From an uncultured Synergistales bacterium (lineage in GTDB: Bacteria > Synergistota > Synergistia > Synergistales > Aminobacteriaceae), in NCBI GenBank assembly GCA_905233525.1, contig CAJOEW010000006.1:1-35934 (forward strand): a DNA stretch of 35,934 nucleotides. The letters are read 5' to 3'. The notes beneath the pieces were generated by a model. It was not told where the DNA came from. It saw only the letters and a list, made by a program, of their open reading frames with translations, and did no database searches. Both the position numbers and the translations under genes were made by a program. Of this stretch, positions 1-35,934 are shown one piece after another (within the stretch, counting starts at the first letter, position 1; the number at the start of each line of letters is the position of its first letter).

Positions 1-23
1 TTTAACTGAGGGAGGAATTATTT

Positions 24-959
24 TTAGTCCGATATATGTTTTTCTTTCGGTAGTTCAACCCAAGAGCCAAGCGTATAATCCCATTCAGGCGGATCAAATG
101 GTACAAAGCCTGCGTCAGAATAAAACGTAAACTCAGAAAAACGAATCTTATCGCCAACCGTATACCAGTCAATACGCACAAGAGGAATATCAGCGCTTAA
201 TTTGGCCGTCAATTCCAGCATTAAGTCTAATTTTTCGGGCTTGCTGTACGGCGTTTTGCTGTTCGGAAAATTTTGCCTGAACGGTAATTTATTCCAGTCA
301 GTATCAAAATAATCGATCGTTTCGTAATCGGTTTTATCGTCCTGAATCGCTTGAATAACTTTCGGCTCGCCGTTGAACGTGAGAATTTTATACACTGGCA
401 AATTTATCCGTTCGCCGTCCTGTACGTATTCTTCAGCAATGATTCGCGGCGTGATGTCTTTATATGCCCACTCGCGCTCATTCCAGTAATAATTTTGCAA
501 TAACGCACGGCTCATGCTTTCACGCACAGCAGGTATATCAAGTTTTGATTTATCGCGGCAAATCGTTAAGCCTCCGCTGTTGTGTGTACACTTCAATACG
601 AATTTATCCGGCAGTTTGTCAAAATCGATCTCGTCAAAATTATTATATACACCTATCAACGGTATAACATAATCAGAACCGATCTTATCGCTGACGATCT
701 TTTTGACTTCGTATTTATCGACCATCAAAGGATATTCAGGGCGATGATCGTATAATTTCAGCCATTGAATTTTTTCGTTAAACGTTTGAGGATTTTCAAG
801 ATTAAGTTCGCGCCCAAAAGCTTTTTTAAATTTCTTCCTGATCAATCTTTCATCAGAAATGAATCTCGCAAAGCCTCTGTAATTTAAAAAATTCATGCGC
901 TCGTTAGAATCAGTGAGAAGCAAACCGAGAGAGCGCAGCTTCTTAAACAGCACATTCAT
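24..959 (-). CDS. TupA-like ATP-grasp protein of surface polysaccharide synthesis
   Basis: 311 residues. Resembles the TupA-like ATP-grasp family (often annotated as glycosyltransferase) found in polysaccharide and teichuronopeptide loci, whose members are thought to join amino acids or similar groups to sugar polymers. Visible family features are NPQTFNEKIQWLK near residue 57, KCTHNSGG near 125, EEYVQDGERI near 175, and a C-terminal RIDWYTVGDKIRFSEFTFY block typical of the metal/ATP site. No signal peptide or membrane segment, so cytoplasmic. The ATG follows a GGGAGGT Shine-Dalgarno that lies inside a hairpin (970-991). It is the last gene of a minus-strand run after ugd and the gene at 978-1415, which supports a glycan role. 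The substrate cannot be told from sequence. Confidence 0.8.
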   Translation of the reverse strand: MNVLFKKLRSLGLLLTDSNERMNFLNYRGFARFISDERLIRKKFKKAFGRELNLENPQTFNEKIQWLKLYDHRPEYPLMVDKYEVKKIVSDKIGSDYVIPLIGVYNNFDEIDFDKLPDKFVLKCTHNSGGLTICRDKSKLDIPAVRESMSRALLQNYYWNEREWAYKDITPRIIAEEYVQDGERINLPVYKILTFNGEPKVIQAIQDDKTDYETIDYFDTDWNKLPFRQNFPNSKTPYSKPEKLDLMLELTAKLSADIPLVRIDWYTVGDKIRFSEFTFYSDAGFVPFDPPEWDYTLGSWVELPKEKHISD

Positions 960-969
960 AAAAAAAAGA

Positions 970-991
970 CCTCCCTTTTAATTGAGGGAGG
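970..991 (-). terminator. Terminator-like hairpin overlapping the Shine-Dalgarno of the ATP-grasp gene
   Basis: On the minus strand CCTCCCT (985-991) pairs perfectly with AGGGAGG (970-976) around an 8-base loop and is followed by a run of T that reaches the ATG of the downstream gene. The 3' arm is itself the Shine-Dalgarno, and the stop codon of the upstream gene is in the loop. It could act as an intrinsic terminator, as an RBS-hiding hairpin, or both. A similar left arm (CCTCCCTCAGTTAAA on the minus strand, plus-strand 1-16) is seen just after this gene at the window edge. Confidence 0.6.
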
Positions 992-1415
992 ATTTTAACA
1001 TAAAAGGCAATGCCTTGTCATTTAATATATCTTTCTTTAAATGAGCGCGTTCAGGATTTTTTGAGTCGTAAAGCTCGAATAATTTCAACTTGAAATTTAA
1101 GCTCCAATCCGATTGAGGATAACGCTCTAAAAATTTCTCAAGAGTCTTTTCTGCATCAAGCCGCCGTTCTTCGTCAAAAGCTGCTAAATATAATTCTGCT
1201 AAATCCCAATACGCCGCTTGAGCTTCTTCTGTGTCAGGAGATTTTGCTATTATCTGTTTTAATAACTTTTCGCGCTCGTCAGGATTTGAATTGCCAAGCC
1301 TGTTAAATTCAATACGAGCTATTAAAGCTTCCTGAACAGGATTCAAAACTTCGTAGCCGTATAAAATTCCTGAACAGGCTAAAAAAACAGCACATGCCAA
1401 AAAAATTTTACGCAT
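978..1415 (-). CDS. Small exported TPR-like protein, function unknown
   Basis: 145 residues. Starts with a signal peptide (MRKIFLACAVFLACSGILYG); the LAC could be a weak lipobox, so it may be a lipoprotein. The mature part is helical with TPR-like spacing (TEEAQAAYWDLAELYLAAF, then AEKTLEKFLERYPQSDWSL), as in outer-membrane assembly or cell-division helper proteins such as YbgF/BamD-like repeats, but it is too short for a firm call. Its ATG overlaps the end of ugd by 8 bases, so it is translationally linked to ugd. Likely an envelope accessory factor for the glycan locus; that role is inferred from position only. Confidence 0.7.
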   Translation of the reverse strand: MRKIFLACAVFLACSGILYGYEVLNPVQEALIARIEFNRLGNSNPDEREKLLKQIIAKSPDTEEAQAAYWDLAELYLAAFDEERRLDAEKTLEKFLERYPQSDWSLNFKLKLFELYDSKNPERAHLKKDILNDKALPFMLKSSLN

Positions 1416-2736
1416 TTATGATCGCCGGCCTGCCTATTGAAATATATTCATAACCGCGCCGCTTCATATCATCAGGTAAATATAAATTTCTGCCGTCGAC
1501 TATCACAGGACGTTTCATTAAATTTTTAATGCGCTCAAAATCAGGCTGCTTATAAATATCCCATTCCGTTATTATCGCAAGCAGGTCAGCACCGTTCACA
1601 GCATCATATAAATCATTCACGTATACTAAACCTTGATGATCGCCTAATACGTGTTTTGTTTCATCGATTGCACGGGGATCACTGGCTTGAACTTTTGCGC
1701 CGGCCTCTAATAATGCCTTGATTAAAATTTGTGCAGGAGCTTCGCGCGTGTCTGATGTCTTAGGTTTGAACGCTAATCCCCATATAGCTATTACTTTACC
1801 GTTTAAATCTTTTAAGTAAGCTTTAATTTTTTCAAACATCGATTTTTTAGCGCGCTCATTCACGTTATCAATAGCTGTTAAAATTTCAGGCTCATATCCT
1901 GCATTACGCGCAAAATCTCTTAACGCCCTGACATCTTTTGGAAAACACGATCCGCCATAACCGCAGCCGGCATTTAAAAATTTCTTGCCTATACGTTCAT
2001 CAAGTCCAATTCCGCGCCGTACGTTTTCGACATCAGCACCAACATGATCACAAATTCCGGCGATCTCGTTCATAAATGAAATTCTCGTAGCTAACATTGC
2101 ATTGGCCGCGTATTTTGCCATTTCAGCTGACGCAATGTCCATAAATAATAATTTCGAAGTGTCAAGAAATGAATAAAGCTCGCTGAAAATTTTGCGTGCT
2201 TCTTCGTCTCTGATACCCATTATTACGCGGTCAGGTTCTAAAAAATCATGAAGCGATGATCCCTCACGTAAAAATTCAGGATTCGAGGCCATGAATAATT
2301 TATAATCGGCATTACGTTTTTTTAATTCATATGTTACGCAGTCTTCAACTCTTTTATTTGTTCCTACAGGTACGGTGGATTTTACGATCACTAATAAATC
2401 TCCAATCATTCCGGCTCCGATGTCATGCGCTGCGCTTTCGATATATTCAAGATTTGCACTGCCGTCCGGAGCTTGTGGAGTGCCTACGCAAATAAAACAG
2501 CAGTCAGCATTTTTTAAAGCCTCTTGTGTTGACGTGGTGAAAAATAATCTGCCTTCACGCATATTTCTCGTCATCATTTCACCTAAGCCAGGCTCATAAA
2601 ACGGTACTTGACCCTGCTTTAAAATTTCTACACGCTCCTGATTTACATCAACGCACGTCACAACATTGCCGTATCTAGCTAAACAAGTACCTGTCACAAG
2701 ACCTACATAACCGGTACCAATTACAACGATCTTCAT
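1408..2736 (-). CDS. ugd: UDP-glucose 6-dehydrogenase
   Basis: 442 residues, normal family length. Oxidises UDP-glucose to UDP-glucuronate with two NAD+ in the cytoplasm, giving a sugar donor for acidic surface polysaccharide. The N-terminal Rossmann motif is GTGYVGLVTG, followed by CVGTPQAPDG and KSTVPVGT; the catalytic cysteine block is GCGYGGSCFPKD near residue 262; the C-terminal domain has IWGLAFKPKTSDTREAP. The ATG follows GAGGTGA. It is divergent from the initiating sugar-phosphate transferase and followed at once by a small exported protein and the ATP-grasp gene. A UDP-mannuronate or UDP-galacturonate-type dehydrogenase is possible, but the motifs fit the UDP-glucose enzyme best. Confidence 0.93.
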   Translation of the reverse strand: MKIVVIGTGYVGLVTGTCLARYGNVVTCVDVNQERVEILKQGQVPFYEPGLGEMMTRNMREGRLFFTTSTQEALKNADCCFICVGTPQAPDGSANLEYIESAAHDIGAGMIGDLLVIVKSTVPVGTNKRVEDCVTYELKKRNADYKLFMASNPEFLREGSSLHDFLEPDRVIMGIRDEEARKIFSELYSFLDTSKLLFMDIASAEMAKYAANAMLATRISFMNEIAGICDHVGADVENVRRGIGLDERIGKKFLNAGCGYGGSCFPKDVRALRDFARNAGYEPEILTAIDNVNERAKKSMFEKIKAYLKDLNGKVIAIWGLAFKPKTSDTREAPAQILIKALLEAGAKVQASDPRAIDETKHVLGDHQGLVYVNDLYDAVNGADLLAIITEWDIYKQPDFERIKNLMKRPVIVDGRNLYLPDDMKRRGYEYISIGRPAIINA

Positions 2737-2979
2737 AAAAAAATATTCACCTCGTTAAGAATTATATCAGTATAAAAATTTTTCGCTGATTTACTGTAAA
2801 TCTTTCATGCGCTGGAATTTCTGACAATAAAAATATATATTAAACCAACAAAACGCGAATTTTTTAGCGGCTTATTACAAAATTAAAAAACAGTCCTGAT
2901 ATTATAATAATTACTGTCATAAAAAAGCGCGTTATAAATTTTTCATGTGCTTAAATCGTATAAACGGAGGTTGACTTTT
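2737..2979. other. Divergent intergenic region between ugd and the sugar transferase gene
   Basis: About 240 bases, very AT-rich and without a convincing ORF. A minus-strand TATAAT (2761-2766) lies about 25 bases upstream of the ugd ATG and could be its -10 element, but I see no good -35. On the plus side the Shine-Dalgarno GGAGG (2966-2970) of the transferase gene closes the region. Confidence 0.5.
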
Positions 2980-2997
2980 TTGAAGCCCGCATATAAT
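2971..2997 (+). promoter_or_regulatory. Possible promoter overlapping the start of the transferase gene
   Basis: TTGACT (2971-2976) and TATAAT (2992-2997) are separated by 15 bases, a short but usable spacing; a second TATAAT follows at 2998-3003. If used, transcription would begin around 3004, next to the ATG at 3004 and the 7-base repeat, giving an almost leaderless message. This conflicts with use of the GGAGG/TTG start just upstream, so only one reading is likely to be the main one. Confidence 0.3.
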
Positions 2998-4424
2998 TAT
3001 AATATGAAAGCAGAAAGCAGAAAGCAGAAAGCCATAATTTTGCCCAATTAGATTTTAAAAAATTACCATTCGCCGTCATTCAAATAATAGCTGACGTAAT
3101 TTTATATCGGTCATGTTTTTATTTACTGTCAGGTTTTAAAGGTTTTCCTGATAAATCCGGTGTGCTGTTATCCGGAATTTTAGTAATATGTTTTGCATTT
3201 AATTCGCTTTATAATTTTAAGAACCGGACTTTCTGGGACGAAGTTAAAGCCGTTTTACAATCAGCCGTTTTAATTTTGCTCGTGTCAGTCTTGTATTTAT
3301 TCGCTGATAAAATAAAATTGCCGGTGTTTTTGTTTCTTGTTAATTTATTTTTATTCGTGCCGCTTTGTTTAGCAGTCAGATATTTTTTGCGGAGGATCTT
3401 TTTTAAAGCCGGTCTTCTGTCGACTTCGATAATAATAATCGGTGCCGGTGATGCTGGAAAATTATTTGCTGATAAAGTTCATAACAATAAATTCATGGCC
3501 TGTAACGTTTTAGGATTCATTGATGATGACGAATCTAAACACGGTTTAGAAATTTCAGGCGTGAAAGTTTTAGGAGGACTCAATGATCTTGAAAATATTC
3601 AGGCAAATTTACACGCTGATGAAGCAATAATAGCAATACCTACAGCTTTACGCACGGATATAGCAAGGATTTTGAGCCGCGCTGAAGATCTTTTTAAACA
3701 GGTGCATTATATTCCGGATATGTACATGCTCACGACGTTATCAGCCTCAATCAGAAATATTAACGGAATGCCGGTCATCTCAGCTTCACAAGGTCTTTTA
3801 AATCCTGTCAACCGTTGTTTAAAAAGCATAATGGATTATTTTGGCGGAGTTGTTGCTTTAATTTTATTCTCGCCTCTTATGATATTCTCTGCCATAAAAA
3901 TAAAACTTGCTGACGGCTGTAACATATTATTTAAACATAAAAGAATTGGTGAAAATTTAAAGCCGTTCTATTTATACAAATTCCGCACAATGGTTCCTGA
4001 CGCTGAAGAGAAATTAAAAGAGATGCTCAAAAATGATGAACTCAGAAAAGAATTTGAAAGCGCTTTTAAATTCAAAAACGATCCTAGAATTACACCGATC
4101 GGGAAATTTTTACGCCGCACAAGTTTAGATGAGCTGCCGCAGCTTTTTAACGTCTTACGCGGTGAAATGAGTCTTGTCGGGCCGCGTCCAATTGTTGAAA
4201 AGGAGGTTGAATTATATTACGGTCAAACGACTGCACGTCAAATTTTTCACGTTAAACCAGGCTTAACAGGTTTTTGGCAGGTCAGCGGACGCAATGATGT
4301 TAAAGATTACAGATCGCGCATTGAATTTGATTTGTATTATATTCATAATTGGTCAGTGTGGCTTGATATAATCATAATATTGCGGACTATTAAGGCTGTT
4401 TTATCCGGTACAGGCGCGTATTAA
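2980..4424 (+). CDS. Initiating polyprenyl sugar-phosphate transferase (WbaP/ExoY type), out of frame at a 7-base repeat
   Basis: Transfers a sugar-1-phosphate from a nucleotide sugar to undecaprenyl phosphate at the inner membrane, the first step of surface polysaccharide assembly. The body (to 4424) has membrane helices, a Rossmann-like domain (IIIIGAGDAGKLFADK), and the catalytic C-terminal domain with YLYKFRTM, RRTSLDELPQL, SLVGPRP and KPGLTGFWQVSGR. The first ATG/GTG/TTG in the body frame is GTG 3162, which has no Shine-Dalgarno and cuts off a helix. The frame is open back to 3003 and encodes a membrane segment (FAVIQIIADVILY). A GGAGG-9-TTG start at 2980 is in another frame that stops at 3049. 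The repeat at 3006-3032 lies between them: one extra 7-base unit joins both into 483 residues, the usual family length. As given, the gene is off. Confidence 0.85.
3006..3032 (+). repeat. Heptanucleotide tandem repeat (GAAAGCA), 3.9 copies
   Basis: Three perfect 7-base units followed by GAAAGC. Because 7 is not a multiple of 3, each gain or loss of a unit changes the reading frame downstream. It lies nine codons after the TTG start of the sugar transferase gene, a typical place for a slipped-strand phase-variation tract. The copy number here puts the start out of frame with the body. Confidence 0.9.
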
Positions 4425-4551
4425 AAATATATATAAAAAAAATTGCCTCACGCTTATCAAATGTCTGAATTGGTAAAAGCCGTTTCAGCGTAATTCGTAT
4501 ATGCTAAAATTTAGCGCAAATAAATTTATTTATCAGAGGTCGAAATATTTT

Positions 4552-6423
4552 ATGCAGGCAGAAAAAATCCGTAACCTTGCTATCGTCGCACATATCGATC
4601 ACGGCAAGACTACTCTAATAGATTCTATATTCAAGGCTGCTCAAACTTTTAGCTCTCATGTACAATTAGCAGAACGCGTCATGGATTCAGGAGCATTGGA
4701 ACGTGAACGCGGTATCACAATCAGATCAAAGCCTTGTACAGTTGAATGGCAGGGATATTTAATAAACATAATCGACACTCCAGGCCATGCTGATTTTTCA
4801 GGTGAAGTAGAAAGAATTTTATCAACTGTTGACTCTGTAATTCTCATTGTCGACGCTAACGAAGGCCCAATGCCTCAAACAAGATACGTTTTACAGCACG
4901 CCCTTTCAATCGGAATGAAGCCGTTAGTTTTTATAAACAAAGTCGATCGCGAAGGAGCAGATCCTGACCGTGCATTAAATCAGACGTTTGATTTATTTTT
5001 TGAGCTTGGAGCAACGGACGAACAGGCAGATTTTCCGGTTATATACGGCTCAGGTTTAAACGGCTGGGCGGTGAAAGATCTTAACAATCCTGCACGAGAT
5101 AACATGAATGATTTATTTGAAGCGATAATAAATTACGTGCCTGCGCCAAATGTAAATCCTGATTTGCCGTTTTTAATGCAGGTAAGCACGTTAGCATGGA
5201 ATGAATACGTCGGAAGAATAGGCTGCGGAAAAATTTTACAGGGACATATTAAAAAAGGCGGCTCATTCGTAAGGATCTCGACAAAATGGAACACAACAGA
5301 TCACAGCGGCGACGATTGGCAAATCACAGGAACAGAAAATGCACGCGTCGCTCAATTATGGGTTACTCGCGGACTTGATCGTGTTGAGGTTGATGAGGTC
5401 AGTGCCGGCGATATAGTTTGGTTAACAGGCCCTAGCGAAATTGATATCGGTGATACTTTTGCAGCCGAAGAGCTTTCAGAAAAACCGTTAAAGCCTTTAG
5501 CAATTGAAGAGCCTACGATGTCGATGTTTTTTCTTGTTAATTCAGGGCCTTTTGCTGGACGTGAAGGGCAAGCTGTAACGTTAAGGCAGTTAAAAGCAAG
5601 ATTACAGCGTGAAATGCATGTTAATGTCTCGCTCCGTATGGAAGATTTAGGACGGCCGGACGGTGTTAAAGTTTCAGGGCGCGGTGAATTGCAGTTAGGT
5701 ATCTTAATCGAAGAAATGCGCCGTGAAGGAATGGAATTTTGTATATCAAAACCTGAAGTAATCGTAGAATACCGTGACGGGAAAAAATTTGAGCCTTATG
5801 AACTCGTTACGATAGATGTACCAGAAGAATTTCAAGGCGTTGTATTTGATAAGATGTCAAAACGTAAAGGGCGCGTCAAAAATATTTCAAATCCTGACCG
5901 CGGTTTGATACGTATTGAAATCGAAATTCCTACACGCGGCTTAATTGGATATAGAGGCGAATTTTTAACAGATACCCGCGGACTTGGCATAATGTCGAAT
6001 TGTTTCACAGGCTATTCAGAATGGGCGGGCGAGCTTGTTACGAGAAGCAGAGGATCATTAGTCAGTCTTGATACCGGCGAAGCAACAGCCTACCAGCTTG
6101 AAAATTTACAGGAGCGCGGAGTTTTATTTATATCGCCTTTAGAGCCTGTTTATAACGGAATGATCATCGGCGAAAATTCAAGACCTGGTGATATGCCGTG
6201 CAATCCTACTAAGAAAAAACAGCAGACCAATCACAGATCAGCCACGAAGGAATTAACAACAAAACTTGATGTTCCTCGCAGAATGTCATTAGAAAAGGCC
6301 ATGGAATGGATCGAGAATGATGAGCTTGTGGAAGTTACGCCGCAGTCAATAAGATTGCGTAAGACGATTCTTGATGAGCTTGAACGCAGAAAAGCACGCC
6401 GCAATATAAATCCAGGAGAATAA
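4552..6423 (+). CDS. typA: Ribosome-associated GTPase TypA/BipA
   Basis: 623 residues from the chosen start; known homologues are about 607-615. A translational GTPase that binds the ribosome at the factor site and helps large-subunit assembly and stress adaptation. G motifs are visible: AHIDHGKTT near residue 12, RERGITI, DTPGHADF and NKVDREGAD, then the EF-Tu-like second domain, an EF-G-like domain (GRPDGVKVSGRGELQLG) and the TypA C-terminal domain with PTRGLIGYRGEFLTDTRG. I prefer ATG 4552 (MQAEKIRNLAIVAHIDHG, with AGAGG at 4535-4539) over ATG 4501, which would add 17 residues not seen in the family. The WG-repeat gene follows after 6 bases. Confidence 0.95.
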   Translation: MQAEKIRNLAIVAHIDHGKTTLIDSIFKAAQTFSSHVQLAERVMDSGALERERGITIRSKPCTVEWQGYLINIIDTPGHADFSGEVERILSTVDSVILIVDANEGPMPQTRYVLQHALSIGMKPLVFINKVDREGADPDRALNQTFDLFFELGATDEQADFPVIYGSGLNGWAVKDLNNPARDNMNDLFEAIINYVPAPNVNPDLPFLMQVSTLAWNEYVGRIGCGKILQGHIKKGGSFVRISTKWNTTDHSGDDWQITGTENARVAQLWVTRGLDRVEVDEVSAGDIVWLTGPSEIDIGDTFAAEELSEKPLKPLAIEEPTMSMFFLVNSGPFAGREGQAVTLRQLKARLQREMHVNVSLRMEDLGRPDGVKVSGRGELQLGILIEEMRREGMEFCISKPEVIVEYRDGKKFEPYELVTIDVPEEFQGVVFDKMSKRKGRVKNISNPDRGLIRIEIEIPTRGLIGYRGEFLTDTRGLGIMSNCFTGYSEWAGELVTRSRGSLVSLDTGEATAYQLENLQERGVLFISPLEPVYNGMIIGENSRPGDMPCNPTKKKQQTNHRSATKELTTKLDVPRRMSLEKAMEWIENDELVEVTPQSIRLRKTILDELERRKARRNINPGE

Positions 6424-6429
6424 TTAAAA

Positions 6430-7365
6430 ATGCCGGCCATAAAAAAATTTTCAGGGTATTCAGCGATCGCGTTAATAATAATATTTTTGGTGAGCAGCCC
6501 TGTATTTTCGGCATTGACCAGACCTGCGAGAATAGCCATTGAATTTCAATACGATGACGCACGGGATTTTCACGAAGGATTAGCGGCCGTCAAAAAAAAA
6601 GGCAATTGGGGATACATCGACATTCATGGCCAGGAAGCAATACAAATCGCTCATAAAGTTTTAGAGCCTGGCAATTTTTCGGAGGGTGTTGCATTTTTAG
6701 GAGATCACTATATTGATCTTGACGGTAATCCGGCATTCATAACAGAGGACGAACCAGGGATAAAATTTTTTGATCGAGGACGTGAATTTTCAAGCGGTTT
6801 AGCTGCTGTTAAGACCGGAGGCTTATGGGGATTTATCGATTTGACCGGACATTTTGCGATCGCGCCGTTATATGAAGACGTTCAAAATTTTTCGGAAGGG
6901 CTTGCGGCTGTGAAGCTCAACGGCAGATGGGGATTTATCGATATGTTTGGACATTTAATAATTCCTTATGAGTTCGTTAACATTGGAAGCTTTCATGACG
7001 GTTTAGCAAAGTTTTATTCTCGAGGCCGCTGGGGATATATCGATCGTAACGGCAAAATCAGGATCAAAGCGGCGTTTTACGAAGCAGGAGATTTTAATAA
7101 CGGTCTTGCGCCTGTACGAATGAGAACGAATTACCGCGGATGGGGATTCATTAACAAAGCCGGACGATTTGCCATAAAGCGCCGTTATAATTTTGCCGAG
7201 GAATTTTCAGACGGATTGGCAGGTGTTGCAGGTGATGCCCGTTACGGATTTATAAATGCCCGTGCTGAATGGGAGTATTCGCCTTTTTATGACGGTGTCA
7301 GGAAATTCAGTGAAGGTTTTGCGGCGGTGCGTCAGGGTTCAAAATGGGGATATATCGTTCGCTGA
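6430..7365 (+). CDS. Exported WG-repeat protein
   Basis: 311 residues. A signal peptide (MPAIKKFSGYSAIALIII, ending near VFSA) is followed by about seven WG repeats, each with F.EGLA.V...G.WGFID: KGNWGYID, GGLWGFID, GRWGFID, GRWGYID, RGWGFIN, ARYGFIN and SKWGYIV. The final copies keep the F.dGLAgV spacing but one has lost the Trp. WG-repeat proteins are beta-rich and of unknown function, often exported. The start has AGGAGA nearby and the gene sits 6 bases after typA, so the two are probably cotranscribed, although no functional link is known to me. Confidence 0.85.
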   Translation: MPAIKKFSGYSAIALIIIFLVSSPVFSALTRPARIAIEFQYDDARDFHEGLAAVKKKGNWGYIDIHGQEAIQIAHKVLEPGNFSEGVAFLGDHYIDLDGNPAFITEDEPGIKFFDRGREFSSGLAAVKTGGLWGFIDLTGHFAIAPLYEDVQNFSEGLAAVKLNGRWGFIDMFGHLIIPYEFVNIGSFHDGLAKFYSRGRWGYIDRNGKIRIKAAFYEAGDFNNGLAPVRMRTNYRGWGFINKAGRFAIKRRYNFAEEFSDGLAGVAGDARYGFINARAEWEYSPFYDGVRKFSEGFAAVRQGSKWGYIVR

Positions 7366-7396
7366 ATTGATTTTTAATTTTTAGGAGTTATTGTTC

Positions 7397-8089
7397 ATGA
7401 AAAAGTTTTTATTTACGTTTTTAGGAGCCGTTTTAATTATTATGGGCGTGTGTTCTTTTGGATTTGCTGAAGGAGAAAACGGATTTTACATTTCAAAAAT
7501 CAATGATGAAATTTTCGCGCGTATCAAAGGCAAATCATTCAAAGACGACTGCACATTACCTCTTGATGATTTGAGATATATACATGTTCTTCACAAGGAT
7601 TTTAACGGCGAGACAAAAGAAGGCGAAATAATTTGTAATGCTTATATTGCTGCTGATCTGCTTGATATTTTTATGAAGCTGTACGAAGCCGGCTATCAAA
7701 TTGAAAAAATCCGCCTCGTTGATGAATATAATGCCGATGATGAGACTTCAATGCGTGATAATAATTCGTCGTGCTTTAATTTCAGGTTTATATCTCACAC
7801 AACAAAAATTTCGCAACACGGCCTTGGCCTCGCTGTTGATATAAACACTTTATATAATCCTTATACGAAAGTTGTAGACGGTAAAAGAATTTTAGAGCCA
7901 GCTACAGCCGGTGAATACGTTGACAGAGATAAAAATTTTCCTCACAAAATTGATCATGATGATTTATGTTACAAGCTGTTCACTGAACACGGCTTTGAAT
8001 GGGGAGGAGATTGGACGAGAACAAAAGATTATCAACATTTTGAAATACCTGATAATATCTCTTCAAAATTGTATCCTGCCAATAAATAA
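7397..8089 (+). CDS. M15 family peptidoglycan peptidase (D-Ala-D-Ala carboxypeptidase/endopeptidase-like)
   Basis: 230 residues. The signal peptide MKKFLFTFLGAVLIIMGV...GFA predicts export to the periplasm. Zinc-site motifs of M15 peptidases are present: SQHGLGLAVDIN near residue 138 (SxHxxGxAxD) and YQHFEIP near the C terminus, which supplies the last histidine. This arrangement is close to the VanY/CwlK/phage-endolysin (M15C-like) group, which cut stem-peptide bonds in peptidoglycan. AGGAG lies 9 bases before ATG 7397; the TTG six bases upstream is too close. The gene lies between the WG-repeat gene and the iron-type ABC importer, with short gaps, so it may share their transcript. The exact bond cleaved is not predictable. 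Confidence 0.87.
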   Translation: MKKFLFTFLGAVLIIMGVCSFGFAEGENGFYISKINDEIFARIKGKSFKDDCTLPLDDLRYIHVLHKDFNGETKEGEIICNAYIAADLLDIFMKLYEAGYQIEKIRLVDEYNADDETSMRDNNSSCFNFRFISHTTKISQHGLGLAVDINTLYNPYTKVVDGKRILEPATAGEYVDRDKNFPHKIDHDDLCYKLFTEHGFEWGGDWTRTKDYQHFEIPDNISSKLYPANK

Positions 8090-8122
8090 TTATATTGCTT
8101 TAAATTCTTAGGAGGTTCTATT

Positions 8123-9130
8123 TTGAAAAAATTATTTGCTGTTTTGATTATGTGTTTAATTTTCGTTTATGCTTCAAATTCATTTGCTGCCGATAAACCA
8201 AAGATTACGATTTATACATCAATGTACGAGGACATAATCGAAGCCATGACAGCCGTAGTAAAAGACAAATTCCCGGATTACGATATCGAATTTTTTTACG
8301 GCGGTACAGGAACATTACAAGCTAAGATCGCCGCTGAAATTGATACGAAAAAATTAGGCTGTGACATGTTAATGGTAGCTGATCCTTCTTATTCGATTGA
8401 ACTTAAAGATGCCGGCCTGCTTCATCCGTATATTTCAAAAGAGGCTGAAAATATTTCGCTTGAATACGATCCTGAAGGTTATTGGTACCCTGTCAGAACA
8501 TTGAATATGGTTTTAGCTTACAATCCTGAAAAGTTTAACAAGAAAGATTTACCGCAGTCATTTAAAGATTTTGCCTATAATCCTGAAATGAAGGGCGCGG
8601 TCTCAATGTCGAATCCTTTAACATCAGGTACTGCTCTCGTAGCTTTATCGGCTCTTAAGGATAAATACGGCTATGAATATTTTGATAAGCTCGCTGAAAA
8701 TAAAGTAATGGTTGAATCCGGAGCTGTAGCTTTAACAAAACTTGAGACGGGCGAATGTAAAGAAATAATGGTGCTTGAAGAGTCAGTATTAAAAAAACGT
8801 GAAGAGGATGACAGCGCATTGGAAGTAATTTATCCTTCGGACGGAGTTATTTGCGTTCCTTCACCGATTATGACACTTAAAGACGAATGGAGCGCGCATA
8901 AAAATTCAAAAATTTGCGAAGAGCTTACAGACTGGTTCTTATCAGAAGAAGGACAGAAATATATCGTGAAAGGCTGGATGCATTCAGTCAGAAAAAATCC
9001 TCCTGCGATTCCGTATGATTCGATTTCAACAGATGAGATCGTGAAAAATTCAATGCCTGTCAACTGGGATAACTGCCTTAAAGAACGTACAGAGTTGCGC
9101 ACAAATTTTGAAGAGCGCGTAAAAAAATAA
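8123..9130 (+). CDS. Periplasmic substrate-binding protein, Fe(III)-type ABC importer
   Basis: 335 residues. Signal peptide MKKLFAVLIMCLIFVYASNSFA with no lipobox, then a family 1 solute-binding fold (ITIYTSMYEDIIEAM, FFYGGTGTLQAKIAAE, GCDMLMVADPSY, GYWYPVRTLNMVLAYNP). It is closest to FbpA/AfuA-type ferric binding proteins; related 2-aminoethylphosphonate or polyamine binders cannot be excluded. It starts with TTG, nine or so bases after AGGAGG, a start type also used by several other genes here. It heads a complete importer with the permease (9145) and ATPase (10853). Confidence 0.85.
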   Translation: MKKLFAVLIMCLIFVYASNSFAADKPKITIYTSMYEDIIEAMTAVVKDKFPDYDIEFFYGGTGTLQAKIAAEIDTKKLGCDMLMVADPSYSIELKDAGLLHPYISKEAENISLEYDPEGYWYPVRTLNMVLAYNPEKFNKKDLPQSFKDFAYNPEMKGAVSMSNPLTSGTALVALSALKDKYGYEYFDKLAENKVMVESGAVALTKLETGECKEIMVLEESVLKKREEDDSALEVIYPSDGVICVPSPIMTLKDEWSAHKNSKICEELTDWFLSEEGQKYIVKGWMHSVRKNPPAIPYDSISTDEIVKNSMPVNWDNCLKERTELRTNFEERVKK

Positions 9131-9144
9131 GATAACAAATTCAA

Positions 9145-10824
9145 ATGAATTTCACTAGAAAATTTTTAGATGTTAAAGCCGTTTTGATTATTTTAATCGC
9201 GGCTTTTCTTTTTGTTTTTAACGTCCTGCCTATGGGATATTTAATATTACGTTCATTTATGGGTGATAACGGCTTTACGCTGGAGGCATTCAAGAGAATT
9301 TACACGTATTCATTAAATTGGAACGCCCTAAAAAATACGCTCATAACCGCAGGTCTTTCAATGGTGTTCGGAATAATTATAGCTTTTCCTTTGGCATGGT
9401 TAGTCGGAAGAACGGATCTATACGGCAAAAAATTTTTCAGAACGCTTTTTGTAATGACCTATATGGTACCGCCTTATGTTGGTGCTATGGCATGGCTGAG
9501 GCTTTTAAATCCGAGAGTAGGCACGTTAAATTTATTCCTGTCAGAAATTTTCGGACTGTCTGAAAATCCGTTTAATATATATTCAATCGGCGGTCTAGTT
9601 TGGGTCTTGACGACGTTTTATTATCCTTATGCTTTTATTACGATTTCGAGAGCTATGGAAAAAATGGATCCTTCATTGGAAGAAGCTGCACGAATAAGCG
9701 GAGCATCACCTTTTAAAACAATTTTAACTGTAACATTTCCTGTAATGCTTCCATCGATAACGGCTGCTGCTTTACTTGTATTTATATCCGCGGCTTCATG
9801 TTACGGCATACCTTCAATAATAGGAGCGCCAGGACAAATTGATACGGTAACGACGCGGATAATTGATTATGTTTACGTTGGTTCATCAGAAGGACTCACG
9901 GACGCGACAGCCTTAGCAGTTTCTTTAATGCTTATTGCGAATATAGTTTTATATATTTCTACGTTTATTTGCGGCGATAAAAAATATATAACAGTCTCAG
10001 GAAAATCGACGCGCCCAAATATTATCGAGCTTGGGAAATGGCGTATACCGGTTACGATTTTAGTAAGTCTTTTTGCTTTAATCGTGATCATAATTCCGTT
10101 TATAACAGTCGCAATGACATCATTTACAAAAAATTTGGGCAAGCCTTTAACATTTTCAAATTTTACAGCGCGTTACTGGCATATACTTTTTACACGCAAG
10201 GGAATTTTAGACACGCTCAAGAACAGTTTAACGGCGGCATCTATATCAGCAACAGCAGGTATAATAATTTCTTGCGTCATGGCCTGGCTGTTGACACGAA
10301 CAAAAGCGAAAGGGCGTTACATTCCGGATTTTTTAATAACACTTGGAAGCGGAACACCGAGCGTAGTTATAGCCGTTGCTTTAATTATGACTATGAACGG
10401 AAGATTTTATATAAATATTTATAACACGCTTACGATTATGATTATTGCTTACATGATCAAATATTTGTTAATGGGTATGCGCACGGTTGTTTCAGCTATG
10501 AATCAAATACACCCGTCACTCGAAGAAGCCGCTTTAATTTCCGGTGCACAGTGGCATAAAAGTTTTAAAGACGTTACATTACCGTTAATAGCTCCTTCAG
10601 TTGTTGCAGGCTGGTTTTTAATTTTCATGCCGAGCTTTTACGAGTTAACTATGTCGACGCTTTTATATTCAACTGACACTAAGACTATAGGCTATGAGTT
10701 ATACACGTATCAGACTTATCACAGCCAGCAGACAGCTAGCGCAATAGCAACAGGAATTTTAATACTCGTTATAATCGTGAACTGGATATTAAATAAATTA
10801 ACTAAGGGCGAATTTTCAATCTAG
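9145..10824 (+). CDS. Fused two-domain permease of Fe(III)-type ABC importer
   Basis: 559 residues with about 12 membrane helices. It is a duplicated permease: each half carries the cytoplasmic EAA loop that docks with the ATPase, EEAARISGASPFKT near residue 178 and EEAALISGAQWHKS near 459. This layout is that of FbpB/AfuB/ThiP-type permeases, so no second permease gene is needed. It begins 14 bases after the binding-protein gene; the Shine-Dalgarno is weak, suggesting coupling to upstream translation. Substrate is inferred from the family as ferric iron, less likely a phosphonate or polyamine. Confidence 0.9.
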   Translation: MNFTRKFLDVKAVLIILIAAFLFVFNVLPMGYLILRSFMGDNGFTLEAFKRIYTYSLNWNALKNTLITAGLSMVFGIIIAFPLAWLVGRTDLYGKKFFRTLFVMTYMVPPYVGAMAWLRLLNPRVGTLNLFLSEIFGLSENPFNIYSIGGLVWVLTTFYYPYAFITISRAMEKMDPSLEEAARISGASPFKTILTVTFPVMLPSITAAALLVFISAASCYGIPSIIGAPGQIDTVTTRIIDYVYVGSSEGLTDATALAVSLMLIANIVLYISTFICGDKKYITVSGKSTRPNIIELGKWRIPVTILVSLFALIVIIIPFITVAMTSFTKNLGKPLTFSNFTARYWHILFTRKGILDTLKNSLTAASISATAGIIISCVMAWLLTRTKAKGRYIPDFLITLGSGTPSVVIAVALIMTMNGRFYINIYNTLTIMIIAYMIKYLLMGMRTVVSAMNQIHPSLEEAALISGAQWHKSFKDVTLPLIAPSVVAGWFLIFMPSFYELTMSTLLYSTDTKTIGYELYTYQTYHSQQTASAIATGILILVIIVNWILNKLTKGEFSI

Positions 10825-10852
10825 CTTTTAAATTTAATAAGGACGTAAAAAA

Positions 10853-11887
10853 ATGTCATCAATAACATTAAACGGCGTAACAAAATTTTACGGCGATGTT
10901 GAAATTATAAAAGAACTCAGCATAACTTTTGAGGATAAACAATTTATAACACTGTTAGGGCCTTCCGGCTGCGGTAAAACGACTCTTTTAAGAATGATCG
11001 CAGGATTTGAAAAGCCTACATCAGGAGAAATTAAGATCGATAATTTAACCGTGAGCAGTCCAGAAAATTTTATACCTCCTAATGAGCGTAATATAGGCAT
11101 GGTTTTTCAGTCTTATGCTGTTTGGCCTCATATGAATGTATTTGATAATGTCGCTTATCCTTTGAGGATTAAAAAATTTTCACGGCGCGAAATAAATCAA
11201 AAAGTATCAGAAATTCTCGAGGCCGTTCATTTATCGCAGTATGTTAACCGAATGCCTAACGAACTTTCAGGCGGTCAACAGCAAAGAGTAGCGCTTGGAC
11301 GTGCTCTTGTGAGTAATCCGCGGGTGTTATTACTTGATGAGCCTTTAAGCAATCTTGATGCAAAATTACGTGAATCAATGCGTTTTGAAATCAAAGACAT
11401 GCAAAAAAAATTCGGCATAACGATCATATACGTAACTCACGATCAATCCGAAGCCATGGCCATGAGCGATAAAATTATTATTTTCAATAACGGTGAAGCA
11501 CAGCAAATCGGAACGCCAGTAGAAATTTACAACGAGCCTGTAAATCAATTTGTGGCGGATTTTATCGGCAAAATAAATTTTATTCACGGCGATGTTATTG
11601 ACGGCAAAATAATTTTTTCAGGCGGTCAAAATATTAAATATAATGGCAAAAAACGCGGTCATGTTGTTGTTGCTGTACGTCCTGAAGATATGACAATGAG
11701 TCCTCACAACGGAATGTTACGCGGCACGCTTTCAAATTCTTATTATCTCGGAGATATTAACGACTGCCGCATTGATCTTGACGGGACTGAATTACGCGTT
11801 GTAAATTCCGGCAGGACTTATGGAAATATCAAAGCAGGCGAGATTATTTGGCTTGATTTTGATCGTTATCATGTATTTGAGGAATAA
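10853..11887 (+). CDS. ATPase subunit of Fe(III)-type ABC importer
   Basis: 344 residues, typical for FbpC/PotA-like ATPases. Walker A is GPSGCGKTTLLRMIAG near residue 38, the signature is LSGGQQQRVALGRAL, Walker B is VLLLDEPLSNLDAKL, and the switch histidine is in YVTHDQSEAM. The C-terminal 100 residues form a TOBE-type regulatory domain (VVVAVRPEDMTM). It closes the importer operon 8123-11887. A hairpin at 11937-11985 lies after it. Confidence 0.92.
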   Translation: MSSITLNGVTKFYGDVEIIKELSITFEDKQFITLLGPSGCGKTTLLRMIAGFEKPTSGEIKIDNLTVSSPENFIPPNERNIGMVFQSYAVWPHMNVFDNVAYPLRIKKFSRREINQKVSEILEAVHLSQYVNRMPNELSGGQQQRVALGRALVSNPRVLLLDEPLSNLDAKLRESMRFEIKDMQKKFGITIIYVTHDQSEAMAMSDKIIIFNNGEAQQIGTPVEIYNEPVNQFVADFIGKINFIHGDVIDGKIIFSGGQNIKYNGKKRGHVVVAVRPEDMTMSPHNGMLRGTLSNSYYLGDINDCRIDLDGTELRVVNSGRTYGNIKAGEIIWLDFDRYHVFEE

Positions 11888-11936
11888 TAAACAGGCGGTA
11901 AAATTTTCACGTTCTCAAAAAACGCACAATAAAAAA

Positions 11937-11985
11937 CCGGTTCGCGCACTCATAAAAATTATAAATGACATGCAAAACGAACCGG
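11937..11985 (-). terminator. Intrinsic terminator between converging genes
   Basis: Perfect 8-base inverted repeat CCGGTTCG (11937-11944) and CGAACCGG (11978-11985) with a loop of 33 bases. Read on the minus strand it is followed by TTTTTTATTG, so it should stop transcription from the membrane-protein gene at 12011-12388. It may also end the ABC importer operon from the other side, where the T-run is poorer. Confidence 0.65.
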
Positions 11986-12010
11986 CATTAAAAAATTTTT
12001 AACACGATCT

Positions 12011-12388
12011 TTATTTTTTCTCAGGTCCAAAAAACAACCAGTTAACGACCGCCCAAATAATAGCTATACCAACTAAGATAGGCCAGCACGTAATAAGCAA
12101 TGCAAGCCCGATTATTCCGATTATAACTTTACCGATAATACCAAGCCTTCCAAAAAATGTATCATCTTCATCAGCTTTTATACCGCTGTAATTTACGATA
12201 TCAAAATTATTATACGAAGCCTCAGCCGAACGAATGCCAATAAAATTTAATACGTCATCTGCAGTTGCATAATTAAAAATTTTCGCTGCACCTGAATTTT
12301 TTTCATCAACACGAACAGGAGCAGGAGCGCCGGCATTAAGCGTAAACAGCACCAAAACAGCAATAAATCTCATAAAAGATTTCGACAT
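12011..12388 (-). CDS. Small exported membrane protein, unknown function
   Basis: 125 residues from ATG 12388 (MSKSFMRFIAVLVLF). The N terminus is a signal peptide or signal anchor; a polar middle (ADEDDTFFGR) leads to a long hydrophobic C-terminal segment (GLALLITCWPILVGIAIIWA) ending in GPEKK. I do not recognise the family. GGGAGG lies 13 bases before this ATG; a TTG closer to it is possible. A promoter with a G8 run next to its -35 is seen upstream (12414-12449). Confidence 0.6.
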   Translation of the reverse strand: MSKSFMRFIAVLVLFTLNAGAPAPVRVDEKNSGAAKIFNYATADDVLNFIGIRSAEASYNNFDIVNYSGIKADEDDTFFGRLGIIGKVIIGIIGLALLITCWPILVGIAIIWAVVNWLFFGPEKK

Positions 12389-12413
12389 TGCAAACAAAAA
12401 TCCTCCCAAAAGT

Positions 12414-12442
12414 ATAATATTTTTATATGATAAATTTTTCAG
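12414..12442 (-). promoter_or_regulatory. Promoter of the small membrane protein gene, next to a poly-G/C run
   Basis: On the minus strand CTGAAA (12437-12442), 17 bases, then TATTAT (12414-12419), placing the transcript start about 20 bases before the ATG. The -35 abuts a run of eight C on this strand (12442-12449). Confidence 0.45.
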
Positions 12443-12449
12443 GGGGGGG
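12442..12449 (+). repeat. Homopolymer G8 tract
   Basis: Eight consecutive G in an AT-rich intergenic region, immediately upstream of the -35 of the gene at 12011-12388. Runs of this kind can slip during replication; here it would alter sequence just above the promoter, not the -35/-10 spacing. Confidence 0.7.
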
Positions 12450-12541
12450 ATAAGCGTAATTCTACGTATTTTTTAGTTTTATTTATCAAAAATCAAAGGG
12501 CATATAAAAATCATGCGAGCAAAAAATTTTTACAACAAGAC

Positions 12542-12570
12542 TTGACAGAAAATCACCGCGCATATAAAAT
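12542..12570 (+). promoter_or_regulatory. Promoter of the tRNA cluster
   Basis: TTGACA (12542-12547), 17 bases, TAAAAT (12565-12570), ending 16 bases before tRNA-Val. A near-consensus housekeeping promoter. Confidence 0.8.
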
Positions 12571-12586
12571 ACCCATCGTGTTTGCA

Positions 12587-12661
12587 GGGCGGATAGCTCA
12601 GCGGTAGAGCACCTGCCTTACACGCAGGACGCCACAGGTTCGAACCCTGTTTCGCCCACCA
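12587..12661 (+). tRNA. tRNA-Val (anticodon UAC)
   Basis: Cloverleaf with acceptor stem GGGCGGA/TTCGCCC, D-arm AGCTCAGCGGTAGAGC, anticodon loop CTTACAC, T-arm GGTTCGAACCC, and an encoded CCA end. Confidence 0.97.
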
Positions 12662-12672
12662 ATGATTTAAAA

Positions 12673-12749
12673 GGAGTCGTAGCTCAGTTGGTTAGAGTGT
12701 CGGCCTGTCACGCCGAAGGTCGCGAGTTCAAGTCTCGTCGGCTCCGCCA
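12673..12749 (+). tRNA. tRNA-Asp (anticodon GUC)
   Basis: Acceptor stem GGAGTCG/CGGCTCC, anticodon stem-loop TCGGC-CTGTCAC-GCCGA, T-arm with GTTCAAG, encoded CCA. Second in the four-gene cluster. Confidence 0.97.
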
Positions 12750-12767
12750 TTAAAATCATAAAAGCAG

Positions 12768-12840
12768 GGCGGGATAGCTCAGTTGGTAGAGCAATGGACT
12801 GAAAATCCATGTGTCCCCGGTTCAATTCTGGGTCCCGCCA
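12768..12840 (+). tRNA. tRNA-Phe (anticodon GAA)
   Basis: Acceptor stem GGCGGGA/TCCCGCC, anticodon stem-loop ATGGA-CTGAAAA-TCCAT, T-arm with GTTCAAT. The 3' end reads ACCG, so unlike its neighbours the CCA is not fully encoded and must be completed enzymatically. Confidence 0.95.
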
Positions 12841-12862
12841 CCGTAAAAAAAATATTTTATTT

Positions 12863-12937
12863 GCGGAAGTAGCTCAGCGGTAGAGCATAACCTTGCCAAG
12901 GTTGGGGTCGCGGGTTCAAATCCCGTCTTCCGCTCCA
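12863..12937 (+). tRNA. tRNA-Gly (anticodon GCC)
   Basis: Acceptor stem GCGGAAG/CTTCCGC, anticodon loop TTGCCAA, T-arm GGGTTCAAATCCC, encoded CCA. Last of the cluster. Confidence 0.96.
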
Positions 12938-13043
12938 AAATTTGGGATAATTTAGGCTTCGCCAGGTGGACGGAGCTTTTTTTATGCCGTAAAATTTTTC
13001 TTAAAACGCTAGTAGTTTTTAACACGCCTGCAAATTTTCACAC

Positions 13044-13103
13044 AAAAAAATAATGCACCTCGCTGAAATTTTTTTATATGGCAATCTCAAAACAAGGCGC
13101 ATT
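13044..13103 (-). terminator. Intrinsic terminator of the envelope operon
   Basis: On the minus strand AATGCGCCT (13095-13103) pairs with AGGTGCATT (13052-13060), nine pairs with one G-T, followed by ATTTTTTTG. It lies 25 bases beyond the stop of the Synergist-CTERM gene. Confidence 0.7.
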
Positions 13104-13127
13104 AAATTTTTATAAGCTCAAATATTT

Positions 13128-13667
13128 TTATAGCCTGATACGCTTACGCAATAAGAATAACGGTAACGCAAATAATACACTCACGCCGATGTTACAGCCT
13201 CCACTGCCTGAATACGTGTCGTTATTGGAGTCGTGTTTGCCGTCGTTCGTTACTTCGATGTTGTAATTACCGATATAAGAATTTTCTGTCGTGTATGATT
13301 TCCCGTTCGGTGTGATGATCGTTCCGCTGTAATATATTCTACAGTTCGTTGTGCCGTTATTCAAAGCTGTTAATATCAATTTCCCTGACGAATCATCCCA
13401 AACAAGCGATGCTACACTCTTATTATCAACTTCCGGCGTAACAGTTAAGCCAGATAAATCACAATCCGCCGCGTCGTACGTTGAGGAGTCTTCGTCAATG
13501 TCAACAAATCCGGTGAGCGTAATCGTTGCTGAAAATTCACGAACATCAACAGAACTCATCGTTTGATTTGATAAATCGAATTTCATTATAAACTCGCTAT
13601 CAGCATAAGCTCCAAAACATAAAAATGACATCAAAAATATTAACGCCGCTAAAAAAATTTTTCTCAT
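13128..13667 (-). CDS. Surface protein with a Synergist-CTERM-type sorting tail
   Basis: 179 residues. A signal peptide (MRKIFLAALIFLMSFLCFGAYA) is followed by a beta-rich, Thr/Ser/Asn/Asp-rich body and a tripartite C terminus: SGSGGCN, a hydrophobic helix (IGVSVLFALPLFLL), then RKRIRL. This matches the Synergist-CTERM class of presumed protein-sorting signals known from Synergistetes, in which a GGCN-type motif precedes the helix. The body is not recognised (KFDLSNQTMSSVDVREFSA), possibly an adhesin-like or structural domain. The start ATG overlaps the stop of the GH3 gene (ATGA), with AAAGGTG upstream. It is the last gene of the peptidoglycan/envelope operon. Confidence 0.8.
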   Translation of the reverse strand: MRKIFLAALIFLMSFLCFGAYADSEFIMKFDLSNQTMSSVDVREFSATITLTGFVDIDEDSSTYDAADCDLSGLTVTPEVDNKSVASLVWDDSSGKLILTALNNGTTNCRIYYSGTIITPNGKSYTTENSYIGNYNIEVTNDGKHDSNNDTYSGSGGCNIGVSVLFALPLFLLRKRIRL

Positions 13668-14755
13668 TTTTCAACAACACCTTTTAATTTTAAAATTCGC
13701 CTCACGCTCTCATCAAGCCTCGACTCTGATATACGGCCTGATCGAACTGCGTTAAGAACTCCATTAAATGCGCTCACGTAATCATACGGCATAAGTAACA
13801 TATCATTGCCGGCTTCAATTGCTAAAACCGCGGCTTCGGCTGGATCATAATGTTCGGTAATAGCTCCCATTGCAAGAGAGTCGGTTATTATAATGCCGCC
13901 GTATTTTAATTCATCGCGTAATTTTCCGGTTACAAGCTCTTTTGATAACGACGCTGGCAAATCATCACCGGTAATATTTTTTATAGTGACATGCGCGATC
14001 ATGATTGAGTCAGCTTTATCAAGATTATCAATAAATGGTATTAACTCAGCTGATTTTAATTCGTCCCATGATTTTTCAAGCGAGACCGTATTTTTATGAG
14101 GATCTCCTGTTGTGCTGCCATGGCCTGGAAAATGTTTTAACGTGCCTTTTATATTATATTTGTGCAGGCCGTCAAGAAACGCTTTTACCATTTTTGAAAC
14201 GTAAACAGGATCAGAACCAAAAGTCCGGCCGCCTATTACAATATTTTCAGGATTGGTATTTAAATCAGCTACAGGCGCAAAATCCCAATCAATGCCAAAT
14301 GCTGAAAGATACGATGAAATTTTAGAGGCAAAACTTCTCGTCTGAACAGGTGATTTGAGCGAGCTAATACTTTTAATTTTCGGAAGCTTGAAATTTTCAT
14401 GATTTGCTAAACGCGAGAACGAGCCTCCTTCTTCGTCAACGGCTATTAACGGCGGAATAATATAAGAATCCTTTAAAGCCTTCGTAAATTTTTTTAATTG
14501 AACCGGATTATTTATATTTTTCCTGAAAATAACAAAGCCGCCGGCAGGATATTTAATCATCGTGTCAAACATTGCGTCCGTAAATTGCTGAACACCTTCA
14601 GCGCGCGAATTAACAATGGTTTCATTGCTTAACGTCAAGTCTAAATGATCTGGCCTGATTAAAAACAGCTGCCCTACTTTTTGCTCTAAAGTCATTCCGT
14701 AAATACAGGACTGGGCAAATAGTATTATTATTACCGAAAATATTAAGCGCTTCAA
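13664..14755 (-). CDS. Glycoside hydrolase family 3, beta-N-acetylhexosaminidase (NagZ-like)
   Basis: 363 residues. Removes terminal N-acetylglucosamine from peptidoglycan fragments in cell-wall recycling, judging by the family. Visible motifs are DEEGGSFSRL near residue 105, the KHFPGHG loop near 205 that carries the His of NagZ-type enzymes, and IITDSLAMGAI with the nucleophile Asp. The N terminus MKRLIFSVIIILFAQSCIYG is a signal peptide, so unlike cytoplasmic E. coli NagZ it is probably periplasmic; the SC may be a weak lipobox. It starts with TTG ten bases after GGAGG and follows the L,D-transpeptidase stop by 3 bases. Confidence 0.9.
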   Translation of the reverse strand: MKRLIFSVIIILFAQSCIYGMTLEQKVGQLFLIRPDHLDLTLSNETIVNSRAEGVQQFTDAMFDTMIKYPAGGFVIFRKNINNPVQLKKFTKALKDSYIIPPLIAVDEEGGSFSRLANHENFKLPKIKSISSLKSPVQTRSFASKISSYLSAFGIDWDFAPVADLNTNPENIVIGGRTFGSDPVYVSKMVKAFLDGLHKYNIKGTLKHFPGHGSTTGDPHKNTVSLEKSWDELKSAELIPFIDNLDKADSIMIAHVTIKNITGDDLPASLSKELVTGKLRDELKYGGIIITDSLAMGAITEHYDPAEAAVLAIEAGNDMLLMPYDYVSAFNGVLNAVRSGRISESRLDESVRRILKLKGVVEK

Positions 14756-14758
14756 ACT

Positions 14759-15424
14759 TTAATAGCCTCCGATATTTTTAACGAAGTCGATTATTATTTT
14801 GCAGTTCGGTTTAACGTTCTGAATAATGAATTTCATATCCTCTTCACCAATTGAAACGCAGCCGCCCGTATATGGTTTTGAGCCTTTGCAGTGTAAAAAT
14901 ATTGCCGAGCCTTTTTTTGGTGTTCCGTTTTCGTTATAGCTTATGTTCATGGCGTAATTATATTGCGGCACGTAATCAATAATATGTTCGCTGTCGTGAC
15001 GGTTAAATTGTTTATATTCACGAGTCGTAACCATTTGATTATAGCGGTCGGATTTTGAGTCACCCACCCAATAATGAGAGCCGTCAACTTTTAAATAATC
15101 TCCAAATGCGCAGCCAGGATCCTTTTTTATTCCAAATGCCTGCGTAAAATGAAATAAGCCGATCGGAGTTTTTGAATCTCCTTCGCGAGTTTTGCCTAGT
15201 CCGTTTTTGCCTATGAATGCTGACGTGTCTAATAATTTACTCCATTCGCCTGAGTCGTAATTTTGTTGATAAAACGCTAAATTTGCTGAAGAGCCTTTTA
15301 TAACACTCACGATAATAATCTGATCGGTGTCTTTAACGGCTTCAAGTTCAGACACGTTAAAATTTTCAAGAGCATATGCCGGAATCGATAATAATAAAAA
15401 TAATGCGCATAAATATTTTTTCAT
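14759..15424 (-). CDS. Exported L,D-transpeptidase (YkuD family)
   Basis: 221 residues from ATG 15424, chosen because AGGAGGT lies 6 bases upstream and the signal peptide MKKYLCALFLLLSIPAYA then begins at residue 1. The catalytic YkuD motif is FLHCKG near residue 174, then TGGCVSI with the active Cys; an earlier DSKTPIGLFHFTQAFG block is typical of the short ErfK/YafK-type group. Such enzymes cross-link peptidoglycan or attach proteins to it. It lies between an M13 peptidase and a GH3 hexosaminidase and just overlaps neither, in a compact operon. Confidence 0.9.
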   Translation of the reverse strand: MKKYLCALFLLLSIPAYALENFNVSELEAVKDTDQIIIVSVIKGSSANLAFYQQNYDSGEWSKLLDTSAFIGKNGLGKTREGDSKTPIGLFHFTQAFGIKKDPGCAFGDYLKVDGSHYWVGDSKSDRYNQMVTTREYKQFNRHDSEHIIDYVPQYNYAMNISYNENGTPKKGSAIFLHCKGSKPYTGGCVSIGEEDMKFIIQNVKPNCKIIIDFVKNIGGY

Positions 15425-15441
15425 GGCTGTACCTCCTGAAA

Positions 15442-17466
15442 TCACCATACTGCAACGCGCTTATCAGGAGCTAAATACATTTTGTCATCCGGCTTGATAT
15501 TAAATGCTTTATGAAATTCTTCGTACTGTTGAATTACTGCATTTATTCTCAAAAATGCGAGCGCGTGTACATCTTGTTTCAGGAGCATGTCAATATTTTC
15601 GCGAGTGCTTATTCTTTTCCATAAGTTTGCATAAGCCGTAAAGAATTTTTTATAATCAAAGCCAGGATATTTTTTAGCGATACCTAACGTAGCTTTTACT
15701 CCTGCCATATCCGCGATCGTCTCTGTTTGAACAAGAGCTCCGTTATATTTTCCACCTTCTGGAGTAACTGTGAAGCCTGATAAATATTTTATAAGCTTGT
15801 CAGCACGTTCCTGAAATGTTTTGTAATCACTCTCGCTCCACCAGTTATTCATATTGCCGTTCTTATCGAATTGCGCTCCGTTTGTGTCAAAAGCGTGTGA
15901 GATTTCATGGCCTATTACTGTTCCGATACCGCCTAATTTTTCTTCAATGGACATATCAGAACGATAAAAATCACCGCTCAAAATTCCCGCGATGATCATG
16001 ACTTCATTTTTGGCAGGAGAATAATAAGCGTTTACCTGTGTAATATCTTGGATCCATAAATCGCGGTCAACTTTATTATTTAATCTGCGCATGAATAATT
16101 TAAAGCCGAACATGTTTAATTTTTCAAGAGCGCTCATAAATGTTTCGCCTTCGTCAGTTGATTTAATATCGAGCTGCGAATAATCCTCCCATTTGTCAGG
16201 ATAAGCTGCGCGAGGAGTGATAGCCGTTAATTTTTCAATAGCCTTTGAACGTGTCGAATCTGAAAGCCATTCTTCATCCTGGAGCATTATTTTGTAATAG
16301 TCTATGATTTCGAGAATAATTTTATTCACGTCATTTTTTATTTCAGGCGTTAAGAATTTTTTAACATAAAGCTTTGACACAGACACAGGTACAGATCCGC
16401 GAACAAAATCGGCTGCTAATTCGTTATCTGGTTTTGATTCTGTTATACCTGAACGCTCGCGTCTTAATTTCTGAAATTCACGATAAGCAGGCTCATCAAT
16501 GCGAGTTATATAACTTGATGCTATGTTGCGGATTAAATAGGCTTTTATGAGTTCTAAATTATCCTGGTTGTAAAGCTTATTGATCTCTTCAAGCCATGTA
16601 GGTTCCTGTAAATTCGTAAGGTTTGATTTAACGCCGTGAGCCTCAAGAATTTCGATTAACGGCAAATTTTTAGAACGCGCTTTAATTTCTGCGTAACTCA
16701 TAGGATTATACATTTTTTGAATAGCTTCAGGAGAGTAAATTTCATCAAGAGTCATCATGTGCGGCGCGATCATTGTCTCGAATTCAAAGCTCTTTGTTAA
16801 AATTTCCTGCGCGTCGTTTTCAGAATAGCCCAATCTCCTGAGCATGTATAACGCAATTGCTTCAGCAAATTTTTTATCGCGTTTTCCGTTTTCGGTCATG
16901 GTCTTGTATTCTGCTGAGTCGCCTAATAATAATCCTGTCGAGCCGATTTCAAGATTATAGAGTGAAGAATTTTTTCTATCATATCCAAGCGCATAATTAA
17001 ATACTAAGCTGCCATGGAACAAACATTCTTTTGACTTGAAATAATCATTAAGCTCTTGAATATTTTTAACGTTCTCGACTGCTTCGATATGCCTGTTAAT
17101 TGTGCCTATACCTTCAGCGTTACGTTTATCCCAATCGAGCCATAAGGCATATAAATTTCTTACGAGTTCAGCGTCATGGCCTGTCAAATTCTTATCAGTC
17201 ATTAAAGCACGTACATTTGCATCAACAGCGAACTGCAATTCATCAAAACCGCTGTTACTTGCACGGCCTGGTAATAATTTAGCATTCAGGATCCATTCAC
17301 GATTGATAGCCGTATAAAAATCATCTTCAAGGCGCGGCTTATAACTGTCGTCAAATCTGTGAATAATATTTGAATTCAGCCATGGCGACTCTTTAAACTC
17401 TAATGCCTCGGCTTTTAATGTGAACACCGATAAAAATATCAGCGTGAAAAATAATTTAATGCTCAA
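15442..17466 (-). CDS. M13 family (neprilysin/PepO-like) zinc metallopeptidase
   Basis: 674 residues, normal family length. Signal peptide MSIKLFFTLIFLSVFTLKAEA indicates periplasmic or surface location. The N-terminal half is the M13 domain with DDFYTAINREWI; the catalytic part has NAYYSPAKNEVMIIAGIL, the zinc motif GHEISHAFD near residue 495, and ETIADMAG with the third ligand. It ends in VAVW, the usual M13 tail lacking the Cys seen in many members. Probably degrades peptides outside the cytoplasm. Starts with TTG, eight bases after GGAGGT, and overlaps the upstream gene's stop (TTGA). Confidence 0.95.
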   Translation of the reverse strand: MSIKLFFTLIFLSVFTLKAEALEFKESPWLNSNIIHRFDDSYKPRLEDDFYTAINREWILNAKLLPGRASNSGFDELQFAVDANVRALMTDKNLTGHDAELVRNLYALWLDWDKRNAEGIGTINRHIEAVENVKNIQELNDYFKSKECLFHGSLVFNYALGYDRKNSSLYNLEIGSTGLLLGDSAEYKTMTENGKRDKKFAEAIALYMLRRLGYSENDAQEILTKSFEFETMIAPHMMTLDEIYSPEAIQKMYNPMSYAEIKARSKNLPLIEILEAHGVKSNLTNLQEPTWLEEINKLYNQDNLELIKAYLIRNIASSYITRIDEPAYREFQKLRRERSGITESKPDNELAADFVRGSVPVSVSKLYVKKFLTPEIKNDVNKIILEIIDYYKIMLQDEEWLSDSTRSKAIEKLTAITPRAAYPDKWEDYSQLDIKSTDEGETFMSALEKLNMFGFKLFMRRLNNKVDRDLWIQDITQVNAYYSPAKNEVMIIAGILSGDFYRSDMSIEEKLGGIGTVIGHEISHAFDTNGAQFDKNGNMNNWWSESDYKTFQERADKLIKYLSGFTVTPEGGKYNGALVQTETIADMAGVKATLGIAKKYPGFDYKKFFTAYANLWKRISTRENIDMLLKQDVHALAFLRINAVIQQYEEFHKAFNIKPDDKMYLAPDKRVAVW

Positions 17467-17904
17467 AATAAAATACCTCCAAATAATAAATTTAAATGTG
17501 AACTATAACATGATGAAGCCATGATCATAAAAGCATAATGAATATCTTTACGAATTCCCAACGGATAAATATTTTTATATCTGCCGTCAAGATCTTCAAA
17601 TTCGTAAGCACTTTTCACAGCGTCAAAAATTTCTCGCTCATCAGATTTATTTGTGTCTGAGCCTTGCGTTGATGTTTCTTTTTCATGGGTGATTATTCGA
17701 TTTGCAAGCGATATTATATTTCCTGGTGAATAACCGTTAATGATAATGCCTTTTATTTTTGGAAATAACCAGCCAAATTTTTCATCAGCACTATCAGGAA
17801 ATGTCAGGGCTATTCTATCAAATATAAGCTGTCTCGCTTGTTCAACAGTACAGCCCTTCATGATATTTTGCCAGGATGTTTTTTATTTCGTACGGTATGT
17901 TCAA
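17463..17904 (-). pseudogene. Unknown small protein, apparently frameshifted near its start
   Basis: From ATG 17861 the downstream frame encodes 132 residues (MKGCTVEQARQ...LLFGGILF), but this ATG has no Shine-Dalgarno. A TTG at 17904 with AGGAG nine bases away opens another frame, MNIPYEIKNILAKYHEGLYC, stopping at 17842. The two halves would join smoothly as HEGL-TVEQARQ if one base near 17848 were absent, giving about 146 residues. Either the gene is broken, a sequence error is present, a +1 frameshift is used at TGT-TGA, or the 20-residue piece is a separate leader peptide. The family is not recognised; the C terminus is mildly hydrophobic. It heads the envelope operon. Confidence 0.55.
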
Positions 17905-18013
17905 TTTTATTATCTCCTGTAATTGTTTGAGGTGAGTATATCACATAAAAATATTCGTAATAATGCTAAAATAATTCCGGTGCAAAAGCTAACTAAAAGG
18001 AGGAGATTTTTAA

Positions 18014-18259
18014 ATGGTCAGCCTCAATAGTTCGGGACTGGATCTGATGGAGAGGTCTTATAACGCTTTTAATAACGCCAGTAACAGCATACTTGAAAGC
18101 GGAGCCGATCCCATGACCGTCGCTGCAGCCTCAACTGATTTGACTCAAGCAAAAGTCGGTATGGCGGTGGGAGCTTATCTGCTTAAACAGCAAAATGAGC
18201 TTATGGAGACATCTTTACAGATTTTAGGCATTGGCACTAATTTCAGCGGTGTGTTTTAA
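18014..18259 (+). CDS. Small conserved-looking protein, unknown (YjfB-like motility family possible)
   Basis: 81 residues with strong AAGGAGGAG before the ATG, so well expressed. It is predicted helical: SLNSSGLDLMERSYNAF, then DLTQAKVGMAVGAYLLKQQN and ELMETSLQILG. The last part, a Val/Ala/Leu-rich helix followed by a Gln-rich helix, resembles the short YjfB putative motility proteins, but the similarity is faint. No signal peptide or membrane helix. It stands alone between a divergent operon and the amidohydrolase-like gene. Confidence 0.7.
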   Translation: MVSLNSSGLDLMERSYNAFNNASNSILESGADPMTVAAASTDLTQAKVGMAVGAYLLKQQNELMETSLQILGIGTNFSGVF

Positions 18260-18316
18260 GTAACACATTATTATTCAGCGGCTTGTCTCATGTAATTTTT
18301 CGAGGCCGGCCGCGTT

Positions 18317-19663
18317 TTGAAAAAAGGAGCGTTTAAAATTCAGACCGGCAAAATTACACTCACTAACGGACGTATTTATACACCTGACGGACTTGTAAAT
18401 AATTTAGTATTCGGACACGGCAGAATTATCGCAGCTGGTGGTAACGAAATTATTGACCGCGATTCTAAAAAAATTGACCTCCATGGCCGGACTGTACTGC
18501 CTGGTTTTTGCGACTGTAATTTGAATTTTATCGAATGGGCCTGCGCAAATGAAATAATAAATTTAAGTGCTTGCGGAAATTTTAATGATGTTAAAGTAAA
18601 TATAAAAGCCTTCGCCAAAAATAATACTAAACCGTTAAGAGGCTGGATAATCGCTAAAAATCTCCCTGACGGAATAAATATTAACGCTGAAGATCTTGAC
18701 AAATTAAGCCCTGATTTTCCGTGTATAGTCTTTAAAAATAATATCGCGGTGTTAAATACTATGGCCATGCTTCAAACTGATGACGCTAATAAAAATTTAC
18801 TCGATCATGATGAAGCCGAAAAGTTAATCCCGCCGCTCAATTCCGAAGATATTATTTACTTGATTAAAAATTATGCTCATAGGATTCCGGCGGCAGGCTT
18901 GTCTGAAATTTGGCTGTCGTGTGAAAATTATCCGCCTGATATATTTTTTAATGATGCATGTGATTTATTTCCGTTCAGAGTGCGCTGCAATTTTAATATA
19001 AAAAATACAGATGAACTTGACGAATTATTATTATCAGGGCTTCGAACTTCAGACGGCCTTTCAATGTGTAAAGCAGGAGCCGTAATAATTGATCCTGATG
19101 TCGATCCGATTGAACAGAAAAATATTATTAACATGGCTCATTTTTCAGGTATGCAAGTTATTTCTGATTCTGACCAGACGTGCTTGAAAGTCATTGATAA
19201 AGCTAACAGACAACATAAAATTAAAACTCGCGACTTGATTTTAAATCCTGATGAAAAATTTTTATACCGCATGAAACTTACAGGTATGGGCGGAATTATA
19301 AGCTCTTTACATGAAAATAATAATATTCTTGAAAATAATAATATGTTATCAGCTTTTCAAAACGGCGTTATTTTATGTGCAGGCTCGGATTCAAATCAGG
19401 TGATAAGGCCGCTTAAAAATATCGCTGACTTCGTGAACAACGGCTTAACAATGGCTCAGGCTGTAAATTTATATACATGGGCAGCGGCTTGGAATGGCTG
19501 GAACGAAAAAAGACGCGGTGAAATTGCTGCTGGTTATGACGCTGATCTTGTTATTCTTGAGCGCGATCCTTTTTTGATTAAACTTAATGAGGTCAGCACA
19601 ATCGATATTACTATGACATTCTGCGCCGGTGAGGTCATTTATGATTCTGGCGCATTGATATAA
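18317..19663 (+). CDS. Degenerate amidohydrolase (YtcJ-like), probably a pseudoenzyme
   Basis: 448 residues, shorter than the 530-550 usual for YtcJ-type amidohydrolases. The fold is clear: an N-terminal beta part (NGRIYTPDG), LPGFCDCNLNF where the family has PGFxDxHxH, and a C-terminal AAGYDADLVILERDP. The HxH metal pair is NLN, and the strand that normally ends in HAIGD reads VISDSDQ. The late GSDSNQVIRPL motif with its Asp remains. Loss of several metal ligands means it should not hydrolyse in the usual way; a binding or regulatory role is possible. The N terminus depends on TTG 18317 with GAGG 11 bases upstream. MalQ follows after 19 bases. Confidence 0.75.
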   Translation: MKKGAFKIQTGKITLTNGRIYTPDGLVNNLVFGHGRIIAAGGNEIIDRDSKKIDLHGRTVLPGFCDCNLNFIEWACANEIINLSACGNFNDVKVNIKAFAKNNTKPLRGWIIAKNLPDGININAEDLDKLSPDFPCIVFKNNIAVLNTMAMLQTDDANKNLLDHDEAEKLIPPLNSEDIIYLIKNYAHRIPAAGLSEIWLSCENYPPDIFFNDACDLFPFRVRCNFNIKNTDELDELLLSGLRTSDGLSMCKAGAVIIDPDVDPIEQKNIINMAHFSGMQVISDSDQTCLKVIDKANRQHKIKTRDLILNPDEKFLYRMKLTGMGGIISSLHENNNILENNNMLSAFQNGVILCAGSDSNQVIRPLKNIADFVNNGLTMAQAVNLYTWAAAWNGWNEKRRGEIAAGYDADLVILERDPFLIKLNEVSTIDITMTFCAGEVIYDSGALI

Positions 19664-19682
19664 ATTAAAGGGAGGTTGTTCT

Positions 19683-21200
19683 ATGCTAAACAAGAAAAAA
19701 CGCTGTGCAGGTGTGTTAATGCCTATAAGCTCACTGCCTTCAAAATATGGTATCGGGGATTTTGGTGAAGAAGCCTATAAATTTGCTGATTTCCTTCATG
19801 ACGCAGGGCAATCAATGTGGCAAATATTACCGTTAACAGCAATAGATGAAGGCTGCGGAAATTCTCCATATAGTCCTCCGTCGGCATTCGCTGGAAATTT
19901 TTTATTTATCAGTCCTGAAAAACTCGTAGAGCAAAATTTATTGACTGAACAGGAATTAAATAAAATCGCTTCAAAATTCGACTTTGATAAAAATCCTGAA
20001 CGTGTTGATTATTCAAGCGCTCGAAAATTCAGAATACAAGTTTTAAATCACGCGTGGGAGAATTTTAAAAAGGGCAGCATGTCAGATTTTACAGAGTTCG
20101 TTAACCGCTCAAACGAATGGCTTAACGGTTATGCTATGTTCAGCGTGATTAAAAATAATTATAACGGCGCTGCATGGTACGACTGGCCGGAAGAATTAAA
20201 ATTCAAAGATAAAAAAGCTCTTGAAAAATTCAGCGCTTCACATTCTGATGAGATAATGCGCCAAAAATTTTACCAGTTTATATTCTCGACGCAGCAGTCA
20301 GAATTAAAGAAATATATTAACAGTTTAGGCATTGAGTTAATCGGCGACGTACCTTTGTATGTAACGCGAGATTGTGCTGATGTCTGGCTTGATCCCGGAT
20401 TTTTTAACCTTGATGAAGATTTAAATCCTGTCAGTGTTGCAGGAGTGCCGCCGGATTATTTTAGCGCTGACGGTCAATTATGGGGAAATCCTACGTATAA
20501 CTGGAAAAATATGGAGCGATGGGGATTCCTTTGGTGGCTGAAACGCTTGACAAATTCTTTCAAACGCTATGACAGAGTCAGAATAGACCATTTCAGAGGC
20601 TTAATAGCTTATTGGTCTGTACCTGAAGGCGAAAAAACTGCTAAGAACGGCGAATGGATTGATGTGCCTTATGAAAAATTCTTTGAGTGTCTGAAAAATA
20701 ATTTCACTGAAATGCCGTTTTGGGCTGAAAATTTAGGTATCATTACGCCGGACGTTGAAGCAGTCAGAAAAAAATATGAGCTGCCTGGAATGTTAGTTCT
20801 GCATTTTGCGTTCGGGAATCCTGCTGATAATCCTTACGCGCCTCATAATAATACGCCTGACAATGTAATTTACACAGGAACTCATGATAATAACACGTCG
20901 CGCGGCTGGTTCGTCGAAGATGCTACAGAACAGGAATTAAAAAATTTTTCGGCTTATATTGGACGCGATTTGATTGATGAATTTATTTTCACGGCTGAAA
21001 TCACAAGAATGGCATTAAGCTCCGTTGCAAATACCGCCGTGATTCAAATGCAGGATTATTTAAGATTAGGTTCAGAAGCACGCATAAATGTACCGTCTAC
21101 ACCGTCAGGAAATTGGGCTTGGCGAATGAAAAAAGACGCTGTATCAAATGAATTGGCCTCAAGAATTTTAGAGACCTGCCAGCTATATGGACGAGTATAA
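19683..21200 (+). CDS. malQ: 4-alpha-glucanotransferase (amylomaltase)
   Basis: 505 residues, GH77. Moves alpha-1,4-glucan segments between acceptors in maltodextrin or glycogen metabolism, in the cytoplasm. Motifs: WQILPLTAID and GNSPYSPPSAFAGN near the N terminus, VRIDHFRGLIAYW with the nucleophile Asp near residue 300, FWAENLGIITPDV with the acid/base Glu (usual AEDLG reads AENLG), and GTHDNNTSRGW with the third Asp. The start has GGGAGG. It may act with the ROK glucokinase at 34812 to feed glucose into glycolysis, but they are far apart. Confidence 0.95.
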   Translation: MLNKKKRCAGVLMPISSLPSKYGIGDFGEEAYKFADFLHDAGQSMWQILPLTAIDEGCGNSPYSPPSAFAGNFLFISPEKLVEQNLLTEQELNKIASKFDFDKNPERVDYSSARKFRIQVLNHAWENFKKGSMSDFTEFVNRSNEWLNGYAMFSVIKNNYNGAAWYDWPEELKFKDKKALEKFSASHSDEIMRQKFYQFIFSTQQSELKKYINSLGIELIGDVPLYVTRDCADVWLDPGFFNLDEDLNPVSVAGVPPDYFSADGQLWGNPTYNWKNMERWGFLWWLKRLTNSFKRYDRVRIDHFRGLIAYWSVPEGEKTAKNGEWIDVPYEKFFECLKNNFTEMPFWAENLGIITPDVEAVRKKYELPGMLVLHFAFGNPADNPYAPHNNTPDNVIYTGTHDNNTSRGWFVEDATEQELKNFSAYIGRDLIDEFIFTAEITRMALSSVANTAVIQMQDYLRLGSEARINVPSTPSGNWAWRMKKDAVSNELASRILETCQLYGRV

Positions 21201-21250
21201 AAAATTTAAAGATATGCCGGCTGTGTGGACGAGCATAAAAATTTTTAAAC

Positions 21251-21285
21251 GCCTCCCGTATTCAACACAGGAGGCAATTTTTTTT
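21251..21285 (+). terminator. Intrinsic terminator after malQ
   Basis: GCCTCC (21251-21256) pairs with GGAGGC (21270-21275), followed by AATTTTTTTTT. It lies between the converging malQ and oppA genes and may serve both, with the better T-run on the plus side. Confidence 0.75.
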
Positions 21286-21294
21286 ACTGCAAAA

Positions 21295-22890
21295 TTATTT
21301 CACTAATTCGGCATCTTTGAATGTGATTAAGCCGGAGAAATTCCTTTTTATGTTTTTAACGCGCTGGCTCTGCATGTGATGATCAGTATTGAAAAATAAA
21401 GGTACTCCTGGCAAATCACGCATTAAAATTTTCTCAGCCTCATGTAAATAATTTACGCGTTTGGCATGATCCATTTCTGAAGCGGATTTCCTGATAAGCT
21501 CGTCAAATTCCGGATTGCTGTAACGGTGATAATTATTGGCCGATGTTGACGTAAAAGTCTCAAGAATCGAAACAGCGTCCATAAAATCCAGTGCCCAACC
21601 GCTGCGAGCAATCTCAAAATCGCCTTTGTTCCGAGAATCTATAAATACCTTCCATTCTTCATTATATAATTTTACGTTTATATTCAAATTCTTTTTCCAC
21701 ATGCCCTGTAACGCTTCGGCAATGGTTTTATTAACAGGATTCGAATTATATTTATACGTAACTTCAGGGAAATTTTCACCATTTGGATAACCGGCTTCAG
21801 CTAATAATTTTTTCGCCTGTTCGATATCAGCAGTTTCTGGTAAAAATTCGCCGCCTTCTGTTCTAAAATCTTTATCCGGCGTGATATCTATAATGCCATA
21901 TGGAGCAAATCCTAATGCAGGCATCTGACCACCAAGCGTAATTTTATCAACAAGAACTTTACGGTCAATCGCAAGCGCAAAAGCACGTCTCACAAGTTCA
22001 TTATTAAACGGAGCCTTTGAATTATTAAACGCCACATACTGAACGCCCAAGGACAAATCACTGACAATTTCGCCGCGTTTCATCAACATAGGCAGCATTT
22101 GAGGAGGCATATTCGTCATATAATCAATTCGGCCTGATTTAAAAGCAGCTAAAGCAGTATTGCCATCAGTGATATTTACCATTCGGACACGGTCTATTTT
22201 TACGTTATCAGCATCGTAATAATAAGGATTCTTCACAACAACAACCTCGCCGCCGTCACCATGTTTCCAGCTCTCAAGCATAAATGCGCCGTTCGATATA
22301 CATGTTTCAGGTTTAGCAGCCCAGCCTCTTGGATTCGCCTCAACAACATCACGTCTCGCAGGCCTGAAAACATGAAAGACAATATAATCAAAAAATAAAG
22401 GATTTTTATATTCAAGCTCAATAATTAACGTATGTTTATCCGGCGCGTGAACTCCTACGTCTTGAATTTTGGCCTGACCGTTATAAAATTTCTCGCCGTT
22501 CTTGAAAATAAATCCGTAATTCGCATATGGTGAGGCGTTTTCAGGATCACAAACTCTTACAAATCCATAAGCAAAATCTTCGGCCGTTAATTCTTTTCCG
22601 TCAGACCATTTCAGATCACCGCGTAATTTGAAAGTGTATGTTAATCCGTCTTCGCTCATGTTCCAACTTTCAGCGCACGCAGGTTTAAAAACTCCATTAT
22701 CCTGAATGACAAGACCTTCAAAAATATTTTCAATTACAATTCCGCCGTCTAATGTATTGTTAATCGCAGGATCTATCGTTTTCGGATCGGCTCCCAAATT
22801 ATAAACAATCGTACGATCTCCGCCATACAATACGCCGGCATTCATAACCAGCAATAACGCAAATAATAAATATAAAAATCTTTTTGCCAT
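21295..22890 (-). CDS. oppA: Peptide ABC transporter substrate-binding protein
   Basis: 531 residues, family 5 solute-binding protein. Captures oligopeptides in the periplasm for the OppBCDF importer. Signal peptide MAKRFLYLLFALLLVMNAGVLYG, without a lipobox Cys, so free in the periplasm. Family features: VYNLGADPKTIDPA at the start of the mature part, GLVIQDNGVFKPACAESW, YTFKLRGDLKWSDGKELTAED and the C-terminal NFSGLITFKD. AAGGAG precedes the ATG. It is the last gene of the oppBCDFA operon. Substrates other than generic peptides (for example murein tripeptide) are possible; sequence does not tell. Confidence 0.92.
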   Translation of the reverse strand: MAKRFLYLLFALLLVMNAGVLYGGDRTIVYNLGADPKTIDPAINNTLDGGIVIENIFEGLVIQDNGVFKPACAESWNMSEDGLTYTFKLRGDLKWSDGKELTAEDFAYGFVRVCDPENASPYANYGFIFKNGEKFYNGQAKIQDVGVHAPDKHTLIIELEYKNPLFFDYIVFHVFRPARRDVVEANPRGWAAKPETCISNGAFMLESWKHGDGGEVVVVKNPYYYDADNVKIDRVRMVNITDGNTALAAFKSGRIDYMTNMPPQMLPMLMKRGEIVSDLSLGVQYVAFNNSKAPFNNELVRRAFALAIDRKVLVDKITLGGQMPALGFAPYGIIDITPDKDFRTEGGEFLPETADIEQAKKLLAEAGYPNGENFPEVTYKYNSNPVNKTIAEALQGMWKKNLNINVKLYNEEWKVFIDSRNKGDFEIARSGWALDFMDAVSILETFTSTSANNYHRYSNPEFDELIRKSASEMDHAKRVNYLHEAEKILMRDLPGVPLFFNTDHHMQSQRVKNIKRNFSGLITFKDAELVK

Positions 22891-22929
22891 TAAAAAAACA
22901 GCTCCTTCATAAAAATTTATTATATTAAA

Positions 22930-23871
22930 TCACACAAAAGGACATGCGCAAAAATGTTCATTGCCGATATTTTTCAAAACAGGCTTTATATTTTTACAGT
23001 CACTTTTGAAAATCGGACAGCGTGTACTAAATTTACAGCCTTTAGGAGGATTTAAAGGACTCGGAATTTCTCCAGACAACGGAATAATCTTACGCTCATC
23101 GGATTTATCCGGATCAGGTATCGGAATCGAAGATAATAATGAACGCGTATAAGGATGTTTAGGATTTTTATAAAGCTCTGAACTTTCCGCAAGCTCCACA
23201 ATCTCGCCAAGATACATAACTGCAACTCGTGAACTTATATGACGCACCATCGATAAATCATGCGCAATAAATAAATATGTTAAGCCTAAATCTTTCTGCA
23301 AATCCTCCAACATGTTCACAACTTGTGCCTGAATCGAAACATCAAGCGCTGAAATCGGCTCGTCGCAAATTATAAACTCAGGCTCAACTGCTAATGCTCG
23401 CGCTATTCCTACTCGTTGACGCTGGCCGCCGCTGAACTCATGCGGATATCTGTTGGCATGTTCGGAATTTAAACCTACACGGCGCAATAAATTTATCATT
23501 CTGTCGCGGTGCTGTTCTTTTGGGATTTTGTGAATTATCATAGGCTCAATCACTATATCTCCGATCGTCATTCTAGGATTTAATGAAGCGTAAGGATCCT
23601 GAAAAATCATCTGCATTTTCTTTCTTACAGGCAGCATTTCTTTTTGAGTCATTCCCGTTATATCAACGCCGTTAAAAATAATTTGGCCTCCAGTCGGTTC
23701 ATATAATTTTATAATCGTACGGCCTGTTGTTGTTTTTCCGCAGCCTGATTCGCCAACAAGTCCCAATGTCTCGCCTTTAGATATATTAAAGCTCACGCCG
23801 TCAACTGAATGAACAACGCCGGCAGATGTTTCAAAATATTTTTTCAGATTATTTATTTCAAGCACGTTCAA
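22930..23871 (-). CDS. oppF: Peptide ABC transporter ATPase OppF
   Basis: 313 residues. Walker [13 protein letters not shown], signature [14 protein letters not shown], Walker [13 protein letters not shown], and the C-terminal cysteine-rich OppF/DppF tail [15 protein letters not shown]. Starts with TTG, nine bases after GGAGG, and overlaps the oppD stop (TTGA), so the two ATPases are translationally coupled. They form the heterodimeric motor of the peptide importer. Confidence 0.93.
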
Positions 23872-24857
23872 TTTTTATCGCCTCCGTTTTTATGTAAAAG
23901 CCAGCATGAAGCCTTATGTGTATCACTCAAAAATTTTTCAGGCGGTAAATTTTCAACACACACCCGCATAACGTCAGGACATCTCAATGCAAAAGGACAG
24001 CCTTTCGGAGGATTTATAAGATCTGGCGGCTGCCCTTCTATTGGAATTAAACGCGCGTTATTTATATTATCAGGATCCGGCACGGACTTTAATAAGCCTG
24101 TTGTATACGGATGGGCAGTTTTATAAAATATATCTTGTCTTGTGCCCTGTTCGATTGAATGGCCGCCATACATTATCATAACGCGGTCACATGAGCCTGC
24201 TATAACTCCTAAATCGTGCGTAATTAAAATTATTGACGTGCTGAAATTTCTTTGAAGTTCTTTCATGAGATCCAAAATTTGCGCCTGCACTGTAACATCA
24301 AGAGCCGTTGTCGGTTCATCAGCTATCAATAAATCCGGCTTGCATATCATGGCCATGGCGATCATAATTCTTTGACGCTGACCGCCGCTGAATTCGTGAG
24401 GATATTGTTTTAATCTCGTCTCAGCCGGCACAACACCAACGCGTTCAAGAATATCAATTGACAATTTTTTGTGATCGCCTTCGATTTTATGACGGCGTAA
24501 AGCTTCACGTAATTGATAGCCGACCGATAAAACAGGATTTAAACTCGTCATAGGATCCTGAAAAATCATTGAGATACTTTTGCCGCGAATGTCTTCGATC
24601 TCTCGTTTATTAAGCTTTGTTAAATCGCGTCCTTTAAAAATTATTTCGCCGCTTGTGATTTTTCCTGAACGCCCTAATAATTTTAAAACTGAAAGCATCG
24701 TAACGCTTTTACCTGATCCTGATTCGCCCGCAATGCCTAAAATTTCGCCGCGCCGTAAATAAAAACTTACTCCGTTAACGGCTTTCACTTCACCGGCCTG
24801 CGTGAAAAATGATGTATGCAGATCTTTTACTTCTAATAAAATTTCATTATCACTCAT
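23868..24857 (-). CDS. oppD: Peptide ABC transporter ATPase OppD
   Basis: 329 residues from ATG 24857; a GTG three codons upstream (24866) overlaps the oppC stop as GTGA and is an alternative. Walker A GESGSGKSVTM, signature SGGQRQRIMIAMAM, Walker B LLIADEPTTALD, and the OppD C-terminal motif GCPFALRCPDVMRVC. Pairs with OppF in the peptide importer. Confidence 0.93.
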   Translation of the reverse strand: MSDNEILLEVKDLHTSFFTQAGEVKAVNGVSFYLRRGEILGIAGESGSGKSVTMLSVLKLLGRSGKITSGEIIFKGRDLTKLNKREIEDIRGKSISMIFQDPMTSLNPVLSVGYQLREALRRHKIEGDHKKLSIDILERVGVVPAETRLKQYPHEFSGGQRQRIMIAMAMICKPDLLIADEPTTALDVTVQAQILDLMKELQRNFSTSIILITHDLGVIAGSCDRVMIMYGGHSIEQGTRQDIFYKTAHPYTTGLLKSVPDPDNINNARLIPIEGQPPDLINPPKGCPFALRCPDVMRVCVENLPPEKFLSDTHKASCWLLHKNGGDKN

Positions 24858-24862
24858 GAAAA

Positions 24863-25777
24863 TCACCGCCTCAATTTCGGATCAAGAGCATCGCGTAATC
24901 CATCGCCTAAGAAATTAAACGCAAGTATTGTTATAGAAATCGCAGCCGCCGGAAAAAATAATTGATACGGATAAATTGCAAGCATTCCCATCGCGTCGTT
25001 GCATAACATTCCCCAGCTCGCCATCGGTGCACTGACTCCAAGCCCGACAAAACTTAAAAAAGCCTCTGTAAAAATTGCGTTCGGTATCGAAAATGTTAAC
25101 GTTACAAGAATCGCTCCGATCGAATTAGGAATTAAATGCCTTAATAAAATTCTTTTGCTTGACGCTCCTAACACACGCGCTGCTAAAATAAATTCCTCGT
25201 TTTTGAGCCTCATAACTTCCGCACGTACCATTCTCGCCATCGGTGCCCAATAAGATATGCCGAGCGTAATAAAAATACTTTGAAGCCCTGGACCAACAAC
25301 GACCATTAAAAGAATTACATATATCATTACCGGCACGCTGTAAATTATATCTACGATTCTCATCATGATATTGTCGACACGCCCGCCCGCAAATCCTGAT
25401 ATACCGCCGTAAATTACTCCTATAAATAAATTTATAAAGCTTGCTAAAAATCCTACAGCTAATGAAATTCTAGCGCCGTATAAAACTCTTACAAATAAAT
25501 CGCGTCCGAACATATCCGTACCAAACCAATGATCAAAACTCGGAGGCTCATTAGCAGTCATAAAATCTTGTTCATCATATCCGTATTGAGATAAAATCGG
25601 AGCCGCTATAGCAAAAATCAGAACGACTAAAATTATAATCAGTCCTAATAACGCAGCTTTATCACGTTTCAATCTCGCCCAAGCGTCCTGCCAATAATTT
25701 AATGACGGCCTGACGAACTCATTGTTTAAATTTTTTCTGTCTTCAAGTGAAAGTAATTCAAATTCTAAATTATTCAT
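24863..25777 (-). CDS. oppC: Peptide ABC transporter permease OppC
   Basis: 304 residues, about six membrane helices with the long N-terminal extension usual for OppC (NYWQDAWARLKRDKAALLG). The family's HWFGTDMFGRDLFVRVLYGAR is present near residue 83 and the EAA loop EEFILAARVLGASSKR near 195. It follows oppB after 7 bases. Confidence 0.93.
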   Translation of the reverse strand: MNNLEFELLSLEDRKNLNNEFVRPSLNYWQDAWARLKRDKAALLGLIIILVVLIFAIAAPILSQYGYDEQDFMTANEPPSFDHWFGTDMFGRDLFVRVLYGARISLAVGFLASFINLFIGVIYGGISGFAGGRVDNIMMRIVDIIYSVPVMIYVILLMVVVGPGLQSIFITLGISYWAPMARMVRAEVMRLKNEEFILAARVLGASSKRILLRHLIPNSIGAILVTLTFSIPNAIFTEAFLSFVGLGVSAPMASWGMLCNDAMGMLAIYPYQLFFPAAAISITILAFNFLGDGLRDALDPKLRR

Positions 25778-25784
25778 GATTAGA

Positions 25785-26702
25785 TTATTTTAATTTTATT
25801 CTAGGATCAATCAGTGCTAAAAAAATATCAGCGATCAAATTTAATAATACAAGCAATGCACTGTAAAAAATCGTTACGCCCATAATCATAGTATAGTCGC
25901 GGTTCGTGATGCTCGTGACAAAAAATGTGCCTAGTCCAGGAATGCCGAAAACCTGCTCAACAACAAAACTGCCTGTTAAAATCCCTGCGATCAACGGCCC
26001 TAAATATGTTATGACAGGAATTAAAGCATTCTTTAACGCATGAATATATACAACTGCACGCTCACGAAGCCCTTTTGAATACGCCGTCCGAATATAATCC
26101 TGCTGCATTATTTCTAACATGCCCGAGCGCGTTAATCTTGAGATAAATGCCGTTGGATATCCCGCTAATGTGACTGCAGGCAAAACAGCTGTTGAAATGC
26201 CTTCCCAAAATCCTACGCTCACCCATCCTAAATTATAGGCAAATATATAAACAAGAGCCGTAGCTATGACAAAATTCGGTATGGTAATTCCTAACGTAGC
26301 TAAGATCATTGCAAGCCTGTCCTGCCATTTGTTACGCTTAAGAGCTGAAATTATCCCTGCCGGAATTCCAAGAACAAGCGAAATAGTTAAGGCAATGCTT
26401 CCAACAATACACGATATAGGAAAACTAGACGCGATGATCTCATTGACGGTCATGCCCTCGTAACGGTATGAAGGCCCAAGATCAAAATTAAGCACGTTCC
26501 ATAAATAACGCCCGTATTGAATATAAACAGGATCATTCAGGCCGTATTGTTTCATAAGATTTTCAAGAACGTACGAAGGTATAGCACGCTCATCTGTGAA
26601 TGGCCCTCCAGGTATAGCCCGCATTAAAAAAAATGTCAGCGTGATAACAACAAAAAGCGTTAAGATACCTGAGCTGACTCTCTGAATAATATATTTTTTC
26701 AT
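25785..26702 (-). CDS. oppB: Peptide ABC transporter permease OppB
   Basis: 305 residues, six membrane helices. It begins with the typical OppB helix (IIQRVSSGILTLFVVITLTFF), then MRAIPGGPF, and has the EAA-like loop QDYIRTAYSKGLRERAV near residue 193. AGGAGA precedes the ATG. First gene of the opp operon, divergent from the rhamnose operon. Confidence 0.93.
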   Translation of the reverse strand: MKKYIIQRVSSGILTLFVVITLTFFLMRAIPGGPFTDERAIPSYVLENLMKQYGLNDPVYIQYGRYLWNVLNFDLGPSYRYEGMTVNEIIASSFPISCIVGSIALTISLVLGIPAGIISALKRNKWQDRLAMILATLGITIPNFVIATALVYIFAYNLGWVSVGFWEGISTAVLPAVTLAGYPTAFISRLTRSGMLEIMQQDYIRTAYSKGLRERAVVYIHALKNALIPVITYLGPLIAGILTGSFVVEQVFGIPGLGTFFVTSITNRDYTMIMGVTIFYSALLVLLNLIADIFLALIDPRIKLK

Positions 26703-26846
26703 TAAAGCATCTCCTGAAAATTTAAATAATTATAGAATTGTATAATGAAATTTATTTTTCATGCTCAAATTTTTTTATATTTTTTATCTTTTTTTATCAT
26801 ACGCGTATAATTTTCAAGAAATTTTTAAAAGGAGGCGTTTTTGCTC
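26703..26846. promoter_or_regulatory. Divergent promoter region between opp and rhamnose operons
   Basis: 144 very AT-rich bases. Plus strand: TATAAT at 26806-26811 before the rhamnose operon, with no good -35. Minus strand: TTGAGC, 17 bases, TTATAC, and a further TATAAT near 26725, before oppB. No operator repeat was recognised. Confidence 0.4.
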
Positions 26847-27737
26847 ATGAAAGGAATCGTTTTGGCAGGAGGCAGCGGAACACGTTTATATCCTTTAACG
26901 CTCGTAACGTCCAAACAGTTATTACCGGTTTATGACAAGCCGATGATATATTACCCGATTTCAATTCTTATGCAGGCGAAAATCCAAGACATCTTAATGA
27001 TTTCTACGCCTGAAGACCTTCCGAGATTTGAAAAATTATTAGGTGACGGATCGCAGTTCGGTGTAAATTTTTCATACGCAGAACAGCCCAAACCAGAAGG
27101 ACTCGCGCAGGCATTTTTGATCGGGAAAAATTTTATAGGCTCTGATACAGTAGCGATGATATTAGGCGATAATATTTTTTCAGGTCAGGGCATAAAACGG
27201 CGTTTAAACGAAGCTGTAGATAATGCAAATTCCGGACGAGGCGCAACAATTTTCGGATATTATGTCGATGATCCTGAACGTTTCGGAATAGTTGAATTTG
27301 ATAAATCAGGCCGTGCTGTTTCAATCGAAGAGAAGCCTGAAAAACCTAAGAGTAATTACTGCGTGACCGGATTATATTTTTATGATAACGACGTTATAAA
27401 ATTTGCACAGAGCTTAAAACCATCGGCACGCGGTGAACTTGAAATAACGGACTTGAATCGAATATATCTTGAAAAAAACCGTTTGAACGTAGAATTATTA
27501 GGTCAGGGATTTACATGGCTTGACACTGGAACGCATGAAAGCCTTGTTGACGCTGTGAACTTCGTAAAAACAGTTGAACAGCACCAGCACAGAAAGATCG
27601 CATGCCTTGAGGAAATAGGCTATTTAAACGGCTGGATCGATCGTGAAGCTGTTATGAAAATTTATGAGCTGTTCAAAAAAAATCAATACGGACAATATTT
27701 AAAGGATGTTATAGATGGCAAATATATCGATAAATAA
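26847..27737 (+). CDS. rfbA: Glucose-1-phosphate thymidylyltransferase
   Basis: 296 residues. Makes dTDP-glucose from glucose-1-phosphate and dTTP, the first step toward dTDP-L-rhamnose. [18 protein letters not shown] at the N terminus is the nucleotide-binding signature; [26 protein letters not shown] and [11 protein letters not shown] follow. ATG 26847, 11 bases after GGAGG, gives the canonical MKG start; the TTG at 26841 is too close to the Shine-Dalgarno. First of a complete A-D-C-B operon with overlapping genes. Confidence 0.96.
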
Positions 27738-28632
27738 AATTTTAATCACAGGAGCAAATGGTCAGTTAGGGCGCGATTTAATACATGTTCTTACGACGCG
27801 AGGCCATGAAGTCATCGGAACGGATTTACAGGAAAATTATTCAGGCTCCGAAAAAATAAAATATGCCTGTCTTGATATCACGAATTATGAAAATGTTAAA
27901 AGCGTGTTTGAAAATTATAAACCTGACCGCGTAATTCATTGTGCTGCGTGGACTGCTGTAGATGCTGCTGAAGACGAAGCTAATAAAAAAATTGTCTGGT
28001 CAGTCAATGCTCTTGGCACCGAAAATATTGCGCGAGTGTGTAATGCTCTTGATATTGTAATGACTTATATAAGTACCGATTATGTCTTTCACGGCAACGG
28101 CTCTGAACCATGGAAGCCTGAAGACGAAGGATATGAGCCGTTAAATTATTACGGATTATCAAAACTGGAAGGTGAGCACGCAATCAGACGCAATCTAAAA
28201 AAATTTTTCATCGTCCGTATAGCTTGGGCATTTGGAGCGCATGGAAATAATTTCGTAAAAATCATGCTGAACTTAGCCAAAAAAAATAATATTATTCGCG
28301 TTGTAAATGATCAAATAGGCACGCCGACATATACACCTGATTTAGCTGTGTTGCTCGCTGATATGAATGAGACAGAAAATTACGGTGTGTATCATGCTAC
28401 GAACGAAGGCGGCTATATAAGCTGGTATGATTACGCTTGCGAGATATTTAAGCAGGCCGGATTAAACGAGATAAAAATTTTACCGGTCACAACAGCTGAA
28501 TATGGCTTATCAAAAGCTAAACGGCCATTTAATTCTCGGCTTGATAAAAGTAAATTAACTCGTTGCGGATTCAAATTATTACCTGACTGGCGCGACGCTT
28601 TAAGGAGGTATTTACAGGCCAATGCAGATTAA
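27715..28632 (+). CDS. rfbD: dTDP-4-dehydrorhamnose reductase
   Basis: 305 residues, NADPH-dependent short-chain (RmlD) enzyme that makes dTDP-L-rhamnose, the final step. [13 protein letters not shown] binds the cofactor; STDYVFHG and [10 protein letters not shown] (the YxxxK pair) form the active site; RIAWAFG and the C-terminal [12 protein letters not shown] are family marks. It overlaps rfbA by 23 bases and rfbC by 11. Confidence 0.95.
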
Positions 28633-29182
28633 AATCGATTACGACGTAGGCAATATAAAAGGCTTGTGCGTGATTAATCCTAAAGTTCATGGAGATCAGC
28701 GCGGATATTTTTATGAGACTTATAATCAAAACGACATGCTCGAAGCCGGAATAAATATAAATTTCGTTCAGGACAATCAGAGCAAGAGCGTTAAAGGCGT
28801 TTTACGAGGCTTACACTTTCAAATAAATTATCCTCAAACGAAATTAGTACGAGTGATTTCAGGCCGTGTTTATGATGTAGCTGTAGACGTTCGAAAAAAC
28901 AGCCCTACATTTGGAAAATATTACGGCATTGAACTGACAGCAGAGAACAAAAAACAGTTTTTAATCCCAAAAAATTTCGCTCATGGTTTTTTAGTTTTAT
29001 CGGACGAGGCGGAATTCTGTTATAAATGCGATGATTTTTACCACCCAAATGACGAAGGCGGGATAATTTTTAACGATCCTGACATAAATATCGCATGGCC
29101 AGAAATTGATTGTGAATTTATATTATCGGATAAAGATAAAATTTTGCCGTTCATGAAAGACATTAAGAAGGAGGCGTTTTGA
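28622..29182 (+). CDS. rfbC: dTDP-4-dehydrorhamnose 3,5-epimerase
   Basis: 186 residues, cupin-fold RmlC. Epimerises C3 and C5 of the 4-keto sugar. Active-site blocks are DNQSKSVKGVLRGLHFQ near residue 51, then VRVISGRVYDVAVDVRKNSPTFG and FAHGFLVLSD. AAGGAGG lies inside the end of rfbD. Confidence 0.96.
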   Translation: MQIKIDYDVGNIKGLCVINPKVHGDQRGYFYETYNQNDMLEAGININFVQDNQSKSVKGVLRGLHFQINYPQTKLVRVISGRVYDVAVDVRKNSPTFGKYYGIELTAENKKQFLIPKNFAHGFLVLSDEAEFCYKCDDFYHPNDEGGIIFNDPDINIAWPEIDCEFILSDKDKILPFMKDIKKEAF

Positions 29183-29185
29183 TTC

Positions 29186-30178
29186 ATGAAATTATTAGTA
29201 ACAGGCGGCGCTGGATTTATTGGAAGCAATTTTATATTTTACGAGCTTAGAAAAAATCCTGATTATGATATCGCGTGCATAGACAAATTAACTTACGCCG
29301 GCAATATAAAGACATTAGAACGTGTCATAGCTGAAAATAAAATAAAATTCTTTCATAATGATATCTGCGACCGTGAAGCTGTTTATAAAATTTTCGACGA
29401 GTTCAAACCTGACGTGATAATAAATTTCGCAGCTGAATCTCATGTTGACAGGTATATAAGCGATCCTGAAATTTTCCTGAAGACAAATATTTTGGGCACA
29501 GGTGTTTTAATGGACGCGTGCTTAAAATTCGGCATAAAGCGTTATCATCAAGTAAGCACTGACGAAGTTTACGGAGATTTGCCATTAGATCGACCTGATT
29601 TATTTTTTGACGAGCATTCACCGATAAAAGCTTCATCACCGTATTCAGCTTCAAAGGCCAGCGCGGATTTACTAGTGCTTGCGTATCACAGGACTTTTAA
29701 ATTACCAGTCAGTATCAGCCGCTGCTCAAATAATTACGGGTATTTTCATTTTCCTGAAAAATTGATACCTTTGATGATAATAAACGCCCTGAATAATAAA
29801 AAATTACCTGTTTACGGAAAAGGATTAAACGTCCGTGACTGGCTGTTTGTTGAGGATCATTGCAGCGCCATAGATTTAATAATTCATGATGAAATTTCAG
29901 ACGGAGAGATTTATAACGTCGGCGGCCATAACGAAATGCGTAATATCGATATCGTAAAAATGATCTGTGCTGAATTGAACAAGCCTGAAAGTTTAATAGA
30001 ATTTGTGCCTGACCGTAAAGGCCATGATTTGAGATACGCGATCAACCCTGAAAAGATAACCAGCCGCCTAAATTGGAAGCCTAACACGAATTTCAAAGAC
30101 GGCCTCAAGAAGACGATTAAATGGTATCTTGATAATAAATCATGGTGGGAGGAATTATTAGAGCGTTCGAAATTATAA
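29186..30178 (+). CDS. rfbB: dTDP-glucose 4,6-dehydratase
   Basis: 330 residues, RmlB. Converts dTDP-glucose to the 4-keto-6-deoxy sugar with bound NAD+. VTGGAGFIGSNF is the cofactor site; INFAAESHVDRYI, STDEVYGDL and YSASKASADLLV (YxxxK) the active site; RCSNNYGYFHFPEKLIP is family-specific. AAGGAGG precedes the ATG. Last gene of the rhamnose operon, which supplies rhamnose probably for the glycan started by the transferase at 2980. Confidence 0.96.
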   Translation: MKLLVTGGAGFIGSNFIFYELRKNPDYDIACIDKLTYAGNIKTLERVIAENKIKFFHNDICDREAVYKIFDEFKPDVIINFAAESHVDRYISDPEIFLKTNILGTGVLMDACLKFGIKRYHQVSTDEVYGDLPLDRPDLFFDEHSPIKASSPYSASKASADLLVLAYHRTFKLPVSISRCSNNYGYFHFPEKLIPLMIINALNNKKLPVYGKGLNVRDWLFVEDHCSAIDLIIHDEISDGEIYNVGGHNEMRNIDIVKMICAELNKPESLIEFVPDRKGHDLRYAINPEKITSRLNWKPNTNFKDGLKKTIKWYLDNKSWWEELLERSKL

Positions 30179-30190
30179 TAATGCTTACAC

Positions 30191-30237
30191 GCCGGAGCAA
30201 AAATGAAATTGTAATAAAAAAATGTTCCGGCTTATTT
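30191..30237 (+). terminator. Intrinsic terminator of the rhamnose operon
   Basis: GCCGGAGC (30191-30198) pairs with GTTCCGGC (30224-30231; one G-T pair), then TTATTTTTG. Thirteen bases after the rfbB stop. Confidence 0.7.
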
Positions 30238-30307
30238 TTGACCAGTGAAATTTTGTGTGTGATAATGACCTGATTTTTTTTCATGGAGGGAAATTTTTAA
30301 AAGAATT

Positions 30308-30841
30308 ATGCTCGAAGAAATTTTTAGATTTTTTACATGGTGCGCCGTTTTGGTTGCTGATGTGTTCGTTTATATTCGCGGCATTCACGGATTGAAGCTT
30401 GAAGATCTTGCGGACGGATTGGAGCGTTATATCGTTGGCGGTTTAATGCTTGTGGCGTGTACGTTGTCGATCTGGTTTATGAGTGTTTCGTTCAATAAAA
30501 TTTTTCAACGCGGAATGAATGAAAAAACTTCTGATGATGATAATAAAACGGCTGACGAATTATCACGTAAAGCATTTCAAGTTAAGGAATCCGGAAAAAT
30601 TTACACGGTCTCAGGAACAGTACAGGATTTAAAAAATACAAGCCATGCCGATAAAAGTTTTTCATGTCTGGTAACGTTAGGCTCTAATAAAGGCAGCGGC
30701 TTTGTATGTGATTTTCATGACACGCAGTTTTTAACAGCCGGCGAAGAAGTTACCGTTAAGGGCTTATATTCTTGTGATAATAATAAAAAAATTTATTTGA
30801 GCGACTGCATTTTGATATCTCATTCACATACTCGCGGCTAA
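30308..30841 (+). CDS. Membrane protein with OB-fold (tRNA_anti-like) domain
   Basis: 177 residues. Two N-terminal membrane helices (FFTWCAVLVADVFVYI near residue 7 and YIVGGLMLVACTLSIWFM near 41), then a soluble domain from about residue 90: IYTVSGTVQDLKNT, VTLGSNKGSGFVCDFHD, GEEVTVKGLYS, IYLSDCILI. This pattern fits the tRNA_anti-like OB-fold domains found in many small membrane or lipoproteins of unknown role. The ATG is 18 bases from GGAGGG, longer than usual, so the start is uncertain. The stop overlaps that of the converging sbcD by a few bases. Confidence 0.7.
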   Translation: MLEEIFRFFTWCAVLVADVFVYIRGIHGLKLEDLADGLERYIVGGLMLVACTLSIWFMSVSFNKIFQRGMNEKTSDDDNKTADELSRKAFQVKESGKIYTVSGTVQDLKNTSHADKSFSCLVTLGSNKGSGFVCDFHDTQFLTAGEEVTVKGLYSCDNNKKIYLSDCILISHSHTRG

Positions 30842-32067
30842 TAATTTTCCTGTTTGATATCGTTTAAAATATCCTGATACATTTTCAAATATAAATTTTT
30901 TTTCTCGTGCTCAATATTATTTTTATCGAGGCACATTTCGAACATTCCAACCGGTGAAAAATCTGACAGCAAAGCATTTTCAGGAATGTCATTCACGGAA
31001 TCTTGCTCATCATTATTTTCAAATTTAATGCCTAAAATTTCCGCTGATGTTTTTGAAGCTATGCAGTCATAAAAAATTTCTGTTTCAGGTTTTGGGACGC
31101 GTTGATTTAAAATTATTTCGATCCATGTTGATATCTCAGGCTTTAAATTTTTTAATTCATTTATGACGGTATCAACATCGCCCTGAATTTTTAATAATTT
31201 GCGTGAAACAGGAACAGGAATATTTTTTACGTGAGCCTCATTATTTTCGGATATTTCGATTATATTTACGGACTTGCGGATTTTTTCAGATTCTCCGAAA
31301 TTCATAGCTATAGGTGAACCGCTGTAACAGATATTAAAACGTCCTGCTGTTTGTTGTGAATGCAGATGTCCCAGCGCAGTATAAGAAATATATTCAGGGA
31401 ACAAATCTGCCTTAATCTGAACGAGCGAACCCAAATATAAATCTCTTACGCCGTCACCTTCGATAACATGGCCGCCCGTCATGAACAAATGTCCCATTGC
31501 GATGACCGGAATATTATTATAAAAGCGTTGAATCGAATGAGCCTTAACGAATTTTTTGCGGTAATATTCATAGATTCCGGATATTAATGCCTCTTGATGA
31601 GATTTGAAATCATAGCCGTGTAATTCTTTTATAACGTCATGGTCATGCAAAAACGGAACTGCACAGACTATTGCCACCGGATTATTTTTTTCATCACGAA
31701 TGATAATTATTTCTTTGTCCGGATTTTGAGCGCTGCCTATGACGTGAATATGAAATGATTTCAATAATTTTTCAGGCAGATCAATAAACGCCGGCGAGTC
31801 ATGATTACCAGCAATGATTACTAGATCTCGGCATGATGAATTTCTAAAATCGTCCAGAAAATTATAATATAACTCTTGCGCCTGAACTGATGGTGTAGTT
31901 GTATTGAATATATCTCCAGCGACCAGCATTAAATTTATTTTTTCGTCTTCCAAAATTTTCAACAGCCATTCGAGAAATTTTTTCATCTCGTCGAGCCTGT
32001 CATGTTCAAAAAGTCTGCGTCCTAAGTGCCAGTCTGATGTATGAAGTATTTTTATCTTGCTCATCAT
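30838..32067 (-). CDS. sbcD: DNA repair exonuclease subunit SbcD
   Basis: 409 residues. Nuclease of the SbcCD complex, which opens hairpins and trims DNA ends. The phosphoesterase metal motifs are all present: LHTSDWHLGR at the N terminus, LVAGDIFNTTTPS, IAGNHDSPAF, MGHLFMTGGHV and LGHLHSQQ. The C-terminal third is the capping domain. No good Shine-Dalgarno before the ATGATG start. Its usual partner sbcC would follow on the minus strand, but the next gene is the converging 30308-30841, so sbcC is not adjacent here. Confidence 0.93.
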   Translation of the reverse strand: MMSKIKILHTSDWHLGRRLFEHDRLDEMKKFLEWLLKILEDEKINLMLVAGDIFNTTTPSVQAQELYYNFLDDFRNSSCRDLVIIAGNHDSPAFIDLPEKLLKSFHIHVIGSAQNPDKEIIIIRDEKNNPVAIVCAVPFLHDHDVIKELHGYDFKSHQEALISGIYEYYRKKFVKAHSIQRFYNNIPVIAMGHLFMTGGHVIEGDGVRDLYLGSLVQIKADLFPEYISYTALGHLHSQQTAGRFNICYSGSPIAMNFGESEKIRKSVNIIEISENNEAHVKNIPVPVSRKLLKIQGDVDTVINELKNLKPEISTWIEIILNQRVPKPETEIFYDCIASKTSAEILGIKFENNDEQDSVNDIPENALLSDFSPVGMFEMCLDKNNIEHEKKNLYLKMYQDILNDIKQENY

Positions 32068-32119
32068 GAAAATTTTAATATAACATCAGGAAATTTAACA
32101 GACATAAAAATTTAATAAG

Positions 32120-32147
32120 TTGACAAATTCGAGCAAACTGTTAAAAT
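32120..32147 (+). promoter_or_regulatory. Promoter of tRNA-Gln
   Basis: TTGACA (32120-32125), 16 bases, TAAAAT (32142-32147), 20 bases before the tRNA, like the promoter of the other tRNA cluster. Confidence 0.75.
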
Positions 32148-32167
32148 TCTCACGGTTTTCAGAAAAT

Positions 32168-32241
32168 TGGGAAATGGTGCAACGGCAGCACGCCTGACTC
32201 TGGATCAGGTAATTGGGGTTCGAATCCCTGTTTCCCAGCCA
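32168..32241 (+). tRNA. tRNA-Gln (anticodon CUG)
   Basis: Acceptor stem TGGGAAA/TTTCCCA starting with the U1-A72 pair common in tRNA-Gln, anticodon stem-loop CCTGA-CTCTGGA-TCAGG, T-arm GGGTTCGAATCCC, encoded CCA. Confidence 0.95.
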
Positions 32242-32290
32242 AGTTTTTTTCATAAATTAAGCAGCTTTTAGAGTACGGTTGAAATTATTT

Positions 32291-32328
32291 CCTGCTTCTT
32301 ATTTTTGAGAGGAGCAGGATTTTTTTTT
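32291..32328 (+). terminator. Intrinsic terminator after tRNA-Gln
   Basis: CCTGCT (32291-32296) pairs with AGCAGG (32313-32318), followed by ATTTTTTTTTG. It lies between the tRNA and the symporter gene, 40 bases before the symporter start. Confidence 0.75.
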
Positions 32329-32368
32329 GTATTTATAAATTTTTTCAAACGGAGGGATTTTTTTTAAC

Positions 32369-33760
32369 ATGCTGGCATTCATAATTATTTACGCTGTAAT
32401 TTTAATACTGGCAGGAGCATTAATAGGACGTAAGGCGAAAACGGCTTCAGATTTTTTTGTTGCAGGGCGTAATTTAAATTCAGGCTTGTTATTTACGACT
32501 CTTATTGCTGCAAATTTAGGAGCCGGATCAACAGTTGGAGTAGCTGCGCTTGCATATAAATACGGTTTATCGGCGTGGTGGTGGATTGGGAGCGCTGGAA
32601 TCGGTTCAATGATTTTGGCTTTTATCGTTGGGCCTCGTATCTGGAAAATTTCGCGCGAACATAATTTTTTTACACTGAGTGATTATTTAGAAATGCGTTA
32701 CAACAAAATTTTTTCAGGCTTATTATCAATTATGATGGCTGTTGGAACGTTAGCATTATTTTCAGGCCAGTTACTAGGAATCGCATGGATATTAGAAACT
32801 GTTGCAGGCATTCCAAAATTATATGGAGTATTGACCGGCGCTGTAGTGACAACGATTTATTTTGCGGCAGGCGGTTTATTATCAAGTGCTTTTGTAAATA
32901 TTATAGAGGTCGCTGTAATTTTAATAGGTTTTATAATCGCAGTGCCATATGTGTTAAATTACGGCGGAGGCTTTGAAAACATCGCACTCAAGATAAATAA
33001 CGCAAGCTATTTTGATTTTTTCGGTATGGGTTCGACGGCGATTATAGGTTATTTAATTATGTTAGTGCCGTCATTTTTTATATCGCCTGGTTTAATCGGA
33101 AAGGTATTTGGAGCGCGAGATGTTAAGGCAATTAAAATAGGCACGGCATTAAATGGACTTGTTCAATTATTATTCGCTGTCATTCCTGTAATAATCGGTA
33201 TGGCTGCATTTGCTTATTTTCCTGATTTAGAAAACGCTGACACTGCATTGCCTGTTATTATGAAAAATATTTTGCCTTTCCCTGCTGCGTCGTTAGCATT
33301 GGCCGCGATATTTGCTGCTGAAGTGAGTACGTCTGATACTGTTTTATATATGTTGGCCGGTGCTGTTACGAATGATATTTACAAAAAATTCATCAACCAG
33401 AAAATCAGCGGCGAAAATTTATTACGAGCCTCAAGAATTGTGACGGTTATATGCGGAATTTTAGGAATATATTTAGCTTTGAATTTACAGAGCATAATTT
33501 CAGCGCTGACGATTTTTTATTCATTGATGAGTGTATCATTAGCTGCGCCTTTAATTTTCGGACTGTTCACAAAAAGGGCTAAATCATCCGGAGCAATTTT
33601 ATCAGCAGTTTTAGGAATAGCTTTAACTTTGTATATAACATTTTTTAAAAACGGCGTGATCGATTTCGGAATAATAAAGCTTAACGCTTCGACATGCGGA
33701 ATAATTTTATCGTTCGTTGTAATGTCTGTATCATTATTATTTTCACGTTCGGACAATTAA
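32369..33760 (+). CDS. Sodium:solute symporter family transporter
   Basis: 463 residues, about 12-13 membrane helices. SSS-family marks: GRKAKTASDFFVAGRNL near residue 21, ANLGAGSTVGVAALAYKYGLSAWWW, DYLEMRYNK, and AAIFAAEVSTSDTVLYMLAG with the Ser/Thr pair near the sodium site. Imports a small solute (amino acid, vitamin or sugar) with Na+ across the inner membrane; the substrate cannot be predicted. GGAGGG is 12 bases before the ATG. It is a single-gene unit. Confidence 0.92.
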   Translation: MLAFIIIYAVILILAGALIGRKAKTASDFFVAGRNLNSGLLFTTLIAANLGAGSTVGVAALAYKYGLSAWWWIGSAGIGSMILAFIVGPRIWKISREHNFFTLSDYLEMRYNKIFSGLLSIMMAVGTLALFSGQLLGIAWILETVAGIPKLYGVLTGAVVTTIYFAAGGLLSSAFVNIIEVAVILIGFIIAVPYVLNYGGGFENIALKINNASYFDFFGMGSTAIIGYLIMLVPSFFISPGLIGKVFGARDVKAIKIGTALNGLVQLLFAVIPVIIGMAAFAYFPDLENADTALPVIMKNILPFPAASLALAAIFAAEVSTSDTVLYMLAGAVTNDIYKKFINQKISGENLLRASRIVTVICGILGIYLALNLQSIISALTIFYSLMSVSLAAPLIFGLFTKRAKSSGAILSAVLGIALTLYITFFKNGVIDFGIIKLNASTCGIILSFVVMSVSLLFSRSDN

Positions 33761-33771
33761 AATTTAAACAA

Positions 33772-33823
33772 TAAAAATCAGGGAGGCCAAAAGAATTTTT
33801 TTTACATGACCTTCCCTGAAAAA
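33772..33823 (-). terminator. Intrinsic terminator of the pseudopilin genes
   Basis: On the minus strand TCAGGGAAGG and CCTCCCTGA form a stem with one bulge, followed by TTTTTATTG. It lies just beyond the stop of the gene at 33824. Confidence 0.6.
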
Positions 33824-34324
33824 TTATTCGGTTTTGAAACAATAGCCAGTGACAGTCAAAATAAACTTATCGGCCTGGTTATCAGATATTCCATTTTCAG
33901 CATATGAAATTTTTGCAGGCGTACAGGATCCGTCAGAATAGAAATAAATTATCTCAGGATCGAGCCGCCAGCCTTCACCTTCAGGCATGTTAGATAATTT
34001 TAATTTACGCCATTCTAGAACGTCATGATTATTTGTTTGAGTTCCTAAGAATGCGCTTAAACTGTTTTTATCATCGGCCTCAACTTTTTGTAATACCTCC
34101 ACTGAAATTTCACCGCGTCCAGTTGATTTTGAGGGCTTAAAAACGAATCTCACAGGCACTCCTGATAATGCGATGTTACCTGCTTCACCTAAAGAGCGCT
34201 GTAAAATTGTCTCAGGCGGTTCAAAATAAAATGAGATACGCGGCAAGGAGACACTAGCTAAAATTCCGATTATTGCCACGACTACGAGAATTTCAATTAA
34301 AGTGAAGCCGTTATTTTTTTTCAT
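33824..34324 (-). CDS. GspH-like type II secretion pseudopilin
   Basis: 166 residues. The N terminus MKKNNG-FTLIEILVVVAIIGILA is a type IV prepilin signal, cut by the prepilin peptidase after the Gly, with Glu at +5. The rest (ISFYFEPPETILQRS, VRFVFKPSKSTGRGEISVEV, WRLDPEIIYFYSDGSC) looks like the beta domain of minor pseudopilins of the GspH type. It follows the GspG-like gene after 19 bases; a minor tip subunit of the T2SS pseudopilus is the likely role. The rest of the T2SS is not in the window. Confidence 0.8.
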   Translation of the reverse strand: MKKNNGFTLIEILVVVAIIGILASVSLPRISFYFEPPETILQRSLGEAGNIALSGVPVRFVFKPSKSTGRGEISVEVLQKVEADDKNSLSAFLGTQTNNHDVLEWRKLKLSNMPEGEGWRLDPEIIYFYSDGSCTPAKISYAENGISDNQADKFILTVTGYCFKTE

Positions 34325-34343
34325 GCCTTAATAATTTTGCCTG

Positions 34344-34769
34344 TTAATCGTCATTTGATATATCAGCGTTCACGCCTTCTCCGCCTTCTTCGCCGTCAGG
34401 GCCTGTGCTGATAATTTGAATACGTCCGTCTCTGTTGCGGTAAATGTATGGATTTCCCCACGGATCATCAGGAACTTTATTTAAATATCCGCCTTCACGA
34501 TAATGTTTAGGAATCGGATTAGTAGTCGGTGCATTTACGAGTGCTTCGAGTCCTTGCTGAGTTGTTGGATAAAATCCGTTATTAGCGTTATACATTTCGA
34601 GAGCGTCTTCTAAACTTTTAATTTGTGTTCTTGCTGCAGTTCGTTGTGCTTCAGCAACTTGAGGGCCAATTCTCGGAACGACCAGAGCAGCGAGCAGACC
34701 TAATATTACGACGACGACCATTATTTCGATTAAGGTAAAGCCTTTACGTTTTTTGTTATTGAGCTTCAA
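34344..34769 (-). CDS. gspG: Major type II secretion pseudopilin GspG
   Basis: 141 residues. Prepilin start [20 protein letters not shown], then the GspG-specific [52 protein letters not shown] and [12 protein letters not shown], the calcium-binding loop of the family. Forms the pseudopilus that pushes proteins through the outer membrane, direct evidence for a double-membraned cell. Starts with TTG after AGGAGG. Confidence 0.93.
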
Positions 34770-34811
34770 AATTAAATACCTCCTGAAAAAATTTATTATT
34801 AAATAATTTGA

Positions 34812-35738
34812 TTATAATACTTGTTTTGCAGACATAGCAGCGCCAATCAGACCGGCTTTATTTCCCAATGTGCACGCCAAAATTTTAACCGGCTCTTCTT
34901 TCATGTGCTTATAACCGTAAATTTCTGGCTTAATTCTTTCACGTAACGGATTTAATAAGCTGTCGCCCTGTTTTGAAATTCCGCCGCCTATACTTATTAT
35001 TTCAGGGTGGAGGCCGTTAACGTAATTAGCTAAACCGCACGCGAGATAATCGATATAATTATTAACGACTTCTAAAGCAGTTTTATCGCCTTCGTCAGCA
35101 GCATCAAACGCCGTTTTACCTGTGATTTTGCCTTGAGCTTCTGCCATGCGTGCCAATTTGCTGTCAGGATATTTTTCAATTGCCTCCTTTGTGGAAATTA
35201 TCAAACCTGTTGCGCTGGCATACATTTCGAAACATCCTTTACGGCCGCATGTGCATAATCTTCCGCCGTGCTGTACGACCATATGACCAAATTCGCAGCC
35301 TGAAAAAATTTTACCGTCAACAATGAATCCGGATCCGACTCCTGTTCCCAACGTTACGATTAAAGCACGTGAAGATCCTTTAGCGCTTCCTGCAACAGCT
35401 TCACCTAACGCGGCGGCATCAGCATCATTATCAAGGGTAACAGGTAAATTTAAAGCCTCACTCATCATTGCGCCGATATGAAAATCGATCCAGTTCAAAT
35501 TATTATTATAAATAACCGTGCCTGATTTTGTATCTATCATGCCTGGCGAATCGATTCCGACAGCTTTTATATTATTATTAAGCGATAATTTTTTGACAGC
35601 GTTTAAAATATCTTCGAACACAATATTTTGATGACGTTCTGCACCTGTAGGAATTTCAAGTTCAGATGTTATATTACAGTTATCATCGACAACGCCCATT
35701 TTTATACTAGTACCGCCGATATCTACACCGATATACAT
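34812..35738 (-). CDS. ROK family sugar kinase (glucokinase-like)
   Basis: 308 residues. Phosphorylates glucose or a related sugar with ATP. The phosphate-binding motif is DIGGTSIKMGVVD at the N terminus, then LDNDADAAALGEAVAG, TLGTGVGSGFIVDG, and the ROK zinc motif CTCGRKGCFE near residue 165. No DNA-binding domain, so an enzyme and not a ROK repressor. AGGAGC precedes the ATG. GspG lies 42 bases downstream and may be cotranscribed. Confidence 0.93.
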   Translation of the reverse strand: MYIGVDIGGTSIKMGVVDDNCNITSELEIPTGAERHQNIVFEDILNAVKKLSLNNNIKAVGIDSPGMIDTKSGTVIYNNNLNWIDFHIGAMMSEALNLPVTLDNDADAAALGEAVAGSAKGSSRALIVTLGTGVGSGFIVDGKIFSGCEFGHMVVQHGGRLCTCGRKGCFEMYASATGLIISTKEAIEKYPDSKLARMAEAQGKITGKTAFDAADEGDKTALEVVNNYIDYLACGLANYVNGLHPEIISIGGGISKQGDSLLNPLRERIKPEIYGYKHMKEEPVKILACTLGNKAGLIGAAMSAKQVL

Positions 35739-35869
35739 TTTTTCAGCTCCTGATTAAAAATTTTACGAACGTCTGAATTATACAAGCATGTTATAAGCTG
35801 TGCTAGAATATCTCTCATGAAATGCTTAGTACTAAAAATTTTTAAGAACGCGAAAATCTTAAGGAGGTC

Positions 35870-35898
35870 TTGACATGAACGACGAAACCCAGTATAAT
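35870..35898 (+). promoter_or_regulatory. Perfect-consensus promoter at the right edge
   Basis: TTGACA (35870-35875), exactly 17 bases, TATAAT (35893-35898). All twelve consensus bases match, better than any other promoter in the window. The -10 overlaps the first base of the 7-base repeat, so transcription would begin within the repeat, around 35905. An ATG with its own AAGGAGG lies inside this element (35875), so promoter and start codon readings compete. Confidence 0.6.
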
Positions 35899-35934
35899 CG
35901 CACATCGCACATCGCACATCGCCTTAATAATACC
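35875..35934 (+). CDS. 5' end of an unknown gene carrying a 7-base repeat (cut by the window)
   Basis: ATG 35875 follows AAGGAGG (35861-35867) by seven bases and reads MNDETQYNRTSHIAHRLNNT to the window end without a stop. The codons from Asn8 to about His15 are the heptanucleotide repeat. The layout (Shine-Dalgarno, start, about eight codons, repeat) is the same as that of the transferase gene at 2980, so this may be another switched gene. Identity and the frame of the body are not visible. Confidence 0.45.
   Translation, partial: MNDETQYNRTSHIAHRLNNT
35898..35922 (+). repeat. Heptanucleotide tandem repeat (TCGCACA), 3.6 copies
   Basis: Three perfect units and TCGC. Unit length equals that of the repeat at 3006-3032 but the sequence differs, so the two arose separately. 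It begins in codon 8 of the truncated gene, so unit gain or loss would shift the frame downstream. Confidence 0.9.

Follow-up and report, generated by a model that had tools for sequence, protein, structure and literature searches.

The window analysed here, a stretch of 35,934 nucleotides that makes up the whole of contig C6 of a 1.64-Mb, 66-contig MAG (G000) of a rumen Synergistaceae, raises the question of how a sugar transferase gene can be expressed when its reading frame offers no early start codon and the well-placed start upstream lies in another frame, across a heptanucleotide array. On the forward strand, a Shine-Dalgarno sequence GGAGG (positions 2966-2970), whose motif and spacing are repeated in the sister leaders on C5, C9, C10 and C24, is followed at a 9-base spacing by a TTG codon (2980-2982) that is kept in the leader family GGAGGTTGAYTTTTTTG. 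GGAGG-type sites at similar spacing also precede most other TTG-start genes of the window, in agreement with the first-pass annotation. The repeat scan located the proposed switch, 3.9 copies of GAAAGCA, at 3006-3032; its units are 100% identical and it is the highest-scoring array in the window. Translation in the TTG 2980 frame reads LKPAYNYNMKAESRKQKAIILPN and ends at a TAG stop (3049-3051), giving an OFF-state ORF of 23 residues (2980-3051). The body frame, which encodes the initiating sugar transferase, is open from 3003 to 4424 and contains no ATG, GTG or TTG before GTG 3162, where no correctly spaced Shine-Dalgarno sequence was found. An ATG at 3004-3006, without a ribosome site, is an alternative start, and because it shares the TTG 2980 frame the assembled copy is OFF from either codon. 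The first-pass annotation had described this arrangement and called the copy OFF; every coordinate proved right to the base, and the arithmetic agrees with its claim that one additional unit fuses start and body into a protein of 483 residues.

The predicted product of the body frame is an initiating polyprenyl-phosphate sugar-phosphate transferase. The 463 codons 3' of the array are intact and give a full-length, two-domain match to TIGR03025 (EPS_sugtrans; 412.5 bits against a cut-off of 295.55), with Pfam CoA_binding_3 and Bac_transf both matched, and solved WbaP structures (8t53, 30us) match the same body with E about 1e-71, bearing out the WbaP/ExoY-type enzyme that had been recognized by its membrane helix. 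Because the score against the galactose-specific WbaP model TIGR03022 (397.6 bits) lies just under its cut-off of 403, no sugar is assigned to the enzyme. The gene beside the transferase is presumably UDP-glucose dehydrogenase-like, and we take the genes at 26.8-30.2 kb of the window to be rfbACDB-like. The genome also holds an array-less WbaP paralogue (C26:2231-3475) and a shorter transferase on C27, so control of glycan initiation need not rest with the window locus alone. This weakens the earlier proposal that glycan assembly is switched at its first step, when it is read as a statement about all assembly.

To place the window array in its genomic context, we counted perfect tandem arrays across essentially the whole genome, using a period-7 threshold of at least 3 copies (at least 21 bases). 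This yielded 23 perfect period-7 arrays (22 loci, one of them interrupted) against 0.0 expected in first-order Markov controls, and a chance origin was rejected on this comparison. Together with 8-mer (n=6) and 5-mer (n=3) arrays and single arrays of 10-, 11-, 13- and 14-mers, the genome contains about 35 array loci, nearly all before surface-glycan genes. Unit lengths are 5, 7, 8, 10, 11, 13 and 14, with multiples of three absent from the leader arrays; the sole long array with a multiple-of-three unit is a hexamer within a Q/E-rich stretch. At the ends of C5 and C6 and at the starts of C28 and C46, no more than 50 bases separate an array from the contig terminus, indicating that the assembly probably breaks at repeats and that the array count is a lower bound. 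The array at the C6 end is the second one of the window: a Shine-Dalgarno sequence AAGGAGG (35861-35867, forward strand) is followed by a perfect TTGACA-17-TATAAT element (35870-35898) with ATG 35875 inside it and by 3.7 copies of ATCGCAC (35897-35922), and the contig ends 12 bases further 3'. Its leader, repeats and first codons match those of GT8 genes on C9, C46 and C58, and the C58 gene, with an array of equal length, is in frame. Two exact array patterns searched in viral contigs, as an indication of a mobile or phage origin, gave no match.

The genes behind the arrays encode, besides the Bac_transf protein of the window, proteins with Pfam matches to GT8 (n=4), GT2, GT4, DUF4422 (n=3), polysaccharide pyruvyl transferase (PS_pyruv_trans, n=3), MBOAT (n=3) and methyltransferases (n=3), as well as FkbH_N, MaoC, SDR, UbiA, FrhB, DUF2142, DUF6625, a radical SAM protein and DUF2284. 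Three array-led genes gave no Pfam match, one of them encoding a membrane protein that looks O-antigen ligase-like by eye. Judged by these domains, nearly all array-led genes fit a predicted role in surface-glycan synthesis or modification.

Frame analysis of 30 curated loci separated two layouts, with 21 fusion loci, 8 coupled loci and one (C54:5906) that fits either; the leader start is uncertain at the sister loci C25, C53 and C54:5906. In all 30, the leader ORF reads through the array without a stop. In the fusion layout the conserved catalytic body generally starts directly 3' of the array, with no start codon nearby, and 7 of the 21 loci are in frame as assembled (C24, C27, C45, C58, C2:34033, C34:14263 and C3), the proportion predicted by random phase. 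In the coupled layout (C9:95430, C14:12342, C20:12927, C22:51154, C34:1522, C47:123, C50:1401 and C53:148), one leader phase ends between -3 and +11 bases from the start of the next gene at all eight loci, meeting its start codon in ATGA or TAATG overlaps or adjoining it, and the other phases mostly stop 25-80 bases earlier. This layout is probably a translational-coupling switch that would be ON in one phase of three.

The first-pass annotation had proposed that copy number be compared in related genomes, and the genus sample, composed of MAGs of gut Synergistaceae whose hosts are mostly goat, sheep, red deer and reindeer, with one genome per species, allowed this comparison between species. 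Heptamer arrays precede 5 of the 15 WbaP-type orthologues compared, the window gene included, and unit and copy number differ in each of the four other species. GCTCACA x8.3 (L212) and AGCTCAC x4.4 (L214) are in frame (ON), with an ATG reading through the array into the body; ATCGCAC x4.7 (L209) and TCAGGCA x3.7 (L216) are, like the window copy, out of frame (OFF). The remaining 10 orthologues have no array, several of them with ordinary starts, and the presence of an array changed at least three times on well-supported branches of the orthologue tree. Among the matches listed, array-bearing leaders occur in most genus members and none was seen elsewhere in the order. In the 400 kb examined of one relative (G035) we found four 7-mer runs, two of which form one interrupted array, one 5-mer and one 10-mer array, and three hexamers in positions unlike leaders. 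The gene after the transferase was also observed to have its own 5- or 7-mer array in relatives, with units that vary by species (ATCAC at L002:2828, TCATC at L003:2835, ATCGGTT at L004:2881, TCACA at L008:2853 and CCACG at L016:2834).

Several marks of repeat-mediated phase variation are present here, namely an array in the 5' coding region beyond chance, a unit that is not a multiple of three, an upstream start that joins the body in one phase and, between species, a difference in copy number; reversible, high-frequency change of copy number within a population would be a further, predicted mark. The window array is thus very probably a translated contingency locus, one of about 35 that nearly all serve surface-glycan genes in the two layouts described. 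Translation would begin at TTG 2980, or at ATG 3004 in the same frame, and pass through the GAAAGCA units, and in one array phase of three the ribosome would continue into the transferase. Since the unit has 7 bases, each unit gained or lost moves the reading frame, and such changes by slipped-strand events would turn the protein ON or OFF. At the coupled loci, a short leader ORF would instead end over the start codon of the gene in one phase, leading to translational coupling. The on/off switch that had been suggested for the heptamer repeat is, as a prediction, well supported by the different arrays at orthologues and by the about 35 loci of like design. That the repeats slip in living cells, that TTG serves as the start and that the surface glycan is affected are steps that we infer. 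Against the proposed switch count the weakness of TTG 2980 compared to an ATG start, the uncertain leader starts at some sister loci, and the promoter-like element beside the array, whose transcripts would start 3' of both ribosome site and start codon, a feature that the simple model leaves unexplained.

A fixed frameshift in a broken gene, or a miscount of repeats, would also produce an out-of-frame copy, and MAG assembly can indeed miscount repeats, the window contig itself ending just past another array. We nevertheless consider this very improbable, given that about 35 loci show this phase pattern, a third of them in frame, that the body is intact throughout, and that orthologues in other species carry different arrays at the equivalent spot, some of them in frame. 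It is less credible still, to the point of being nearly negligible, that GTG 3162 is the true start and the array irrelevant 5' sequence. That codon is the earliest start of the body frame, but a start there was rejected because it has no ribosome site and would delete the first membrane helix, which is encoded 5' of it and is conserved in the orthologues, including those with ordinary starts.

The remaining alternative arises from the promoter-like element itself (P2). In about half of the arrays, a near-consensus TTGACA-17/18-TATAAT lies between the ribosome site and the array; the genome contains 18 perfect TTGACA-15..19-TATAAT sites, 8 of which have an array directly 3', and a promoter with at most one mismatch occupies this place at 15 of 37 arrays, compared to a null of 0.035% per position. 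These figures, and the coupled-layout genes having their own start 3' of the array, would be expected if the element were a real promoter, transcription started within an untranslated array and copy number tuned output or the 5' UTR. At the transferase locus P2 is weaker, consisting of a -35-like hexamer TTGACT (2971-2976), a 15-base spacer, below the 17/18 of most array loci, and a TATAAT in the -10-like element TATAATTATAAT (2992-3003) directly 5' of the array, and this poor 15-base spacing is shared by the window-type leaders. An untranslated array was rejected for the fusion loci, the window's included, where no start lies between array and conserved domain and such a transcript would be untranslatable. 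Multiples of three are, moreover, avoided among unit lengths. In a pooled genus sample of 33 array promoters and 43 array-less promoters, a ribosome site lies just 5' of the -35 in 31 of the former and one of the latter (Fisher p 8e-18), again at odds with an untranslated array, and we regard this alternative as improbable, if less so than a broken gene.

In the same pooled sample, the array begins 0-1 base 3' of the -10 in 29 of the 33 array promoters, 32 of 33 have a spacer of 17 or 18, and a start codon falls inside the promoter element in 32 of 33 compared to 25 of the 43 array-less promoters. Throughout the genus the -10 abuts the array, and similar sigma70-like matches recur among its members (e.g., L178, L191, L197 and L212); the promoter sites listed from the order's other genera and families are followed by ordinary sequence. 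The translated mRNA cannot simply originate at P2, since transcripts from there would lack the ribosome site and start codon. Extended -10 motifs further 5' may serve as its promoter, such as GTGTTAGAAT and TGATATAAT, which lie 5' of the ribosome site at sister loci, and by analogy with them a weak candidate P1 -10 (TATAAA, 2933-2938, forward strand) can be proposed in the window, from which the mRNA would include the ribosome site. As a hypothesis, polymerase opening at the -10 may promote repeat slippage. Separately, in many genus members the ATG of a conserved gene is found about 8-11 bases 3' of a TATAAT (TATAATCGGCATCATGATTGACAGCG...; e.g., G031:C15:4632 and G003:C105:40864), and the mRNA of this gene is likely leaderless or near-leaderless.

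The leaders are more alike than the genes that they precede. Group C leaders, which start ATGGGTACCAGC and carry 8-, 10- and 11-mer arrays, have a mean identity of 82% over 90 bases, which falls to the random level of about 50% in the 150 bases 3' of their arrays, as the genes there are unrelated. Leaders of group A, which includes the transferase leader of the window, average 65%, when random sequence would give about 50% and the sequence 3' of the array gives about 51%. Homologous leaders before unrelated genes indicate that leaders, or leaders with their arrays, have moved or been copied between genes. As a tentative extension, which we consider rather unlikely to hold in full, P1, ribosome site, -35, start codon, -10 and array might form a portable switch cassette that has come to stand before glycan genes of unrelated kinds throughout the genus, with the abutting promoter-like element as part of the switch either through -10 opening that melts the first repeat and raises slippage, or through transcripts that set OFF-phase expression.

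The 1.64-Mb genome has about 35 predicted repeat switches, and its lineage has been met only in gut metagenomes, mostly those of ruminants. The switches are directly testable in existing rumen reads, and the tight contact of promoter-like element and array makes it possible to ask whether bacterial repeat instability is driven by transcription. Searches of the open-licence literature turned up no account of phase variation in the phylum Synergistota. Among the contingency loci of Haemophilus influenzae, a member of a different phylum, tetranucleotides dominate, and we know of no shared leader there that joins Shine-Dalgarno sequence, promoter and array. The simple-sequence contingency loci of that species (PMC2651432) resemble the present set in that a single genome holds numerous genes under repeat control, many of which serve surface glycans, and in units that are not multiples of three.

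The kind of switch is already known. In neuO of Escherichia coli K1, carried by the CUS-3 prophage, an AAGACTC heptanucleotide varies from 2 to 93 copies (PMC3046976), and the likeness extends to the 7-base units in the 5' coding region, the full-length product in one phase of three, the surface-polysaccharide modifying enzyme and the translated repeats that form a tolerated N-terminal tail (PMC3046976). The array loci include no homologous O-acetyltransferase and no AAGACTC unit, so that they would work alike without being of neuO type, and the single prophage gene contrasts with about 35 chromosomal loci that have many units, shared leaders and an abutting promoter-like element. The window protein would differ from other WbaP/EPS polyprenyl glycosylphosphotransferases (TIGR03025) by its repeat-encoded N-terminal extension. 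The coupled layout resembles the Pil1 leader-peptide switch of Streptococcus gallolyticus, where GCAGA repeats also lie in a short leader ORF 5' of the controlled gene and the ribosome can open a transcription terminator when the leader peptide is longer (PMC3894217), but the in-frame leader here ends over the start codon of the gene, suggesting translational coupling. Relative to these systems, and as far as literature searches reach, what is new is the scale and the host, together with the composite leader that the loci share, the probable coupling layout and the promoter-like element that abuts the array.

Follow-up and report, generated by a model that had tools for sequence, protein, structure and literature searches.

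The contig analysed here most probably ends within the first codons of a phase-variable glycosyltransferase gene, in which a heptanucleotide array lying a few codons behind the start would switch the reading frame ahead of a GT8 body (we put the probability of this reading at about 0.86). The window is the entire contig C6 (35,934 nucleotides) of a 1.64 Mb, 66-contig Synergistaceae metagenome-assembled genome (MAG), and since the contig stops at position 35934, it is the assembly that truncates the gene, rather than the way in which the window was chosen. Judged from its sequence, the locus is of a known kind, the simple-sequence-repeat contingency locus. First, a perfect tandem array lies close to the coding start and its unit is not a multiple of three. 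Second, the number of copies sets whether the start and the body share a frame. Third, this number differs between homologous sites, both between paralogues and between species. What sets the locus apart is a perfect promoter consensus nested in the start of its open reading frame (ORF).

Anatomy of the locus

All features lie on the forward strand. A Shine-Dalgarno motif read from the sequence, AAGGAGG (35861-35867), has GGAG-like counterparts at the equivalent place in loci of the genus; it is followed by seven bases (TCTTGAC) and by an ATG (35875-35877) that opens a run of eight codons, start included, before the array (ATG AAC GAC GAA ACC CAG TAT AAT, or MNDETQYN, 35875-35898). The array itself (35897-35922) is built of the unit TCGCACA, or ATCGCAC in that register, and has a period of 7, 3.7 copies and a 100% match according to Tandem Repeats Finder. 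The reading frame stays open from the ATG across the array and into the first 12 bases of the body (CTT AAT AAT ACC, 35923-35934), in frame with the LNNT that begins the GT8 body of the paralogues. The initial annotation had described this succession of motif, spacer, ATG, eight codons and some 3.6 copies, which turned out to be exact to the base (3.7 with Tandem Repeats Finder), and had rightly noted that the gene runs off the window, as the end of the contig cuts off the body.

It had overlooked the promoter. A -35 box TTGACA (35870-35875) and a -10 box TATAAT (35893-35898) that adjoins the array are separated by 17 nt and match the sigma-70 consensus at 12 of 12 positions, the sole perfect match in the window; we call this nested promoter P2. 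Further upstream, the extended -10 element TGCTAGAAT (TGC TAGAAT, 35801-35809) marks a putative outer promoter P1, on the grounds of a consensus match only. Of 63 loci of the genus, 42 have an element of this type (TGnTAnnnT) ahead of the nested promoter, mostly 30-45 nt before the -35 box, the distance in the window being about 66 nt.

Paralogues in the same genome

A three-unit TCGCACA probe gave nine matches at five sites in the home genome, which hold 3.7 copies on C6, 5.7 on C9, 3.9 on C33, 5.7 on C46 and 3.7 on C58. The 5' end is nearly identical on C6, C9, C46 and C58, and in an alignment that takes in 68 of its last 80 bases, the window is 94% identical to the C9 locus. The body on C9 is a Pfam Glyco_transf_8 domain (E = 5.9e-35), and joining contigs C58 and C37 across an identical 99-base overlap yields an uninterrupted GT8 gene from the ATG across the array, in the ON phase. 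The fifth site, on C33, precedes another body (DUF6625) and is OFF. The variant 5' end of the window was found on no other contig of the bin, which left none to which the gene could be extended; C46 and C58 likewise break off in a gene of this family, and the contig that C58 connects with is C37 rather than C6. The body of the window gene is probably that of a GT8 glycosyltransferase, for which the paralogues provide a strong argument.

These paralogues lend weight to the earlier proposal that the heptamer is a reading-frame switch at the start of a gene. Their GT8 bodies have no start codon near the far side of the repeat, hence the ORF must begin before it. A body with its own start beyond the repeat, the observation that had been named as contradicting a switch, is not what they present: on C9 the first in-frame start codon after the array lies 99 nt into the body, inside the domain, and is not a usable start. 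At 3.7 copies (window and C58) the ATG and the body share a frame and the gene is ON, the phase of the window being judged by its paralogues, and at 5.7 copies (C9 and C46) they are out of frame and the gene is OFF.

The mechanism would thus be translational. The outer transcript would carry AAGGAGG and the ATG, and translation would proceed through the array into a GT8 body without a usable start of its own. Slipped-strand gain or loss of one 7-base copy would change the frame, and because each copy shifts it, the enzyme would be made in only one phase in three. The copy number found in the window would correspond to the ON phase and would add the residues RTSHIAH for every three copies. That the array slips in the cell and that the gene is expressed in this manner is what we infer from the arrangement of the frames.

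Another GT8 paralogue (L151, on C17 at about 740-790) has an ordinary start, AAAAAGGAG-N15-ATG, with neither array nor nested promoter. It suggests that a Shine-Dalgarno spacing of 15 nt occurs in this organism. This bears on one of two points that speak against a frame switch: the GGAG-to-ATG distance reaches about 15 nt in many relatives, which is long for a Shine-Dalgarno site, though the non-switched gene on C17 has an equal one. The other point is that a transcript from P2, if the promoter fires, would lack the ATG, and that a simple translational switch needs no such promoter.

Other arrays in the home genome

In the home genome we count about a dozen loci with heptamers and six with octamers, the majority of them on surface-polysaccharide genes. 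One sibling switch lies in the window, where 3.9 copies of GAAAGCA (3006-3032, forward strand) stand at the start of a polyprenyl-phosphate sugar transferase gene. The initial annotation had likened the two loci, and their layouts do agree. At its present copy number, the start before the GAAAGCA array, a TTG at 2982, and the body do not share a frame, i.e. the locus is OFF, and its nested promoter is degenerate. The octamer family ACGACAGC occurs at C2:34033, C10:3168, C16:10470, C28:7, C34:14263 and C43:11503 (loci L131, L137, L143, L266, L275 and L276), ahead of GT8 and other open reading frames. It has a conserved 5' end with a Shine-Dalgarno site, an ATG, the array and frame-switched bodies, and the nested promoter is absent from the three copies that were read.

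Heptamer arrays are far more frequent than expected by chance. Perfect period-7 arrays of at least 2.6 copies number 9 in 450 kb of the home genome, against 0.2 expected in shuffled sequence, a count somewhat enriched by the choice of C9, C27, C33, C46 and C58 for a known repeat or a GT8 gene; the arrays on C14 and C20 in this sample were found blind. About a quarter of the genome was read directly, sampled as stretches.

A rival explanation would be that the repeat is neutral or structural and encodes an N-terminal peptide, the differences in frame being assembly errors or marks of pseudogenes. The MAG was probably assembled from short reads and arrays may have been miscounted. However, the bodies are open over 300-500 codons in ON and OFF loci alike, most arrays are shorter than 50 nt and thus below the 99-base contig overlap found in the home assembly, and the same layout recurs in many separate MAGs, which leaves this explanation very improbable.

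Spread of the probable switch across the genus

We observed the same anatomy and the same frames in many relatives. The comparison used one assembly per species, the relatives being goat and deer gut MAGs that bear the names Synergistaceae or Synergistales, and either the repeat or the promoter served to find most of their loci, which means that the frequencies given here describe such loci and do not extend to all genes. The TCGCACA array is present in 13 of the 43 genomes of the genus, and arrays of the wider form CGCNNAW in 24 of the 43. In total, 89 distinct heptamer arrays were collected across the genus. Among the 75 loci that could be classified, 30 are ON and 45 are OFF, which is compatible with a random phase and one-third ON (p = 0.22). 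Copy number differs at homologous sites, not only between the paralogues of the home genome (3.7 vs 5.7) but also before homologous genes in related species, e.g. 3.7 and 8.7 copies, or 5.1 to 13.7.

The genes downstream encode mainly MBOAT acyltransferases (14), GT8 enzymes (12) and polyprenyl-phosphate sugar transferases of the Bac_transf type (9). Rarer ones include nitroreductase-like proteins, GT4, FkbM-type methyltransferases, TupA-like ATP-grasp proteins, LicD, GT2, a pyruvyl transferase and a few secreted proteins. By these assignments, the targets of the switch are mostly surface-polysaccharide enzymes.

The loci come in two forms of about equal frequency, although the assignment by script is mechanical and single entries may be wrong (C58, e.g., whose contig ends, was for that reason entered as leader OFF). 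At fused loci, the ORF begins at the ATG, crosses the array and continues as the enzyme. At leader loci, the frame past the array continues for some 15-30 codons and ends at the start of the next gene, which has its own Shine-Dalgarno site. In 27 of 36 leader loci, the read-through frame stops at a position of -8 to +10 nt relative to that start, with an ATGA or GTGA overlap in eight. The two remaining frames usually come to a stop no more than about 25 nt past the array. Stop and start are arranged as in translational coupling, in which the frame would decide whether ribosomes reach the start of the next gene; the coupling itself we infer from that geometry. Codon-position conservation of the leader leans weakly towards the ON frame, with 12 synonymous variants vs 6 and 7 in the other two.

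A promoter conserved next to the array

Every TCGCACA site of the home genome is preceded by TTGACA-N17-TAYAAT, and this motif occurs at only six sites in that genome, namely the five TCGCACA loci and one on C48. The latter (L149, about 374-409) reads GGAGG-TTGACA-17-TATAAT followed by only about 1.5 degenerate copies, and is probably a collapsed or decayed switch. A match of at least 10 of 12 consensus positions precedes 75 of the 89 arrays of the genus, vs 0.8% of random positions, a frequency that is partly biased because some arrays were found by a query or pattern that included the promoter; loci found via the repeat alone, and the blind finds on C14 and C20, present the same picture. The spacing in these 75 cases is 17 nt (69) or 18 nt (6). 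The information per position, over 63 loci with distinct spacers, is 1.85 bits in the -35 box and 1.74 in the -10 box, compared with 0.31 in the spacer and 0.11 far upstream. Conversely, 81 promoter-like sites have a Shine-Dalgarno motif ahead, and they are followed by a period-7 array in 62 cases and by a period-5 array in 8, never by a period that is a multiple of three; the other 11 have no clear array, several of them being visible remnants. Outside the genus, a search for TTGACA-17-TAYAAT with GGAG returned background only, about 14 scattered matches in 119 genomes.

Relative to the codons of the ORF, the -10 hexamer is found in each of the three phases (32, 26 and 5 loci), so it is kept as DNA and not as codons. 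Because of this conservation in three phases, and with different repeat units, we reject the view that the promoter is a by-product of coding; the nested promoter-like element is shown to be conserved as DNA. The spacer also contains a usable start: 49 of 66 distinct spacers have an ATG, vs 20.8 in shuffles. A promoter and a start codon thus both appear to be selected within the same 29 bases.

If P2 is a working promoter, its transcripts would begin inside the array, the repeat might be a 5' untranslated rheostat of transcript level, as at hmw1A/hmw2A, and the upstream ORF might go untranslated. The perfect consensus at 17 nt and the contrast between the boxes and the spacer are what one would expect of such a promoter, and the leader-type genes have Shine-Dalgarno sites of their own. 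A similar consensus, TTGACA-17-TAAAAT, stands ahead of an apparent tRNA gene in the window (12542-12660), which makes this near-perfect sigma-70 type a plausible promoter in this organism. However, a P2 transcript would begin past the ATG. It could not serve to make the products of the fused genes, which account for about half of the loci and whose bodies have no usable start past the array, and yet nearly all of these retain the promoter. Start codons are enriched in the spacers and unit lengths are never multiples of three, both of which also speak against this reading. We regard the rheostat as quite improbable; the stronger version, in which the promoter explains everything and the ORF is spurious, is ruled out for the fused loci by the lack of a usable later start.

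The preferred reading, a translational frame switch, leaves room for an additional role of P2. A second transcript tuning the output is a tentative proposal; that RNA polymerase is held at the array and raises its slippage is a rather doubtful one, and a pause site for the outer transcript is unlikely, as is any other role. Sigma-dependent pauses are widespread in E. coli (PMC7876045). A related idea, which would complement the frame switch instead of replacing it, is that P2 destabilises the array: open complexes would melt the first copies and raise slippage, the promoter being kept for its effect on mutation and not for expression. The array adjoins the -10 box regardless of the unit it is built of and of whether the period is 7 or 5, and fused genes, where the transcript of P2 would be useless, retain the promoter nearly as well as leader loci. 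That position and this retention argue for an effect on the array, and so does conservation of the -10 box in every codon phase. Arrays are also longer behind strong boxes (median 5.7 vs 3.9 copies, p = 0.008), a weak indication since the weak-box group includes decayed and unrelated arrays. On the other hand, the octamer ACGACAGC arrays reach similar lengths with no nested promoter and are switched in frame, which argues that switching itself does not require the promoter. Destabilisation is, on balance, an unlikely function of P2. Its fullest form, a portable mutator cassette of promoter plus array in which RNA polymerase raises slippage, perhaps growth-dependently, and the unit changes while the promoter is kept, seems to us about as unlikely.

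Probable turnover of the repeat unit

The initial annotation took the different units of the two loci in the window as a sign of repeated independent evolution, and the genus does not bear this out. Dozens of loci have one conserved frame, made of the Shine-Dalgarno site, TTGACA-N17-TATAAT and the array straight behind the -10 box, while the sequence of the unit changes inside it (CGCACAT, CGCACAA, CGCCCAA, CGCTCAA, CGCCTAT, CGCAGAA and others), and homologous target genes carry different units. Two arrays contain two heptamers side by side, GCGAACA/GCAAACA in L212 and TTGCTTA/TCGCTTA in L220, and look like snapshots of unit turnover. The shared frame, the series of units that differ by one step and the mixed arrays speak against an independent origin of each heptamer. 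The diversity of units is better read as turnover within an inherited cassette than as a fresh origin of each switch. In other species of the genus, pentamer arrays (CCACA, TCCAG, TCCTG and CACAT) stand directly behind the nested promoter, at L102, L105, L112, L117, L209, L213, L215 and L224.

Comparison with known systems

What is known of repeat-based phase variation comes mostly from mucosal pathogens. The nearest working analogue is neuO, the phase-variable polysialate O-acetyltransferase of E. coli K1, which has the heptanucleotide AAGACTC at the start of its coding sequence, is ON at one copy number in three, encodes a heptapeptide with every three copies, and gives an enzyme whose activity rises with the number of encoded heptads (PMC3046976). 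Both systems have a coding heptamer just after the start, one productive phase in three and a polysaccharide enzyme fused in frame (GT8 in the paralogues studied here), a likeness in the mode of working only, with no claim of kinship between the enzymes. They differ in that the array lies eight codons after the start in the window and two nucleotides after it in neuO; that neuO is one prophage gene with one unit, whereas here about a dozen loci occur in one genome and many units across the genus; and that the Synergistaceae loci have a leader-ORF version and a perfect promoter before the array.

The hmw1A and hmw2A genes of Haemophilus influenzae, which encode a surface factor, also associate 7-bp repeats with two promoter regions, P2 and P1 (PMC8262952, PMC2651432). 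In these genes a noncoding array situated between P2 and P1 has a graded effect on transcript level, whereas the Synergistaceae array follows both promoter-like sites and lies within an ORF, and its output is expected to depend on the frame. The tetranucleotide and homopolymer contingency loci of Haemophilus, Neisseria and Campylobacter (e.g. PMC2651432, PMC6321876) likewise carry their repeat within or close to the 5' coding region of genes for surface structures, and switch frame by slipped-strand mispairing. The present loci differ from them in the unit of 7, sometimes 5 or 8, in the conserved nested promoter, and in belonging to another phylum and to the ruminant gut.

The literature searched holds no description of phase variation in Synergistaceae or Synergistota, an absence that is no proof of novelty, and a wider search on phase variation had only other bacteria among the matches listed. 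A nested promoter in a contingency locus has apparently not been described so far.

The presence of many switch loci on surface-polysaccharide genes in a gut genus suggests phage or host pressure on the coat. The leader version would allow one portable switch to precede any gene and leave its protein unchanged. Finally, the conserved promoter before the arrays bears on the old question of whether transcription is a means of setting the mutation rate of contingency loci.
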